Part shown: positions 1 through 64,000 of the stretch, piece by piece | Layout: each line of letters begins with the position of its first letter | How positions within the stretch are numbered: position 1 is the stretch's first letter | Origin: an uncultured Porticoccus sp. | GTDB taxonomy: Bacteria > Pseudomonadota > Gammaproteobacteria > Pseudomonadales > Porticoccaceae | Reading direction: 5' to 3' | NCBI RefSeq assembly: GCF_913061305.1 | Contig: NZ_CAJXST010000007.1 | Span: 124,001 to 188,000, forward strand | Length of the DNA: 64,000 nt | Translations under genes and position numbers: made by a program | Notes under the pieces: generated by a model | Databases searched by the model: none | Seen by the model: only the letters and a program-made list of their open reading frames with translations | Told to the model about the DNA's origin: nothing

Positions 1-921
1 CTTGGTCCAGGCCACTTTCGCAAGCAGCTTGTTGATAGCACCTACCGGAGCGGTCGTAAACCACTCGGGTTCCTGAGAATGGGTACTGTGGGCGTGAATG
101 GTTGCCAGGGGTTTCATACCCAGTTTTTCTGCGACAGAAAGGCGGGTCAGCACCAGGGCAGCAGCACCATCGCTGATAGAACTGGCATTGGCAGCTGTGA
201 CAGTGCCGTCTTTGATGAACGCCGGGCGCATTTGCGAGATTTTATCGGCGACCGATTTGCCAGGCTGTTCATCAATTGAACAGACTACCTCGCCCTTGCG
301 GGTCTTGACGGTTACCGGCGCAATTTCGTCCTCAAAATTGCCGTCCTTGATCGCCCGTTGAGCCCGCTCCAGTGAGGTCACGGCAAAAGCGTCCTGCTCT
401 TCCCTGGTAAAATCGAATTTGCTAACACATTTTTCGGCGAAAATACCCATCGCTTCGCCATTGTAGGCGTCCTCAAGACCATCCATTGTCATGTGGTCAA
501 AAATCTGCGCGTGACCAAACCGGTAGCCGCTGCGACCCTGAGTCATCAGGTATGGGGCATTAGTCATGCTCTCCATTCCACCGGCTACGGCCACATCCAC
601 ATTGCCCAGCGTCAGGCTGTCACAGGCATTCATCACCGCTTTCATACCGGATCCACACACCTTGTTGAGGGTGGTAGCCCCCACACTCGGCGGCAATCCC
701 GCACCAATAGCAGCCTGACGAGCCGGGGCCTGCCGGAGACCGGCCGTGAGACAACAGCCCATATCAACGGAGCCAATCAGTTCACCGGCAACCCCGGCCC
801 GCTCAATGGCGGCCCTGATGGCCACGGCACCCAGCTCTGTCGTGGGAACACCGGTAAACTGCCCTTGCATGCTACCGATGGGCGTTCTTGCCATACCGGC
901 AATGACAATTGGATCTGACAT
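1..921 (-). CDS. Thiolase (acetyl-CoA C-acyltransferase family), C-terminus off the window
   Basis: The 307 visible codons are the N-terminal three quarters of a thiolase; the frame is still open at base 1. The protein starts MSDPIVIAGMARTPIGSMQG. The nucleophilic cysteine is near residue 89 in NKVCGSGMKAV, followed by the thiolase signature VAGGMESMTNAPY. The catalytic His and the second Cys lie beyond the edge. Enzymes of this family condense two acetyl-CoA or cleave 3-ketoacyl-CoA; the sequence resembles biosynthetic acetyl-CoA acetyltransferases (PhaA/AtoB type) more than FadA, but the visible part cannot settle this. The ATG lies 11 bases after the sspB stop, so the gene may be read through from the ssp genes. 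Confidence 0.9.
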   Translation of the reverse strand, partial: MSDPIVIAGMARTPIGSMQGQFTGVPTTELGAVAIRAAIERAGVAGELIGSVDMGCCLTAGLRQAPARQAAIGAGLPPSVGATTLNKVCGSGMKAVMNACDSLTLGNVDVAVAGGMESMTNAPYLMTQGRSGYRFGHAQIFDHMTMDGLEDAYNGEAMGIFAEKCVSKFDFTREEQDAFAVTSLERAQRAIKDGNFEDEIAPVTVKTRKGEVVCSIDEQPGKSVADKISQMRPAFIKDGTVTAANASSISDGAAALVLTRLSVAEKLGMKPLATIHAHSTHSQEPEWFTTAPVGAINKLLAKVAWTK

Positions 922-932
922 AATTGAGGCCT

Positions 933-1370
933 CTATTTTACGATTCTGAGAGAAGGTTTTTTGCCACTGTCCCCAGCAGCTCCTCCAGAAGGTTTTTCTT
1001 TCGATGGTACGGATTTTACAGGACCCGGTCCGGCAGGTGGCGGAGGCTCATGGTCAGCCTCCGGTTCAAACATCATGCCCTGGCCGTTTTCACGGGCATA
1101 AATGCCCAATATCGACTGAACGGGTAATTCTATCGTACTCGGCACTCCCCCAAACCGGGTAGTGAAGGAAATGATCCGATTATCCATGACTAAGGAGGTT
1201 ATTGCTCGCGGTGCCAGATTCAACACGATCTGTCCGTCACTGACATGTTGCTGGGGAACAGCAACCCCCGGATAAAAGGCATCGGCGACTATGTAAGGAG
1301 TGCAGTCGTTATCCACAATCCAGTCATAGAACGCCCGAACCAGATAAGCTTTGTTTGACGTCATGCTCAT
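933..1370 (-). CDS. sspB: ClpXP protease specificity-enhancing factor SspB
   Basis: 145 residues. SspB tethers ssrA-tagged proteins to ClpXP and speeds their degradation. The N-terminal substrate-binding domain (about residues 1-110) carries the typical KAYLVRAFYDWIVDN start and the VPQQHVSDGQIVLNLAP segment. A flexible Pro/Gly/Lys-rich linker follows, and the protein ends in LRIVK, which matches the short ClpX-binding tail of this family. It lies directly behind sspA on the same strand, the usual arrangement in gammaproteobacteria. Confidence 0.95.
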   Translation of the reverse strand: MSMTSNKAYLVRAFYDWIVDNDCTPYIVADAFYPGVAVPQQHVSDGQIVLNLAPRAITSLVMDNRIISFTTRFGGVPSTIELPVQSILGIYARENGQGMMFEPEADHEPPPPAGPGPVKSVPSKEKPSGGAAGDSGKKPSLRIVK

Positions 1371-1467
1371 GACAGTTATATTGGCCCAATATGTCTGTGC
1401 TGCAGTTTACGAAAAAAGGGACATATCATGCCCCCTTTTCAAGATTCCTCCCGGCCACACAGGGTTT

Positions 1468-2094
1468 TCACATATCCCGCTCAAACTCTGACAGACTTTC
1501 TGCGAAGGACGGCCGGTCAAACAATCGTTTCATATAGTCCTGCAAAGGCTTTGTCTGACGATTTGATGGCAGTTTAATCTCAAGGTGCTTTAATCGCCAC
1601 AAAATAGGTGCCAGGCAGCAGTCGACCAGGGTGAATTCTTCACTCATGAAAAATGGCAGGTCAGCAAAGATCGGCGCAATGCTTGTCAGGCTGTCGCAAA
1701 GCTCCTTGCGGGCTATTTCGGCTGCCTTGCTGTCACTGTTGCCAATAATAAAATCCAGTTGACTACAGCAATCCCGCTCAATGCGGTGCATGAACTGGCG
1801 GCTCAGTGCCCTGGCAACTGGATAGACAGGCAGTAACGGCGGGTGAGGGAATCGCTCGTCGAGATACTCCATCATCACTTTGGTTTCATAGAGTGCCAGA
1901 TCCCGGTCCACCAGAGTAGGAAGGGATGCGTAGGGATTCAGTTCAAGTACATCTTCGGGCAAATTTTTGCCGTCGACATTTTCGATGTCTACCGTGACCC
2001 CTTTTTCTGCCAGGACAATACGAACACGATGGCTGTAGTGGCATGTAGGGTCAGAAAAAAACGTCATCGAAGATCGTTTTGCAACAACCCCCAT
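1468..2094 (-). CDS. sspA: Stringent starvation protein A (SspA)
   Basis: 208 residues with a glutathione-S-transferase fold. SspA binds RNA polymerase and alters transcription in stationary phase and acid stress; it is not expected to be an active transferase. The thioredoxin-like N-terminal half reads [22 protein letters not shown], and the surface loop [13 protein letters not shown] matches the conserved PHP patch of SspA proteins. A GAGGT Shine-Dalgarno sits about nine bases before the ATG. It follows the bc1 genes and precedes sspB on the same strand. Confidence 0.95.
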
Positions 2095-2165
2095 AATAAG
2101 ACCTCAGTTGTATTGTTGTTGGCAGTTGGATGACCGTCTTGTTCCGACGGCCATCCCCATTGAAA

Positions 2166-4199
2166 TCAGTGAATCTCTTTCCAGTATTCCCTGTTCAGCA
2201 ACCAAACCCAGATGAAGAGGAAGGCAAGAAAGAGCAAAACGTAGGTGCCGATTCTCTTGCGATCTTCGGCCATTGGTTCTGCGGTATAGGCCAGAAAGTT
2301 CACCAGGTCATACGCCGCCTGGTCATACTCCTCCGGAGACAAAGCCCCTTCCTCAACCAGCGTGTAACGTCCGCAATTGTCTTCGAGGATTTCCTCTCGG
2401 GTTAGCGGGTCTCGCTTCACACCACCATTGGCTGCGATTACCGGTCCCGGCGCGCATTCCTGAAGGCCCTGAAGATCGAGCAAGGCATGTGGCATACCCA
2501 CGTCCTTGAACACCTTGTTATTGACGCCCATCGGGCGGTTCGGATCGGCATAGAAATGGCGCAGGTAAGTATACACCCATTCGGATGTGCGGGCGCGGGT
2601 AATCATGGTGAGGTCTGGCGGTGGAGCACCGAACCACTGTTTGCCCTTCTCCTTGGTCATGGCAATTTTCATCAGGTCACCGATTTTCTGATCGGCAAAC
2701 ACCAGATTGTCCATCACCAGGCCAGCGGGCATTTTCAGATCCGAGGCGACCCTGCCCCAGCGCGAATACTCAGCTGAGTGACAACCCATGCAATAGTTTA
2801 CAAACAGTTTGGCACCCTGCTGCAGGGACGCCTTGTCTGAGGGATCGGCCTCGAAGTCATCACAGGGGATGGTACCGCAATGATATTCCGACTCGGCACC
2901 GACCGCTTTCAGTGGTAACCAGGCCAGCAGAATGACAATCAACAAGCCGCCCATGGACTTCCAGAAGCCAAAGCCGCCTCTACTGGTCACCCGCTTGGGC
3001 TCTGGCTGGGTTTTCTCCATTCGGGTCCAGATTGGCATCGCGAGGAAGAACAGGAAATACAGGACCGTACAAATCTGCGCCAGAAACGTGCGAGCCGGAG
3101 TCGGAGCCTTGACGCCCAGTACACCCAGAATAATGAAGGAGGCGGCGAACACCAGTACGGCGTACCGACTGAACAGACCTTTGTAGCGGATCGATTTTAC
3201 CGGACTGCGGTCAAGCCAGGGCAGAACAAACATAATGGCAATCGCTGCCGCCATGACCATAAAGCCGGCAAACTTGTCCGGTACTGCTCGCAACATTGAG
3301 TAAAACGGCGTGAAGTACCAAACTGGCGCAATATGTGCGGGCGTCTTCAGTGGGTCGGCAATCTCGAAATTGGCATGCTCCAGAAAGTACCCGCCCATCT
3401 CCGGAACGAAGAAGAGGATAAAGCAGAATACGAAGAGGAAAACGACAATCGGTACCAGATCATGCACGGTATAGAATGGATGAAAAGGAATACCATCCAC
3501 AGGCACACCGTTGGCATTCTTGTTTTTCTTGATTTCAACACCATCAGGGTTGTTCGACCCGACTTCGTGCAGCGCCAGAATGTGCAGCACCACCAACGCC
3601 AGCAGAATAATCGGCAGGGCAACCACGTGCAGCGACATAAAGCGATTCAGAGTAATACCGGAAATCAGGTAATCACCACGAACCCATTGCACGATATCCT
3701 CGCCAACCACGGGTATCGCACCAAACAGCGAGATAATCACCTGGGCTCCCCAGTAGGACATCTGCCCCCAGGGCAGCACATAACCGAGGAAGGCTTCTGC
3801 CATCAGGGCTACATAAATTGTCATACCAAAAATCCAGACCAGTTCACGAGGCGGTTTGTAGGAGCCGTAGAGCAGACCGCGGAACATGTGCAGGTACACA
3901 ACAACGAAAAATGCCGATGCACCGGTGGAGTGCATATAGCGAATAATCCAGCCGTAGTCCACATCACGCATGATGTACTCCACTGAAGCAAATGCTGTTT
4001 CAGCGGAACCCTGATAGCTCATCAGCAGCCAGATACCGGAAACCAGCTGAATCACTAATACCACCAGCGAGAGAACACCAAAGTAATACCAGAAATTAAA
4101 GTTTTTCGGGGCGTAATACTCACCCATGTGGGTATTCCACGCACGCACGATTGGCAGGCGCGCATCTACCCAGTCACGTAAAGACACCAACGCTTTCAT
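2166..4199 (-). CDS. petBC: Fused cytochrome b / cytochrome c1 of the bc1 complex
   Basis: 677 residues in one uninterrupted frame. The first ~400 are cytochrome b: haem ligands H90/H104 and H191/H206, and the Qo-site motif PVWY (residues 292-295), the form I associate with beta/gamma cytochromes b in place of PEWY. A hydrophobic stretch at about 412-434 ends in AVGA-ES, like a leader-peptidase site. Cytochrome c1 follows, with haem motif CMGCH (470-474), a probable axial Met in VGMPHAL, and a C-terminal membrane anchor at about 650-667. The complex oxidises ubiquinol and reduces cytochrome c in the inner membrane. Most gammaproteobacteria have two genes; a one-gene form (fbcH) cut after translation is known in Bradyrhizobium. 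The ATG shares its A with the Rieske stop (TAATG), so translation is coupled. Confidence 0.95.
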   Translation of the reverse strand: MKALVSLRDWVDARLPIVRAWNTHMGEYYAPKNFNFWYYFGVLSLVVLVIQLVSGIWLLMSYQGSAETAFASVEYIMRDVDYGWIIRYMHSTGASAFFVVVYLHMFRGLLYGSYKPPRELVWIFGMTIYVALMAEAFLGYVLPWGQMSYWGAQVIISLFGAIPVVGEDIVQWVRGDYLISGITLNRFMSLHVVALPIILLALVVLHILALHEVGSNNPDGVEIKKNKNANGVPVDGIPFHPFYTVHDLVPIVVFLFVFCFILFFVPEMGGYFLEHANFEIADPLKTPAHIAPVWYFTPFYSMLRAVPDKFAGFMVMAAAIAIMFVLPWLDRSPVKSIRYKGLFSRYAVLVFAASFIILGVLGVKAPTPARTFLAQICTVLYFLFFLAMPIWTRMEKTQPEPKRVTSRGGFGFWKSMGGLLIVILLAWLPLKAVGAESEYHCGTIPCDDFEADPSDKASLQQGAKLFVNYCMGCHSAEYSRWGRVASDLKMPAGLVMDNLVFADQKIGDLMKIAMTKEKGKQWFGAPPPDLTMITRARTSEWVYTYLRHFYADPNRPMGVNNKVFKDVGMPHALLDLQGLQECAPGPVIAANGGVKRDPLTREEILEDNCGRYTLVEEGALSPEEYDQAAYDLVNFLAYTAEPMAEDRKRIGTYVLLFLAFLFIWVWLLNREYWKEIH

Positions 4200-4792
4200 T
4201 AGCCTGCCTCCTGATCTACACCAATGACAACCACACCATCACTCTCGTAGGAATATGGAGGGACTACCAGATTTGTCGGTGCGGGAACCCCTTTGTAAAC
4301 CCGACCGGCGAGGTCAAATTTAGAGCCATGACAGGGACAGAAAAATCCTCCCAGCCACTCGGCACCACCCAAGTCCTGGGCGCCCACATCGGGACGAAAC
4401 ATCGGAGCACAACCCAGGTGTGTACACAGTCCCACCAGAACCAGGTACTCTTCCTTAATGGCACGGTGCTCGGCATCCACGTAGGCAGGCTGATCGGAGG
4501 CCTCGGACGACGGGTCCCTGAGCTCTTCACGCCCCTTGAGGTTATCGAGCGCCTGCTGGGTACGGCGAACAATGTATACCGGTTTACCACGCCACTCGAC
4601 GGTCACCATCTGACCGGGTTCGATTTTTGAAATATTGGCTTTTACCGGAGCACCAGCGGCTTTTGCCTTGGCACTTGGGTTCCAGGAACCCACAAAAGGA
4701 ACAACAGCTCCTACGACCCCAGCGGCACCCACCACGCAAGTGGCCCCCGTCAGGAAACGTCTACGCCCCTGATTAATACCGTCATTGCTCAT
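4199..4792 (-). CDS. petA: Ubiquinol-cytochrome c reductase, Rieske iron-sulfur subunit
   Basis: 197 residues. The 2Fe-2S cluster motifs are CTHLGC and CPCHGS, with the two Cys and two His ligands intact. The N-terminus has a twin-arginine-like signal (GRRRFLTG) followed by a hydrophobic anchor of about 20 residues, as expected for export by Tat and anchoring in the inner membrane. It precedes the cytochrome b/c1 gene with a one-base overlap. About 180 bases and a terminator separate it from rpsI. Confidence 0.97.
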   Translation of the reverse strand: MSNDGINQGRRRFLTGATCVVGAAGVVGAVVPFVGSWNPSAKAKAAGAPVKANISKIEPGQMVTVEWRGKPVYIVRRTQQALDNLKGREELRDPSSEASDQPAYVDAEHRAIKEEYLVLVGLCTHLGCAPMFRPDVGAQDLGGAEWLGGFFCPCHGSKFDLAGRVYKGVPAPTNLVVPPYSYESDGVVVIGVDQEAG

Positions 4793-4923
4793 GACGCACT
4801 CCCGTTAGCAGCAAAGGTTGGCAAATTTTATCTGTGCAAAATGGCGTGCAATAGTAAAGAAAACCACTTTTTATTACAAGACAAAACCCTATACAAAGTA
4901 GGTAATAGTCTGTTTTAAAACAT

Positions 4924-4953
4924 AAAAAAACCCGGCTGTAGGCAGCCGGGTTT
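4924..4953 (-). terminator. Rho-independent terminator after rplM-rpsI
   Basis: On the minus strand an 11-bp stem (aaacccggctg / cagccgggttt) with a four-base loop is followed by a run of seven T. It lies just past the rpsI stop and separates ribosomal-protein transcription from petA. Confidence 0.85.
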
Positions 4954-4973
4954 TCGTTGAACAAAATGATCGA

Positions 4974-5366
4974 TCAACGCTTGGAGAACTGGGGACGCTT
5001 GCGGGCTTTGCGCAGGCCCACTTTTTTACGTTCCACTTCACGGGCGTCTCTGGTCAGGAAGCCAGCTGTCCTCAGCTGACCCCGGAGGCCCTCGTCGTAT
5101 TGCAGTAGTGCACGAGCGATACCATGGCGAATAGCACCCGCCTGACCAAAACTGCCGCCGCCAGCGACGGTAATATTGAGGTCAAATGTGGTGGCACGAT
5201 CAACCAGCTCGAGTGGCTGACGCACAATCATACGCGCCACCTCACGGCCAAAATACTGATCGAGGGTGCGGTCATTGACCACGATGTTACCCGCTCCGGA
5301 CTTCAGAAAGACTCTGGCGGAGGAGGTTTTGCGACGGCCGGTACCGTAGTATTGGGTGTCTGCCAT
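4974..5366 (-). CDS. rpsI: 30S ribosomal protein S9
   Basis: 130 residues starting [19 protein letters not shown] and ending in the basic tail [12 protein letters not shown] that reaches the P-site tRNA. An upstream in-frame start would add only three residues (MLI); the internal ATG gives the usual family start. It is the second gene of the rplM-rpsI operon, 13 bases behind rplM. Confidence 0.98.
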
Positions 5367-5379
5367 AATTAACAATCCG

Positions 5380-5808
5380 TTAAATGTTCAGTTCTTGCGG
5401 CTGCTGAGCGGTATGGGGATGCTCGGTGCCTGCGTATACTTTGAGCTTCTTGAACATGGCACGACCCAGTGGACCTTTAGGCAACATGCCTTTCACAGCC
5501 GTCTGGATAGTCCGCTCAGGAGCCTTGGCGATCAGCTTTTCAAAACTGATGGACTTCAACCCACCGATATAACCGGTGTGGTGGTGATAAATTTTGTCTT
5601 TGGCCTTGTTGCCGGTCACACGCACCCGCTCAGCATTCACCACGACAATATAGTCGCCGGTATCCACATGCGGAGTAAACTCCGGCTTGTGTTTGCCACG
5701 GAGACGAGAGGCAATCTCGACGGCCAAACGACCTAATGTTTTGTCAGCCGCATCTACAATAAACCAGTCGCGCTGGACGGTTTCGGCCTTTGCACTAAAT
5801 GTTTTCAT
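5380..5808 (-). CDS. rplM: 50S ribosomal protein L13
   Basis: 142 residues, the normal bacterial L13 length. It begins [20 protein letters not shown] and contains the conserved [15 protein letters not shown] segment and the [17 protein letters not shown] helix. It is an early-assembling large-subunit protein. First gene of the operon, driven by the sigma-70-type promoter at 5853-5881. In E. coli L13 represses its own operon through the leader, and a small hairpin is present in this leader too. Confidence 0.98.
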
Positions 5809-5830
5809 TTTTTCCTGCCTGAAAGTTTCT

Positions 5831-5881
5831 GGCCTTCCTAAAAGGAGGCCGCATTTTACAGACCGACCCTACCCTTTTCAA
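5831..5881 (-). promoter_or_regulatory. rplM-rpsI promoter and leader hairpin
   Basis: On the minus strand TTGAAA (5881-5876) and TAAAAT (5858-5853) are separated by 17 bases, a near-consensus sigma-70 promoter. Directly downstream the transcript can form a hairpin, GGCCT-CCT/AGG-AGGCC with one bulged base (5850-5831). It could serve feedback control by L13, but that is an inference from the E. coli operon. Confidence 0.65.
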
Positions 5882-5958
5882 GAATAATTTTGCCTAAAAA
5901 ATAATTAGCCAATCGAGCTGAACAGTCCCTGCCTGTCAGGCTCAAGGGGGCGCCTTTG

Positions 5959-7095
5959 TCAGGGGCGATGTGGTCGCGCCAGATACTCGTGTGACTGCAT
6001 TTCGAGCAAGCGACTGCGGGTTCGCTCAAACTCAAAGCCCAGCCGACCTTCAGTATACAGTGCGGGTAATGGCACCTCGGCGGACAGCACCAGCTTAACA
6101 TTCCGGTCATAAAATTCATCTACCAGATTGATAAAGCGCCGCGCCTGATCTTCATTGCTGCGCCCCATCTGCCGAACATTGGTGACCAGCACCGCATGGA
6201 ACTCACGGGCCAGCTCGATATAATCATTCTGGCTGCGCGGGATATTGCATATCACATCAAAGTCAAACCAGACGACGTCTTCAGCAACCGAGCGGCAGTG
6301 AAGGCTCCGCCCTTCGATGGTGATATCCACAGACACCTGCACTTCGCCACTGGCCGGCACAAGGCTGCCAAAGGCCTTTTCCATGGCTTCCTGCGCGCTA
6401 TCATCCAGAGGGGCATGATACAGTTCGGCCTGCTCAAGGGTGCGCAACCGATAATCGACGCCACCATCGACATTAACAACCTGGGTATGCTCATTGAGCA
6501 GGGCGATGGCGGGCAGGAAGCGTCGCCGCTGTAAACCATTCTCATAGAGTTGATCGGGGGCAATATTGGATGTCGCCACCAATGTCACCCCACGCTGGAA
6601 CAGCAATTCCAGTAGCCCTCCCAACAACATTGCATCAGCAATATCGGCGACAAAAAACTCGTCAAAGCAAATCACCCTGGCCTCAGCGGCAATATTGTCA
6701 GCGACTTTTTCCAGCGGGTTCTTCACACCGCCCAGTAGACGAAGCTCCCTGTGAACCCGGCGCATAAAGCGATGGAAATGCGCACGCATTTTCTCTTCGA
6801 AGGGTAGAGATTCAAAAAAATTATCCATCAGGTAGGTTTTACCACGGCCCACACCACCCCAAAAATACAGCCCCTTGACCGGCACGGAAGGTCGGGTAGA
6901 CCTAAAGTACGCCCTGAGTCGCTGAAAAATCGAGTGGTTTGCTGTCCGGGCATTCTGTTCCAATAATTTCTCATAGAGCGCCTGCAGCAGGGCCACTGCC
7001 TGTTCTTGGGCAGGGTCGTAGCTGAAGGAGGCCTGCAGCAAGTCCTGCTGGTATCGCTGCGAAGGCGTGTGTGAGGGAACAGGCACCCGAATCAT
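5959..7095 (-). CDS. zapE: Cell division ATPase ZapE (AFG1-like)
   Basis: 378 residues. AFG1/ZapE-type P-loop ATPase: Walker A GGVGRGKT followed by YLMDNF, Walker B VICFDEF, sensor VATSN, and the arginine-rich QRRRFLPAI segment. In E. coli ZapE acts on FtsZ rings during constriction. The gene is transcribed toward rplM and is divergent from the yhcB-like gene, which is also linked to cell division; zapE and yhcB are commonly neighbours. Confidence 0.93.
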   Translation of the reverse strand: MIRVPVPSHTPSQRYQQDLLQASFSYDPAQEQAVALLQALYEKLLEQNARTANHSIFQRLRAYFRSTRPSVPVKGLYFWGGVGRGKTYLMDNFFESLPFEEKMRAHFHRFMRRVHRELRLLGGVKNPLEKVADNIAAEARVICFDEFFVADIADAMLLGGLLELLFQRGVTLVATSNIAPDQLYENGLQRRRFLPAIALLNEHTQVVNVDGGVDYRLRTLEQAELYHAPLDDSAQEAMEKAFGSLVPASGEVQVSVDITIEGRSLHCRSVAEDVVWFDFDVICNIPRSQNDYIELAREFHAVLVTNVRQMGRSNEDQARRFINLVDEFYDRNVKLVLSAEVPLPALYTEGRLGFEFERTRSRLLEMQSHEYLARPHRP

Positions 7096-7313
7096 ATTGG
7101 CTGGTTCAATGGAAGAATGCAGAAAACAAGGCCGGGAACTTTAGCCGCGCAAAAGGATAATCGCAACCCGTTACTCATGCAGTGTGGTGGCCTAACTGTT
7201 CTGCAACAGGGTTGGTAAACACGGCAAGGTGTCGTCAAAAAACAGTTGCCTCCAGGTACAGCTTCTTTCAGACTACACCTCAAAATCTGCTGTATATCTC
7301 TGGAGGTAGTCGC

Positions 7314-7829
7314 TTGGATACCACGACTGTATTATTGATTGGCTTGCTGTGTGCAGTGAGCGGCTTGATTATTGGCCTGCTGGCTGGGCGAACCCTTCAC
7401 CCCAGGGAGCAAGAGCGCAAAGCTGCCGAACACAAGCTCAAGGAAGCACAGGACCGGCTCCAGGATTACGAACATGAGGTAACCGAGCATTTCATCAAAA
7501 CCTCTGAACTGTTCAACAACCTGTCACACAGCTATCGCGATGTTCACGAGCACCTCGCCGCCAGCGCCATGCGGCTGACCGGCCCCGACGCCAGCAAGAA
7601 AATGGTCGATGCAGGGTTTGGACGTCTCGAAGAGCGCGGCGCAATGCTGTCAACAGAAATGCCGGAACCACCGAAAGATTATGCACCCAAAGTTCCCGGC
7701 GGCATTCTCAGTGAAGAATACGGGCTAAGAGATGACAATGTCTCCCGCGACAATCTCCGCGCAAAAGTGGCAAATGATACAGCAGAAGACACCAATGACA
7801 ATGATGACCCAACGCTCAAGGTGAGCTGA
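7314..7829 (+). CDS. zapG: YhcB/ZapG-like (DUF1043) membrane protein
   Basis: 171 residues. One N-terminal membrane helix (about residues 4-24, VLLIGLLCAVSGLIIGLLAG) is followed by a coiled coil (EQERKAAEHKLKEAQDRLQDYE) and the conserved block HFIKTSELFNNLSHSYRDVHEHL of the YhcB family. These proteins are tied to cell division and envelope growth. A TTG start is chosen because GGAGGT lies six bases upstream; starts further upstream would add residues unlike the family. The C-terminal third is polar and low in complexity. Confidence 0.85.
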   Translation: MDTTTVLLIGLLCAVSGLIIGLLAGRTLHPREQERKAAEHKLKEAQDRLQDYEHEVTEHFIKTSELFNNLSHSYRDVHEHLAASAMRLTGPDASKKMVDAGFGRLEERGAMLSTEMPEPPKDYAPKVPGGILSEEYGLRDDNVSRDNLRAKVANDTAEDTNDNDDPTLKVS

Positions 7830-7915
7830 CGGGCAACGAGAACAAAGCTATCCCTCAAAGCCTTCCCGCTGTGCGGTTTGTGACATAATGCGCTCTTTGT
7901 GAGCTCGCGGAGCCT

Positions 7916-9067
7916 GTGGTGTCTGTTATTTTTCGAGTGTTGCGTTATATCAGCTGGCCTGTGGTTGCCGGTCTGCTTGCGGCCGCACTGTTCATGTTAT
8001 TGCTGCCGGAAACGCTCAACAACGCGGCCAAAATGGAAACCAGGGGGTTGTCACCTGGCGTGTCCGGAGAGTGGCAGGGGCCCGCTTCGTATGCCGCTGC
8101 TGTACAACGGGCATCGGCATCGGTCGTCAATATCTATACGCGCAAAACACTCGAGCGCCCCCGCCATCCGCTTTTGGACGACCCTTTCTTCCGCCGCTTC
8201 TTCAGCAACAGCAATCTGCCGCAACAACAGCGCATGCAGTCTTCACTGGGCTCCGGCGTCATCCTGACCGAGGATGGCTATATCTTGACCAACAACCATG
8301 TGGTGACCGAAGCCGATGAAATCGTCGTCCAGCTCCAGGATGGTCGCGAGGCGATGGTCAAGGTCATTGGCAAGGATCCGGATACAGACCTGGCTGTGCT
8401 AAAGATAGATCTCGATAATCTGACACCCATCAATATTGATGCGGCCTCCATGCCCAGGGTGGGTGACGTCACGCTGGCCATAGGCAACCCGTTCGGGGTC
8501 GGACAATCGGTCACCCAGGGCATTGTCAGCGCTACCGGCCGCAATGGCCTGGGGCTCAATACGTTTGAGAACTTTATTCAGACGGATGCAGCCATCAACC
8601 CGGGCAATTCTGGCGGGGCACTGGTGGACGCTTTCGGCAACTTGCTGGGTATCAATGCTGCCATTCTCGACAAGACCGGCTATTCAGTGGGCATCGGCTT
8701 TGCCATACCCGCCAATACGGCAGTGAAAGTTCTACAGGATATCGTCGAACACGGCTATGTTATCCGGGGCTGGCTGGGCGTCGAAGCCCGCCCACTGACC
8801 AGGCTGGCGGCGACGAAACTGGGCATGGACCCGCCATCGGGACTGGTGATCACCAGTATTTATATCAACAGCCCCGCTCACCTAGCGGGCTTGCAACCGG
8901 GGGACATTATCACCCGCATCAATGATTACTGGGTGGTAGACAATGAAAAGAGTATGAATCTGATCGCTGATCTCTCGCCCGGCGACTCCGTCAAACTGGA
9001 GGTCATACGGGACGGGCAAAAAAGCACGATCATGGCGGTGACGGGTACCCGGCCACCGCCCGAATAA
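7916..9067 (+). CDS. degS: DegS/AlgW-type periplasmic serine protease
   Basis: 383 residues. A single N-terminal membrane helix (about 10-30) anchors the protein with its body in the periplasm. The trypsin-like triad is visible: His in TNNHVVTEADE, Asp in DPDTDLAVLKID, Ser in NPGNSGGALVD. One PDZ domain follows (about 285-375). One PDZ plus a membrane anchor is the DegS/AlgW architecture; these proteases cut the anti-sigma factor RseA/MucA in the envelope stress response. It starts with GTG and stands beside hisC, as algW does in Pseudomonas. DegQ-like is the alternative, but that type has two PDZ domains. Confidence 0.9.
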   Translation: MVSVIFRVLRYISWPVVAGLLAAALFMLLLPETLNNAAKMETRGLSPGVSGEWQGPASYAAAVQRASASVVNIYTRKTLERPRHPLLDDPFFRRFFSNSNLPQQQRMQSSLGSGVILTEDGYILTNNHVVTEADEIVVQLQDGREAMVKVIGKDPDTDLAVLKIDLDNLTPINIDAASMPRVGDVTLAIGNPFGVGQSVTQGIVSATGRNGLGLNTFENFIQTDAAINPGNSGGALVDAFGNLLGINAAILDKTGYSVGIGFAIPANTAVKVLQDIVEHGYVIRGWLGVEARPLTRLAATKLGMDPPSGLVITSIYINSPAHLAGLQPGDIITRINDYWVVDNEKSMNLIADLSPGDSVKLEVIRDGQKSTIMAVTGTRPPPE

Positions 9068-9076
9068 CCCGGGGGA

Positions 9077-10141
9077 TTACTGCTTGAGCAGCTCGGCCAA
9101 AACGTCCAACAGCCGGCAGTTTTGCTCGTTTGTGCCAACCGTAATCCGCAAAAACTGTTCTATTCTCGGCTGTCTGAAGTGACGCACAATAATACCCTTC
9201 TCACGCAATCGCGCCGCAAGCCCGGCGGCATCCCGCGACGGGCAGGTCGCCAGCAGGAAATTCGCGGAGGACGGCAGCACCTCAAAACCCAGTGATTTCA
9301 AGCCGGTGGCCAACCTGTCACGACTACGAATAACCTGCTCGCAGACCTCCCGAAAATAGTCGTCATCGGCAAAGGCCGCAGCGCCCCCGACAATGGCAAA
9401 ACGACTGAGCGGGTAGGAGTTAAAACTGTTCTTCACACGCTCCAGCGCCTCAATCAGGGCAACGTCACCGATAGCAAACCCGATCCGCAAGCCGGCCAGT
9501 GACCGGGATTTTGACAGCGTCTGAGTCACGAGCAGATTGGGGTAGCGCCCAACCAGGGACACCGCAGTCTCTCCGCCAAAATCGATATAGGCTTCATCCA
9601 CCACCAGAACTGACCGCTGATTTTTTTTCAGTAACCATTCAATTTCCGGCAACGACAGCAGCATCCCGGTGGGAGCATTCGGATTGGGAAAGATAATGCC
9701 GCCATTATTGCGCAGGTAGTCCGCCACCTGAATACGGTAATCGCTGCCCAGCGGTATCCGTTGATAATCCACCTGATACAGGCCGCAATAGACGGGGTAA
9801 AAGCTGTAGGTGATATCAGGAAAGAGGATCGGCTCATCGTGCTTGAGCAGCGCCTGAAAAATATGAGCCAGCACTTCATCTGAACCATTGCCCAGAAACA
9901 CCTGGTCCGGAGCAACAGCATAATAATCTGCCACCGCCTGTTTGAGTAACGCACCATTGGGGTCAGGGTAAAGGCGAAGGCTATCCCCCAATTCTCCGGC
10001 GATGGCTTCCAGAACCCGGGGGGACGGCCCATAGGGGTTTTCATTGGTATTCAACTTGGTCAGGTTGGCCAGTTTGGGCTGCTCCCCGGGCACATAGGGA
10101 TCCAGCCTTGCAACGACATCACTCCAGAAAGGGCTGCTCAC
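9077..10141 (-). CDS. hisC: Histidinol-phosphate aminotransferase
   Basis: 354 residues, GTG start. Fold-type I PLP enzyme: the Schiff-base lysine lies in [16 protein letters not shown], and the NENPYGPSP substrate loop and VDEAYIDF motif are present. It converts imidazole-acetol phosphate to histidinol phosphate using glutamate. Third gene of hisG-hisD-hisC, 10 bases behind hisD; its end meets the convergent protease gene with a gap of only 9 bases. Confidence 0.96.
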
Positions 10142-10151
10142 GGGGCTACCA

Positions 10152-11471
10152 TCATGACTTGATGCGATATTCGGCAGAGCGGGCGTGGGCTGTCAGGCTT
10201 TCCCCTCGAGCCAGTACCGACGCAGTTTTCCCCAATGTCGAAGCACCTTCGGCGGAACACATAATAAGTGAACTGCGCTTTTGAAAATCATAAACACCCA
10301 GCGGCGAGGAAAAACGGGCTGTCATGGAGGTCGGCAGGACATGGTTGGGGCCGGCACAGTAGTCGCCCACCGCCTCGGCGGTATAACGACCCATAAAAAT
10401 CGCTCCGGCATGACGAATACCCGGCAACCAGTCTTCGGGGTTGGCCACAGACAGCTCCAGGTGCTCGGGAGCAATGCGGTTGATCAACGCCAGTGCGTCC
10501 GTCATGTCCGCTACTGCGATCAGGGCACCGCGCCTCTCAAGGGACGCACGAATAATCGAAGCCCGCTCCATGGTGGGCAGCAACTTGCCAATACTGGTTT
10601 TTACCTGTTCGAGGAAATCCGTGTCCGGGCTGATCAGAATGGACTGGGCTTCTTCGTCGTGCTCAGCCTGGGAAAACAGGTCCATCGCGATCCAGTCCGG
10701 GTTTGTCTGACCATCGCAAACCACCAGGATTTCCGAGGGCCCCGCCACCATGTCCAGACCCACTGCCCCGAACACAGCCCGCTTGGCCGTGGCAACAAAG
10801 ATATTGCCCGGCCCGACAATCTTGTCCACCCGAGGCACGGTTTCCGTACCATAGGCCAATGCACCAATGGCCTGAGCGCCGCCCAGTGTAAACAGGCGAT
10901 CAACCCCGGCAATCGCTGCCGCAGCAAGCACCAGCGGATTCAGTTCGCCACCCGGCGCAGGCACCACCATGATAATTTCGTTAACACCGGCCACCCGGGC
11001 GGGCAGAGCATTCATCAGCACCGAGGACGGATAGCTGGCTTTACCCCCGGGCACATAAATGCCCACCCGATCCAGTGCGGTGATCTGCTGCCCCAACAGG
11101 GTGCCATCCTCTTCCCGGTAGTGCCACGAAGCCTGCTTCTGGTGCTGGTGATAACGGCGAATTCGTTCCGCCGCCAACTCCAGTGCATCGCGCTCAGCTG
11201 CGGGGATACCGGCCAATGCCCCGGAAACGACGTCGGCAGGAATTTCGAGCTCCCGGACATCATCGACATCCCGGGCGTCGAAGCGATTGGTAAATTCAAT
11301 CAGGGCTTGATCGCCGCGCTGGCGAACAGCCGCCAGGATATCACCAACGATCTGCTCAACATTTTGATCTGATACATTCTCCCACGCCAACAGCTCGGTC
11401 AGCCGGTCGTCGAAACAGCTATCTGAGGTAGACAACTGCAAGATACTGATGGGTTCACTTTGCATCGTCAT
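10152..11471 (-). CDS. hisD: Histidinol dehydrogenase
   Basis: 439 residues. Catalyses the last two oxidations to L-histidine with NAD+ and zinc. Visible motifs: [24 protein letters not shown], the zinc-ligand region [12 protein letters not shown], and the catalytic Glu-His pair in APEHLELS. The start overlaps the hisG stop as ATGA, so the two are translationally coupled; a second ATG lies two codons in. Confidence 0.97.
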
Positions 11472-12100
11472 CGGACCTTGTTCACCGCTTCCGTCAGGCG
11501 GTCTACGATATCCTGCAGCAATCGGTGCTTCATCTTCATGGCGGCCTTGTTCACTATTATCCGGGAACTGATGTCGGCAATAAACTCCCGGGCCTCCAGG
11601 CCATTGGCCCGAAGCGTATTACCGGTATCCACAATATCCACAATCTCATCCGCCAGGGCCATGATCGGAGCCAGCTCCATGGCACCGTAGAGTTTTATGA
11701 TATCCGCCTGACGACCCTGTTCGGCATAAAAACGGCGGGCCACATTGACGTATTTGGTGGCGACCCGGACACGCCCTGTGCCGGGCGTTGACCCGGCCAC
11801 TGCCGCTGTCATCATGCGACAGCGCGCGATACCCAGGTCCAGCGGCTCATAGAGCCCGTCACCGCCATGCTCCAGGAGGGTGTCTTTTCCCGACACACCC
11901 AAATCCGCTGCGCCAAACTGCACATAAGTAGGGACATCCGAACCGCGCAATACCAGTAATCGCACATCGGATCTGCTGGTATCAAACAGCAACTTGCGGC
12001 TGGCACTGATGTCTTCCAGAGGGGCAATACCGACTTCCGCCAGCAAAGGCAGGGTTTCTTCCAGAATACGCCCCTTGGTCAGGGCAATGGTAATTTGCAT
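11468..12100 (-). CDS. hisG: ATP phosphoribosyltransferase, short form
   Basis: 210 residues from the ATG at 12100 (a GTG three codons upstream is possible). It starts [20 protein letters not shown] and carries the GTPVRV-type loop as [18 protein letters not shown] and the PRPP-binding [12 protein letters not shown]. It lacks the C-terminal regulatory domain of the ~300-residue form. Short HisG enzymes need the HisRS-like partner HisZ for activity and feedback; no hisZ is in this window, so it must lie elsewhere. Confidence 0.95.
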
Positions 12101-12153
12101 GGCACTCACATTGTTTATGCAACTGGTTACTTGAGGAAAACGCCCGACCGGGA

Positions 12154-13419
<1,266 letters not shown>

Positions 13420-13490
13420 TCAAAACCCTTGTGATTCAGCAAGGCAGTGGCCAGTTTGAGCTGAGATAGGTGAGGGAAACCGGCGCGGGC

Positions 13491-13724
13491 TTAGTTGCGA
13501 ACTTCATCCGGCGTATAGGTTTTGATATTTACCGCGTGAATAGCACCTTCGGCTATGTGCTGCTGAAGCACGGCATAGATTTTTTGTTGCCGCTGTACGG
13601 GACGGAGTCCGGAGAATACGTCGCCAACGACCTGTATCTCAAAGTGACTACCATCGCCACCGACGGTGACATCACAATCGGCCAGAGCATCCTGCAGAAG
13701 TGCCTGCACCTCATCGGGGGTCAT
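13491..13724 (-). CDS. ibaG: BolA-family protein IbaG
   Basis: 77 residues with the BolA fold: the motif GDGSHFEIQVVGDVFSGLRPVQRQQKIYAVL is the family core, with the helix-turn-helix-like class II KH element. Proteins of this family bind glutaredoxins with Fe-S clusters and influence iron and acid stress. Its place next to murA and behind mlaC is conserved in many gammaproteobacteria and supports IbaG rather than BolA. Confidence 0.88.
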   Translation of the reverse strand: MTPDEVQALLQDALADCDVTVGGDGSHFEIQVVGDVFSGLRPVQRQQKIYAVLQQHIAEGAIHAVNIKTYTPDEVRN

Positions 13725-13727
13725 AGG

Positions 13728-14387
13728 TTACCCCTCACTTTTAATAACGTCTGACGGGGCGGACCAATTGGCTATGACCTGATCGATATTGCCGTCATAT
13801 TTTTCGGCTCTCTGGGCGAACTGGTTGCGGAACGTTTTGCCAAGGTTGATTCCGTTGATTACAACGTTGGTGATTTTCCACGCCCCGTCACGGTTCAGTG
13901 CCATCGAGTAATAGAGTGGAAAGACACCGTCCTTGCCACGAATTTCCTGAACCACAGTAACCCGACGCTTATCCTCAATGTCTTCCTTGGGCGGCAACAC
14001 CACGATGGTTTCATCGCCATAGGAAATCAGGCCGCGACCATAGGTTTCAATCAGGTCGCGATGAAAGGTTTTGACGAACAGTTCGCGCTGTTCATCGGTA
14101 GCCTCGGCACGGTAGGCCCCCATAACATTGCTGGCAATCCACTTGAAATCAATCACCCGGGCCAGCAGACAATCCAGTGATTCAAAGAAGGCCTGGGGAT
14201 CATCATCAAAGGTCTCACGGTGCTCGGCAATCGTCTGTAACAGGTCGTCGGTCACAGTCTCAATTAACTCATGGGGAGTTTGTTCCGATGAGGTCACAGC
14301 ATCATCCGCAGCCTGCACAGCAATTGCATGACCCGATACCAGAACAACCAGTGCGGGGAGTAATAATTTCATCAACCTCTTGTACAT
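13728..14387 (-). CDS. mlaC: Phospholipid transport protein MlaC
   Basis: 219 residues. An N-terminal signal peptide (KRLMKLLLPALVVLVSGHAIAVQA) marks it as periplasmic. The body is the MlaC/Ttg2D family: NVMGAYRAEATDEQRELFVKTF, YGRGLISYGDE and WKITNVVINGINLGKTFRNQF. MlaC ferries phospholipids between the outer-membrane MlaA complex and the inner-membrane MlaFEDB transporter. The ATG at 14387 is preferred to an upstream TTG because AGGA lies eight bases before it. Oddly, mlaF, mlaE and mlaD do not lie upstream and no STAS-domain mlaB lies between mlaC and ibaG. Confidence 0.92.
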   Translation of the reverse strand: MYKRLMKLLLPALVVLVSGHAIAVQAADDAVTSSEQTPHELIETVTDDLLQTIAEHRETFDDDPQAFFESLDCLLARVIDFKWIASNVMGAYRAEATDEQRELFVKTFHRDLIETYGRGLISYGDETIVVLPPKEDIEDKRRVTVVQEIRGKDGVFPLYYSMALNRDGAWKITNVVINGINLGKTFRNQFAQRAEKYDGNIDQVIANWSAPSDVIKSEG

Positions 14388-14708
14388 GGCAACTTTCCTC
14401 AAATTATTCGAACCTACTGACTACACAGCCGCCCTTTTTCTCGGCTACCGCCATTTGACATCAACAAACCAGCCAAGTGCCAAATCAGCTGACGTGAAAA
14501 GGCGTGCACTATACCATTGCCTCGCTATTTCCGAAATCCTTGAAGGTCGGGCAATTTTATGGAGACCCGGTTAACAGCCTCTGCCGGGGCTGGCCAGGGG
14601 GAGCTGACCGATTTAACCTCCTGGCAGTGTTACCCACCCCTGATCACTGCCAGCACTTACAGCATTACCTGGTTGCCGGTATACTTGGCAAAATATTTTG
14701 GGTAGCCA
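14388..14708. other. Divergent intergenic region between mlaC and kdsD
   Basis: About 320 bases with no convincing gene on either strand. It must hold the promoters of both divergent operons. In Pseudomonas-like genomes this is where mlaF, mlaE and mlaD would stand, and I find no trace of an ABC ATPase, permease or MCE domain. Confidence 0.7.
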
Positions 14709-15680
14709 ATGACCACCAGTAATTTTGCCGAAGCCGCACGCCGCACTATCCGTCTGGAAGCTGAAGCTGTCACTCTGCTCGAAGAGCGGGTTGATGCAGC
14801 TTTTGACTGCGCCTGCGAGCTGATTATGCAGTGCACCGGCCGCGTCATTGTTACCGGCATGGGGAAATCGGGACATATTGGCAGGAAGATCGCCGCCAGC
14901 CTAGCCAGCACGGGAACCCCCGCTTTTTTCGTCCATCCCGGGGAAGCCAGCCATGGCGATCTTGGCATGATCACCCGGATAGATCTGGTTCTGGCATTGT
15001 CCAATTCCGGAACAACGGCCGAAATCATTACCCTGCTACCACTCATTAAACGTATGGGCATCCCATTGGTCAGCATGACTGGCAATCCGGACTCGATTCT
15101 GGCCCAGGCATCGGAGGCCCATTTGGATGTTCGGGTTCCCAGTGAAGCCTGTCCACTGGGATTGGCACCTACCACCAGCACTACGGCGACACTGGTCATG
15201 GGCGACGCTCTGGCGATTGCCCTGCTGGAGGCACGCGGCTTCACTGCCGAGGACTTTGCTTTTTCCCACCCCGGCGGGGCACTCGGCCGCAAGCTGCTGC
15301 TCAAGGTGGAAACCATCATGCACAGTGGTGACGAACTGCCCCAAGTGTACGAGGATGCGCTTCTGAAAAAAGCCCTGGTGGAAATGACCGCCAAAGGGTT
15401 TGGCATGACCACGGTGGTCAACCACCAGGGAGAGTTGGTCGGGGTATTTACCGATGGCGACCTGCGCCGGGCGGTCGATAACGATATCGACATCAATCAC
15501 AGCACTGTCCGTCAATTGATCAAGGGTAGCTGCAAGGCCGTTCACCGGGAACTGCTCGCAGCCGAGGCACTAAAAATCATGGAAGACAATAAAATTACTG
15601 CGCTCGTTGTTGAAGACACCAACCACCATCCGATCGGAGTCCTCCACATGCATGACATCCTGCGTGCGGGGGTGATGTAA
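14709..15680 (+). CDS. kdsD: D-arabinose 5-phosphate isomerase KdsD
   Basis: 323 residues. A SIS domain (about 35-185) with GMGKSGHIGRKIAASLASTGTP and the LSNSGTTAEI phosphosugar loop is followed by two CBS domains (about 200-320). It converts ribulose 5-phosphate to arabinose 5-phosphate, the first step toward Kdo for lipopolysaccharide. It heads the run kdsD-kdsC-lptC-lptA-lptB, with two bases between kdsD and kdsC. Confidence 0.96.
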   Translation: MTTSNFAEAARRTIRLEAEAVTLLEERVDAAFDCACELIMQCTGRVIVTGMGKSGHIGRKIAASLASTGTPAFFVHPGEASHGDLGMITRIDLVLALSNSGTTAEIITLLPLIKRMGIPLVSMTGNPDSILAQASEAHLDVRVPSEACPLGLAPTTSTTATLVMGDALAIALLEARGFTAEDFAFSHPGGALGRKLLLKVETIMHSGDELPQVYEDALLKKALVEMTAKGFGMTTVVNHQGELVGVFTDGDLRRAVDNDIDINHSTVRQLIKGSCKAVHRELLAAEALKIMEDNKITALVVEDTNHHPIGVLHMHDILRAGVM

Positions 15681-15682
15681 CC

Positions 15683-16216
15683 ATGTCAAACCCGAGCCTG
15701 AAGGTCACCAGCAAAGCTCGTCAAATCCGGTTATTGCTACTGGACGTGGACGGCGTTCTGACCGATGGCTGCCTCTATTACGGTAATAATGGGGAGGAGC
15801 TGAAATCGTTCAATATACAGGATGGTCTCGGCATAAAACTGCTACAGCGCAAAGGTATCAAGGTCGGCATTATCACCGGCCGATCTTCAGCACTGGTGGC
15901 GAGGCGGGCTGAAGAACTGGGTATTGATCTTGTCGTTCAGGGACGGGAGGACAAGCTGGCCGCCCTGGAAGACTTGCTGGGCACACACCCCTACCAGATG
16001 AATGAAATCGCCTTCCTCGGCGACGACCTTCCAGACCTCGCCGTCATCAGGCGCGTGGGGCTGGGGGTTGCCGTGGCGAATGCCAGGCCAATTATCGCTG
16101 AGCATGCACTCTGGCAAACCTCCGCCTGTGGTGGAGCCGGGGCGGTCCGGGAACTGGCCGAGATGCTTCTGCAGGCTCAGGATAAACTGGAAGCCACCTT
16201 TACGGACTACCTCTAA
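15683..16216 (+). CDS. kdsC: Kdo 8-phosphate phosphatase KdsC
   Basis: 177 residues, HAD superfamily type C0 without a cap domain. Catalytic motif LLLDVDGVLTDG has the nucleophile and acid aspartates; the motif III/IV region FLGDDLPDLAVI coordinates Mg2+. It removes phosphate from Kdo-8-phosphate. The two-domain relation with KdsD and the LPS export genes downstream is the standard cluster. Confidence 0.96.
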   Translation: MSNPSLKVTSKARQIRLLLLDVDGVLTDGCLYYGNNGEELKSFNIQDGLGIKLLQRKGIKVGIITGRSSALVARRAEELGIDLVVQGREDKLAALEDLLGTHPYQMNEIAFLGDDLPDLAVIRRVGLGVAVANARPIIAEHALWQTSACGGAGAVRELAEMLLQAQDKLEATFTDYL

Positions 16217-16220
16217 ACAT

Positions 16221-16802
16221 ATGCGCAATATTTTGATAACCGCCATGCTGCTCGCTTCAACAGGGATTTTCCTGTTGTTCTGGCTGTCGCCACCAGAGGT
16301 ATTTCTGAACAAGCCAGGCACCGATGTAGAAGAATTACCCAAAGCAGACAGCTATATGAATAACATTGATACGGTAAATTTTGACAGGAATGGCAACAGG
16401 GCTTTCACCCTCACCGCCATTGAGGCACGCCACTTTAATCGCGGCAACCGACTGGAACTGGAAAACCCCGGCATGGTGTCTTTCAGCAAGCCGAAGAAGG
16501 GCTCGGAACAGACACCCCCATGGTATGTAACCTCCCAGAAAGGCACCATCTACAACGGGGGTGAACGGGCTGTCCTGTCCGGTGACGTCTACGCATGGCA
16601 ATCTGTTAAAAAAGGCGGCAAAAATGAATTTCTCACCAGCAAATTAACCATATTCCCTGAGACCAACATTGCGGAAACTGGCCTACCCGTGACTATCAAA
16701 ACACCTCAGGGGAAAACCACCGGCACAGGCATGTGGGCAGATCTTAATGATGAGATATTCAAACTGCTATCAAAAGTAAAGGGGATTCACCGTGCGCCAT
16801 AA
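16221..16802 (+). CDS. lptC: LPS export protein LptC
   Basis: 193 residues. One N-terminal membrane helix (ILITAMLLASTGIFLLFWL) holds a periplasmic beta-jellyroll (OstA-like) domain with the YVTSQKGTIYNGGERAVLSGDVYAW repeat core. LptC receives LPS from LptB2FG and passes it to LptA. The ATG four bases after the kdsC stop is chosen; an open frame continues upstream inside kdsC but is not plausible. The end overlaps the lptA start. Confidence 0.93.
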   Translation: MRNILITAMLLASTGIFLLFWLSPPEVFLNKPGTDVEELPKADSYMNNIDTVNFDRNGNRAFTLTAIEARHFNRGNRLELENPGMVSFSKPKKGSEQTPPWYVTSQKGTIYNGGERAVLSGDVYAWQSVKKGGKNEFLTSKLTIFPETNIAETGLPVTIKTPQGKTTGTGMWADLNDEIFKLLSKVKGIHRAP

Positions 16803-17295
16803 CCTATTCATTCTGCTGCTACTGGCAGCATGTCACTCCTCCAGTCTGGCGCTTCCCAGCGACGCACAACAGCCTATCAATATTGAATCAGACAGGGCCG
16901 AGCGCTACGAAAAAACCGGCACGACGATCTATGAAGGCACTGTCGTTATTACCCAGGGAACCATCAAAATCCACGCGGACAAGGTCACTGTCTATACGGC
17001 AAATAACCAGGTCGTTCGAATTGTCTGCGTTGGAGAGCCTGCCCGCTACCAACAACAACCGAACCCCAATGACAGCCTGATGTACGCCAAGGGCGACACT
17101 ATCGAATACCATCTGGCCAGTGACCGTATCGACCTGCTGAAAAATGCCAGTGTTGAGCAGAATGGTACCGTTATCACCGGTGAAAAAATCAACTACGACC
17201 TTAAGGCAGAGGTGGTCAAGGCGAGCAGTGGCGACAATCCTCGCCAGCGGATCCAGATGGTCATTCCACCCAACAAGCAAAAGGATGCAAACTAA
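16792..17295 (+). CDS. lptA: LPS transport periplasmic protein LptA
   Basis: 167 residues, GTG start inside the end of lptC, which suggests coupled translation. A signal peptide (FILLLLAACHSSSLALPSDA) is followed by the beta-jellyroll OstA domain: INIESDRAERYEKTGTTIYEG, VTQG-like ITQGTIKIHADKVTVY and YAKGDTIEY. LptA subunits form the periplasmic bridge for LPS from LptC to LptD. Confidence 0.94.
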   Translation: MRHNLFILLLLAACHSSSLALPSDAQQPINIESDRAERYEKTGTTIYEGTVVITQGTIKIHADKVTVYTANNQVVRIVCVGEPARYQQQPNPNDSLMYAKGDTIEYHLASDRIDLLKNASVEQNGTVITGEKINYDLKAEVVKASSGDNPRQRIQMVIPPNKQKDAN

Positions 17296-18021
17296 ATGGC
17301 TATCCTTAAGGCTTCAAATCTGGTCAAAAGCTATAAAAGAAGACCGGTGATTCGCGATGTATCCCTCACCGTAGAAAGCGGTGCAATTGTCGGGCTGCTG
17401 GGTCCTAACGGCGCTGGCAAAACCACCTGTTTTTACATGATTGTCGGGCTGGTTCATCAGGATGGCGGCTCTGTTCATATCGATGATGAAGACATCACTT
17501 CTCTGTCCATGCACGGCAGGGCTCGAAAAGGGCTTGGCTATCTCCCGCAAGAGGCCTCCATTTTTCGCAAGATGACCGTGGAGAATAATATTCTGGCGAT
17601 CCTGGAAACCAGAAAGGATCTCGACAAACAACAGCGTGCGAAAAAACTGGAACAACTGCTCCAGGAGTTTCACATCAGTCATATCCGCAACACCCTTGGC
17701 ATGAGCCTCTCTGGGGGGGAGCGTCGCAGGGTGGAAATTGCTCGCGCACTGGCCATTGAGCCGGCCTTCATTCTTCTGGATGAACCCTTTGCCGGGGTGG
17801 ATCCGATTTCAGTCAACGATATCAAGCAGATCATCCGCCATTTACGCGATATGGGTATTGGTGTCCTGATCACAGACCATAACGTACGCGAGACACTCGA
17901 TATCTGTGAGCATGCTTATATCGTTGGCGAAGGACAGGTTATTGCCGAGGGTCAGGCCACCGATATTGTCGCCAACCAGCAGGTTCGGGATATCTATCTC
18001 GGCGAAGACTTTATGCTTTGA
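17296..18021 (+). CDS. lptB: LPS export ABC transporter ATPase LptB
   Basis: 241 residues. Walker [11 protein letters not shown]-loop [16 protein letters not shown], signature [16 protein letters not shown], Walker [14 protein letters not shown] and the switch His in [11 protein letters not shown] are all present. Powers extraction of LPS from the inner membrane as LptB2FG; lptF and lptG are not in this window, as usual. It starts directly after the lptA stop. Confidence 0.97.
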
Positions 18022-18145
18022 TGGCACGTACTACCGCACAGCCATTATGCAAAGCGGCACACATTTTGCTTGTCACTCCCCCCGGAGGCAGACTACACTT
18101 TCCCTGTGAATATTTTCGTAACAATCCTCTATACGCAGTCATAAC

Positions 18146-19597
18146 ATGAAAGCCAGCTTGCAACTGAAAATCGGCCAGCAGCTGACGATGACCCCTCAGC
18201 TACAGCAGGCCATTCGTCTGTTGCAATTATCCTCTCTCGACTTGCACCAGGAAATCCAGCAGAACCTCTACGACAACCCGCTGCTTGAGCTTGCCGAAGA
18301 ATCCGAGAACCTGGCCGCAGAAACCGCCACCCGGAAAAATGAGGATATCGACAGTGCGACGCGTGATCTCAACAGCAGTGAATGGGACAACAAAATACCC
18401 ACTGACCTGCCCGTCGATGCCAATTGGGACGATATTTACCAACCCAGTACCCCCATCAGAAACACGGGTGCGGATACACGCGATTTTGACAGCGTTCACA
18501 ACGTCACAGAGTCGCTTCAGGACCACCTGATCTGGCAACTCAATCTGACGCCGATGTCTCCCAAGGACTACCTGATCGGTGAAATGATCATCGATTCAAT
18601 TGATAGCCGGGGCATGCTGACGGCACCCATTGAAGAAATCTGGGCTGCACTGGACGACGAAATTGAGCTGGATGAAGTACTCGCCGTGGTGCACCGCATC
18701 CAGCAGTTTGACCCACCCGGTGTTGCCGCCACCAGCCTCGCCGAATGCCTTCTGATTCAGCTGAACCAGTTCTCTCCGGATACACCGCTGATTAACGAGG
18801 CCATCCAGCTCGTTACCGACCATCTGGAGCTGGTTGGACAGCGCAATTTCCGACAGATGGAAAAAATCACCGGCCTGCCCCACGAGATACTCGAGGGCGC
18901 CATCCTGCTCATTCAGACGCTGTCCCCCAACCCCGGTGACGCCATTCGAAACGATGATATCGAGTACGTGGTACCCGATGTTCGTGTCACCAAAGCCGAT
19001 AATCACTGGAAAGTTTCCCTCAACGAGGACATCACCCCTCGCCTGAGCATCAATCAACAGTATGCCCAGCTGATTCGCAGGGCTGATTCCAGTCAGGACA
19101 ACACCTTTCTGAAGAATCACCTCCAGGAGGCCAAATGGTTTCTGCGCAGCATGGAAAGCCGCAATGACACCCTGATGCGCGTCACCAGCTGCATCATCGA
19201 ATTACAACAGGGCTTTCTGGAGCAGGGCCCCGTGGCGATGAAACCCATGGTGCTGGCAGATATTGCCGAACGACTGGAGCTGCACGAATCCACTATTTCC
19301 CGAGTGACCACCCAGAAGTACATTGACACGCCGCAGGGCGTTTTTGAACTCAAGTACTTTTTCTCCAGCCACGTCTCGACCGACGCAGGCGGGGAGTGTT
19401 CATCAACAGCCATTCGCGCTATGCTGAAAAAAATGGTGAGCGCTGAAAATCCGGGCAAGCCGCTCAGTGATAACAAGCTGACAGCACTGCTTCAGGAGAT
19501 GGGAATTCAGGTGGCTCGACGCACTGTTGCCAAATACCGTGAGGGAATGGGCATCCCCTCTTCCAGCGAAAGAAAACGCTACAACCCCAATACCTAA
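18146..19597 (+). CDS. rpoN: RNA polymerase sigma-54 factor
   Basis: 483 residues. The glutamine-rich region I (LQLKIGQQLTMTPQLQQAIRLLQLS) contacts activators; an acidic region II follows; the core- and DNA-binding parts come next, ending with the RpoN box in the ARRTVAKYREG segment that reads the -24 element. It directs the nitrogen regulon; the NtrB/NtrC pair and the glnA promoters of this window depend on it. A 124-base gap from lptB suggests its own promoter. Confidence 0.97.
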   Translation: MKASLQLKIGQQLTMTPQLQQAIRLLQLSSLDLHQEIQQNLYDNPLLELAEESENLAAETATRKNEDIDSATRDLNSSEWDNKIPTDLPVDANWDDIYQPSTPIRNTGADTRDFDSVHNVTESLQDHLIWQLNLTPMSPKDYLIGEMIIDSIDSRGMLTAPIEEIWAALDDEIELDEVLAVVHRIQQFDPPGVAATSLAECLLIQLNQFSPDTPLINEAIQLVTDHLELVGQRNFRQMEKITGLPHEILEGAILLIQTLSPNPGDAIRNDDIEYVVPDVRVTKADNHWKVSLNEDITPRLSINQQYAQLIRRADSSQDNTFLKNHLQEAKWFLRSMESRNDTLMRVTSCIIELQQGFLEQGPVAMKPMVLADIAERLELHESTISRVTTQKYIDTPQGVFELKYFFSSHVSTDAGGECSSTAIRAMLKKMVSAENPGKPLSDNKLTALLQEMGIQVARRTVAKYREGMGIPSSSERKRYNPNT

Positions 19598-19617
19598 CAC
19601 CTATTAAGGAGAACCGC

Positions 19618-19905
19618 ATGCAATTGAACATCAGCGGACATCATCTCGATATCACTGATCCGATCAAAGACTATGTCACCACCAAATTATCCAAACTGGA
19701 GCGCCATCACGACGGCATCACCAACACCAATGTGATTCTCTCAGTTGAAAAATTGATCCAGAAAGCTGAAGCGACAGTCCATGTCAGCGGGGGTGAATTC
19801 TTTGCAGATTCCGAGCACGAGGATCTTTATGCCGCTATCGATATGCTGACCGACAAACTGGACCGGCAGTTGATCAAGCACAAGGAAAAGAACCGCGGTA
19901 GATAA
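19618..19905 (+). CDS. hpf: Ribosome hibernation promoting factor (short form)
   Basis: 95 residues, the short Hpf/YfiA type. It starts MQLNISGHHLDITDPIKDYV and has the conserved segment FADSEHEDLYAAIDMLTDKLDRQL. It binds the 30S decoding centre and helps form inactive 100S ribosomes in slow growth. An AAGGAG ribosome-binding site precedes the ATG. Standard rpoN-hpf-ptsN order. Confidence 0.95.
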   Translation: MQLNISGHHLDITDPIKDYVTTKLSKLERHHDGITNTNVILSVEKLIQKAEATVHVSGGEFFADSEHEDLYAAIDMLTDKLDRQLIKHKEKNRGR

Positions 19906-19910
19906 TACTC

Positions 19911-20369
19911 ATGAAACTGATCGATGTACTCACCCCCGAAAACACCGTTGCCAGCGCCGAGGGCGGTAGCAAGAAAAGGGTATTGGAAAACCTTTCCGTC
20001 TTCCTGGCAGAACGCATGGAAGGCGTCGGTGCGGACGACCTCTACCAGAGCCTGCTGGCAAGAGAGCGACTGGGCAGCACCGGGATAGGAGAAGGTGTTG
20101 CCATCCCCCACTGTCGATTGGCAAGCTGCGAAAAAATTACCGGAGCACTTGTCAAACTGGCTGACGCCGTCGATTTCGATGCTATCGATGGGGAGTCGGT
20201 GGATCTGATCTTTGCACTGATTGTTCCCGAGGAGCAAAACGACGAGCACCTGCAGGTCCTCTCTTCCATTGCCGAATTACTTCAGGATGAAACAGTGCGC
20301 AACGCATTGCGACAGGCCAGCAGTAATCAGGACCTCTTCCGGATAGCAACCGGCAATGATGGCGGCTGA
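19911..20369 (+). CDS. ptsN: Nitrogen regulatory PTS enzyme IIA (EIIA-Ntr)
   Basis: 152 residues. The phosphorylatable histidine is in the motif GEGVAIPHCRL. Final acceptor of the regulatory nitrogen PTS (PtsP, PtsO, PtsN), which adjusts K+ transport, envelope stress and other processes and does not carry sugar. Five bases separate it from hpf, and rapZ follows 12 bases later. Confidence 0.96.
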   Translation: MKLIDVLTPENTVASAEGGSKKRVLENLSVFLAERMEGVGADDLYQSLLARERLGSTGIGEGVAIPHCRLASCEKITGALVKLADAVDFDAIDGESVDLIFALIVPEEQNDEHLQVLSSIAELLQDETVRNALRQASSNQDLFRIATGNDGG

Positions 20370-20381
20370 GGTGAAAGACTA

Positions 20382-21242
20382 ATGCGACTGGTGGTGGTGA
20401 GTGGGCGTTCCGGATCCGGTAAGAGTACCGCACTGAACGTTCTCGAAGATGTCGGTTTTACCTGCATTGACAACCTTCCCGCCAGTTTGCTTCCCGGCCT
20501 TTTTCAGAAAGCCATCAACGCCAAGAGCCAGCATTGGCTGGAAAAAATTGCGGTGGGGATCGATGTCCGCAACCTGGGCGAAGATCTTGACCAGCTACCA
20601 AAAATTCTTGCGGAGCTGCAGCATTCGGGCATTAATTATGAAGTGCTTTTCCTCGATGCCAGAAACTCCGTCATTATCCAGCGTTTCAGTGAGACAAGGC
20701 GCAAACACCCGCTCACCACTGACCAGGTAGATATCCACGAAGCCATAGAGCTTGAGACTACGCTGCTGGACCCAATCGCTTCAATTGCAGATCGCAGAAT
20801 CGATACCAGCACCATGACCCTGCACCAGCTGCGCGATGTCATCAAACAACAAATTGCGCCCCACAGCAGGGATGACATGGCTGTCATGTTTGAGTCCTTT
20901 GCCTTCAAACGCGGTGTGCCAGTCAACGCGGACTTTGTCTTTGACGTTCGCTGCCTGCCCAATCCCCACTGGAAACAGGAGTTGAGGCCCTTTACCGGCA
21001 ATGACCAGCCCGTGATCGAATTCCTCGAGTCGCAACCGGACGTCATCGACATGACTAATGACATCAAGCAGTTCCTGTCCCGCTGGACACCGTCATTTCT
21101 TGCCAATAACCGCAGTTATCTAACCATTGCTGTGGGCTGTACCGGAGGGCAGCACCGCTCAGTCTACGTATCCAATGTTCTAGCCAGACATTTCAGCAAC
21201 ACCATGCCGAATGTACAGGTCCGGCACAGAGAACTGTCCTGA
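20382..21242 (+). CDS. rapZ: RNase adapter protein RapZ
   Basis: 286 residues. The P-loop GRSGSGKSTALNVLEDVGF is at the N-terminus and the conserved C-terminal domain ends in AVGCTGGQHRSVYV. In E. coli RapZ binds the small RNA GlmZ and delivers it to RNase E, so controlling GlmS. It lies between the two nitrogen PTS genes as in most gammaproteobacteria. No GlmZ-like RNA was recognised in this window. Confidence 0.95.
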   Translation: MRLVVVSGRSGSGKSTALNVLEDVGFTCIDNLPASLLPGLFQKAINAKSQHWLEKIAVGIDVRNLGEDLDQLPKILAELQHSGINYEVLFLDARNSVIIQRFSETRRKHPLTTDQVDIHEAIELETTLLDPIASIADRRIDTSTMTLHQLRDVIKQQIAPHSRDDMAVMFESFAFKRGVPVNADFVFDVRCLPNPHWKQELRPFTGNDQPVIEFLESQPDVIDMTNDIKQFLSRWTPSFLANNRSYLTIAVGCTGGQHRSVYVSNVLARHFSNTMPNVQVRHRELS

Positions 21243-21267
21243 CGGGCGTCATCACGAGAGGGCTGTT

Positions 21268-21549
21268 ATGTCGAAAATAATCTGTACAGAAATAACCATT
21301 GTCAATCGTCTCGGACTGCATGCTCGCGCAGCCGCGAAGCTGGCTTCAACCGCCGGAAAATATGGCTGCGCCATCAAAACCGGCCGCAGTCCTGACAAAC
21401 TGGTGGACGCCAAAAGCGTGATGTCACTGATGTTGCTTGCCGCTACTCAGGGGACCTCTCTCCATTTCATATTCGAAGGCAGTGATGCGGAGCGCGCCCA
21501 CCGCGATATCGAACAGTTAATCGGCAACCGCTTCGAGGAAGAGCACTAA
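21268..21549 (+). CDS. ptsO: Phosphocarrier protein NPr (HPr family)
   Basis: 93 residues. The HPr phosphorylation site is the His in NRLGLHARAAAKLA, and the second conserved block is AKSVMSLMLLAATQG. It passes phosphate from PtsP to PtsN. The ATG at 21268 with an upstream GAGAGGG is chosen; an in-frame start inside rapZ would add residues foreign to the family. Confidence 0.95.
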   Translation: MSKIICTEITIVNRLGLHARAAAKLASTAGKYGCAIKTGRSPDKLVDAKSVMSLMLLAATQGTSLHFIFEGSDAERAHRDIEQLIGNRFEEEH

Positions 21550-21643
21550 CCGCGCTGCCTACCAACCCAGCCACTGTATAATTTTGTCACGCCCACCTAT
21601 ACACTATCCGCCTTCAAACTGACGGTCATGGAAAACTTCTCAG

Positions 21644-23002
21644 ATGCAGGGGCCTAACGAAAAATTCAGCCATTTGTCCAGGCTCGCCAGCATCAATGAA
21701 ATGATGAATTCGAGCGATGTGCGCCTGCTTCGGCACATGCTCAACAACCTTTCTCCCGGCGATATCGCCGACCAGATAGAGTCTGCACCACCCAAAGCCC
21801 GGCGGGTATTATGGGATCTGGTTGACCGGGAGCTGGAAGGCGAGGTGATCGGTGAGCTCAGCGAGGAACTTCGCGGTGAAATCCTTCGTGAAATGGAAAG
21901 TCACGAGGTCGCCTCACTTACCGAAGGTCTTGATCCCGATGACATTGCGGACATCCTGCAGCAACTTCCCGACCAGGTAATACCGGAAGTACTTCAGGCG
22001 ATGAGCAGCCAGGACAGGCTGCGGGTAGAGCGAGTACTCACTTACAACGAAGATACCGCCGGCGGGTTGATGAACACGGACACCATCACTGTCCGGCCCG
22101 ATCTGACGATTGATGTGGTATTGCGTTACTTGCGCCGCCACGAAGAAATTCCGGATATCACCGATAATATTTTTGTGGTGAACCGGGAAGATACGTTTCT
22201 CGGCACATTACCACTCACCAAACTACTGACTGCAAGCCCCAATATCACTGTGCGCGAGATGATGGTAACCGATGCACAGGCCATCACGGCCGACATGCCC
22301 GATTCGCAGGTTGCACTGCTGTTTGAGAAGAATGACTGGGTTTCCGCGCCAGTCGTGGGCCTCGACCACAAACTACTCGGCCGAATCACCATCGATGACG
22401 TGGTGGATGTGATTATCGAGGATGCCGCCCACTCACTGTTGGGGTTGGCCGGTCTCAGTGATGAAGAAGAGACATTTGCCTCGGTTAAGCGCACGGCGCC
22501 CCGTCGGGCCGTTTGGCTCGGGATGAACCTGATAACCGCAATTCTCGCCTCCTCGGTAATCAACATTTTCGAAGCCACGATTGAAAAGGTCGTCGCGCTG
22601 GCTATCCTGATGCCTATTGTCGCCAGTATGGGTGGCGTCGCGGGCAGCCAGACACTCACCGTTGTTATTCGGGGCATGGCACTGGGACAGATCAGCAAAA
22701 ACAATATGCGCTGGTTGCTGAGCAAGGAATTTGCCGTCGGCGCCTTGAATGGCATGCTCTGGGCGCTGGTAATGGGCGGCGTCGCCGCTCTCTGGTTTAA
22801 CGACCCGATCATAGCCTTCATCATTGCTGCAGCCATGGCCATCAACCTCATCTCAGCCGCTGTTGCAGGTACCTTGCTGCCGGTATTTCTAAAGAAATGC
22901 CGCATTGACCCCGCTCTGGCGGGGAGCGTCGCGCTCACCACGGTTACAGATGTGGTGGGTTTTCTCTCGTTTCTGGGTCTCGCCACCCTGTTTTATAGCT
23001 AA
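21644..23002 (+). CDS. mgtE: Magnesium transporter MgtE
   Basis: 452 residues. Order of domains: helical N-domain (about 30-135; EVASLTEGLDPDDIADILQQLP), two CBS domains (about 140-265; EDTAGGLMNTD, PVVGLDHKLLGRITIDDVVDVI), then five membrane helices (about 290-450) with the pore motif MPIVASMGGVAGSQTL. The cytosolic part senses Mg2+ and closes the channel when Mg2+ is high. It follows the ptsO gene by about 95 bases and may have its own promoter. Confidence 0.95.
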   Translation: MQGPNEKFSHLSRLASINEMMNSSDVRLLRHMLNNLSPGDIADQIESAPPKARRVLWDLVDRELEGEVIGELSEELRGEILREMESHEVASLTEGLDPDDIADILQQLPDQVIPEVLQAMSSQDRLRVERVLTYNEDTAGGLMNTDTITVRPDLTIDVVLRYLRRHEEIPDITDNIFVVNREDTFLGTLPLTKLLTASPNITVREMMVTDAQAITADMPDSQVALLFEKNDWVSAPVVGLDHKLLGRITIDDVVDVIIEDAAHSLLGLAGLSDEEETFASVKRTAPRRAVWLGMNLITAILASSVINIFEATIEKVVALAILMPIVASMGGVAGSQTLTVVIRGMALGQISKNNMRWLLSKEFAVGALNGMLWALVMGGVAALWFNDPIIAFIIAAAMAINLISAAVAGTLLPVFLKKCRIDPALAGSVALTTVTDVVGFLSFLGLATLFYS

Positions 23003-23007
23003 CCATC

Positions 23008-23523
23008 ATGATTGAAGATTCTTTTCCAGACCGCCTGCCAGAAGAAGAACTCCCCAAAAGTAAGTCGGCCGTCAAACGTGAGATGACCGCACTGCAAAAG
23101 CTCGGTGAAGAGCTCGTGGATCTAGCCCCGGCCAAACTGGCCAAGATCACCATGCCGGAAGACCTTGCCGAAGCGGTGATGTTGGCGCGACGGCTAAAAA
23201 ACCGCGAGGGTCGACGACGCCAGCTGCAATATATTGGCAAAATCATGCGTGTCATCGACAGCGATGGCATACGCCGTGAACTGGAGAGTTTTCACCATGA
23301 CAGCCAGGTTTTTCGCCAGCAGTTTCAACGCCTGGAGAACTGGCGCGACAGACTGATCAGTGAGGGCGACTCCGCACTCGATGAACTGATTAGTGAAATA
23401 CCGGGCCTGGACCGACAGCACTTGCGCCAGCTAATCAGGCAGGCCCAGCGCGACGCGTCACAACAAAAACCACCCGCAGCCAGTCGCAAATTGTTTCAGT
23501 ACCTTCGGGATAACTGCCAGTGA
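23008..23523 (+). CDS. darP: Ribosome biogenesis factor DarP (YjgA, DUF615)
   Basis: 171 residues. The block SKSAVKREMTALQKLGEELV and the RREGRRRQ-like NREGRRRQLQYIGKIMR are family hallmarks. DarP binds the late 50S precursor near the peptidyl-transferase centre. The gene begins six bases after mgtE, and its stop overlaps the GTG of the tag gene. Confidence 0.92.
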   Translation: MIEDSFPDRLPEEELPKSKSAVKREMTALQKLGEELVDLAPAKLAKITMPEDLAEAVMLARRLKNREGRRRQLQYIGKIMRVIDSDGIRRELESFHHDSQVFRQQFQRLENWRDRLISEGDSALDELISEIPGLDRQHLRQLIRQAQRDASQQKPPAASRKLFQYLRDNCQ

Positions 23524-24158
23524 ATTCGTCCAGTGACCCGGAAAAGCGCTCTATGGACTTTTCCCGGAAGCGGATACCCGACGACAACCCTGTGTTTCGC
23601 TGCCCCTGGGCTGGCAATGATCCACTCTATCAGAGCTATCATGATCAGGAATGGGGTGTTCCCTGTCGCGATGACCGGAAGCTGTTTGAATTTCTGGTGC
23701 TAGAGAGTGCCCAGGCCGGGCTCGCATGGATCACCATTCTCAGAAAGCGCGAGCACTATCGACGGGCCTTTACCGAATTTCGACCGGAGCAGGTAGCCCG
23801 CTTCAACCGGCAAGAAATGGCGCATCTGCTGCAGAATACGGGTATTGTGAGAAATCGTCTCAAGATTGAAAGCGCTGTCAGTAACGCCCGCCTGTTTCTG
23901 GACATTCAAGCGCAATTCGGCAGTTTTGCAGATTACCTGTGGGGCTTCGTCGACAACCGTTCCATTCAGAACCATTGGCAGGATTCCGACGCTGTCCCGG
24001 CGACTACCCCGCTATCGGACACCATCAGCAAGGACATGAAAAAACGCGGCTTCCGATTTTTTGGCAGCACTATCTGTTATGCCTACCTGCAGGCTACCGG
24101 GCTGGTCAACGACCACCTGGTAGACTGCTTTCGCCATCGGCAATGCCACGATCTTTAA
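23520..24158 (+). CDS. tag: DNA-3-methyladenine glycosylase I
   Basis: 212 residues. Helix-hairpin-helix glycosylase of the Tag family: RCPWAGNDPLYQSYHDQEWGVP gives the N-terminal zinc/active-site region, then DDRKLFEFLVLESAQAGLAWITIL, and a C-terminal zinc-site region QATGLVNDHLVDCFRH. It removes 3-methyladenine from alkylated DNA. GTG start overlaps the darP stop (GTGA), so it is coupled to darP. An internal ATG at codon 12 would shorten it slightly. Confidence 0.93.
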   Translation: MNSSSDPEKRSMDFSRKRIPDDNPVFRCPWAGNDPLYQSYHDQEWGVPCRDDRKLFEFLVLESAQAGLAWITILRKREHYRRAFTEFRPEQVARFNRQEMAHLLQNTGIVRNRLKIESAVSNARLFLDIQAQFGSFADYLWGFVDNRSIQNHWQDSDAVPATTPLSDTISKDMKKRGFRFFGSTICYAYLQATGLVNDHLVDCFRHRQCHDL

Positions 24159-24164
24159 TCGTGG
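24146..24164. terminator. Hairpin between convergent tag and typA
   Basis: A perfect 7-bp stem (CCACGAT / ATCGTGG) with a five-base loop lies across the tag stop codon between two converging genes. There is no T-run, so termination here is uncertain. Confidence 0.35.
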
Positions 24165-24178
24165 CTGCCTGATAGTTC

Positions 24179-25990
24179 TCAGTTTTTGCCGGCACGCTTG
24201 CGTTCGTTCTCGCTCAGGAGCTTTTTGCGCAGGCGAATGTGGTGGGGGGTTACCTCTACCAGCTCATCTTCGGCAATAAACTCCAGCGCCTGCTCCAGGG
24301 TATGTCGAACCGGCGGACTGAGAACCAGGTTCTCATCGGTACCGGCCGCCCGGATATTGGTCAACTGCTTGGCCTTGGTGGGGTTCACCGGCAAATCATT
24401 GTTGCGGGAATGCAGACCGATGATCTGCCCCTCATAGACCTCGGCACCGTGCCCGAGGAACAAACGACCACGATCCTGCAGGGTAAACAGGGCATAAGCC
24501 AGTGTCTTGCCCTTGGTCATGGAGACCAGCACGCCGTTCTGGCGACCGGCCATGTCACCCTGCTTCACCGGACCATAGTGATCAAAAATGCTGGTCATGA
24601 TACCTGAGCCACTGGTCAGCGTCAGAAAGTGTGAACGAAAGCCAATCAGGCCTCGAGAGGGCACCATAAACTCGAGCCGGACACGGCCTTTCCCGTCGGG
24701 CTCCATGTTGGTCATGTCCGCCTTGCGGAGACCCAGCTCCTCCATTACCGCACCCTGATGCCGGTCTTCAATATCAATCACGACCTGCTCATAGGGCTCG
24801 TGAATTTCGCCATCCACATCTTTCTGGATCACTTCGGGACGCGATACACCCAGCTCGAAACCCTCACGGCGCATGTTTTCAATCAATACCGACAGGTGTA
24901 ATTCACCGCGTCCGGACACCACAAATTTGTCAGGGGTCTCACCCTGCACAACCCGCAGTGCCACATTGTGAATCAGCTCCTGATCCAGCCGCTCCCTGAT
25001 ATTTCTCGAGGTAATGTATTTACCATCCTGACCGGCGAACGGGGAATCGTTCACCTGGAAAGTCATACTGACAGTCGGCTCGTCAACACTCAGTGGCACC
25101 ATTGCTTCCGGCTTGTCCGGGCTGCAGATGGTGTCGGAAATATTCAATTTATCGATACCGGTGATACAGACAATATCACCCGCTTCGGCCTGTTCCACCT
25201 CGAATCGTTCCAGACCGCGATAACCCATGACCTGCAACACACGACCGCGTCGGGTTTTGCCCTCGCGATCAACCACCACCACTTGCTCGTTGGTCTTGAG
25301 CTTGCCGCGGGTAATTCGACCAATGCCGATAACCCCCACGTAACTGCTGTAATCCAGAGCACTGATCTGCATTTGCAGTGGACCATCGCGGTTCACCGCC
25401 GGGGCTTTGACCTTATCCACCACCATCTGGAACAACGGTGTCATGTCTTCCGCCAGATCATCTGGCTCATTGCCGGCAACACCATTCAGCGCCGACGCAT
25501 ACATAATGGGAAAGTCCAGTTGTTCGTCGGTGGCACCGAGACGATCGAAGAGATCAAACACCTGATCGACGACCCAATGGGGACGGGCGCCGGGGCGGTC
25601 TACCTTGTTGACCACAAGAATCGGGTGGAGGCCCTGTTCAAAGGCCTTTTGGGTAACAAACCGGGTCTGCGGCATCGGGCCGTCAACCGCGTCCACCAGC
25701 AACAATACAGAATCCACCATCGACAGAACCCGCTCAACCTCACCGCCAAAGTCGGCGTGGCCCGGGGTATCGACGATATTGATCCGGTAACCATTCCATT
25801 CGATGGCCGTGTTTTTGGCCAGGATGGTAATACCGCGCTCACGCTCCTGATCATTGGAATCCATGACCCGCTCGGCACCCATGGCTTTGCGGTCCAGCGT
25901 ACCGGATTGCTGCAACAGGCGGTCCACCAATGTGGTTTTACCGTGGTCAACGTGGGCAATAATGGCAATGTTGCGGAGATTTTCGATCAC
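24179..25990 (-). CDS. typA: Ribosome-associated GTPase TypA/BipA
   Basis: 603 residues. Translational GTPase: G1 [11 protein letters not shown]2 [12 protein letters not shown]3 [13 protein letters not shown]4 NKVD. EF-G-like domains III and V and the BipA-specific C-terminal domain follow ([19 protein letters not shown], then VRLRKKLL-type end). It assists 50S assembly and growth in cold and stress. Transcribed alone, divergent from the diguanylate cyclase. Confidence 0.97.
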
Positions 25991-26281
25991 AGGATTTCTC
26001 GGTCGGTAAAAAATAGGCGCGGATTATAGCGGTTATAGCGCCAGAACGCAGAGATTTCTTCAACACCGTACCCAGATCTGCCCACAAATGGCAAGAGCCG
26101 TCAAGGAAAGCCGTTTTGGCCAGGAACTCCAACCGGGATGCCCCGGATAACTTTGATGAAACCAGGCAAGGAAAAGGGCAGCGACACCTGCCGGGGTCTG
26201 CCAATGTCCGTACATCGACATCCCAAACCGAGAGCCCTATACTGCTCAGCAATTCACACACACCATATAAAGGATCTTATT

Positions 26282-27235
26282 TTGGTGGTTCAACAGCAAA
26301 AATTTGCTGTCAGTCTCATGGAGCATCTGGTCACGGCGACTTTTGTCCTCGACAGGAACGGCTACGTCGTCATCTGGAACAAATCCTGTGAGCGACTCAC
26401 CGGCGTCAGGGCCGATGAGGTGCTGGGGACACGGGATCACTGGAAAGCTTTCTATTCAAAGCAACGGCTTTGTCTCGCTGATGTACTGGTGCAGGAACGA
26501 ACAGCTGAGCTCGATCAGCTCTATGCAGTTCACGCACAACCCTCAATCTATGGGGAAGGCTATAAAGCCGAAAACTGGTGTGTTATGCCTCGCATCGGCT
26601 CACGACTCTATCTCACAGTGGACGCGGGCCCTATTTACGATATCCACGGCAACCTGATCGCTGTTGTTCAGACGATCAGAGACAATACCGACTATAAAAA
26701 TGCCCAGTCCAAGCTCGAAAAAATGGCCATCACCGATGAGCTTACCGGCCTCTATAACCGGCGCTATTTTACCGACCATCTCGACATGGAATGGCGGCGG
26801 GGTATGCGCAGCCGGGAACCGCTGGCGCTGATCTTCCTGGATATCGATTACTTCAAACAATACAACGACCTCTACGGACATCTGGTCGGCGATGACTGCC
26901 TGAAATCCATTGCCACCACCCTGCAGCACAGCCTGCTACGCGCCACCGACATGGCCACCCGCTATGGCGGTGAGGAGTTTTGCGTCCTGCTGCCCGACAC
27001 CTCACTGACCGGGGCACTGAAAGTAGCAGCCCAAATCCAGGCGAACATCAAAAGATTGCAAATCCCACATGCCGACAGCCCCATATCGTCGTCGATAACC
27101 ATCAGCGCCGGTGTTGCCAGCCTTGTTCCCGCTACAGAGGACAGCCCCTCACGGCTGACATCTCTGGCCGACAAAGCCCTTTATGAAGCCAAAGGCAGAG
27201 GGCGAGATCAGACAGTTGCCAGCGATACCTGTTAA
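26282..27235 (+). CDS. PAS-GGDEF diguanylate cyclase
   Basis: 317 residues from a TTG with AAAGGA seven bases upstream (a GTG follows directly; the frame is open further upstream but there is no good start). A PAS domain (about 10-130; TATFVLDRNGYVVIWNKSCERLTG) joins a GGDEF domain (about 150-310). The active site is GGEEF in ATRYGGEEFCVLLP, so cyclic di-GMP synthesis is expected. RATD five residues upstream fits the RxxD inhibitory site. No membrane helix, so it is a cytoplasmic sensor; the PAS ligand is unknown. Confidence 0.88.
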   Translation: MVVQQQKFAVSLMEHLVTATFVLDRNGYVVIWNKSCERLTGVRADEVLGTRDHWKAFYSKQRLCLADVLVQERTAELDQLYAVHAQPSIYGEGYKAENWCVMPRIGSRLYLTVDAGPIYDIHGNLIAVVQTIRDNTDYKNAQSKLEKMAITDELTGLYNRRYFTDHLDMEWRRGMRSREPLALIFLDIDYFKQYNDLYGHLVGDDCLKSIATTLQHSLLRATDMATRYGGEEFCVLLPDTSLTGALKVAAQIQANIKRLQIPHADSPISSSITISAGVASLVPATEDSPSRLTSLADKALYEAKGRGRDQTVASDTC

Positions 27236-27369
27236 CTACAGCACTGAATAAAGCAGCCCTGTGCGGTTGGGCGTTCTGCTTGAAATCGGCTTAATACCTG
27301 ATCGCTATTTGGAAAGGACACAGGAATCTGCTCATGTGGTTTATAGCGGCATGGAATACCGTTCAACAA

Positions 27370-29151
27370 TTAGCTGAGCGGCCAACCGATCAATAAAACC
27401 GTCAATGTCACTGTGCCGATAAGCAGGTTCATCGGAATCCCTACGCGAAGGAAGTCCGAAAAGCGGTAACCACCCGGCCCATAAACCATCAGATTGGTTT
27501 GGTAGCCCAGAGGTGTCGCAAAGCTTGCCGAGGCCGCCATGATAATGGCAAAAATAAAAGGCTCGTTGTTCAAACCGGCCTGCTCTGTCATTTCCAGCAC
27601 AATCGGCAACACCAGCACGGCCGAGGCATTGTTGGTAATCAGCTCGGTCAGAATTGATACCAGCAGATAGCACAATATCAGCAGCAACCAGGGCTTACCG
27701 GAACCCAGCTGAACCATATTGTCGGCGAGAAAGGCCGCCACGCCGGTTTTCTCCAGCGCCATGCCCAGTGCAAAAGCGGCTGCGATAGTCACTATCACCA
27801 TCATATCGATATTTTTTTCCGCCTGATTGACCGAGCAGCAACCGCAGAGGATCATCAGCAAACTACCGAGCAGTGCCGCGTTTAGCATGCTGGTCAACCC
27901 GAACCCCGCCAGAGCGACAACGCCGCCCAGAATGGCCCAGGACAAGTAGGCTCGCTCGTGCCTCGGCGGTTCAGTATTGCGCTCGTTGACTAACAGGAAA
28001 TCCTTGTTATAGCGCTGACGGCTGACAAATGCGGGCCGGGCTTCCAGCAACAGGGTATCACCCACTGCCAGCTCAATCGTGCCCAGATTCCCCTGAACCC
28101 GCTCGCCATGACGCGCAACGGCAAGGACCACTGCACCATAGCGACTCCGAAACCCGGAATCCCGTATGGCATGCCCCACCGCATCGCAGTGGGGCGACAC
28201 GACCACCTCCACCAGACGTCGCTCGGCACGGTCAGTATCCAGGGACAGCCCCTCCTCATTCTCGGTCGATGGCACCAGGCCATTGATGCGCAGCAGATCC
28301 GAAATCGCCTCTGTATCTCCAGCGAACACCAGGCGGTCCCCGCCCTGCAGTTTTTCCTCAGAGGGTACGGCAGTCACCACCGTGCCACCCCGTACAATTT
28401 CCACCAGATAAACACGCCTCAGGTGGCGCAGCCCTGCGCTTGCCACTGTTTTACCGACCAACGGACCATCTTTCGCAACAGAAACTTCCAGCGTAAATTC
28501 ACGCAGGTTGCCAAAAGCCTGCTGATCCCCGCGATCCGGCAGCCACCTGGGAAAAAATAACCAGATAAAGAACAGCCCGATAAGCGCGACCGGAAAACCC
28601 ACAGCAGTGATCGAAAATAACGAAAATCCGGGCTCACCCGTCAACACCTGATACTGGCCATTGACCACCAGATTGGTGCTGGTGCCGATAAGGGTCAGGG
28701 TACCGCCCAGAATTGCCGTATAGCTCAGCGGAATCATCAATTTGGATGGCGCAATATTGATTTGTCGCGACCAGGCATGAATGGCCGGAATCATCGTGGC
28801 GACAACTGGTGTATTGTTTAAAAAGCCACTCAACAATGCCACGGGCGCAAACATCCTGGTCAAGGCAGACCGGACGGTTTTAGGCCGCCCCAGGAAGCGG
28901 TTCACCAGCAGATCAATACCGCCTGATGCGTGCAGCCCTGCTGCCACCACAAACATTGCTGCGACAGTGATAACACCGCTATTGCTGAATCCAGACAGCG
29001 CTTCGGTGGCAGTCAGGATACCGGTGACGCTCAGTATGCTCAGCACCACCATCATCACCAGATGGGGTCCAATCCGGGTGGTTGCCAATACCAGCAACGC
29101 ACCCAGTGTCAACGCCAATGATAAAACGCCTTGCCAGTCCATAGATTTCAC
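27370..29151 (-). CDS. SLC13/DASS-family permease with two TrkA-C domains
   Basis: 593 residues. About eleven membrane helices in two halves flank a cytoplasmic pair of RCK_C (TrkA-C) domains at about 205-385 (LEVSVAKDGPLVGKTVASAGLR and RLVEVVVSPHCDAVGHAIRD). The ion/substrate signatures FLNNTPVVATMIP with GTSTNLVVNG and LITNNASAVLVLP with TPLGYQTNLMVYGPGG are the paired SNT-type motifs. Members carry sulfate, dicarboxylates or other anions, usually with Na+; the substrate cannot be read from sequence. Confidence 0.85.
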   Translation of the reverse strand: MKSMDWQGVLSLALTLGALLVLATTRIGPHLVMMVVLSILSVTGILTATEALSGFSNSGVITVAAMFVVAAGLHASGGIDLLVNRFLGRPKTVRSALTRMFAPVALLSGFLNNTPVVATMIPAIHAWSRQINIAPSKLMIPLSYTAILGGTLTLIGTSTNLVVNGQYQVLTGEPGFSLFSITAVGFPVALIGLFFIWLFFPRWLPDRGDQQAFGNLREFTLEVSVAKDGPLVGKTVASAGLRHLRRVYLVEIVRGGTVVTAVPSEEKLQGGDRLVFAGDTEAISDLLRINGLVPSTENEEGLSLDTDRAERRLVEVVVSPHCDAVGHAIRDSGFRSRYGAVVLAVARHGERVQGNLGTIELAVGDTLLLEARPAFVSRQRYNKDFLLVNERNTEPPRHERAYLSWAILGGVVALAGFGLTSMLNAALLGSLLMILCGCCSVNQAEKNIDMMVIVTIAAAFALGMALEKTGVAAFLADNMVQLGSGKPWLLLILCYLLVSILTELITNNASAVLVLPIVLEMTEQAGLNNEPFIFAIIMAASASFATPLGYQTNLMVYGPGGYRFSDFLRVGIPMNLLIGTVTLTVLLIGWPLS

Positions 29152-29191
29152 TTCGCCTGCTCAAAAAGAGCAAGAATAGGGGCCATTGTTA

Positions 29192-29226
29192 ATACCCACA
29201 AAGAATAAAAAATCATCTGTGGGTAT
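29192..29226. repeat. 9-bp inverted repeat upstream of the permease
   Basis: ATACCCACA and TGTGGGTAT are perfect mirror arms separated by 17 AT-rich bases, in the 111-base gap between thiI and the permease. It could end thiI transcription or be an operator for the permease. No T-run follows on the minus strand. Confidence 0.5.
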
Positions 29227-29262
29227 ATTTATGAGATATAGGGTTTCTAAAAGCCTCTGCCT

Positions 29263-30717
29263 TTATTTGCGGACAGGACGATAGACACCCACATTGCAGA
29301 AACCCTGCTCTATCAGGTGTTCTGCATGAAGCCGGCTCATCACCCCCCTGTCACAATACAGCACATACCGGGACGCCTGTTTCAGCTCGCGGAACTGGCC
29401 CTGCAGGGTATAAAAAGGCATCAGCTCCACCTCTGTTTCAGGCACATTCAGTGGCCGGGAACAGACTTCTTCAGGGTGCCGAATATCCAGGATCACCGAG
29501 TCCGCTGGCGGATTTTCAAAAACATCCACAGGAATGACGTCATTGTCATTCAGCACATCATCGATGGCCTGGACACGAGTATGAGCAAGCGCGTGCGCCA
29601 ATACGCTGAAATCAAATTTTTCCTCTTCGTTAGCCACCTTTTGGCCCGTCGCACGGGTGGTGGGCCTGACCGAAATAACACCGCAGTATTCAGGCATGTT
29701 GGCCGCAAAACCTTCTACCCCTATGGCCCGGGCAATATCGATGATTTCACCTTTGTCAGCGGTGATCAGTGGTCGGAGGACCAGCGTGTCAGTCACCGCA
29801 TCAATAACCGCGAGATTGGCCAGAGTCTGACTTGATACCTGGGCAACGCTCTCACCCGTTACCAGCGCATCAATCTTCAGCTCCCTGGCGACCTCACTGG
29901 CGACACGCAGCATCATGCGCTTCAGTACAACCCCCATTTCCGCATTGCCGACCTTGGTCAGGATTTCCTCCACCACACCAGCGAACGGGATTGTTATAAA
30001 ATGCACTTGGTGGGAGCTGGCATATTTCTGCCACAGATAAGAGGCCACCTGCTTGACCCCCACCTCATGATTTCGCCCACCCAGATTAAAAAACAGATAA
30101 TGTGTACACAGGCCCCGCTTGATAGTGAGGTAACTGGCCACAGAGGAATCAAACCCACCCGAAAGCAGCGAAATCACTGCATCCTGGGTGCCAAGAGGGA
30201 AGCCGCCCAACCCGGGATAAACCGCTTCAATCACATAGAGCTCGTTATGACGAATCTCCAGACGGACCGTGACATCCGGCCGCTTGAGATTAACGCGGGC
30301 TGAGCCACAGTGGTTCAGCAGAGCAGCGCCGACATAGCGCTCGAGATCACTGGACTTGAAGCCGTGCTCGCCAACCCGTTTCACCCGAACAGCAAAACTT
30401 TTGTTATCCAGACAGTTTCGCCAAAAAATCAGTGTTTTTTCAACCACATCGTCAAAGTCTCCCAGCGGATAGCGCTGTATTCGGGCAAATTTGGCGATTC
30501 CAGGGGTTCTGCCCAACAGATCTACAACCTGGCGAGCCAGCTCCTCGTCGACAGGGCCGACGACCTGAATTTTCTCCCAGTCCTGTTGAAGCTGGATAGC
30601 AGGATCGATGCTCACCAACAATTTGCGGAGATTATCCCTCAGCTGGCGGGTCATGCGCTTGCGGACAGGGGGACTCTTAATGGTAATCTCGGGGAAAAGC
30701 TTGACGATGAAATGCAT
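29263..30717 (-). CDS. thiI: tRNA 4-thiouridine sulfurtransferase ThiI with rhodanese domain
   Basis: 484 residues. N-terminal ferredoxin-like and THUMP domains (about 1-170), a PP-loop ATPase (SGGFDSSVASYL), and a C-terminal rhodanese domain (about 400-484) with catalytic Cys in YVLYCDRGVMSRLHAE. It makes 4-thiouridine at tRNA position 8; the rhodanese part also supplies sulfur for the thiamine thiazole. The full three-part enterobacterial-type form is present. Confidence 0.96.
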   Translation of the reverse strand: MHFIVKLFPEITIKSPPVRKRMTRQLRDNLRKLLVSIDPAIQLQQDWEKIQVVGPVDEELARQVVDLLGRTPGIAKFARIQRYPLGDFDDVVEKTLIFWRNCLDNKSFAVRVKRVGEHGFKSSDLERYVGAALLNHCGSARVNLKRPDVTVRLEIRHNELYVIEAVYPGLGGFPLGTQDAVISLLSGGFDSSVASYLTIKRGLCTHYLFFNLGGRNHEVGVKQVASYLWQKYASSHQVHFITIPFAGVVEEILTKVGNAEMGVVLKRMMLRVASEVARELKIDALVTGESVAQVSSQTLANLAVIDAVTDTLVLRPLITADKGEIIDIARAIGVEGFAANMPEYCGVISVRPTTRATGQKVANEEEKFDFSVLAHALAHTRVQAIDDVLNDNDVIPVDVFENPPADSVILDIRHPEEVCSRPLNVPETEVELMPFYTLQGQFRELKQASRYVLYCDRGVMSRLHAEHLIEQGFCNVGVYRPVRK

Positions 30718-30817
30718 GGGGATAATGACTACAACTCGTGTTTAACGGCCCAAGATTATATTACAAATGTGGCCAAATCCGCTTATCATGGATCACTGCG
30801 ACCGGATTCAAGCAGTT

Positions 30818-30865
30818 AGCACTATTTTGGTGCATATTTCAGAAAATAGATTCTAATATGGTGCA
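30818..30865 (+). promoter_or_regulatory. NtrC-binding sites upstream of glnA
   Basis: 30818-30834 reads AGCAC-N7-GTGCA, one base away from the 17-bp NtrC palindrome TGCAC-N7-GTGCA. A second GTGCA half-site at 30861-30865 lies in the same phase, 31 bases (three helical turns) further on. Paired sites about three turns apart resemble the E. coli glnAp2 enhancer. Confidence 0.75.
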
Positions 30866-30917
30866 AAAGGCTGTCTTGCCAAACTGATAACCTGTTGTTT
30901 TACTTGACTGATACCGA

Positions 30918-30932
30918 TGGCATGGCTTTTGC
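30918..30932 (+). promoter_or_regulatory. Sigma-54 promoter 1 of glnA
   Basis: TGGCATGGCTTTTGC: GG and GC have the fixed -24/-12 spacing required by sigma-54 (TGGCACG-N4-TTGC). It is a weaker match than the copy 22 bases downstream. Confidence 0.55.
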
Positions 30933-30939
30933 TTCATAT

Positions 30940-30954
30940 TGGCACATTGCTTGC
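30940..30954 (+). promoter_or_regulatory. Sigma-54 promoter 2 of glnA
   Basis: TGGCACATTGCTTGC followed by A is an almost ideal -24/-12 element. Transcription would begin near 30965, about 90 bases before the glnA ATG. With the upstream NtrC sites it makes glnA inducible by nitrogen limitation. Confidence 0.88.
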
Positions 30955-31054
30955 AAATCATTAAAACAAACCCATTTAACTAACGATATACTCAACCCAG
31001 AGCTGCCGCTTTCGGCAACCCTACAAAACCGGATATCCATACCTGGAGGAGCCA

Positions 31055-32461
31055 ATGTCCAATAAAACTCTTAACCTGATCAAAGAGAGTGAATCTCGCT
31101 GGGTAGACCTGCGTTTCACCGACACAAAAGGTAAAGAACAACACGTCACCATTCCCTCAAAGTCTGTCGATGAGGAGTTTTTTGAAACCGGACAAATGTT
31201 TGATGGCTCATCCATTGCTGGCTGGAAAGGCATCAACGAATCAGACATGGTGCTGATGCCCGACGATAGCACCGCAATTCTCGACCCCTTCTCGGACGAC
31301 AGCACAGTCATTCTTCGCTGTGACATCCTGGAACCCAACACCATGACCGGTTATGAGCGCGACCCACGCTCTGTGGCCAAACGCGCCGAACAATACCTGG
31401 CCGCCACCGGCCTTGGGGATACCGCTTTTTTTGGCCCCGAACCCGAGTTCTTCGTTTTTGATGACATCAAGTGGGGCATCGACATGAGTGGATGCTTTGT
31501 CAAAATCAGTTCCGAGGAGGCCGCCTGGTCTACTGGAAATGAATATGCCGAAGGCAATATGGGTCACCGCCCACGCGTGAAAGGCGGCTATTTTCCGGTA
31601 CCCCCGATTGATTCTCTGCACGACCTTCGGGCTGCCATGTGTACCGCTATGGAGCAAATGGGCCTGGATGTGGAAGTGCACCACCACGAAGTGGCCACCG
31701 CCGGTCAATGTGAGATCGGAGTGAAGTTCAGTACGCTGGTCAAGAAAGCGGATGAAACCCAAATACTGAAATACTGTGTTCACAACGTGGCCCATGCCTA
31801 TGGCAAGACAGCCACGTTTATGCCCAAGCCCATTGTTGGCGATAATGGCTCCGGCATGCATTGCCACCAGTCTTTCTGGAAAGACGGCGTCAACCAGTTT
31901 GCCGGTGACGGTTACGCAGGCCTGTCCGAAACGGCCCTGTATTACATCGGCGGCATCATCAAACACGCCAAAGCCCTTAATGCCTTCACCAATCCCGGCA
32001 CTAACTCCTACAAGCGTCTGATTCCGGGCTTTGAGGCACCAGTGATGCTCGCCTACTCGGCCAGGAACCGCTCTGCTTCAATCCGTATTCCCTACGTCGC
32101 ATCGCCCAAAGGCAAGCGCGTCGAGGCCCGCTTCCCCGACCCGATTGCCAATCCCTACCTGGCTTTCGCTGCCATGTTGATGGCCGGCCTCGACGGCGTG
32201 CAAAACAAGATTCACCCCGGCGATCCGGCAGACAAGGATCTCTATGATCTGCCCCCGGAAGAAGCCGCCGCAATCCCCCAGGTCTGTGGCAGCTTGCGTG
32301 AAGCCCTGAGCAACCTCGATGAAGACCGGGCCTTCCTCACCGCTGGTGGTGTCTTTACCGATGACATGATCGATGCCTACATTGAGCTGAAAATGCAGGA
32401 AGTTTACCGTGTTGAGCACACCACTCACCCGATAGAGTTCGATATGTATTACTCGGTTTAA
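31055..32461 (+). CDS. glnA: Glutamine synthetase, type I
   Basis: 468 residues, the length of GSI-beta enzymes. Visible motifs: [18 protein letters not shown], the metal-site [12 protein letters not shown], the ATP-loop region [16 protein letters not shown], and the adenylylation tyrosine in [10 protein letters not shown], so control by GlnE is expected. It makes glutamine from glutamate, ammonia and ATP. Promoters are sigma-54/NtrC-type and a strong terminator follows. ntrB-ntrC lie 0.9 kb downstream. Confidence 0.98.
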
Positions 32462-32510
32462 GCTGAAGATCTGCTCTCAACTGCTCTACTTCAGCAACGC
32501 TGAGTAAATA

Positions 32511-32545
32511 AAAAAGCCCGTCATTTTCGAATGACGGGCTTTTTC
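32511..32545 (+). terminator. Rho-independent terminator of glnA
   Basis: A stem of about 11 bp (AGCCCGTCATT / AATGACGGGCT) around a TTCG loop, with A-run before and TTTTTCTTTT after. Works in both directions in principle. Confidence 0.92.
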
Positions 32546-32593
32546 TTTTGTCAAAGCAGGGTTAGTCTTGGAAACCATTGTAGGGAGAAGGCC

Positions 32594-33124
32594 ATGTCGC
32601 TGCAGAAAAGTAAAACCGCTATCGCATTGTTGACACTGATGCTTTCACTGACTGTTGCCGCTCAGGTCTATCGCACTGTGGATGAAAAGGGCAATGTAAA
32701 ATACACCGATCAACCCCCTGCCAATGACACCTCTGCTGAGGAACTCACATTACCCTCAATCAATACCCAGCCCGCCGTGGCACCAAAAAAACCCACCAGA
32801 AGCAGCCAAAGCGAGGAAGTCAGTTATAAGGACATTGTCATTCTGTCACCCGCTCAGGACTCAACCATCCCGCCCGGGCAGCTTGAGGTGGTGGTGCAGG
32901 TGTATCTTGAACCCGCCCTGAGGGCCGGGCACCGGGTACAATTGATGCACAACGGACAGCCCCATGGTCCAGCAGTCCCGGCCACATCATTCGTGATAGA
33001 TTCACTAATTCGGGGCGCCCATACTCTCCAGGCGCAGGTGGTCGATAATACCGACAACCCTATCGGTCAGTCAGACACCGTGACCATTCATGTCAAACGC
33101 CACTCCATATTGCACAACCCCTAG
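32594..33124 (+). CDS. Secreted DUF4124-domain protein
   Basis: 176 residues. A signal peptide (KTAIALLTLMLSLTVAAQ) is followed by the DUF4124 motif VYRTVDEKGNVKYTDQPP and then an Ig-like beta-rich half (ILSPAQDSTIPPGQLEVVVQVYL ... VDNTDNPIGQSDTVTIHVKR). Function unknown; the family is periplasmic and often sits between glnA and ntrB in gammaproteobacteria. The ATG with GGGAGAAGG upstream is chosen. It lies after the glnA terminator, so it needs read-through or its own promoter. Confidence 0.85.
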   Translation: MSLQKSKTAIALLTLMLSLTVAAQVYRTVDEKGNVKYTDQPPANDTSAEELTLPSINTQPAVAPKKPTRSSQSEEVSYKDIVILSPAQDSTIPPGQLEVVVQVYLEPALRAGHRVQLMHNGQPHGPAVPATSFVIDSLIRGAHTLQAQVVDNTDNPIGQSDTVTIHVKRHSILHNP

Positions 33125-33127
33125 CCG

Positions 33128-33144
33128 CGCACCATAACGGTGCA
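33128..33144 (+). promoter_or_regulatory. NtrC-binding site upstream of ntrBC
   Basis: CGCAC-N7-GTGCA, one base from the ideal 17-bp NtrC palindrome, about 160 bases before ntrB. In enteric bacteria a similar site lets NtrC repress its own gene. Confidence 0.65.
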
Positions 33145-33304
33145 AACCAATCGCCCATCAATTACACTCAAGCCACGTACACGGGGATTGAGGCATCTTC
33201 CAGCCACAAAAAAACTGGCCCAGTAATTGCTAAGTATTTACTGGTACTGAACCATAAAGAGGCAATACTGCCCAGCCTGTAGAAGCCGCAATTGAAGTAG
33301 AGAG

Positions 33305-34372
33305 ATGACTGACCACCAGCTCCACCACCTGTTACTGGATAATCTGAGCACGGCTGTGTTGTTGCTGAATGACGAGCTGGATATATGCTATTTGAATCCT
33401 GCTGCAGAAAGCCTCCTGGCAGTGAGCGCCATGCGCCTCTGTGGAAACTCCATCAACACCCTTTTCGATGCCGGGGACGGCACTTACGATTCGCTAAAAG
33501 AGGCCCTGGCGACCAGCCACCCCTTTACCCAGCGGCAAGCACCGCTGACGCTTCCCGACCAATCGCATATCACAGTGGATTTTACGGCCACACCGATACA
33601 AACGACTTCGGCTGAAATGTTATTGATAGAAATGCAGCCCATGGACCGGCTGATGAAAATCAATCGTGAAGAAGCACTCATCACCACTCACGACACCACC
33701 CGGAACCTGGTGCGCGGACTGGCCCATGAAATAAAAAATCCGCTGGGTGGCATCCGCGGCGCCGCTCAACTACTCTCGGAGGATCTGATCGACCAGCCAG
33801 AGTTGCGGGAATACACCGATATTATCTCCGCTGAAACTGATCGGCTCTGCAACCTCGTTGACCGGTTGCTTGGCCCCAATACCATGCCAAAATTTCTGCC
33901 GGTCAATATTCATGAGGTCCTTGAGCATGTCGCCACACTTGCCGAGGCGGAGACCCGCGGCAGCATTCTGATCAAACGCAACTACGATCCGAGCATTCCC
34001 GAAATCAGCGGCGATCGGGGACAACTGATCCAGGCCATACTCAATATCGTTCGAAATGCTGTCCAGGCTCTGCGCAACAGCCCCCAAAAGCGGCCCACCA
34101 TCAAACTCAGAACACGAATACAGCGTCAATTCACCATCGGCAAAACGCATCACAAAGTGGTGTGCCGAATTGATATTACGGACAACGGACCGGGTATACC
34201 TGACAACCTCATAGACCGTATTTTCTTTCCCATGATCAGTGGCCGAGCCGAGGGCAGCGGCCTGGGCCTGCCAATTGCCCAGTCGGCTATCCACCTCCAT
34301 CACGGCCTGATTGAGTGCGACCACGATCATGGTGAGACGCGCTTCACGATCTATCTACCTTTGGACACATAA
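33305..34372 (+). CDS. glnL: Nitrogen regulation sensor kinase NtrB
   Basis: 355 residues, cytoplasmic. A PAS domain (about 5-115) is followed by the dimerisation/H-box with the phosphorylated His in RGLAHEIKNPLGGIRGAAQLL, then the ATPase with N-box ILNIVRNAVQAL and G-boxes DNGPGIP and EGSGLGLPIAQS. It phosphorylates NtrC when nitrogen is low and is controlled by PII proteins, which are not encoded here. ntrC begins immediately downstream. Confidence 0.96.
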   Translation: MTDHQLHHLLLDNLSTAVLLLNDELDICYLNPAAESLLAVSAMRLCGNSINTLFDAGDGTYDSLKEALATSHPFTQRQAPLTLPDQSHITVDFTATPIQTTSAEMLLIEMQPMDRLMKINREEALITTHDTTRNLVRGLAHEIKNPLGGIRGAAQLLSEDLIDQPELREYTDIISAETDRLCNLVDRLLGPNTMPKFLPVNIHEVLEHVATLAEAETRGSILIKRNYDPSIPEISGDRGQLIQAILNIVRNAVQALRNSPQKRPTIKLRTRIQRQFTIGKTHHKVVCRIDITDNGPGIPDNLIDRIFFPMISGRAEGSGLGLPIAQSAIHLHHGLIECDHDHGETRFTIYLPLDT

Positions 34373-34373
34373 C

Positions 34374-35789
34374 ATGGACAAGCGAACTGTATGGATAGTG
34401 GATGATGACCGTTCCATCCGCTGGGTAATGGAAAAGGCGCTGAGTCGCGCCGACCTGGATGTCACCAGCTTTGAAAATGCCAGCGAACTGCTCGCCCGGC
34501 TCGACAAGCACCAGCCCGACACCATCATCAGCGACATCCGCATGCCGGGCATTGACGGCCTGCAATTACTGCAACGAATTCATACCAGCAATCCCGCACT
34601 ACCGGTGATCATCACGACCGCCCACTCCGACCTGGACAGCGCAGTAGCCGCGTATCAGGGTGGTGCCTTTGAATATCTACCCAAACCGTTCGACCTCGAT
34701 GAACTGGTTGCTGTGACCAACAGGGCCATTAATTTCGTCACCGAACAGAATCGCACACCGGTTGAAAGTGATATTGACATCAGCGGTGAAATTATCGGCG
34801 AAGCACCGGCGATGCAGGAGGTCTTTCGCGCCATTGGCCGCCTGTCTCACTCCAACATTACTGTGTTAATCAATGGGGAGTCCGGTACCGGCAAAGAGCT
34901 GGTCGCCAAGGCATTACATGATCATAGCCCACGCCACAACAACCGTTTTGTCGCCCTTAACATGGCAGCGATCCCCCACGATTTGATTGAATCTGAACTG
35001 TTCGGTCATGAAAAAGGGGCTTTTACCGGCGCCACCCAGCGACGCGAAGGCAGGTTTCAACAGGCCGATGGCGGGACACTTTTTCTCGATGAAATCGGAG
35101 ACATGCCTCCCGAGGCGCAAACGCGATTGCTGAGGGTACTGGCCAACGGTGAATTTTATCTGGTCGGCGGACACACGCCGGTAAAAGTCGATGTGCGCAT
35201 CATCGCCGCCACGCACCAAAACCTTGAGCAGCTGGTGGTGGAAAACCGTTTTCGTGAAGACCTGTATCACCGCCTGAATGTCATTCGCATTCACCTGCCG
35301 AAACTGGCAGATCGCCGGGAAGATATTCCCATGTTGATGCAATATTTTTTACAGCGGGCAGCCAAGGAGCTTGAGACAGAAACCAAAACCCTGTCCAGCG
35401 AAGTTGAACAGTTCCTCAGCCTCCTGCCCTGGGCCGGCAACGTCCGTCAGTTGGAGAATACCTGTCGCTGGCTAACCGTGATGGCATCCGGGCGAGAGGT
35501 ACACATGGAAGACCTGCCACCGGAATTGCGCGACAGCCCGGTGGAAAAAAATGTCACTTCGGGAAGCTGGCAACAACAGTTGCGCAGTTGGGCTGATGCC
35601 GAGTTGCATGCCGGTCGGCAGGACATACTGGCGTCAGCCGTGCCGATTTTTGAACGCACCCTGATCGAAACGGCACTAAGTCATACCCGTGGGCGGAAAC
35701 GCGATGCCGCAGAATTATTGGGGTGGGGAAGAAATACGCTCACTCGAAAGTTGAAAGAGCTGGGGATGAATGATGAGGAAGACCATTAA
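34374..35789 (+). CDS. glnG: Nitrogen regulation response regulator NtrC
   Basis: 471 residues. Receiver domain with phospho-Asp in DTIISDIRMPG, a sigma-54 AAA+ domain with Walker A GESGTGKE and the sigma-54-contacting loop GAFTGA, and a Fis-type helix-turn-helix at the end (AAELLGWGRNTLTRKLKELG). It activates the sigma-54 promoters of glnA. The ATG at 34374 starts one base after ntrB. Confidence 0.97.
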   Translation: MDKRTVWIVDDDRSIRWVMEKALSRADLDVTSFENASELLARLDKHQPDTIISDIRMPGIDGLQLLQRIHTSNPALPVIITTAHSDLDSAVAAYQGGAFEYLPKPFDLDELVAVTNRAINFVTEQNRTPVESDIDISGEIIGEAPAMQEVFRAIGRLSHSNITVLINGESGTGKELVAKALHDHSPRHNNRFVALNMAAIPHDLIESELFGHEKGAFTGATQRREGRFQQADGGTLFLDEIGDMPPEAQTRLLRVLANGEFYLVGGHTPVKVDVRIIAATHQNLEQLVVENRFREDLYHRLNVIRIHLPKLADRREDIPMLMQYFLQRAAKELETETKTLSSEVEQFLSLLPWAGNVRQLENTCRWLTVMASGREVHMEDLPPELRDSPVEKNVTSGSWQQQLRSWADAELHAGRQDILASAVPIFERTLIETALSHTRGRKRDAAELLGWGRNTLTRKLKELGMNDEEDH

Positions 35790-35808
35790 TCGGGGTTAAC
35801 CCGTCAGC

Positions 35809-35841
35809 CAGCTGAACCTGCAGCAATTGCAGGTTCAGCTG
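35809..35841. terminator. Perfect 14-bp hairpin between convergent ntrC and secB
   Basis: CAGCTGAACCTGCA and its exact mirror flank a five-base loop. It lies 20 bases past the ntrC stop and 13 bases past the secB stop. There is no T-run on either side, so it may be a two-way barrier or 3-end stabiliser rather than a classical terminator. Confidence 0.5.
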
Positions 35842-35853
35842 ACCGGAGCAGCA

Positions 35854-36372
35854 CTAGTGCGTTACATCGCTTTTATCCGACTCAGCTTCCTGCTCTTTCT
35901 TCTCTCTCGCCTCGGCAACAGCCTGGGCAAATAGCGCTTCAAAATTGACTGGCGGCAACATCAACGCCGGGAAAGTACCCTTGATCACAGTATTGTCTAC
36001 CACCTCCCTGGCATAGGGAAACAGGGTTGCAGGGCAAAGTACATTGATAACATGTGTCATCTGGGATTTATCCAGTCCCTTGACGAGAAATATACCCGCC
36101 TGATGTACTTCGATCAGGTAAACCGTGTCGTTGCCATCTTTGACGGTAATCGTCACGGTGATAATCACTTCAAAATGCGTCTCATCCAGCTGATTGGTTT
36201 TTGTCGACAGCTCCTGTGCAATTTGTGGTTTCACCTCGCGATGAAAGGCCTCTGGACCCATGGGGGTCTCGAACGAGAGATCTTTCAGGTAAACCCGTTG
36301 CAGGGCAAACTGTGGGGATTCAACACCAGCTGCCGCAGCGTCATCAGTAACGTTTTCTTCTGTCATAGTCAT
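35854..36372 (-). CDS. secB: Protein export chaperone SecB
   Basis: 172 residues. SecB core with QRVYLKDLSFETPMGPEAF, the acidic-hydrophobic peptide-binding strands, and the conserved INVLCPATLFPYAREVVDN. It keeps precursors unfolded and hands them to SecA. An acidic, lysine-rich tail ends the protein. Last gene of the rhodanese-grxC-secB run. Confidence 0.96.
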   Translation of the reverse strand: MTMTEENVTDDAAAAGVESPQFALQRVYLKDLSFETPMGPEAFHREVKPQIAQELSTKTNQLDETHFEVIITVTITVKDGNDTVYLIEVHQAGIFLVKGLDKSQMTHVINVLCPATLFPYAREVVDNTVIKGTFPALMLPPVNFEALFAQAVAEAREKKEQEAESDKSDVTH

Positions 36373-36448
36373 GCCTTTATTCGTTCAATATTTGTGCCTG
36401 GCTCACGGTGTCCCGACAAGGCAACATCAGAATTCCGGGCAACTCATT

Positions 36449-36709
36449 TCAGCGCTGATCAGCGATAATACTATCCAGTTCGCCCTGTTGCTCCAGGCGA
36501 CGCAGGTCGTCATAACCGCCAATGTGAGTCTCACCAATCCAGATCTGAGGGACGGTGTGGTAACCGCTCAACACCACCAGCTCTCGTCTCATGGCCGGAT
36601 CGTTATCCACAGGAATTTCCTGGTAAGACAAATCTTTTGCTGCAAGAAGATTCTTTGCCGCGACACAGTAACCACAACTACGGGTGGTATAGATCTTTGC
36701 CGCAACCAT
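36449..36709 (-). CDS. grxC: Glutaredoxin 3
   Basis: 86 residues from the ATG at 36709; a TTG five codons earlier overlaps the rhodanese gene and is less likely. Thioredoxin fold with active site CGYC in place of the usual CPYC, and the glutathione-binding TVPQIWIGETHIGGYDDL. It reduces disulfides with glutathione. Both active-site cysteines are present, so dithiol chemistry remains possible. Confidence 0.93.
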   Translation of the reverse strand: MVAAKIYTTRSCGYCVAAKNLLAAKDLSYQEIPVDNDPAMRRELVVLSGYHTVPQIWIGETHIGGYDDLRRLEQQGELDSIIADQR

Positions 36710-36710
36710 G

Positions 36711-37121
36711 TCAGCTTTTGACAACCGGCAGTTGCTGACTCTGCCACTCCATCATACCGCCGGTAAGCCGGAACACTTTAAAGCCCTGTTGCCGCAGCCG
36801 ACGTCCTGCAGCTCCAGCATTCTGACCGACCTTGTCAGCGATAATAATAAACTTTTCACGGTGCTCATCCAGCTCAGCGAGTTTGTCTGACAGTTTTGCC
36901 TGGGGAATATTCACCGCTCCGGCAATATGCCCCGCTTTGAACTCCTTGCTGTCCCGAATATCGAGCAACAACGCCTCATCTGCATTGATCATACGAGTAA
37001 CGGCATGCACAGATAGGGGCCTGCCACTTTTAATGCGCTCGTTGATTGCAAACAGATAAATCAATATCAGCAATACACTCACCAGCACCCACTGCTCGCT
37101 GATAAAAACAAAGAATTCCAC
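36711..37121 (-). CDS. Membrane-anchored rhodanese (YibN-like)
   Basis: 136 residues from a GTG with AGGT nine bases upstream; a longer frame upstream lacks a plausible start. One N-terminal membrane helix (EQWVLVSVLLILIYLFAI) precedes a rhodanese domain (DALLLDIRDSKEFKAGHIAGAVNIP). At the place of the catalytic cysteine the loop reads ADKVGQNAG, with no Cys, so sulfur transfer is not expected. Similar proteins next to grxC-secB are known as YibN in E. coli. Confidence 0.85.
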   Translation of the reverse strand: MEFFVFISEQWVLVSVLLILIYLFAINERIKSGRPLSVHAVTRMINADEALLLDIRDSKEFKAGHIAGAVNIPQAKLSDKLAELDEHREKFIIIADKVGQNAGAAGRRLRQQGFKVFRLTGGMMEWQSQQLPVVKS

Positions 37122-37284
37122 GATTAAGATACCTACAGTTACGGGCCGGACCAAACCGGCCCCGGGAAGCTGCGAAAGTATACACACCACGCTCTTCTCT
37201 AGGAACCACCATTAGCACTGAAACACCTTTACAGGTAAGATTCACCTACCATTCAAACTTGCTGGAAAACCCCTGACTGAAATC

Positions 37285-38835
37285 ATGAGCGAGCAAAAAA
37301 AACCGCTGGTTTTGCTGGTGCTTGACGGCTATGGCCACAGCGACAGCAACGAATTCAATGCTATACAGGCTGCCAAAACTCCGGTTATGGACCACCTCCG
37401 GAGCCATTGCCCCACAACACTTATTGCCACATCCGGACTGGCTGTGGGCCTGCCCGAAGGGCAGATGGGAAACAGCGAAGTGGGCCATATGACCCTCGGC
37501 GCCGGCAGAGTGATTTATCAAAGTTTTACCCGCATCAACAAGGCCATTGCCGACGGCGACTTTTTTGCCAACCCCACCTACAGTCGCGCCATCGACAACG
37601 CGATCAGCGGCAAGAACAGGGTTCATATTCTCGGGCTCCTGTCACAGGGCGGTGTCCACAGCCACGAAGATCACATCAATGCCATGGTGGACATGGCCGC
37701 ACAACGGGGGGCAAAAGAAGTTTACGTACACGCCTTCCTCGATGGCAGGGATACCCCCCCACGCAGTGCAGAGCAATCACTGCAACGCACTGCTGCCAAG
37801 CTGGCCGAACTCGGTGTGGGCAGAGTCGCCTCTATCTGTGGTCGCTTTTACGCAATGGACCGCGACAATCGCTGGGATCGCGTTCAGGCCGCCTATGACC
37901 TGCTCACGCTGGGCAAGGCCGAGCACAGCGCAGCCGACCCGGTCGAGGGGCTCCACGCCGCTTACCAACGCGGCGAGAATGACGAATTCGTACTGCCGAC
38001 CCTCATCGCCGACGATTTACACCCGGCTGTCACCATCCGGGATGGCGATACCGTATTATTCATGAATTTCCGACCGGATCGTGCCAGGGAAATGACCCGC
38101 GCCCTTGTGGACAAGGATTTCTCGGGTTTCTCCCGCACGGCCCATCCAGCGCTGGGCGCCTTCGTGATGACGACAGAATATGCCGCGGACATCCAGGCTG
38201 ACTGCGCATTCCCACCCGAAGATCTGCATAACACATTGGGCGAATACCTAAGCAATCGGGGCATGACACAACTACGCATTGCCGAAACAGAAAAATATGC
38301 CCATGTGACCTTCTTTTTCAACGGCGGTCAGGAAACCCTGTTCCGGGGGGAAGATCGCATCCTGATTCCCTCCCCGAAGGTCGCCACCTACGATCTGAAG
38401 CCGGAAATGAGCGCCTATGAGCTAACGGATGAACTGGTTAAAGCCATCACCGGCTGCCAATACGATGTCATCATCTGTAACTATGCGAACTGCGACCAGG
38501 TGGGCCACAGCGGTGTCTTTGACGCCGCAGTAAAAGCGGTGGAAGTCGTGGATGCCTGCCTGGATCGAGTATTGAAGGCAATCCGGCAAACCGGAGGCGA
38601 GTGCCTGATCACTGCGGATCACGGCAATGTTGAACAAATGTTCGATAAAGAATCCGGCCAGGTCCACACCCAGCACACAACCTTGCCGGTACCACTGACC
38701 TACGTGGGCCAAAGAGCGTTGATGCTGAAGGAAAACGGCTCACTTGCAGATGTAGCAGCCACCCTGCTGGATCTGCTGGATCTACCACCACCACCAGAGA
38801 TGACCGGACACTCTCTGGTCAGTTTTACCCGTTGA
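37285..38835 (+). CDS. gpmI: 2,3-bisphosphoglycerate-independent phosphoglycerate mutase
   Basis: 516 residues, alkaline-phosphatase superfamily. Metal-binding [10 protein letters not shown], catalytic Ser in [15 protein letters not shown], and C-terminal metal sites NCDQVGHSG and [10 protein letters not shown]. Interconverts 3- and 2-phosphoglycerate with Mn2+. Divergent from the rhodanese gene; the envC-like gene overlaps its stop. Confidence 0.97.
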
Positions 38836-40007
38836 CGAAAACAACATGGCTGAGGGATATGATCAGGATACGACAGGCGCTGCTTACGGCAATGGCCTTT
38901 CTCCTGTTGAGCACAGCCAGTGCCGGGGAAAAGGAAGATCGCGCCAAGCTGGAAAAAATCGGCAAGGATATCAGCAAACTTGAGCAATCCATCAAAGGCC
39001 AGAGCCGACAACAGGACCAGCTGGCCGGTGAACTGAAAAAAATTGAGCTGGCATCCGCCGACCTGAGCAATAAAATTTCCACCATTGAAAAACAGCAGGC
39101 AGCACTGAACAGAGAGCTCATTCAACTTGAGAAACAACAGGCTGAGCTCGAGTCATTGAAACGCACTCAACAACAGCTGATCAGCAAAGAGATCGTTGCT
39201 GCTTACCGGCTCGGCAGCGAGGAACCCATCAAGCTTCTCCTCAACCAGGAAGATCCGGAAAAGCTCAGCAGAACCCTCAAGTACTACGATTATTTTCTCG
39301 CGGCACGCGCTGAAAAGCTGGCCGCGTACCGACAGACGAACCAACGACTCGAGACAACCAAAACCGATATCGCCTCCCGCGAGCAGTCACTGACCGAATC
39401 GCGCCAACAACTGGCCATCGAACAGCAGACCCTGAAAGAAAATCGCCAGCAGCGAGAACAGTTACTCACTTCGCTGGACGAACAGATACAGAGCTCTCAG
39501 CAAACACTGAGTCAGCTCAGAAATGAACGTCAGCGTCTGGAAACGGTACTGAAAGCACTGGAACAGCGTGCCATGCAGTTGGCAGCCCCGGCATCCAAAC
39601 AGCCCTTCAGCAAACAGAAGGGCAAGCTACCCTGGCCTGTATCCGGCAAATTAACCCGGCATTTCGGGGCAATACGCAACGCGGATATCACCTGGAACGG
39701 CTGGTTGATGCAAGCCACCGAGGGGCTTCATGTACACAGTATCCATCATGGCCGAGTCATTTTTTCCGACTACCTGCGGGGTTACGGACTGCTGGTGATC
39801 ATTGATCACGGCGAAGGCTATATGAGTCTCTACGCCCACAATCAGGTCTTGCTCAGCGAAACCGGTGATTGGGTGAAGCCCGGGGAACGCATTGCCAGAG
39901 TGGGCAACACCGGTGGACAGGCAGATCATGCACTTTACTTTGAAATTCGACATAATGGTAAACCCACCAATCCGAAGCCATGGCTGGCCAGCAAAGCCGG
40001 ATCCTGA
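38832..40007 (+). CDS. envC: EnvC-like murein hydrolase activator
   Basis: 391 residues from a TTG overlapping the gpmI stop; the ATG at 38859, preceded by TGAGGG, is also plausible and puts the signal peptide at the very start. After the signal ([17 protein letters not shown]) comes a long coiled coil (about 35-250) and a LytM/M23 domain (about 265-385). The zinc ligands are lost: the first motif reads [10 protein letters not shown] and the last ALYFEI. This degeneration is typical of EnvC, which activates amidases AmiA/AmiB at the septum and does not cut murein. Confidence 0.9.
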
Positions 40008-40060
40008 AAGGTTCCAGAACGAACACCGGCCAAACTACTGTCAATCAATCAGGACATTTC

Positions 40061-41344
40061 ATGAAACCGCTGACTAAATCGTTGCTGATGACGCTACTTA
40101 TATTGGGATGGCCAGTGCTGTCCCATGCGAATGAAGAGGCTGACGATGCCCGTTTACCACTGGAGGAGCTGCGCTATTTCACTCAGGTATTCGATCAGAT
40201 ACGCCAGGCTTACGTCGAGGAAATTGACGATCAGGCACTTCTGGAAATGGCCATTAGTGGTTTACTCAACGGGCTGGACCCTCACTCCCTCTATCTGGAC
40301 GAAAAAGCCTTTGGCGAGTTACAGGAGAGCACCAGCGGAGAATTTGGTGGACTCGGCATAGAGGTGGGAATGGAGGATAGTTTTATCAAGGTTATCAGCC
40401 CAATCGATGACACCCCAGCATACCGCGCCGGCATTCAGGCGGGGGATCTCATCATCAAGCTTGACGACCAGCTGGTCCAGGGCATGACCCTGACGGAATC
40501 GATTGAACTGATGCGCGGACCCAAAGGCTCAAAAGTCACCCTGACCATTGTCAGACAAAATACCGACGGACCTTTCGAGGTGGAAATCACCCGCGATATT
40601 ATTCAGATAATGAGTGTCCGCCAAAGAACACTGGAACCCGGCTTTGGTTATGTCCGAATTGCACACTTCCAGGAACATACCGGCGCAGATTTCCGGCAGG
40701 CACTGGCTGATCTACAGAAGGAGAAAGATCCTCTGAAAGGGCTGGTACTGGATTTACGCAATAATCCAGGTGGTTTACTCAATTCGTCAGTAGAGGTAGC
40801 CGATGCGCTATTGGATGGCGGGCTGGTGGTTTATACGGAGGGGCGGATCCCGAGCTCCAAAGAGCAATTTTATGCCACATCTGGCGACACCCTGAAGGGT
40901 ATCCCGATTGTTGTGCTGATTAATGAAGGGTCGGCCTCAGCCGCTGAAATCGTCGCCGGGGCACTTCAGGATCATCGCCGGGCGGTACTGCTGGGCACCA
41001 GCAGTTTTGGCAAGGGTTCAGTCCAGACGGTGATACCACTGGGAGCAAAACGGGCCATTAAGCTGACTACTGCCCGCTACTACACGCCCAACAAACGCTC
41101 TATACAGGCAGAGGGGATTCAGCCCGACATTATCGTCAGACCGGCGGAGATTCACTTGCTTGAAACGCAGAAACAGATCAAGGAGGCCAATCTTGCCGGC
41201 CATCTGAGTAGCGGTAATGACAAGCAGTCGGCTGACAAGGACGATCTGCTGCAAACAGACAACCAGTTATACGAGGCCATCAACCTCCTGCAGGGACTCG
41301 ATATTTTTTCACGCAATACCAGCCGAGCTGACGCAGCTCAATAG
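40061..41344 (+). CDS. ctpA: Carboxy-terminal processing protease (S41)
   Basis: 427 residues. Signal peptide (SLLMTLLILGWPVLSHA), a PDZ domain (about 90-170), and the S41 catalytic core with Ser in INEGSASAAEIVAGAL and Lys in SSFGKGSVQT. Such periplasmic proteases clip or degrade proteins from their C-terminal end, including murein hydrolases. AGGA lies six bases before the ATG. The position after envC is conserved in gammaproteobacteria. Confidence 0.94.
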   Translation: MKPLTKSLLMTLLILGWPVLSHANEEADDARLPLEELRYFTQVFDQIRQAYVEEIDDQALLEMAISGLLNGLDPHSLYLDEKAFGELQESTSGEFGGLGIEVGMEDSFIKVISPIDDTPAYRAGIQAGDLIIKLDDQLVQGMTLTESIELMRGPKGSKVTLTIVRQNTDGPFEVEITRDIIQIMSVRQRTLEPGFGYVRIAHFQEHTGADFRQALADLQKEKDPLKGLVLDLRNNPGGLLNSSVEVADALLDGGLVVYTEGRIPSSKEQFYATSGDTLKGIPIVVLINEGSASAAEIVAGALQDHRRAVLLGTSSFGKGSVQTVIPLGAKRAIKLTTARYYTPNKRSIQAEGIQPDIIVRPAEIHLLETQKQIKEANLAGHLSSGNDKQSADKDDLLQTDNQLYEAINLLQGLDIFSRNTSRADAAQ

Positions 41345-41487
41345 AACATGTAATCACATTGACTTTTCTGGAAAAATTGTGCTGAATTGCGGGGGTGTTT
41401 ACTCTTTCGATATATTAGGAAAATAATCGGATTATGTGGAGACCTTTACCAAAACGATACCAGTAGTAGCAGTACACGGGAGACCAC

Positions 41488-41721
41488 ATGGTAACGCCAA
41501 GAAAAGCAGAAGATGGCAGTCAAAAACCACTAATAAGAAGTGACCGTTTTTTTAAACTTCATAACTTCTGGTTCTTTGCCACACGCGAAGGTGCGGCAGT
41601 TGGCCCATTTGACTCGAAAGAGGGTGCTGTTCAGGCCGTGGCTGACTATATTGAGTTCGCCAAGAAAGCAGACGAGGAAACACTGCAGTTTTTTAAAATA
41701 GGGACGCGTTACGCCATCTAA
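41488..41721 (+). CDS. Small conserved protein, resembles DUF6316
   Basis: 77 residues, no signal peptide or membrane segment. The core RSDRFFKLHNFWFFATREGAAVGPF followed by a helix with YIEFAKKA looks like the DUF6316 family of small gammaproteobacterial proteins; I recognise it from memory only. Function unknown. It has its own 140-base upstream gap and converges with hisF. Confidence 0.75.
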   Translation: MVTPRKAEDGSQKPLIRSDRFFKLHNFWFFATREGAAVGPFDSKEGAVQAVADYIEFAKKADEETLQFFKIGTRYAI

Positions 41722-41746
41722 CACGCCCACACCCGATATTCCCGGC

Positions 41747-42520
41747 TCAAAGCCGCACTTCGATACCCCGTTCTGCCATATACGCCTTTGCCTCTCTGAC
41801 GGTATATTCCCCAAAGTGAAATATACTCGCCGCCAATACAGCGTCGGCTTTCCCCTCAATCACACCATCCACCAGATGTTGCAAATTGCCTACTCCACCT
41901 GAGGCGATGACAGGAACATCGACGGCATCACTGATGGCTCTGGTGAGGGGAAGATTAAACCCACTTTTAGTGCCATCCCGATCCATGCTGGTAAGCAGAA
42001 TTTCACCCGCACCAAAGCAGGCCATCTGCTCAGCCCAGGCAACAGCGTCAATCCCGGTAGCAATACGGCCACCATGGGTAAACACCTCCCAGCGCAGCGG
42101 CTCGTTGTCGGCGCTCACCTGTTTGGCATCAATCGCGACCACAATACACTGCGACCCAAACCGCTCCGCCGCCTGCCGGACAAATTCGGGGGTTTTGACA
42201 GCCGTCGAATTGATACTGACTTTATCCGCCCCGGCATTCAGCAGTGAACGGATATCCTCAAGGCTGCGAACACCCCCGCCAACCGTCAGGGGAATAAACA
42301 CTTCACTGGCCATTCGCTCCACCGTCTGGATCATTGTGTCCCGCTCTTCATGACTCGCGGTGATATCCAGAAAAGTGATTTCGTCGGCACCTTCCTCGTT
42401 ATAGCGTTTAGCCACTTCAACCGGGTCACCGGCGTCGCGTATATCGAGAAATTTAACCCCTTTAACCACTCGCCCCTTGTCCACGTCGAGACAGGGGATA
42501 ATTCGCTTGGCCAGCATCAA
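41747..42520 (-). CDS. hisF: Imidazole glycerol phosphate synthase subunit HisF
   Basis: 257 residues, TIM barrel. The catalytic aspartates are in [15 protein letters not shown] and IVVAIDAKQ; phosphate loops GGGVRS and ASGGVGN are present. It uses ammonia from HisH to make imidazole-glycerol phosphate and AICAR. It stands apart from hisGDC and follows ribA with an ATGA overlap; hisH and hisA are not in the window. Confidence 0.96.
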
Positions 42521-43131
42521 TGATCACCCTCATTTTCATTCTGCTCATCGAACAGGTGCCCCATCTTGCCGGCTTTTGTCGCGAGATAACGAAAATTGTG
42601 GGGGTTTCGGCCCGACTGCAACGCAATCCGCTCCACGACTTCTATTCCGAGACTCTCAAGCGCTTCTACCTTGCGGGGATTATTGGTTAACAGTCTGACC
42701 TGGGTTATCTGCAGGTGCCTGAGCATCGACTGACAGATACTGTAATCGCGCAGATCGGCGCCAAAACCGAGCTGCTCATTGGCTTCCACGGTGTCGGCCC
42801 CGGCATCCTGAAGGTGGTATGCCCTGATTTTGTTGAGCAGCCCGATACCCCGTCCTTCCTGACGAAGATAAAGGATGACCCCGCGACCTTCAACGGCAAT
42901 ACGCCGCATCGCCTCTTCCAACTGCGCGCCACAGTCACAGCGGATGCTGAAAAGTGCATCGCCGGTAAGGCACTCGGAGTGAATGCGCAACATAACAGGT
43001 CGGTCACCGGTGACGTCACCCATGGTAATAGCCACGTGCTCTTTATCGCTATTCACGTCTTCAAAGCCGTGAATATCAAACACCCCCCAGCGAGTGGGCA
43101 GTTTGGAGCTTTCAACAAAACGTAGGGTCAC
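42517..43131 (-). CDS. ribA: GTP cyclohydrolase II
   Basis: 204 residues from a GTG six bases after AGGAG. The zinc cysteines are intact in [18 protein letters not shown], and the [18 protein letters not shown] and [13 protein letters not shown] motifs are present. It opens the ring of GTP, the first step of riboflavin synthesis. The other RibA-like domain in this window, in ribBA, has lost these cysteines, so this gene should supply the activity. Confidence 0.96.
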
Positions 43132-43223
43132 CAACGACTCCTGAAATTCGGCGGGTGGGTATTTTAGCCGGGATAGACGCCGAGTAAAGCTTGTCGGCCA
43201 GGTTTTTGGCGAAGTCTGAAAAG

Positions 43224-43874
43224 TTAATATTTTTTTCTCATCACCAGAACGCCGGCCTCTTCACTCATTTCAATCTGACTCAAAAAACTGTTACCCAGCA
43301 ACACCTGCGCCGGAAAGTTACCGATCACAACGGTTGATCGAACTTGATGGACGGTAATATTGCCAATACTCAGTTTATCGAGATCGACGTGATAGGTATT
43401 CACAATACCACCAGCAGTGCTGGCATTACCTTTAATACCGCGGCGAAAGTTCACCCCCAGCCGCTGGGCATCGTGCATATTCATGGCTACGGCACTGGCC
43501 CCGGTGTCCACCATAAAATCGACCGGGCGACCGTTGATATAGCCGCTGACATAATAGTGTCCATTATCAGCCCGGGGGATTCTGACCTCGGCCTTTTCCG
43601 CCGCGTGAAAACTGGCAGAGATACGATCTGAAAGCCCGAGGGACAAGCGCTTACCATCCACCAGCAATACGGCCTGCTGGCTATTACTTTCCAGCAGTGT
43701 GACGCCCTCCGGGCTGGTCTGCCCCTGCTTGAGCAAGTGCTGCTTGCCATTGATAACCAACACCGCGCTGCCACTGAACAACCCGTTCACCCGAATCTCC
43801 GGCATCGACCAACCCGGGAGCGAAACTGTCAGCCCCATTACGCTCAGCAAGATTGCGGCAATCTTTTTTTTCAT
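43224..43874 (-). CDS. Retropepsin-like aspartic protease (TIGR02281-type), exported
   Basis: 216 residues. A signal peptide ([21 protein letters not shown]) is followed by a small SH3-like N-domain and a single clan-AA aspartic protease domain with catalytic motif [13 protein letters not shown] and the second strand [13 protein letters not shown]. Clan-AA monomers pair to form the active site. The N-terminal domain with [21 protein letters not shown] resembles that of the TIGR02281 family. Substrate unknown; probably periplasmic. Confidence 0.82.
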
Positions 43875-43935
43875 CCCTGTCCACGCTTACCCGAAAACCT
43901 TGACCAGTATCGGCTATAACACACCTGTTCGGTAC

Positions 43936-44424
43936 CTAAAACCAGATTTGCCATACAGCAAACAGAATGAGCCAGGCAAACACACCGGCCAGCAGGTCAT
44001 CCAGCATGATACCGGCACCACCGTCAACATGACGATCAAGCCAACAGATGGGCCAGGGCTTCCAGATGTCAAAAAGACGAAACAGGACGAACCCGGCCAG
44101 CGCCCAGGCCCAGGTCGCCGGCAGCGCTGCCATGGTCAGCCAGTAGCCCACCATCTCATCCCAGACAATCCCCTGATGATCCTTGACACCAAGGTCGTGG
44201 GCCGTCCTGCCGCAAAGGTAAAAACCCAACAGCGCGGTCAGTGCCACGATCAGTAAATAGAGCGTTAATGGCAGGGTGGCCAGGGCCGGCCAGATCAGCA
44301 CGGCCACCAGCGTTCCGGCAGTACCCGGACCCTTGGGGGCCAGCCCACTGCCGAAGCCAAATGCCAGAAAATGCACCGGGTTTTTCAATAACTGTGCAAA
44401 AGAGGGGTTCAGTCGACGATCCAT
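43936..44424 (-). CDS. pgpA: Phosphatidylglycerophosphatase A
   Basis: 162 residues, integral membrane with about four helices. The family motif GSGLAPKGPGTAGTL and the loop WDEMVGYWLTM, FRLFDIWKPWPI, DRHVDGGAGIMLDDLLAG are clear. It dephosphorylates phosphatidylglycerophosphate. It follows thiL, the usual nusB-thiL-pgpA order. Confidence 0.95.
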   Translation of the reverse strand: MDRRLNPSFAQLLKNPVHFLAFGFGSGLAPKGPGTAGTLVAVLIWPALATLPLTLYLLIVALTALLGFYLCGRTAHDLGVKDHQGIVWDEMVGYWLTMAALPATWAWALAGFVLFRLFDIWKPWPICWLDRHVDGGAGIMLDDLLAGVFAWLILFAVWQIWF

Positions 44425-44481
44425 TCACTACACCTGAAAACCAGTGGCCAGCATCAATCATACCAGCGGCCAACAAAAAGA

Positions 44482-45444
44482 CTAAAAGTGCCGATAACCC
44501 GTCTGCCCAACCTGCACTGACATGCCGTTGCCATCGATACAGCGAATTCCTGCGGTGCTGGTCATCCGGCCAATGCAGGTGGCGATTAACTCACCCCTGG
44601 CTATCATACCGTCAATTGCAGCCAGGTTTTCAGGCGGTACCGTAAAACAAAGCTCATAGTCATCACCACCGCACAGCACCCAATCCTGCACCGTCCCGGC
44701 ATCGGCCAGTTTCTTCAACCAGGGTGCCACCGGCAACGCAGCTAACTGCAGTTCGGCACCGAGGGCACTTTGTTCAGCGATATGCCCGAGATCTGCCAAC
44801 AAACCGTCCGACACATCCAGTGCCGCCGATGCAACACCACGCAAATTCAGCCCTTCCTGCAACCTGGGAGCGGGTTGATAAAAGCGTTTTCGCAATCGCT
44901 CACTGACCGTCGCCGCGAGTTTTGCCGAGGGCTCAAACAACTGCAGTGCCGCCGCACCCTCACCCAACGTCCCGGTGACAAAAACATGATCGCCTGCCCG
45001 GGCGCCACTGCGGGTCAGCGCCCGACCCGCTGGCACCAGACCCATGACCTGGATGGAAATACTCAGCGGCCCGGCAGTGGTATCACCACCAACCAGGGCA
45101 CAGCCAAACTGCTCTGCATCCATCGCCAATGCCCGGGAAAACGCCTCCAGCCAATCCATATCGGCGCCGGGCAGTGTCAGTGCCAGCGTAAACCAGCGGG
45201 GGGCTGCTCCCATAGCAGCGAGATCGCTGAGATTAACCCGCAAGGCGCGATGAGCAATATCATCGGGAGCGGCATCCTCAGGAAAATGCACTCCGGCGAC
45301 CAATGTATCCACCGAAACAACCAGGTGCTGGCCTGCCGGAACATCCAGTAGCGCACCGTCGTCTCCGACCCCTGACACCACACCACCAGCCTGTCCAATG
45401 GCGGAAAAGTAGTGCTCGATCAGCGAAAATTCATTGAGTGACAT
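44482..45444 (-). CDS. thiL: Thiamine-monophosphate kinase
   Basis: 320 residues from the second ATG (MSLNEFSLIEHYF); two upstream codons are possible. PurM-like fold with GDDGALLDVPAGQHLVVSVDTLVAGVHF metal loop and LDVSDGLLADLGHIAEQS. Phosphorylates thiamine phosphate to the active cofactor. Located behind nusB in the riboflavin operon. Confidence 0.95.
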   Translation of the reverse strand: MSLNEFSLIEHYFSAIGQAGGVVSGVGDDGALLDVPAGQHLVVSVDTLVAGVHFPEDAAPDDIAHRALRVNLSDLAAMGAAPRWFTLALTLPGADMDWLEAFSRALAMDAEQFGCALVGGDTTAGPLSISIQVMGLVPAGRALTRSGARAGDHVFVTGTLGEGAAALQLFEPSAKLAATVSERLRKRFYQPAPRLQEGLNLRGVASAALDVSDGLLADLGHIAEQSALGAELQLAALPVAPWLKKLADAGTVQDWVLCGGDDYELCFTVPPENLAAIDGMIARGELIATCIGRMTSTAGIRCIDGNGMSVQVGQTGYRHF

Positions 45445-45475
45445 ATTCACCCTGCCCGGGATGGTGGAAAGAGAA

Positions 45476-45916
45476 TCAGCGCGCCCTGGCTGCCTTTACT
45501 TCCACCGCCCTGCGTTCAACGGCTACTTTATCGAGGATGCCGTTTATGTATTTGTACGCATCGGTGGGACCAAAGGTCTTGGCCAGATTGACCGCCTCAT
45601 TGATGGCCACTTTGTAGGGGACATCGATGCGATAACACAACTCGTAACTGCCCATGCGCAGCAGCGCCCTGGACACCGGATCCAGATCGGTATTCTTGCG
45701 ATCGAGGTGGGCGCCGTAAACAGCATCCAGTTCGTCCAGATGCCGCGGAATACCGTGTAACAACTCCCGAAAAAACTCTGTATCCACCTTGCGCATATTG
45801 TTGTCGACAAAAAATTCCGCTTCGATACTGTGCAAGTCCGAACCGGAAAGCTGCCATTGATATAATGCCTGAACCAGTAACTGGCGGGCTTTTCTTCGTG
45901 TTGAGGGCAATGACAA
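45476..45916 (-). CDS. nusB: Transcription antitermination factor NusB
   Basis: 146 residues, all-helical. TRRKARQLLVQALYQWQLSG is the classic N-terminus with the arginine-rich boxA RNA-binding face; DVPYKVAINEAVNLAKTFGPTDAYKYINGILDKVA closes it. Start is TTG with AGGAG six bases upstream. It acts with NusE (S10) on rRNA transcription. It begins nine bases behind ribH. Confidence 0.96.
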   Translation of the reverse strand: MSLPSTRRKARQLLVQALYQWQLSGSDLHSIEAEFFVDNNMRKVDTEFFRELLHGIPRHLDELDAVYGAHLDRKNTDLDPVSRALLRMGSYELCYRIDVPYKVAINEAVNLAKTFGPTDAYKYINGILDKVAVERRAVEVKAARAR

Positions 45917-45925
45917 GACAATCTC

Positions 45926-46396
45926 CTAAAGCTGACGAAAAAGGGAGATCATTTCCAGTGCGGTCAGCGCCGCTTCCTCTCCCTTGTTTTCCTGATTATC
46001 ACCAGCGCGCTGTTGCGCCTGTGCCAGATCATCGGTTGTCAAAACACCGAAGGCGACGGGCAGCCCCTCCTGCAGAGCGACCTCCCCGATGCCACGGGTA
46101 GTCTCGCTGCACACATAGTCAAAATGCGGCGTACCCCCACGGATCACACACCCCAGGGCAACCACAGCATCATAACGGCGGGTTTTTGCCGCCCGACTGC
46201 AGGTCAGCGGCAGCTCAAAGGCACCGGGAACCCGGAACAGATCAATAGCCTGCTCGCCGATACCGTGACGCAACAATGCCCGCTGCGCACCCGCCAACAG
46301 GCTGTCGGTAATCTGACTGTTCCAGCGCGCCACCACAATAGCGATGCGTGCGCCCTCCACGTTAAAACTACCCTCATCGGGGCGATATTCACTCAT
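45926..46396 (-). CDS. ribH: 6,7-dimethyl-8-ribityllumazine synthase
   Basis: 156 residues. The motifs VARWNSQITDSLLAGA, VPGAFELPL, GCVIRGGTPHFDYVC and FGVLTTDDLAQAQQRAG are standard, with the catalytic His in TPHFDY. It condenses the pyrimidine from the RibA/RibD steps with the four-carbon unit from RibB, and normally assembles as a pentamer or icosahedron. Confidence 0.97.
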   Translation of the reverse strand: MSEYRPDEGSFNVEGARIAIVVARWNSQITDSLLAGAQRALLRHGIGEQAIDLFRVPGAFELPLTCSRAAKTRRYDAVVALGCVIRGGTPHFDYVCSETTRGIGEVALQEGLPVAFGVLTTDDLAQAQQRAGDNQENKGEEAALTALEMISLFRQL

Positions 46397-46465
46397 GGTC
46401 TTTTTCCGATAGGTTTACAGCCTGTGAAAACAGCTTCCAGATCCCCACTGAACGATCCGCGGGAA

Positions 46466-47578
46466 TCAATCACAATTGATGTATTCGACGACTTCCAGAT
46501 CAAACCCGGAAATGCCGGTGAAACGAAACGGCGCGCTCATCAGGCGCATTTTATGGATGCCGAGATCCATCAGTATCTGTGAGCCAGTGCCGACCTGCTG
46601 ATACACCACCTCACCTGCCTGCTGGGACCTTGATGGTTCACGATTGAGCATTTCGTCGACATTGGCATCAATGTCATCCGCCGTCTCCGGATAGTAGAGA
46701 AACACGACAACCCCGCGGCCTTCCTCGGCGACTTTCTCCATGGCGCGCGACAGACTCCAGCTCCGGTAACCATCCCCGGGCTCCATGGCAAACAGGTCGC
46801 GGGATGATTTATTGATGTGCACCCGCACCAGCGGCGGCTCACCCGACATTACATCACCCATCACCAACGCGAAATGTTTTTCATTGCGAGCCACATCGAG
46901 ATAGGTTTTCAGATCAAACCGACCGTATTGGGTATCAATGGGGCGATCATTGATGCAGCTGACGGTTTTCTCAGTCACCAGCCGATAATGAATCAGATCG
47001 GCGATAGTGCCCATTTTCAACTGGTGCTTGATCGCAAAGGCTTCCAGATCAGCTCTCCGGGCCATGGTGCCATCATCATTCATGATTTCGACTATCACTG
47101 CCGCCGGCTCAAAGCCGCCCATGCGAGCCAGGTCGCAACCGGCTTCCGTATGTCCCGCACGACTCAGTACGCCACCCGGCTGGGCCTTGAGAGGAAAGAT
47201 GTGACCCGGCTGCACAATATCCTGAGGTCTGGCATTGCTGGATACCGCCACCTGCACCGTCCGGGCCCGATCAGCCGCGGAGATGCCGGTGGTAACGCCC
47301 TCGGCCGCCTCAATGGACACGGTGAAATTGGTGCCGTGGCTCGCCTTGTTGGCATCCACCATCAAGGGCAAATTCAACTGTCGACAGCGATCCTCGGAGA
47401 GTGTCAGGCAGATCAGCCCGCGGCCGTGGGTAGCCATAAAATTAATATCTTCCGGGCGAACCATGGTTGCAGCCATGACCAGATCACCTTCATTTTCACG
47501 GTCCTCGTCGTCCATGAGGATGACCATTTTCCCCTGGCGAATATCGGCAACCAGTTCTTCGATAGTATTCAATGCCAT
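46466..47578 (-). CDS. ribB: 3,4-dihydroxy-2-butanone 4-phosphate synthase with degenerate RibA-like domain
   Basis: 370 residues. Residues 1-200 are a full RibB domain (MDDEDRENEGDLVMAA, ATHGRGLICLTL, RAGHTEAGCDLARMGG). Residues ~205-370 align with GTP cyclohydrolase II, but the zinc site is gone: where RibA has HSECxTGD...RCDCG this protein reads HINKSSRDLFAMEPGDGY, with no cysteines. The C-terminal half is therefore not expected to hydrolyse GTP. Such RibBX forms are known in proteobacteria; the real RibA is at 42517-43131. Confidence 0.93.
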   Translation of the reverse strand: MALNTIEELVADIRQGKMVILMDDEDRENEGDLVMAATMVRPEDINFMATHGRGLICLTLSEDRCRQLNLPLMVDANKASHGTNFTVSIEAAEGVTTGISAADRARTVQVAVSSNARPQDIVQPGHIFPLKAQPGGVLSRAGHTEAGCDLARMGGFEPAAVIVEIMNDDGTMARRADLEAFAIKHQLKMGTIADLIHYRLVTEKTVSCINDRPIDTQYGRFDLKTYLDVARNEKHFALVMGDVMSGEPPLVRVHINKSSRDLFAMEPGDGYRSWSLSRAMEKVAEEGRGVVVFLYYPETADDIDANVDEMLNREPSRSQQAGEVVYQQVGTGSQILMDLGIHKMRLMSAPFRFTGISGFDLEVVEYINCD

Positions 47579-47619
47579 AATTTGATCTTCTCTAACTGTC
47601 CGTTTGTCGCGGTCGCACT

Positions 47620-48228
47620 TTAAGCCTCTGCCGCCTTGTCACCCAACAGTAGCCGCTCCAAGTAGCGAGCCACCAGGTCAACTTCGAGGTTGACCCGGCT
47701 GCCGGGTACGTAGGTACCCATCACCGTATTCTCCAGTGTATGGGGAACAATATTCAGCTCGAACTCTGCGCCCTCCACGCGATTTATCGTAAGGCTGGTG
47801 CCATCCACGGTGATGGACCCCTTGTGGGCAATGTATTTTGCCAGCGAGTCGGGGGCACGCAGACGAAAGCGCTCTGACCGCGCATCGGGGTAGCGGCTCA
47901 GCACTTCACCCACCGCGTCCACATGACCAGAAACCAGGTGGCCTCCCAGGCGGCTCGAAGGCGTCAAGGCCCGCTCAAGATTGACAGGCGTGCCCGGTTG
48001 CCAGTCACCGATAGTGGTGTTCGCCAGGGTCTCCGCAGACACATCGGCCAGATAACCGTCACCGGGCAATGCTATTACCGTCAGACAAACGCCGTTGGTG
48101 GCAATGCTTTCGCCCAGGGCAATACTACCGAGATCCAGATCAGAGGTTTTAACCCGCAACCGCAGATCACCACTGTGGGGCTCGCAGACCACGATTTCGC
48201 CAACTGCTTCAATAATGCCTGTAAACAT
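47620..48228 (-). CDS. ribE: Riboflavin synthase, alpha subunit
   Basis: 202 residues from the ATG of MFTGIIEAVGEI, the invariant family start. Two repeated lumazine-binding barrels: GESIATNGVCLTV and HKGSITVDGTSLTI are the matching motifs. It makes riboflavin from two dimethyl-ribityllumazines. Third in ribD-ribE-ribBA-ribH; no FMN riboswitch was seen in the short gaps. Confidence 0.96.
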   Translation of the reverse strand: MFTGIIEAVGEIVVCEPHSGDLRLRVKTSDLDLGSIALGESIATNGVCLTVIALPGDGYLADVSAETLANTTIGDWQPGTPVNLERALTPSSRLGGHLVSGHVDAVGEVLSRYPDARSERFRLRAPDSLAKYIAHKGSITVDGTSLTINRVEGAEFELNIVPHTLENTVMGTYVPGSRVNLEVDLVARYLERLLLGDKAAEA

Positions 48229-48285
48229 ATTACCTGCGCCCACCAGCACGCGATTACCAGTCGATTAAGCTCAATTTGCTGTCTT

Positions 48286-49389
48286 TTACCGGGACGGTGC
48301 CGGGGGTTCCGACGTGATCCGCAAATCGTCACCCACCATGCGAACATCCCGTATCTTCAACGGCAGCTGCTGATCCATATTATCAAAGGGCAACACCAGC
48401 ATGGGTCTCGCCAGGCTACCGAGTAATGTCGGCGCCATGTAAACGATCAGCTCATCCACCAGCCCCTCGCTGACAAACGCACCGGCGAGCGTCGCCCCGG
48501 CCTCCACCAGCACACGATTGCACTCCAGCCCTGCAAGCTCTCGCAGCAGGGCTGCCAGATCCACGCTGCCGTCACCCCTGTCGAGGGCGAGCGATGCCAC
48601 CCCGGGAATATTTTTCTCTACCGGTGACACCAGCAACGTCCTGCCGCCATCGGTTAGCAGGGTTGCCGCAGACGGCAAAGGGCTTTTACCACACACCACC
48701 ACCCTGAGGGGCTGCCTCATGGCGATCCCGGCTGCATCTTCAAGCCCCAGCTCGGCGGCCCGGACAGTGAGCGACGGGTTATCGTGCAACAGCGTACCGC
48801 TACCGGTAATATTCGCACAGCTCTGCGCCCGCAAGCGCTGCACATCACTGCGCGCTGCAGCACCGGTAATCCACTGGCTTTCACCACTGGCCATGGCCGT
48901 GCGTGCATCCAGACTCATGGCCAGTTTAACCGTGACCCAGGGCATGCCATGCCGGTGCCGCTTGATAAAGCCTCGGTTGAGTTCCAGCGCTTCGTCCTCC
49001 AGCACCGGCCCGTCCACGGTGATACCAGCATGCCGAAGCTTTTCCAGACCGGCACCGGCAACCTCGGGATTGGGATCCGCCATCGCATACACCACCCGGG
49101 TGATCCCCGCCAAAATCAGCGCCTCGGCACAGGGCGGCGTGCGGCCGTGATGGCTGCATGGTTCAAGTGTGACATACGCCGTGGCACCTTTGGCTGCGCC
49201 ACCCGCCTGACTGAGGGCATGAACTTCCGCATGGGGTTCGCCGGCTCGCTCATGCCAGCCTTCCCCGATCACCCGATCACCGCTGGCGATGACACAACCC
49301 ACCATCGGATTGGGCATCGTGGTGTAGCGACCTCGCGCTGCCAGCTGCAGTGCCCTGGCCATCAGGCTCAAATCAAGACGACTGTTCAC
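48286..49389 (-). CDS. ribD: Bifunctional riboflavin deaminase/reductase RibD
   Basis: 367 residues, GTG start. N-terminal zinc deaminase (about 1-145) with HAEVHAL and PCSHHGRTPPC; C-terminal NADPH reductase (about 147-365) with VKLAMSLDARTAMASGESQWITG and LVEAGATLAGAF. It carries out the second and third steps of the pyrimidine branch. It begins five bases after the nrdR stop and is the first rib gene of the operon. Confidence 0.96.
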   Translation of the reverse strand: MNSRLDLSLMARALQLAARGRYTTMPNPMVGCVIASGDRVIGEGWHERAGEPHAEVHALSQAGGAAKGATAYVTLEPCSHHGRTPPCAEALILAGITRVVYAMADPNPEVAGAGLEKLRHAGITVDGPVLEDEALELNRGFIKRHRHGMPWVTVKLAMSLDARTAMASGESQWITGAAARSDVQRLRAQSCANITGSGTLLHDNPSLTVRAAELGLEDAAGIAMRQPLRVVVCGKSPLPSAATLLTDGGRTLLVSPVEKNIPGVASLALDRGDGSVDLAALLRELAGLECNRVLVEAGATLAGAFVSEGLVDELIVYMAPTLLGSLARPMLVLPFDNMDQQLPLKIRDVRMVGDDLRITSEPPAPSR

Positions 49390-49394
49390 CGGAC

Positions 49395-49868
49395 TCAGGC
49401 ACCTTTAATATCAGGCAGGTTTTTTTCCAGCCGATCCAGTTCCGCACGAAATTCACTCAGATCCTGAAAACTGCGATAGACCGAGGCAAATCTGACGTAG
49501 GCCACCTCATCGAGCTCGCGCAACTGTTCCATCACCTGCTCGCCAATCATTCGGGACGTTACCTCCCGCTCGCCGGTGGCGCGGAGCTGGTGCTGAATAT
49601 GGGAAATGGCAGCTTCGATACGCTCAATGCCCACGGGTCTTTTTTCCAGCGCACGCAACAACCCTGCCCTCAGCTTGTCTTCGTCAAACGGCTCGCGCAC
49701 GTCATCACGCTTGATCACTCTTGGCATGAGCAGCTCTGCCACCTCATAGGTGGTAAAGCGCTCCTTGCAGGAGAGGCACTCACGCCGACGGCGCACCTGA
49801 TCGCCTTCGGCAACCAGCCGGGAATCAATCACCTTGGTATCGTCGGCGCTACAGAAAGGACAGTGCAT
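49395..49868 (-). CDS. nrdR: Transcriptional repressor NrdR
   Basis: 157 residues from the ATG of [18 protein letters not shown]. The zinc ribbon has CPFC and [12 protein letters not shown]; an ATP-cone domain follows ([21 protein letters not shown]). It senses ATP/dATP and represses ribonucleotide reductase genes through NrdR boxes. An upstream in-frame extension is open but unlike the family. NrdR before ribD is common. Confidence 0.95.
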
Positions 49869-49987
49869 GGGTTTTGCCAATGAATTCGAACAGGCGCAAA
49901 TGGTACCACATCTTGTGCTGGCCACCCGCTCTGCAAAACCGGTCACAGGGACAAAACGGCACCTTCAATCAGAACCCAATCAGAAAC

Positions 49988-50013
49988 AAAAAGCCCCGCT
50001 TGAGCAGGGCTTT
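49988..50013 (-). terminator. Terminator of glyA
   Basis: On the minus strand AAAGCCC-TGC-TCAA-GCG-GGGCTTTTT forms a stem of about ten pairs with one mismatch and a T-run, 27 bases past the glyA stop. It separates glyA from nrdR. Confidence 0.8.
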
Positions 50014-50039
50014 TCTGACCATCTGACCGCGGTGGTCAT

Positions 50040-51299
50040 TTAGCCATAGACGGGGAATCTGGCGCAGATATCCAACACCTTCTCCTTCACCTGTGGAATC
50101 ACCTGCTCAGCGGTACCGTTTTCCAGGCTGTCCAGCACATCGCAGATCCAGTGGGTGAGCTGGATACTCTCGGTCTCGGTGAATCCACGGGTAGTAATTG
50201 CCGGTGTGCCAATCCGCAGCCCCGAGGTGATAAAGGGTGACCGGGGGTCATTGGGTACAGCATTCTTGTTGACGGTAATGAAGGCCCGGCCAAGGGCCTC
50301 ATCGGCATCCTTGCCGGTGTAATCCTTGCCGATCAGATCCACCAGCATCAGGTGATTTTCAGTGCCTTTGGAGACAATCCTGATGCCGCGCTCCATAAAG
50401 GCGCCAGCCATGGCCTTGGCATTTTTCACCACCTGCTGCTGGTAAGTGCGAAAGTCCTCGGTCATCGCCTCCTTGAAAGACACCGCCTTGGCAGCAATCA
50501 CATGGCACAGGGGGCCACCCTGACCACCGGGAAATACTGCCGAGTTAATTTTTTTCGCCAGCTCTTCGCTGTTGGTCAGAATAATACCGCCGCGGGGGCC
50601 CCGCAGGGTTTTGTGGGTAGTCGACGTTACCACATCGGCATAGGGGACTGGGCTGGGATAAACGCCCGCGGCCACCAGGCCCGCCACGTGAGCCATATCC
50701 ACCAGCAGGTAGGCGCCCACCTTGTCGGCGATCTCACGAAATCTTGCCCAGTCCAGTATCCCTGAATAGGCGGAGAAGCCGGCCACAATCATTTTCGGCT
50801 TGTGCTCCAATGCCAGTGTCTCAACCTGCTGATAGTCCAGCAGACCGGTTTCCGAATCCAGGCCGTATTGAACAGCATGGTAAATCTTGCCCGAGAAATT
50901 CGGTTTGGCACCGTGGGTGAGATGCCCACCGGCATCCAGACTCATACCGAGAATGGTATCGCCCGGCAGGCACAGCGCCTGATAGACCGCACTGTTGGCC
51001 TGCGAACCGGAATGGGGCTGGACATTGGCATAGCCGGCACCAAATAGCACCTTGACCCGCTCAATGGCCAACTCTTCGGTCTGATCAACAAACTCACAAC
51101 CACCGTAGTAACGCTTATGGGGATAGCCCTCTGCGTACTTGTTAGTGAGCTTGGTGCCCTGCGCAGCCATGACTGCGGGGCTGGTGTAATTCTCGGAGGC
51201 AATCAGCTCGAGGTGCTCTTCCTGGCGCTGCTCCTCGTGTTGAATGGCAGCCCAGATTTCGGGGTCAAAACTGGCAATGCTGATATCTTTATCGAACAT
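50040..51299 (-). CDS. glyA: Serine hydroxymethyltransferase
   Basis: 419 residues from the ATG of [16 protein letters not shown]; the frame is open upstream without a family-like start. The PLP lysine is in [29 protein letters not shown] and [14 protein letters not shown] are present. It converts serine and tetrahydrofolate to glycine and methylene-THF. Single gene with its own promoter (51336-51365) and terminator. Confidence 0.97.
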
Positions 51300-51335
51300 G
51301 AATCTCACACTGGTGGCTGGGAAAAAAGAGCATGA

Positions 51336-51365
51336 ATTGTACACAAATCCACCAGCGAATCCCAA
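51336..51365 (-). promoter_or_regulatory. Probable glyA promoter
   Basis: On the minus strand TTGGGA (51365-51360) and TACAAT (51341-51336) are 18 bases apart, about 37 bases before the glyA ATG. No regulator site was recognised. Confidence 0.5.
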
Positions 51366-51458
51366 GCTAAATACAACGCTTTGAGCGCTATTGCGCCCAG
51401 GTGCTGATCGGCATTGTTCCAACCTGCCCAGAGACCGGCCGTTAACTGGCCAGGACCA

Positions 51459-53465
51459 TCAGGCTATACGGTCAGCAGCCCAGCTGGCAAAGGCCATTTC
51501 TTTGACGTTTTGCAATTCTTCCTCTGCCACACCCCAGACAGCATTGGATGTGAGCGGGTCGTCGTGAAAAATATACAGCCGGGAGGCCAGCTGATTGAAC
51601 GGCAGCGAGGACTCGCCATAGCGCTCCCCATTGTCCTGGGTTGAGACCTTGATGCCATTGCCCCAGTTTTGCCCACTGTCATTGTTCGGGTTATAGAAAT
51701 AAACCCGCATTTCTCCCGACTGATCGAGCGCCACACGCAGGATGGTAATGGCATGCCAGCCCACAAACCGCGCCGAGCTGTCGGTAACCGCCAACCCTGC
51801 CGGCTGGGGGTGAATCACCAACTGGTTGCCATTGTTGAGAGGATGATAACAGGCAAAGAAATTGCGTAGAAAACCATCGTAGTCGTGCAGCCTGCCGGTG
51901 GCCACGTCAACGGCGATATTAAAACCACGACCCACCCACCAGCCGTGAAACTCCGGATTAATCCAACGGTGTGGATCTTCACCACGGTCGGCGCAGAGGC
52001 GTCCCATCTGGAGATAAATACGATCGAGATGTGGTACCAGCAAATTGGAAACCGGATCGCTGTCGATTGGTACAGCCCGCGTCAGGTCCACTGGCAACTC
52101 TGCGGAATTGATGGGCGCGCCTTCAAAGTGCATCAGCATGCCATCAAAATGCCCAACCTGATCAATCAGATGCAGCAGGTAGTCGGGGGCGTTGAACGAC
52201 CACATGGAAATTGCCCGCACCGACTGACAGGTGGGGTTGTTGCCCTGTCCGAGACCCAGGGGCTGCCCAAGTACAGAAATGGTCCCGGCCAGCAAGAAGA
52301 CCCGTGCGGGCAGCGCCTGACCAAAGGCTGCACTGATGGTGGCGTTGGCATTCTCGGAAAGATCCAGCGATATCTGCCGCCAAAGACCGGGGCCAATCGG
52401 CGGGATGAACAGGACGCCGCGCTCCAGCAGCATGGCCAGCCCGTAAACCGCCTGAGCCGTTTCAGGATAAATCGCTTCCTCTATCAGCTGATAAACCAGC
52501 TTGCTGTAACACTGCAGTGAATCCAGCCCGGTATTGCTCAGACCCAGCGCATCGGGAATCAACTCAACCCGTTCATTTTCCAACAGCCAGCGCAAAAATG
52601 CCGCGTGGTAATCGGAGACCAGTCCCACATCGTGCATGGCCCGGGCAAACCCGCGGGCTTCCTGCTGCAGGGCATTGAAATCCATCGCGGCGAGATACGC
52701 CCGATAGTGGGGTATTCCAAGATCATCCAGGCTGGTCTTGGTGGGTCCGAACAACGCCGAGATCAACCGGTCTGCACCGAGGCGGGCATCACCGAGACTG
52801 TAATCGCCCCTGGCCAGCGTAATCGCGATCTGGGTGATCATGGCTTTGACGTGGCCGACCTGGATCGGACGCTGACCGAGAATACGCCAGATTTCATCGG
52901 TGAGATTGCCCAGAATATCCTCGTAGCCGACGTGCTCCACCAGAAAATGCAGCAGGTCATTAACCACCTGCGTCATATCCGGCTGACTCTGCCGTTCCGC
53001 CTCGGAAACACCGGCAGAAAACACTTTGCTCAGATTGTGGGCCAGCACCTGGGAGAGAAAATGGTGGGCCTGCTCTGCTGAAAATCCGGTCCGGACATAG
53101 CTGCCATTGGCCACTGACAGTGCCCGCAACTGGCTGAGACATTCAATCACAAGCGTCTGCCGGTCACCCAGCTCGAGGGTATTGGCCACCAGACTGGCCA
53201 GCAGCGTTTTCGGATCCTGCCAGTCGGTGCCCAAAAACACCCCGGCGCGGTCGAGTCTGGGCGCCCACAGATAGAGCCGCTCAATCCCCCCCGGCTGCAT
53301 CATCAATCGACGACAGAGTTCGAGCACCTGCGGCGTCGCCGCGGGTTTGGCGAAATCCCGACTGCGTTCCAGCCGGCCAACCGCCTGCTCCAGGGAGTTT
53401 TCAATCACATCAGCCAGCTCATCTGAGCTGGCGACAGGGCCCGTTTCCGGGGAAACCTCAGACAT
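51459..53465 (-). CDS. Large protein of unknown family with papain-like C-terminal half
   Basis: 668 residues; I do not recognise the family. No signal peptide or membrane helix. Residues 1-400 look all-helical. The C-terminal part turns beta-rich and carries a possible Gln-Cys-His-Asn site: Q407 and C413 six residues apart in GLGQGNNPTCQSVRAISMW (as Q19/C25 in papain), then H571 in VGWHAITILRV, then N592 (or D596) in YFYNPNNDSGQNWGNG. The order and flanking strands fit a papain-fold peptidase, transglutaminase or acyltransferase; this is inference. Its ATG overlaps the stop of the ATP-grasp gene by eight bases (ATGTCTGA), so the two are made together. Confidence 0.85.
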   Translation of the reverse strand: MSEVSPETGPVASSDELADVIENSLEQAVGRLERSRDFAKPAATPQVLELCRRLMMQPGGIERLYLWAPRLDRAGVFLGTDWQDPKTLLASLVANTLELGDRQTLVIECLSQLRALSVANGSYVRTGFSAEQAHHFLSQVLAHNLSKVFSAGVSEAERQSQPDMTQVVNDLLHFLVEHVGYEDILGNLTDEIWRILGQRPIQVGHVKAMITQIAITLARGDYSLGDARLGADRLISALFGPTKTSLDDLGIPHYRAYLAAMDFNALQQEARGFARAMHDVGLVSDYHAAFLRWLLENERVELIPDALGLSNTGLDSLQCYSKLVYQLIEEAIYPETAQAVYGLAMLLERGVLFIPPIGPGLWRQISLDLSENANATISAAFGQALPARVFLLAGTISVLGQPLGLGQGNNPTCQSVRAISMWSFNAPDYLLHLIDQVGHFDGMLMHFEGAPINSAELPVDLTRAVPIDSDPVSNLLVPHLDRIYLQMGRLCADRGEDPHRWINPEFHGWWVGRGFNIAVDVATGRLHDYDGFLRNFFACYHPLNNGNQLVIHPQPAGLAVTDSSARFVGWHAITILRVALDQSGEMRVYFYNPNNDSGQNWGNGIKVSTQDNGERYGESSLPFNQLASRLYIFHDDPLTSNAVWGVAEEELQNVKEMAFASWAADRIA

Positions 53466-54684
53466 AAAAATCCAGTTCTTCCTGATACTTCAGCAAATCG
53501 CGCATCCTGTAGGGCTCCGCGCCGAAGAAATATACCAGCCCCCAGTGCGTACCGAATGCCGAACGCTTGGTGACCTTGTTTTCCTGCGGGGCCTGCAACT
53601 CATGAAACTCGAAGTACTCATGTTGCTCCGTCTCTTCCGGAATACGCAATTCACTCACGACCCGACGGCGCGGATAGACCCCGAAACACCCGGCATGGCC
53701 TTTCGCATCCACTACTTCTTTGGGGAAAAATGCCGTAATTTCCTCTTCCGTGGTGTGCGGATCAAATGCCAGCACCATGCCCTGATAGGCATTAAAGCCA
53801 TAGGCCCGCTCCAGCAATTCAAACACTTTAAAGCCCGGCGGACGGTAGGCCACCTCACCAAAATACATTTTACCGTCTTTGGTGACAAAATATTCCGGGT
53901 GAATGAAACCGAAATCAATATCAAATGTTTCAATCAGTTTTTCTATTTCTTCCTCAATGCGGGGTCGCCACTTCTCCAGCTCAGGGGACGCCGGCACAAA
54001 CACCGAGTAACCGAGGGTGACGTATTCGGAAATATTCAGAAAACGGATTTTACGGTCGTGAATCCAGGCTTCGACGGCAAACTCCCAGCCATCCAGATGG
54101 CTCTCCATCAAAAATGGGAACTCGTCTTCAGGAATAGCCTGGACATCATCGGGGGTTCTGACAACCCGATGGCCGAGACAACCGGCCTTGTCAAAGGCCT
54201 TCAGGTGAATCGGATCATTGGGGTCACCATCCAGCTTGAGCAACGCCTGATTGACGCGTTTAAGAAAATGAATGACATCCGATTTGTCATGCGCCTCTTC
54301 AAAAATACCGACACGAATACCACCCAGTTGCGCACGACGCTTCATCAGCGCTTTGTCGCGAAACAGCAACGACTGCCCCATCAAACGGGGGTTTTTCATC
54401 AACACCGCATTGATCGCACCTGCCCATTCCACCGTTTCCTCGAACAGCGGGATGGCGACATCCACGCCCTCATCCTGCAAGGTCTGAGCAATTTCCATGG
54501 AGCGATCATTCAGCCGTTCAAAGTTCCAGGGGATATAGGGAATATTGTGCTTTGTTGCATATTCCTCCGCCCATGGCGGAGCAATGACCACGTAACGCCG
54601 GTCCATTCTGTCCACGGCATCAATAGCATTTAGCGACCAGCCCAGTAAGGCAACATAGCCTTTTTCCTGATTCTTTGCTGACAT
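53458..54684 (-). CDS. ATP-grasp ligase of unknown substrate
   Basis: 408 residues; GGAGG lies seven bases before the chosen ATG. ATP-grasp signs: nucleotide-binding strand region HLKAFDKAGCLGHRVVR, FPFLMESHLDGWEFAVEAWI, and the Mg-binding end FIHPEYFVTKDGKMYFGEVAYRPPG, where Glu and Arg/Asn-like positions bind metal and phosphate. The N-terminal pre-grasp domain begins GYVALLGWSLNAIDAVDRM. Such enzymes join a carboxylate to an amine or thiol through an acyl phosphate. Substrate cannot be read. It forms a tight two-gene unit with the 668-residue protein. Confidence 0.85.
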   Translation of the reverse strand: MSAKNQEKGYVALLGWSLNAIDAVDRMDRRYVVIAPPWAEEYATKHNIPYIPWNFERLNDRSMEIAQTLQDEGVDVAIPLFEETVEWAGAINAVLMKNPRLMGQSLLFRDKALMKRRAQLGGIRVGIFEEAHDKSDVIHFLKRVNQALLKLDGDPNDPIHLKAFDKAGCLGHRVVRTPDDVQAIPEDEFPFLMESHLDGWEFAVEAWIHDRKIRFLNISEYVTLGYSVFVPASPELEKWRPRIEEEIEKLIETFDIDFGFIHPEYFVTKDGKMYFGEVAYRPPGFKVFELLERAYGFNAYQGMVLAFDPHTTEEEITAFFPKEVVDAKGHAGCFGVYPRRRVVSELRIPEETEQHEYFEFHELQAPQENKVTKRSAFGTHWGLVYFFGAEPYRMRDLLKYQEELDFYV

Positions 54685-54987
54685 AAAAAAACCTCCGGAT
54701 AACACTTATTTCTGTGCCTTTTTTTCATCAAAAAAGTGAATTAACGACGCTTGATAACCAGTGAAACCTGGTAAAAGGAAAGGCACTTCAGAGACCAGTG
54801 TGGCCCATTCAGGGGTCAAAGATCAAATAAGCGGCCTTTTGGAAATTGCAATAGAAACACGGGATTAGTGGCGATTCAGCGCCGTTGAACAGCCTTCGAC
54901 AGGGCTCGATGCAGCTACATAATCAGGATCGGCGGGCAACAAAAGTTCATCGCCAAAATGCCCGTACAGCGAGGCCAGATCACCCGC
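54685..54987. other. Intergenic region between icmF and the ATP-grasp gene
   Basis: About 300 bases with no gene on either strand and no clear T-run terminator. The stretch next to the ATP-grasp gene is T/A-rich and probably holds its promoter. Confidence 0.6.
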
Positions 54988-57900
54988 TCACATATTGCGC
55001 CGATACAATCCGCCAACACGGTACAAGGCCCCACTCATCTGCCCGAGAGAACAGCATTTGGCGGCCTCCATCAGACAGGCGAAGGAATTGCTCCGCTGCA
55101 GCACCACCCGCTGCAACGCATCCAGGGCGATGGGGGATTGCCCGCTGTGCAGTGTCTGGTAGGCCTCCAGGTTATCCACCTGCTGCTGCTTCTCGGCAGC
55201 GTCGGAGCGGGCCAGCTCGCGGCCCTCAATGGTTTCCTCTGTACCGGCTTCCGGCAAATACGTATTGACCCCGATCAACGGCAGGGAGCCATCGTGCTTG
55301 CGGTGTTCATAATACAGACTCTCTTCCTGGATCTTGCCGCGCTGGTACATGGTGTCCATGGCCCCAAGCACGCCGCCGCGCTCGGAGATTTTTTCAAATT
55401 CGCTATAGACGGCCTCCTCGACCAGATCCGTCAACTGATCGACAATAAATGAGCCCTGCCAGGGATTCTCACAGATATTCAGGCCAAACTCCCGGTTGAT
55501 GATCAACTGAATCGCCACGGCCCTGCGCACAGACTCGGTGGTGGGCGTGGTGATGGCCTCGTCGTACGCGTTGGTGTGCAGACTGTTGGTGTTATCGAAA
55601 ATCGCGTAAAGCGCCTGCAACGTAGTGCGAATGTCGTTAAAACTCATCTCCTGGGCGTGCAGGCTGCGGCCGGAGGTCTGGACGTGGTACTTCAGCATCT
55701 GGCTGCGCGGACTGGCCCCGTAGCGCGCCTTCATGGCCCGCGCCCAGATGCGCCGCGCCACCCGCCCCATCACCGTGTACTCCGGATCCATACCGTTGGA
55801 AAAGAAGAAGCTGAAGTTGGGTACGAAATCATCCACCTTCATACCCCGGGACAGGTAGTACTCCACCAGGGTAAACCCGTTGGACAGGGTAAACGCCAGC
55901 TGGGAAATCGGGTTGGCCCCCGCCTCGGCGATGTGATAGCCACTCACCGACACACTGTAATAGTTGCGAACATTGTGTTCGATGAAAAAAGCCTGCATGT
56001 CGCCCATCATGGTCAGGGCAAAACTGGTGGAAAAAATACAGGTATTCTGGGCCTGGTCTTCCTTGAGAATATCGGCTTGCACCGTGCCGCGCACCGACGC
56101 CAGGGTTTCGGCGCGAATGCGTTCGTAGGTGTCGGCATCCACCAGTTTGTCGCCACTGATACCCAGCAGTGCCAGCCCCAGACCATCGTGGCCCTCCGGC
56201 AATTGACCCGCGTACTGCGGACGCAGTTCGTCGCCAAACCAGGCATCGATTGTCTGCTGTGCCTCGTCCCAGAGATTGTTGTCTTTCAGGTATTTTTCCA
56301 CCTGCTGGTCGATGGCGGTATTCATGAAGAACGCCAGAATGATCGGTGCCGGACCATTGATGGTCATGGATACCGAGGTGGACGGCGAACAGAGATCAAA
56401 ACCGGAATAGAGTTTTTTCATGTCGTCCAGGGTCGCCACCGACACACCGGAATTGCCCACCTTCCCCCAGATATCCGGGCGCGGGTCCGGGTCGGCACCA
56501 TAGAGCGTTACCGAATCAAAGGCGGTGGACAGCCGGGTGGCCGACTGCCCCCGGGACAGGTAGTGAAAGCGCCGGTTGGTACGCTCCGGGGTGCCTTCAC
56601 CGGCAAACATCCGGGTGGGATCCTCCCCGGCGCGGCGATAGGGAAACACCCCCGCCGTGTAGGGGTAACTGCCGGGCAGGTTCTCCGCCAACAGAAAGCT
56701 GAGCTGCTCCCCCCAATCGCGATACTGGGGGGCAGCAATTTTGGGAATCTGCAGGTGACTGAGGGATTCCACATAGTTTTCACCCACAATGTCCCGGCCG
56801 CGCACCTGATAACAATATTCCTGCTGCTCCACACCGGCTTTGCGCTCCGGCCATTCCTGCAACAGGCGGATCGACTCGCTACCGAGGTCACCGATGGCAT
56901 CCTGATAACCCCGCCGCAGGGCACACAGCGTTTTGTCCGCCTCGCCGTCGCCGAGGGCCGCCACCGGGTAAAGCTCCAACGGTTCCGGCAACAGGGAATC
57001 GCCCAGGGATGCCAATACCTGATAATACTGAAACGCACTGGCGGCAAGTGCTGCCTGGTGGTCATTGTGCACCTTGATCTGGCGGCCACCCTCACTGATT
57101 TCCGCCAGGTAGCGCACCCGATTGCCGGGGATCAGCGCCACTGACCGCGACGCAGCATCACCATCAATGGCGGGCGGCATCCAGAGGTTTTCTTCCAGGG
57201 TCTTCTTTTCCACCAGCAGGCGACACAGGTGATAAAAGGCGCTGTTCAAACCGGGGTCGTTGAACTGGCTGGCAATGGTCGGGTAGACCGGAATCTGCTC
57301 CGCGGTCACGGCAAAGGCATTGTGATTGCGCTGCCACTGCTTGCGGATATCCCGCAGGGCATCTTCAGCGCCGCGCTTGTCATATTTGTTGAGAATCACC
57401 ATATCGGCGTAATCGATCATGTCGATCTTTTCCAGCTGGCTCGCCGCACCGTAGTCGCTGGTCATAATATAGAGAGAGAAATCCACCAGATCGACAATCT
57501 CGGAATCGCTCTGGCCGATACCGGCGGTCTCCACCAGCACCAGATCGTAGCCGAGGGATTTCAGGAACAGGGTGACATCCCCCAGCATTTCACTGGTGGC
57601 CAGGTGCTGGCGGCGGGTCGCCATGGAGCGCATATAAATCTGCGGTGACGACAGGCTGTTCATGCGAATACGGTCACCGAGCAACGCACCCCCGGTGCGG
57701 CGACGGGTCGGATCCACCGCCAGCACAGCGATGCGCATGCCGGGACGCTGCAGCAGAAAACGGCTCAGCAGCTCATCCACAGTACTGCTTTTACCCGCGC
57801 CACCGGTACCCGTGACACCCACTACCGGAGTGTTTTCGGCAGCCAGCTGCCAGGTCTTTTTCAGCCGCGCCAGTTCAGCGGGGGCAATGGCACCCTCCTC

Positions 57901-58431
57901 AATAGCGGAGATCATCTGTGCCACAGCAATGTCATCATCCAGCAAAGGCTGCTTCGGGTAGGGGTTGGGACGGCGGGCCCGGTGGGCCCGGCCCACCAGA
58001 TCATCGATCATACCGGTCAAGCCGAGGGTCATACCGTCAGCCGGGTGATAGATTCGGTTGACACCCTCGGCCTGAAGCTGGGCAATTTCATCCTCCGTTA
58101 TGGTGCCACCACCCCCACCGAATACCTGAATGTGCGCGGCGTTATTCTCGCGCAACAGTTCCAGCATATAACGGAAATACTCCATGTGGCCGCCCTGATA
58201 GGAGCTGATGGCGATGGCATCGGCATCCTCCTGGATCGCCGCCCGTACCACCTCGTCGACACTGCGGTTGTGGCCGAGATGCACCACCTCTACGCCGCCG
58301 CCCTGAATCAACCGGCGCATCACATTGATCGCGGCATCGTGGCCATCGAACAGCGAAGTGGCCGTCACAATCCGCAACGGCGTGGCATCAACCTTCGGAC
58401 GCGCAGGGTTATCACGCATTGCTTCTGTCAC
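54988..58431 (-). CDS. icmF: Fused isobutyryl-CoA mutase IcmF
   Basis: 1147 residues from a GTG five bases after AGGAGG; a GTG two codons earlier would overlap that site. Domains: B12-binding (about 15-150) with the cobalt-ligand motif DGHDAAINV; a MeaB-like G-protein chaperone (about 200-420) with P-loop GTGGAGKSS and base-recognition NKYD; then the acyl-CoA mutase barrel (about 560-1100) with GNSGVSVATLDDMKKLYSGF and SVSVSGYHIAEAGAN. It rearranges isobutyryl-CoA and n-butyryl-CoA (sometimes isovaleryl-CoA) with adenosylcobalamin; the G-domain guards cofactor loading. It is divergent from a GntR regulator. Confidence 0.95.
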   Translation of the reverse strand: MTEAMRDNPARPKVDATPLRIVTATSLFDGHDAAINVMRRLIQGGGVEVVHLGHNRSVDEVVRAAIQEDADAIAISSYQGGHMEYFRYMLELLRENNAAHIQVFGGGGGTITEDEIAQLQAEGVNRIYHPADGMTLGLTGMIDDLVGRAHRARRPNPYPKQPLLDDDIAVAQMISAIEEGAIAPAELARLKKTWQLAAENTPVVGVTGTGGAGKSSTVDELLSRFLLQRPGMRIAVLAVDPTRRRTGGALLGDRIRMNSLSSPQIYMRSMATRRQHLATSEMLGDVTLFLKSLGYDLVLVETAGIGQSDSEIVDLVDFSLYIMTSDYGAASQLEKIDMIDYADMVILNKYDKRGAEDALRDIRKQWQRNHNAFAVTAEQIPVYPTIASQFNDPGLNSAFYHLCRLLVEKKTLEENLWMPPAIDGDAASRSVALIPGNRVRYLAEISEGGRQIKVHNDHQAALAASAFQYYQVLASLGDSLLPEPLELYPVAALGDGEADKTLCALRRGYQDAIGDLGSESIRLLQEWPERKAGVEQQEYCYQVRGRDIVGENYVESLSHLQIPKIAAPQYRDWGEQLSFLLAENLPGSYPYTAGVFPYRRAGEDPTRMFAGEGTPERTNRRFHYLSRGQSATRLSTAFDSVTLYGADPDPRPDIWGKVGNSGVSVATLDDMKKLYSGFDLCSPSTSVSMTINGPAPIILAFFMNTAIDQQVEKYLKDNNLWDEAQQTIDAWFGDELRPQYAGQLPEGHDGLGLALLGISGDKLVDADTYERIRAETLASVRGTVQADILKEDQAQNTCIFSTSFALTMMGDMQAFFIEHNVRNYYSVSVSGYHIAEAGANPISQLAFTLSNGFTLVEYYLSRGMKVDDFVPNFSFFFSNGMDPEYTVMGRVARRIWARAMKARYGASPRSQMLKYHVQTSGRSLHAQEMSFNDIRTTLQALYAIFDNTNSLHTNAYDEAITTPTTESVRRAVAIQLIINREFGLNICENPWQGSFIVDQLTDLVEEAVYSEFEKISERGGVLGAMDTMYQRGKIQEESLYYEHRKHDGSLPLIGVNTYLPEAGTEETIEGRELARSDAAEKQQQVDNLEAYQTLHSGQSPIALDALQRVVLQRSNSFACLMEAAKCCSLGQMSGALYRVGGLYRRNM

Positions 58432-58550
58432 AGTCACCTCCTTTTACAAGACCGGATACACAGGGTCGGCGGGAGTAGCCACCGCCTGCCAGGTTCACGG
58501 CCTTTAATTATAGGCATTCAGTATCGAACATCTGCCGAATGAATCGATGC

Positions 58551-58575
58551 TGACATATTGTCCGACAATATGTCA
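58551..58575. promoter_or_regulatory. Perfect 25-bp palindrome, likely operator of the GntR regulator
   Basis: TGACATATTGTC, one central base, then its exact mirror GACAATATGTCA. The core TTGTCCGACAA fits the FadR-subfamily operator pattern T-N-G-T-N3-A-C-N-A. It lies between the divergent icmF and GntR genes, about 65 bases before the regulator's ATG. Confidence 0.85.
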
Positions 58576-58638
58576 ATTTAGGAAACTCTGCTATTCTTCT
58601 GCCACTATTAACAGACCGCCAGCAACGGATCACCCATC

Positions 58639-59370
58639 ATGGCCCAACCCGTCAACTTTGGCCCTCTGGCCCAACAGCCCGCCTACCGGCTGGTCAGTGA
58701 GAAAATTCGTCACGCCATTATTTCCGGCGAGATTGAAGCGGGAGAACTGCTGCCCACCGAAACCGATCTGGCCGAACAATTCGGCGTCACCCGCTCCACC
58801 GTCAGGGAGGCGATCCGGCTGCTGGAACACGTCGGTATTCTGGGGCGCGCCGACCGCAAACGGCTGGTGGTGACGAGACCGTGTACCGAGGCCGTCGGCC
58901 GCTCCGTCAGCTCCGCCATGCTGATGCACCAGGTGACTTTCGAAGAACTTTGGCAAGTGGCCATGGGGCTGGAGCCGCTGGCGGGCAAACTGGCATGCCT
59001 GTCTGCCACTGACGCCGAGAAACAGTTACTGGCGGACAACCTGGTACGCACCCGCGAGGTGATGGCCGATCACGATGCATTGCTGGAAGCAGAAATCGAC
59101 TTTCACAACCTGGTGGCGCAGGCCACCCACAACAGCGCCCTGCTGCTGGCGCGCGCCCCTCTCAATGAACTGTTCTACCCCGCCTGGGGCGCCGTGATTC
59201 GCGCCCTGTCACCGGGTGAACGTATCCTGGTCGCCCATCAACATATCTACGATGCCATCTGCGCGGGCGATCAGGGAAAAGCAGAAGAGTGGATGGAAAA
59301 ACACATGCGCGACTTTCGTCGGGGCATTGAAATGGGTAATCTGGGGTTTGATCAGCCGGTGCAGGGTTAA
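58639..59370 (+). CDS. GntR/FadR-family transcriptional regulator
   Basis: 243 residues. N-terminal winged helix (about 15-85; LVSEKIRHAIISGEIEAGELLPTE, then TRSTVREAIRLLEHVGILG) and an all-helical FCD ligand domain (about 95-235) with metal-type ligands in EAEIDFHNLVAQATHN and HQHIYDAICAGD. Such proteins usually bind an acid or acyl-CoA. Divergent from icmF with the palindrome between; it most likely controls icmF and itself. Confidence 0.9.
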   Translation: MAQPVNFGPLAQQPAYRLVSEKIRHAIISGEIEAGELLPTETDLAEQFGVTRSTVREAIRLLEHVGILGRADRKRLVVTRPCTEAVGRSVSSAMLMHQVTFEELWQVAMGLEPLAGKLACLSATDAEKQLLADNLVRTREVMADHDALLEAEIDFHNLVAQATHNSALLLARAPLNELFYPAWGAVIRALSPGERILVAHQHIYDAICAGDQGKAEEWMEKHMRDFRRGIEMGNLGFDQPVQG

Positions 59371-59372
59371 GG

Positions 59373-59398
59373 AAGGCAGCCCTCTTAAACTGCCTTTC
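59373..59398 (+). terminator. Possible terminator of the GntR gene
   Basis: AAGGCAG / CTGCCTT, a 7-bp stem with a ten-base loop, directly after the stop and followed by a short T-rich stretch. Confidence 0.4.
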
Positions 59399-59555
59399 TA
59401 TCTATCACTGATTTATTACGGTATATTTTCGAGACAGTAAATCATCACGCTGCGTTTCAGGCGGCACAAAACATCACTAGGAGCAGCAGTGATATGAGAC
59501 AGGGTGTTACATTCCTCTCCCAGCAAATCACATCAGGGCAGCTATAGGAACGAAG

Positions 59556-60080
59556 GTGTCCGCTTCAAGTCTTGAACACATAGCTGAAGATTTAATTTCT
59601 CACGCTTTGCAACGAAAAAATGTTTTAGTTGCAAAACCGAAATTTGACCACAATGGTGCAGACTTGCTAGCTTTTCTAGACGTTTCTGATGGAGCAAAGT
59701 TTTGTCGTATTCAATGCAAGGGGCGCTCGCTGCTACAAACTCCAAAATCACATATTGAAATTGCATCTGACTACGCAACGGATGGATTAGTTGTGATTTT
59801 GTTCATCGAAGATGGGAGTCCAGTCGAAGAATCTTTGTATTGCTTTTTTGGCAAGGAAATTAGACTGTGGAATAAAACTAATAATCATAAGTATCGATTG
59901 AGCTTTACTAAAAAAAGCCATAGAAAGAAACTTTATCCTTATAGATTTTCTCCAAAAAAAATTAATGAAGTCATTAAGTGCATTATAGATGTTAATGTTT
60001 CTGGTGAATTCAAACACATGGAGCATGGATATGCAGAATTCGTTCTTCCTCCAATTTCATTTGAAGGGAAAATGAGTTAA
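59556..60080 (+). CDS. Possible PD-(D/E)XK nuclease-like protein in an AT-rich island
   Basis: 174 residues, GTG start with AGGAA six bases upstream. Family not recognised. The N-terminal half has the layout of a restriction-endonuclease fold: a helix (SLEHIAEDLISHALQRKNVLVAKP), then HNGADLLAFLDV with a possible catalytic Asp, then CRIQCKGRS with a Q-x-K in the next strand. This pattern occurs in Holliday-resolvase-like and restriction-like proteins. Base composition is clearly more AT-rich than the flanking genes, with Lys/Asn/Ile codons ending in A or T, which points to recent transfer. It stands alone, with no methyltransferase nearby. Confidence 0.65.
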   Translation: MSASSLEHIAEDLISHALQRKNVLVAKPKFDHNGADLLAFLDVSDGAKFCRIQCKGRSLLQTPKSHIEIASDYATDGLVVILFIEDGSPVEESLYCFFGKEIRLWNKTNNHKYRLSFTKKSHRKKLYPYRFSPKKINEVIKCIIDVNVSGEFKHMEHGYAEFVLPPISFEGKMS

Positions 60081-60586
60081 AAAGTTTCTGCTAATGATTA
60101 ACACTTCTAGTCAGATTAAACACTAATCTGCCCCCCAACACAGAAAACCTTTTCGCCTCAGAAATCAGTTTCAGATCAGGCCGAAGGATGCCAACCCACA
60201 TCCACTCAGATGTCCCCTGAAATCACCGAGCTGGAAATCATGAGGAGATGGCATCCGCGTATTTAGGGTCAAAATAAAAACCTCCTCCCCCCATTGATGC
60301 CTCCCACACAACTCGTCAGCTGCCCCCCACTCTCTACCGAATCATTATCAAAGCAGACCAGCGGCTTGTAACCCCAGCGAGGCCCGCCCGCGATCCCTCA
60401 GCATGCAATTTAATCCAACACCAATTGCCAATTATGCTTTGCTTCCGAATAAGGTTTCTACACTTGCGTCCACTTGCTGGAGAAAAACACACTAGCCCTT
60501 ATCGCACAACGCGGAAATAACCGGTCAGTCTGTTTCTTCTACGACACTGATTGAAGGAGCAAATAATCACCAAAAAACCCAGAAAA
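60081..60586. other. 506-base region without a clear gene
   Basis: No convincing gene. At 60113-60130 a 7-bp hairpin (CAGATTA / TAATCTG) follows the nuclease-like gene. At 60269-60397 the minus strand is open for 43 codons and reads like protein (GYKPLVCFDNDSVESGG), without a start, which may be the remnant of a lost gene. The region contains many C-runs. Confidence 0.5.
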
Positions 60587-60605
60587 TCATCTATTACCGG
60601 GTTTT
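60574..60605 (-). terminator. Possible terminator of the CapA-MurF gene
   Basis: AAAACCC and GGGTTTT arms separated by 18 bases, with a T-run after, overlapping the stop codon on the minus strand. The long loop makes it weak. Confidence 0.4.
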
Positions 60606-63600
60606 GATACTTCCCCCACCAGCCTACCCACCAACCTGTCCAGCTTCACGCCATTTGATCCCTTGATCAGCACCGTGTCTCCATCCTTGAGCCACTGATC
60701 CAGATCATCTGCCAGGGAATCGACGTTTTCAAACCATATGCATCTGTTTTCAAATTGATTAGAGAAAACAAGTTTGGCCCAGAGAACTTTCATCAAATTA
60801 CCGCACAGCAGTATCCGATCTGGCTGTAGCACCTGTAGAGGCTCGGCCAACTCACGATGGTAGTCGGCAGCATTATCACCAAGCTCCAACATATCGCCAA
60901 GAATCAGGACTATGTTCGAGCTTGCCGCTCTTGACTGCATTGAGCTAATGGCCATTTTTACCGAGAGGGGGTTGGCGTTGTAGGAGTGGTCAATGATGGT
61001 AATTCTTTTGCACAGGTACACAATTGAATGCACTTTGCCGCGGCCGTCAACGGATTGAAACCGTTGCAACGTAGGCAAAAAATCATTCACGCCCTTGCCG
61101 AGAATTTTCCTCACTGCGATACAGGCCAGGCTGTTCAGCACCATGTGCAGGCCTTCGGCCTGAAGCCTGTAGGCACAAACCGTACCATCGCCTCCTATCA
61201 CCGCCCGGACATTGCCGGAAACCGGGTCATACTGCTCGAGGCGCACATCTGCATCCTCACCCGTGCCATAGGTCATGACATTGAGACCACGTGCCTGGGC
61301 GCGGTTTCGTAGATAATCGAAATATTCCGTTTCGCGGTAAAGGACAATCCAGCCGCCTTCCGCCACTCCCTCCATGATATTCCCCTTACGCCGCGCCACA
61401 TAGGCCAGGCTCTCACCGGGGGGCAGGTGTGACGGTGCGATATTGGTGATCACCGCGATGTCTGGCCGCACCAGTTTGATATGTTGAAAACCCGGCGAAT
61501 TGATGGCACTGACGGCAGTCTCCATAACAACGAGATCGGTGGTTTCCAGCGTATTCGCCAGCAAATGCAGTATGCCGCAGCGGGAGTTGTAATTGTTGGC
61601 GGCGTTGGTCGCTACGCGGCTGTCTGCGGACATGGCCTGCGCCAGCATGCCGCACAGGGAGGTTTTACCCGCACTGCCGGTTATGGCCACCACCTTGCCA
61701 AGCAGACGTTGCCGGCTGGCGACACCCAACTCCATCAACGCGCCCAAGGGATCGTCCACCTGCAGCAGGGGCAATGTAGGGTCCAACCCGTCGATGGGGC
61801 CGGCAATGATCGCACCATCAATCTGTGCCTGTATCTTCGGCACCCTGGCATGCATGTCCCAGTGCTTGCCCGACAACTTACTGAAAAGTTCATGCTTAGC
61901 CGCCATACGGGCGTCCGTGGCCACAAACATCCGGGGTCTGGCGCGCTCTTCACTCAGAAGAAAGGTTGGTTTATTTGAGAGCGCGCGGATATACCATTCT
62001 GGCGGTGGCTCCTGCAGCCACCTGCCCCCCGTGATTTTCTGAAGCTGTTCCGCAGTCCACAGCCTCTCGTCAGGGGCACCGACAAGCTGATCCTTAGGAA
62101 ATACCCTGTACTGCGGAGGAAAGGCGCGCAAGACGGCGAACGCTTCCCGGGGGTTGAGAGCAAACTTCGCAGAAACCGGCAAATAAACCCGATCAGTCAC
62201 AGCCGCCGCCGCCTTCAAACGCACAGAAAGCTGTAGCGTCGCATCCTGCCAATGTTTAATGCTTGGTGGGCGCAATGCATACTGATCACGATAGATAGCA
62301 CCCCTCTGCCATCGGCTGGTTGGCCACATCCAATCACAGGGATCGTGGTCGCATGAAGCGCCCCAATGGCCGAGCCTGGAATCTGATTCGGGATGCGCCT
62401 GAAAGTCCAGCCGCCAGTCCTCATCCGTTGTCTCCACCAATCGCCAATAGGACTCAATAAATAGAGAACCGCGTCTGGTGAGCTTTCCGGGCGACACCTT
62501 TACGCCAAGCAGTTCCAGGGGGCCCAGCCGGGTCGGGGTTTCAAGCTTCGCTTCTTCCGGAACGCCGTCGGCAAGCCAATCGGGCCGCGGTTCGCCCAAT
62601 GCAGACATGGGGAAAGATGACTTCACCCCGTCGTCCAGCCCAGACTCCAGTTCGACTGTAAACTGAGTCGCTTTTCCCGTCGCGCTCCGCTCACCGGGAG
62701 CGAGGGCAAGGATGCCCTCGCTCTCACCCAAGCTTGTCAATTCCGTGCCCAGGTTGGCGCATTTTACCGAAAAGCGCTCAATGGCCTGTTTGGCATTTAC
62801 CCCCGACAGGAGAGTCGTGCGGCAAAAGCCGATATCTACCGGGTGGAATCTGACACGGCTGACTCCTGCTTTATCAATATCCAGGGAAAAGACGCCAGAG
62901 TCCGTACTTTGTCGCTGGATTGCATCGAAAAATAAATCCCCGGCATCGTGAATAATGGGGCGGGAGCGATATACCTCAATCCCTTGCAGCATGTGTGCCG
63001 AGGCGCCGAGCACAGCATCGGCGCCGGCATCGATGAGCGCGTGTCCCGCAGCGATTTTAGCCTTGCCGGGTGATGCCTTATTGTTGGCCCCCCAGTGCAC
63101 GGCCACCAAAACGACATCTACCTCTTGCCGGGCGGCCTGAAACAGAGGTGTCAGATTGGCTCGCCATTGGTCCGGGTTGTCCAAGGAGAAATAGGCGTGC
63201 CCAGGAGTATCCCCGGTAGCGGCGAAGGATGACTGCGTCGCGTCAATGGAAAAAACAGCAATGCCCAGATCACCGACTCGTCGAATAACTGGCCGCAGGG
63301 CGCTCTGCAAATTGGCGCCAGTGCCAACGGACCCGATACCTGCTGCATCGAGCCATTGCGCCTGCTCCAGAAGAGCTTCCGGGCCGTAGTCTCCACTGTG
63401 ATTGTTTGCCGTGGCAACGATATCAACACCGCCATCCAGCAATGCTTGCAACATTTCCGGTCGCGCCCGGTAATAGTATGAAGCACGCTCACCCTTATCA
63501 AGCCCCGGTACTCCGCTGGTGGCTACCACGCACTCGAGATTGACGATACCGATATCGGCATTCTGCAGCGGCGTCAGCCCGCCCATTCCTGCGGAGACCT

Positions 63601-63709
63601 TCCCTTCACAATGGCGATAATGAAAACGACGCCCCAAGTTAACATCACCACCCCAAGCAACTGTCACGCAACCGCTTGACCGCCCCCCTCCCAGAGTTCC
63701 AAACCCCAT
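60587..63709 (-). CDS. CapA-like phosphoesterase fused to a MurF-like amide ligase
   Basis: 1040 residues from an ATG with AAGGAG six bases upstream. Part 1 (about 12-330): CapA/PgsA-like calcineurin fold with WGGDVNLGRRF, IVNLEC, TANNHSGDYG, VHWGANN, ASAHMLQGIEVY and DAGDLFFD. Part 2 (about 390-520): beta-rich segment with WMWPTSRWQRGAIYRDQYALRPP, like a beta-sandwich. Part 3 (about 548-1035): complete MurF module, N-domain from LWTAEQLQKITGGRW, P-loop VAITGSAGKTS, ITNIAPSHL, ARRKGNIMEG, IDHSYNANPLSVKMA and LGDMLELGDNAADYH. MurF normally adds D-Ala-D-Ala to the murein precursor. CapA with a Mur-like ligase (CapB) makes poly-gamma-glutamate. No signal peptide or membrane anchor is visible, unlike CapA. 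Substrate unknown. Confidence 0.92.
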   Translation of the reverse strand: MGFGTLGGGRSSGCVTVAWGGDVNLGRRFHYRHCEGKVSAGMGGLTPLQNADIGIVNLECVVATSGVPGLDKGERASYYYRARPEMLQALLDGGVDIVATANNHSGDYGPEALLEQAQWLDAAGIGSVGTGANLQSALRPVIRRVGDLGIAVFSIDATQSSFAATGDTPGHAYFSLDNPDQWRANLTPLFQAARQEVDVVLVAVHWGANNKASPGKAKIAAGHALIDAGADAVLGASAHMLQGIEVYRSRPIIHDAGDLFFDAIQRQSTDSGVFSLDIDKAGVSRVRFHPVDIGFCRTTLLSGVNAKQAIERFSVKCANLGTELTSLGESEGILALAPGERSATGKATQFTVELESGLDDGVKSSFPMSALGEPRPDWLADGVPEEAKLETPTRLGPLELLGVKVSPGKLTRRGSLFIESYWRLVETTDEDWRLDFQAHPESDSRLGHWGASCDHDPCDWMWPTSRWQRGAIYRDQYALRPPSIKHWQDATLQLSVRLKAAAAVTDRVYLPVSAKFALNPREAFAVLRAFPPQYRVFPKDQLVGAPDERLWTAEQLQKITGGRWLQEPPPEWYIRALSNKPTFLLSEERARPRMFVATDARMAAKHELFSKLSGKHWDMHARVPKIQAQIDGAIIAGPIDGLDPTLPLLQVDDPLGALMELGVASRQRLLGKVVAITGSAGKTSLCGMLAQAMSADSRVATNAANNYNSRCGILHLLANTLETTDLVVMETAVSAINSPGFQHIKLVRPDIAVITNIAPSHLPPGESLAYVARRKGNIMEGVAEGGWIVLYRETEYFDYLRNRAQARGLNVMTYGTGEDADVRLEQYDPVSGNVRAVIGGDGTVCAYRLQAEGLHMVLNSLACIAVRKILGKGVNDFLPTLQRFQSVDGRGKVHSIVYLCKRITIIDHSYNANPLSVKMAISSMQSRAASSNIVLILGDMLELGDNAADYHRELAEPLQVLQPDRILLCGNLMKVLWAKLVFSNQFENRCIWFENVDSLADDLDQWLKDGDTVLIKGSNGVKLDRLVGRLVGEVSKPGNR

Positions 63710-64000
63710 ACTTCGCTCCTTCCCCCGACTTCTGAATATTATCTTCTGAGACGCGCAGGCAGACAATTTGCACATACTTCCTACAACTTACGGGTGGTTA
63801 TCGCACCTCTCCTGTTGCCAGATGAAATTCCGCTGACTGTTGCTCAAAAAAACAACCATCATGGGATTACTGAGACATGATCATTATTTTTATTCGCGGC
63901 TGTAAATTGTTTATTCAAAGATCTTCTGAGGAAAAACTTATTGTTCCATTGATGCCAACGCCTCTACCGGGAACTACTCGTCATCAGCAAACACAGAGCC
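63710..64000. other. Upstream region of the CapA-MurF gene at the window end
   Basis: About 290 bases with no gene seen. It is AT-rich around 63870-63950 and should contain the promoter of the CapA-MurF gene. Confidence 0.5.

Follow-up and report, generated by a model that had tools for sequence, protein, structure and literature searches.

A CapA–Mur ligase fusion protein of an uncultured Porticoccus sp. as a member of a toroid/Asp-X adhesin system

A single gene in the studied window (a 64,000-nucleotide stretch of an uncultured Porticoccus sp. genome) encodes a CapA-type domain, a beta-rich middle part and a MurF-like ligase in one polypeptide (Table 1). Its membership in a system made of a toroid (i.e., an (alpha/alpha)6-barrel protein) and a giant surface adhesin bearing a long Asp-X tract is well supported. 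The chemistry is an inference, and we give an even chance to the reading in which the fusion is a cytoplasmic enzyme of an Asp-X tract modification system whose Mur part amidates the aspartate carboxylates of the adhesin.

Table 1. Positions of the fusion gene and of its encoded parts in the window.
Feature	Position	Strand	Basis or marks
CapA-middle-Mur fusion gene P0001	60587..63709	minus	1040 aa; open frame, Pfam, AAGGAG
CapA/PGA_cap domain, residues 16-262	62924..63664	minus	Pfam, MslH alignment, 22-row conservation, fold
Beta-rich middle part, residues ~376-530	62120..62584	minus	structure model, invariant columns
Mur N-terminal-like part, residues ~551-670	61700..62059	minus	MurF motif D[ST]R missing
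Mur ligase middle domain, residues 676-866	61112..61684	minus	P-loop GSAGKTS 678-684, E730, K775
Mur ligase C-terminal domain, residues 901-1018	60656..61009	minus	SYNANP, GDMLELG

Translation of the window DNA yields one intact frame for the fusion, with zero internal stops. A second in-frame ATG at 63775 would give a product of 1062 aa; given that AAGGAG directly precedes the ATG at 63709, a start at the latter is plausible. The scores of the three Pfam domains all exceed the curated cut-offs: PGA_cap (PF09587) was matched with an E-value of 8.1e-55 (186.5 bits against a cut-off of 27), Mur_ligase_M with 1.3e-29 and Mur_ligase_C with 1.1e-15. The structure model places seven strands between residues 388 and 516 of the middle part, with a mean pLDDT of 85.4, and HDPCDWMWP (residues 455-463) is invariant across the relatives' alignment columns. 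Translation, Pfam and the structure model hence confirm the three-part protein proposed in the preliminary description of this DNA. No membrane anchor was seen on reading the translation by eye, as that description had also stated, and from its sequence the protein is predicted to be cytoplasmic.

Relatives of the fusion were found at 42 loci, and the matched ranges run from CapA to Mur in 33 of them. Since the same parts occur in the same order at so many loci, the fusion is a real gene, and a sequencing or joining error, which had been named as a possible objection, is ruled out. The Mur part precedes CapA at three loci (L040, L044 and L045), the match ends near residues 840-884 at three (L010, L029 and L038), and the Mur part is missing at three (L034, L036 and L037). 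The P-loop is degenerate in L072/L105.

The motifs GSAGKTS, SYNANP and GDMLELG are all present in the translation. Conservation of CapA and Mur residues was scored over 22 rows, in which K682 (the P-loop Lys) is kept in 21, E730 (the Mg-binding Glu) in 22, and K775 (the carbamylated Lys position) in 20. The protein thus has the middle and C-terminal domains and the P-loop Lys, Glu and Lys positions of the Mur superfamily. Within it, the ligase part is by sequence MurF-like rather than CapB-like, as previously claimed, with 258.9 bits to the murF profile TIGR01143 against only 13.5 bits to the PgsB profile, and its fold matches the MurF structure 4qf5_B (TM 0.85 by target).

MurF joins D-Ala-D-Ala to UDP-MurNAc-tripeptide. 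Although the Mur part shares with MurF the fold, the P-loop, the carbamylated-Lys position and SYNANP, it differs in three respects: the TIGR01143 score is below the cut-off of 288.6, the Mur parts of the system form a separate clade (96/92), and the motif D[ST]R, which lies in the UDP-MurNAc-binding N-terminal domain of MurF, occurs in 19 of 19 MurF rows but in none of the 25 system Mur rows. The tree and motif set comprised these 25 and 19 rows, leaving CapB out; 20 MurF loci were fetched and one, L063, was dropped by the motif filter. A separate murF (G000:C7:111253-112509) is found on the same contig as the fusion, about 73 kb off and beyond the window, in line with the earlier remark that ordinary mur genes are far away. 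Ordinary MurF is ruled out by the tree position and the missing D[ST]R, and the second murF together with the position outside the 19 MurF rows shows that the fusion is not the housekeeping murF; the preliminary description had held that a ligase inside MurF in a genome with no second murF would undo its reading.

The closest solved relative of the CapA part, by sequence and by fold (E-value of 1.4e-23), is MslH (8gq9), a lasso-peptide C-terminal Trp epimerase with the same calcineurin-like CapA fold. MslH residues E44, N87, H88, D91, H259 and H295 are all matched, whereas the fusion alone is joined to a ligase. The His88/Asp91 dyad corresponds to H104/D107 in the residue alignment; in the His295/Asp11 dyad, His295 aligns with H239 and Asp11 corresponds to D22 by position only. 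The Ca ligands E44, N87 and H259 are retained as E59, N103 and H205, but His261 is replaced by G207, with residue roles as given in PMC10406935. The score to the MslH-type profile NF038314 is 78.5 bits, below its curated cut-off of 700. Given that its nearest solved relative is a peptide epimerase, the CapA part is not necessarily hydrolytic. Of the earlier proposal that the protein builds and hydrolytically edits an amide-linked product, work on such a product is likely, while the hydrolytic step does not follow.

For the toroid search, 40 of the 43 loci were entered (L018, L033 and L036, as second loci of listed genomes, were left out) and, with L025 outside the search, 39 fusion genomes were covered; the toroid is present in all 39. 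In the class sample it was found in 5 of 369 genomes, the fusion's own genome being counted among the five. G015, which is of the same genus and 86% complete, has a toroid but no fusion, and so does G075. The own toroid (G000:C11:8434-10713; 52% identity with the toroid of Alcaligenes across the part that could be matched) belongs to a type I secretion (T1SS) operon on a separate contig, consisting of the end of a (DA)n adhesin, a TolC-like protein, an LssB-type ABC protein, an MFP and the toroid. As the contig begins at the (DA)n tract, no more than 34 aa of it can be seen.

The fusion gene is not adjacent to this operon, and its immediate neighbours in the window offered nothing informative. 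The preliminary statement that relevant neighbours are absent therefore stands locally, but not for the toroid in the adhesin operon, nor for other loci, where toroid and ligase are fused or adjacent (TOR-CapA-MID-MUR; TOR-MUR; TOR then CapA-MUR). In Paracoccus denitrificans (L121), a single cluster contains both the fusion and the operon of a (DA)n adhesin. A search of the own genome gave no match to the alpha/beta-hydrolase partner that other loci have. By sequence, the toroid had no match in the PDB, nor had its C-terminal extension in the PDB and Pfam. In V. paradoxus, an Asp/Asn beta-hydroxylase-like gene with 46% identity to the C-terminal extension of the own toroid adjoins Mur and toroid.

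Toroid genes adjoin (Asp-Ala)n or (Ser-Asp)n tracts from Pseudomonadota through Listeria and staphylococci, and in the latter two the linkage reaches LPXTG proteins. A tract of at least 20 aa is present in 22 of 27 T1SS ABC+MFP loci with a toroid, against 1 of 36 without (Fisher p 3e-11, with rows that are not independent), the sole exception being (DT)n; (Asp-Ala)n occurs in 0 of 40 T1SS loci without a toroid. Among the plasmid records read, 17 of 18 have a tract. No tract was in view at 36 of the 73 toroid loci, 25 of these being Variovorax loci with none within about 10 kb.

The partner enzyme differs with the repeat. At Ser-Asp tracts (three loci) it is a GT4 glycosyltransferase, and the Ala share of X is 0.00, 0.00 and 0.08; at Asp-Ala tracts it is a Mur ligase or, in L172, an ATP-grasp enzyme, and the share is 0.68-1.00 in 23 of 24 loci with such a partner in view. 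No ligase was in view beside the toroid in Listeria L126, Enterococcus L170 and L181, S. capitis L180 and Rhizobium L173. In S. lugdunensis L177 the tract is rich in Ser (Ala 0.30) and mur is cut short, and in S. haemolyticus L178 the stretch with the P-loop is gone.

The closest known system is the glycosylation of SD repeats (Pls-GtfC-GtfD; also SdgA/SdgB). In staphylococci, the adhesin Pls is followed by GtfC (SACOL0051), a 538-aa protein that CAZy does not class as a glycosyltransferase and that helps glycosylate SD repeats, and by the convergent glycosyltransferase GtfD (PMC5230774). S. epidermidis L127 has this order (toroid of 538 aa, GT4 of 494 aa), and by length, place and annotation the staphylococcal toroid is probably GtfC, though the primers in the GtfC paper gave no confirmation. 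The own genome likewise has a toroid gene and, beside it, a surface protein with an Asp-X tract; its repeat, however, is Asp-Ala, and in systems with this repeat a ligase of Mur or CapA-Mur type takes the place of the glycosyltransferase.

Together, these findings suggest a scheme in which the separate toroid would handle the Asp-X tract, working with the fusion, and the partner would set the chemistry, i.e., GT4 for Ser-Asp and a carboxylate-amine ligase (Mur or ATP-grasp) for Asp-Ala. With ATP, the MurF-fold part would turn the beta-carboxylates of (Asp-Ala)n into acyl phosphates and join these to an amine, which might be an amino acid, a D-Ala-containing dipeptide or an amino sugar. The MslH-like CapA part may then act on the product, e.g., by epimerising or trimming the added residue, before the modified adhesin leaves through its own T1SS. 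Several observations count against this scheme: the distance between fusion and toroid operon in the own genome and the short tract visible there, the toroid loci that show no tract or no ligase, the toroids of G015 and G075, the defective or missing Mur parts at some loci, the Ser-rich tract of L177, and the loss of the MslH ligand His261.

The classical substrate of Mur ligases is a lactyl-sugar peptide. The toroid or another enzyme might first add a sugar acid to the tract, the Mur part then amidating the sugar carboxylate as MurC-F do on muramic acid. The toroid fold, which resembles AGE-type sugar epimerases and GH76/GH105 enzymes, and the help of GtfC in glycosylation agree with this order, but we consider it unlikely: none of the annotated or tested Mur loci (L123, L124, L128 and L171) has a fused or neighbouring glycosyltransferase, D[ST]R is lost, and Mur is replaceable by ATP-grasp.

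CapA is the membrane-anchored partner of the Mur-like CapB, with which it cooperates in poly-gamma-glutamate synthesis. By analogy, the fusion could make and edit a free product with amide links (a polymer, peptide or cofactor), the adhesin link being mere co-transfer; in favour of this, Ddl with a second Mur gene follows in L006 and L011, as does Ddl in L104. Although the fusion shares with CapA/CapB (PgsA/PgsB) a CapA-family domain and a Mur-type ligase, its ligase is not PgsB-like, it is a single, apparently cytoplasmic polypeptide, and the window has no pgs neighbours. Given that the toroid-tract linkage extends to LPXTG proteins and that partner type tracks repeat type, such a product, the substrate first proposed for this gene, is quite improbable; the Asp-Ala repeat of the adhesin is the likely substrate instead. 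That the gene supplies peptidoglycan synthesis with an extra or modified MurF, as the fold and the TIGR01143 score might suggest, is very improbable in view of the sub-threshold value of that score, the separate murF, the tree position and the missing D[ST]R.

Returning to amidation of the adhesin, cyanophycin synthetase, with Mur-type and ATP-grasp domains, makes amides on poly-Asp. Here, by contrast, the tract is ribosomally encoded, and the fusion reaches 23.6 bits against a cut-off of 850 for the profile TIGR02068. We tentatively propose, at somewhat less than even confidence for the whole, that in at least three phyla ligases graft amines on the Asp side chains of ribosomal (Asp-Ala)n to give a cyanophycin-like, template-encoded product, that CapA epimerises or trims the graft, that the toroid serves Ser glycosylation at Ser-Asp, and that repeat letter and enzyme partner switch together. 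In the open-licence PMC literature, no paper linking CapA-Mur fusions, Asp-Ala repeats and T1SS adhesins was found. If true, amidation of adhesin side chains by a Mur-type ligase would be a post-translational modification of a new kind and would give the Mur fold a new function. Such a role would also account jointly for the long Asp-Ala runs in T1SS and LPXTG adhesins, the affiliation of the non-GT protein GtfC and the presence of 'murF' genes beside adhesins on plasmids.

The fusion gene P0001 forms one intact frame with three Pfam domains above their cut-offs (table below), which bears out the CapA-Mur fusion proposed in the preliminary description. The ligase part is likewise MurF-like rather than CapB-like, with NCBIfam scores of 258.9 bits for murF (cut-off 288.6) versus 13.5 for PgsB, and 23.6 for cyanophycin synthetase. 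The structure model built with a 22-row alignment (mean pLDDT 85.4, pTM 0.71) matches MurF structures with a best E of 1.1e-33 (TM by target 0.85) and the lasso-peptide C-terminal Trp epimerase MslH with E 1.4e-23 (0.62). A scan of GTDB contigs yielded 42 loci with a fusion relative, in Variovorax, Paracoccus, Alcaligenes, Celeribacter, Pseudogemmobacter, Xylophilus, Pseudacidovorax, Desulfovibrio and others. By matched ranges, the order is CapA to Mur, as in P0001, in 33 loci and reversed in three, and the Mur region is partly or wholly missing in six. Given the 33 loci sharing P0001's order, two genes joined by error are ruled out.

Features of the fusion gene, its contig (G000:C7) and related loci
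Feature	Location	Strand	Remarks
Fusion gene P0001	60587-63709	minus	1040 aa; AAGGAG (ribosome-binding-like) ahead of ATG
PGA_cap	residues 16-262 of P0001		Pfam
Mur_ligase_M	residues 676-866 of P0001		Pfam
Mur_ligase_C	residues 901-1018 of P0001		Pfam
Flanking ORF	59556-60080		35.6% GC
Flanking short ORFs	64132-65847		46.6% GC; in L065, beyond window
Two adjoining ORFs	51459-54705	minus	668 aa; 415 aa
Second MurF-like gene	C7:111253-112509		
Terminal ORF of contig	C7:196494-196913		in L065; starts PLYSSAASDVYKRQ
Own toroid extension	L067:10054-10713		219 aa
V. paradoxus gene	L174:10753-11439		
Alcaligenes membrane-segment protein	L006:8130-9974		614 aa

A maximum-likelihood tree was obtained from 45 rows, including 19 MurF and 25 fusion- or toroid-linked Mur ligases (P0001, 15 fusion loci and nine others). 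The two sets are split by a branch with 96/92 support, and P0001 clusters with Celeribacter, Paracoccus, Alcaligenes and Pseudogemmobacter rows (100/99). The D[ST]R motif occurs in all 19 MurF rows and a second MurF motif in 17, while neither occurs in any of the 25. This split, the D[ST]R absence and the separate MurF-like gene set the Mur part apart from ordinary MurF; the preliminary description's alternative, a ligase inside ordinary MurF in a genome with no second murF, fails on both points. The catalytic core is conserved in the 22-row alignment (K682 in 21 rows, E730 in 22, K775 in 20), and the Variovorax long-gene group has SWNAE in place of SYNAN.

At E 0.01, the PDB sequence relatives of the CapA part are MslH entries only. 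The paired residues are E59=Glu44, N103=Asn87, H104=His88, D107=Asp91, H205=His259 and H239=His295; D22 is matched to Asp11 by position alone, whereas MslH His261 is replaced, with G207 opposite. Conservation over the 22 rows is 20 for D22, E59 and N103, 21 for H104 and D107, and 22 for H205 and H239. With the roles of the MslH residues taken from PMC10406935, this match and conservation make both an acid/base epimerase and a metal hydrolase possible.

No further fusion was found in 96 relatives of the same genus, family and order. Among the 369 class-sample genomes, the own genome alone matched beyond the CapA part, the 46 other matches all ending by residue 346 of the 560-residue query. Given these sparse hits, the gene is rare and patchy, a pattern as after horizontal transfer. 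Its GC content is 56.3%, and with its flanking ORFs it lies between what we take, from translations, to be an IcmF-like mutase/GntR-type block and a PPK2-like gene; the site is island-like and variable. Elsewhere on the contig, two adjoining ORFs lie 3' of a large mutase-like ORF, the 415-aa one reading like an ATP-grasp enzyme. The terminal ORF's start is presumably a translated sequencing adapter, and the contig probably ends in a remnant of one.

A partner protein, the toroid, is present in 39/39 fusion genomes searched, in 5/369 class-sample genomes (two partial matches) and in 3/97 relatives, two of which, G015 (same genus, 89% identical; 86% complete) and G075, yielded no fusion. Its model (mean pLDDT 88.2) matches (alpha/alpha)6 barrels, namely cellobiose and N-acylglucosamine 2-epimerases, GH76 and GH105, with E values of roughly 1e-6 to 1e-5 and TM by target reaching about 0.65. 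The own copy, on contig C11, lies downstream of a (DA)n gene start, a TolC-like gene, an LssB-type ABC and an MFP gene. Its C-terminal extension, without Pfam match, shares 46% identity with a V. paradoxus gene adjoining Mur and toroid, which itself matches Asp/Asn beta-hydroxylase at 26.9 bits (cut-off 22.6). Judged by eye, the extension has lost the iron ligands and looks degenerate. In Alcaligenes L006, type I secretion (T1SS) ABC and MFP genes, a 582-aa toroid without Pfam match, an alpha/beta hydrolase and a membrane protein precede the fusion, and a second Mur gene (weak Peptidase_S11 match) and then a Ddl gene follow. The conserved protein with membrane segments between hydrolase and fusion has no Pfam match and has relatives in L004, L010, L011, L038 and L185. 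A single ~1590-aa protein begins with the toroid in Variovorax, L008, L041 and L043. A Sulfitobacter plasmid (L128) has a toroid-Mur gene and a BapA-like adhesin flanked by condensation-domain genes on one side and a type I polyketide synthase on the other.

Across all loci fetched for the toroid/tract question, 73 have a toroid; 37 of them show an Asp-X tract at least 20 aa long, and 36 show none. The latter comprise 25 Variovorax loci viewed over roughly 10 kb around the gene; L004, L006 and L011, with a tract in wider fetches (L121, L119 and L120, respectively); and L038, L040, L043, L104, L105, L115, L169 and L174, where L105 and L115 stop at contig edges and the plasmid of L169 has a 22-aa tract farther upstream (L175). 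Where T1SS ABC and MFP are present, a tract occurs in 22/27 loci with toroid versus 1/36 without (Fisher p 3e-11, only a guide, the rows being related). Among 40 control T1SS loci of the class sample, none has (DA)n and one has (DT)n; (DA)n is also absent from the strict control set, the 17 with the 5' end of an adhesin-like ORF in view. No tract accompanies L161, the second T1SS of the own genome. Fusion genomes fetched around the toroid have a tract in 16/19 cases, or 20/23 examined (of 39 with toroid) on adding the own genome, L008, L041 and L044. Among 54 plasmid records with toroid, 17 of the 18 read have a tract, in some cases in an LPXTG or Sdr-type protein (Listeria, Enterococcus, staphylococci). 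Separately, a T1SS adhesin in G381 (L156) has several hundred residues of (Asp-Thr)n without a visible toroid and may represent a third kind of repeat, served by different chemistry.

The partner enzyme follows the repeat type, measured as the fraction of X positions occupied by Ala. With a Pfam-assigned GT4 partner, this fraction is 0.00 in K. aerogenes L125 (a toroid-GT4 fusion) and S. epidermidis L127, and 0.08 in S. epidermidis sdrF L179. Where the visible partner is a Mur ligase or an ATP-grasp enzyme, it is 0.68-1.00 in 23 of 24 loci, about a dozen of which are Variovorax and not independent. Among them are S. simulans L171, where an Sdr-type protein bearing a 1206-aa tract is followed by the toroid and next a Mur ligase, and Agrobacterium L172, whose toroid is joined to ATP-grasp domains. 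The exception is S. lugdunensis L177 (0.30), with a cut-short mur; in S. haemolyticus L178 (0.74), mur lacks the P-loop stretch. The toroid has no partner in view in L067 (own; fusion elsewhere), L106, L126, L170, L173, L180 and L181.

The staphylococcal toroids are probably GtfC of SD-repeat glycosylation, given their 538 aa, gene place directly 3' of the adhesin, non-GT status and convergent GT gene. According to PMC5230774, CAZy gives no GT prediction for GtfC, and gtfC loss reduced Pls glycosylation with the COL genes and abolished it with the 1061 genes.

Mur and ATP-grasp enzymes form amides via acyl phosphates. A ligase serving (Asp-Ala)n would most simply act on the Asp carboxylates, because Ala cannot accept a group, and the CapA part could epimerise or trim. 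Ddl genes in L004/L121, L006, L011 and L104 hint at D-Ala compounds as the amine that would be joined to Asp. Our literature searches, which covered open-licence PMC papers, returned no description of a link between fusion, toroid and Asp-X adhesin. We consider it quite likely that the fusion gene belongs to this adhesin system; that its chemistry is Asp amidation, as predicted, has roughly even chances. The core of this Asp-X adhesin system is common to SD-repeat glycosylation, and the proposed new part would be the ligase chemistry.
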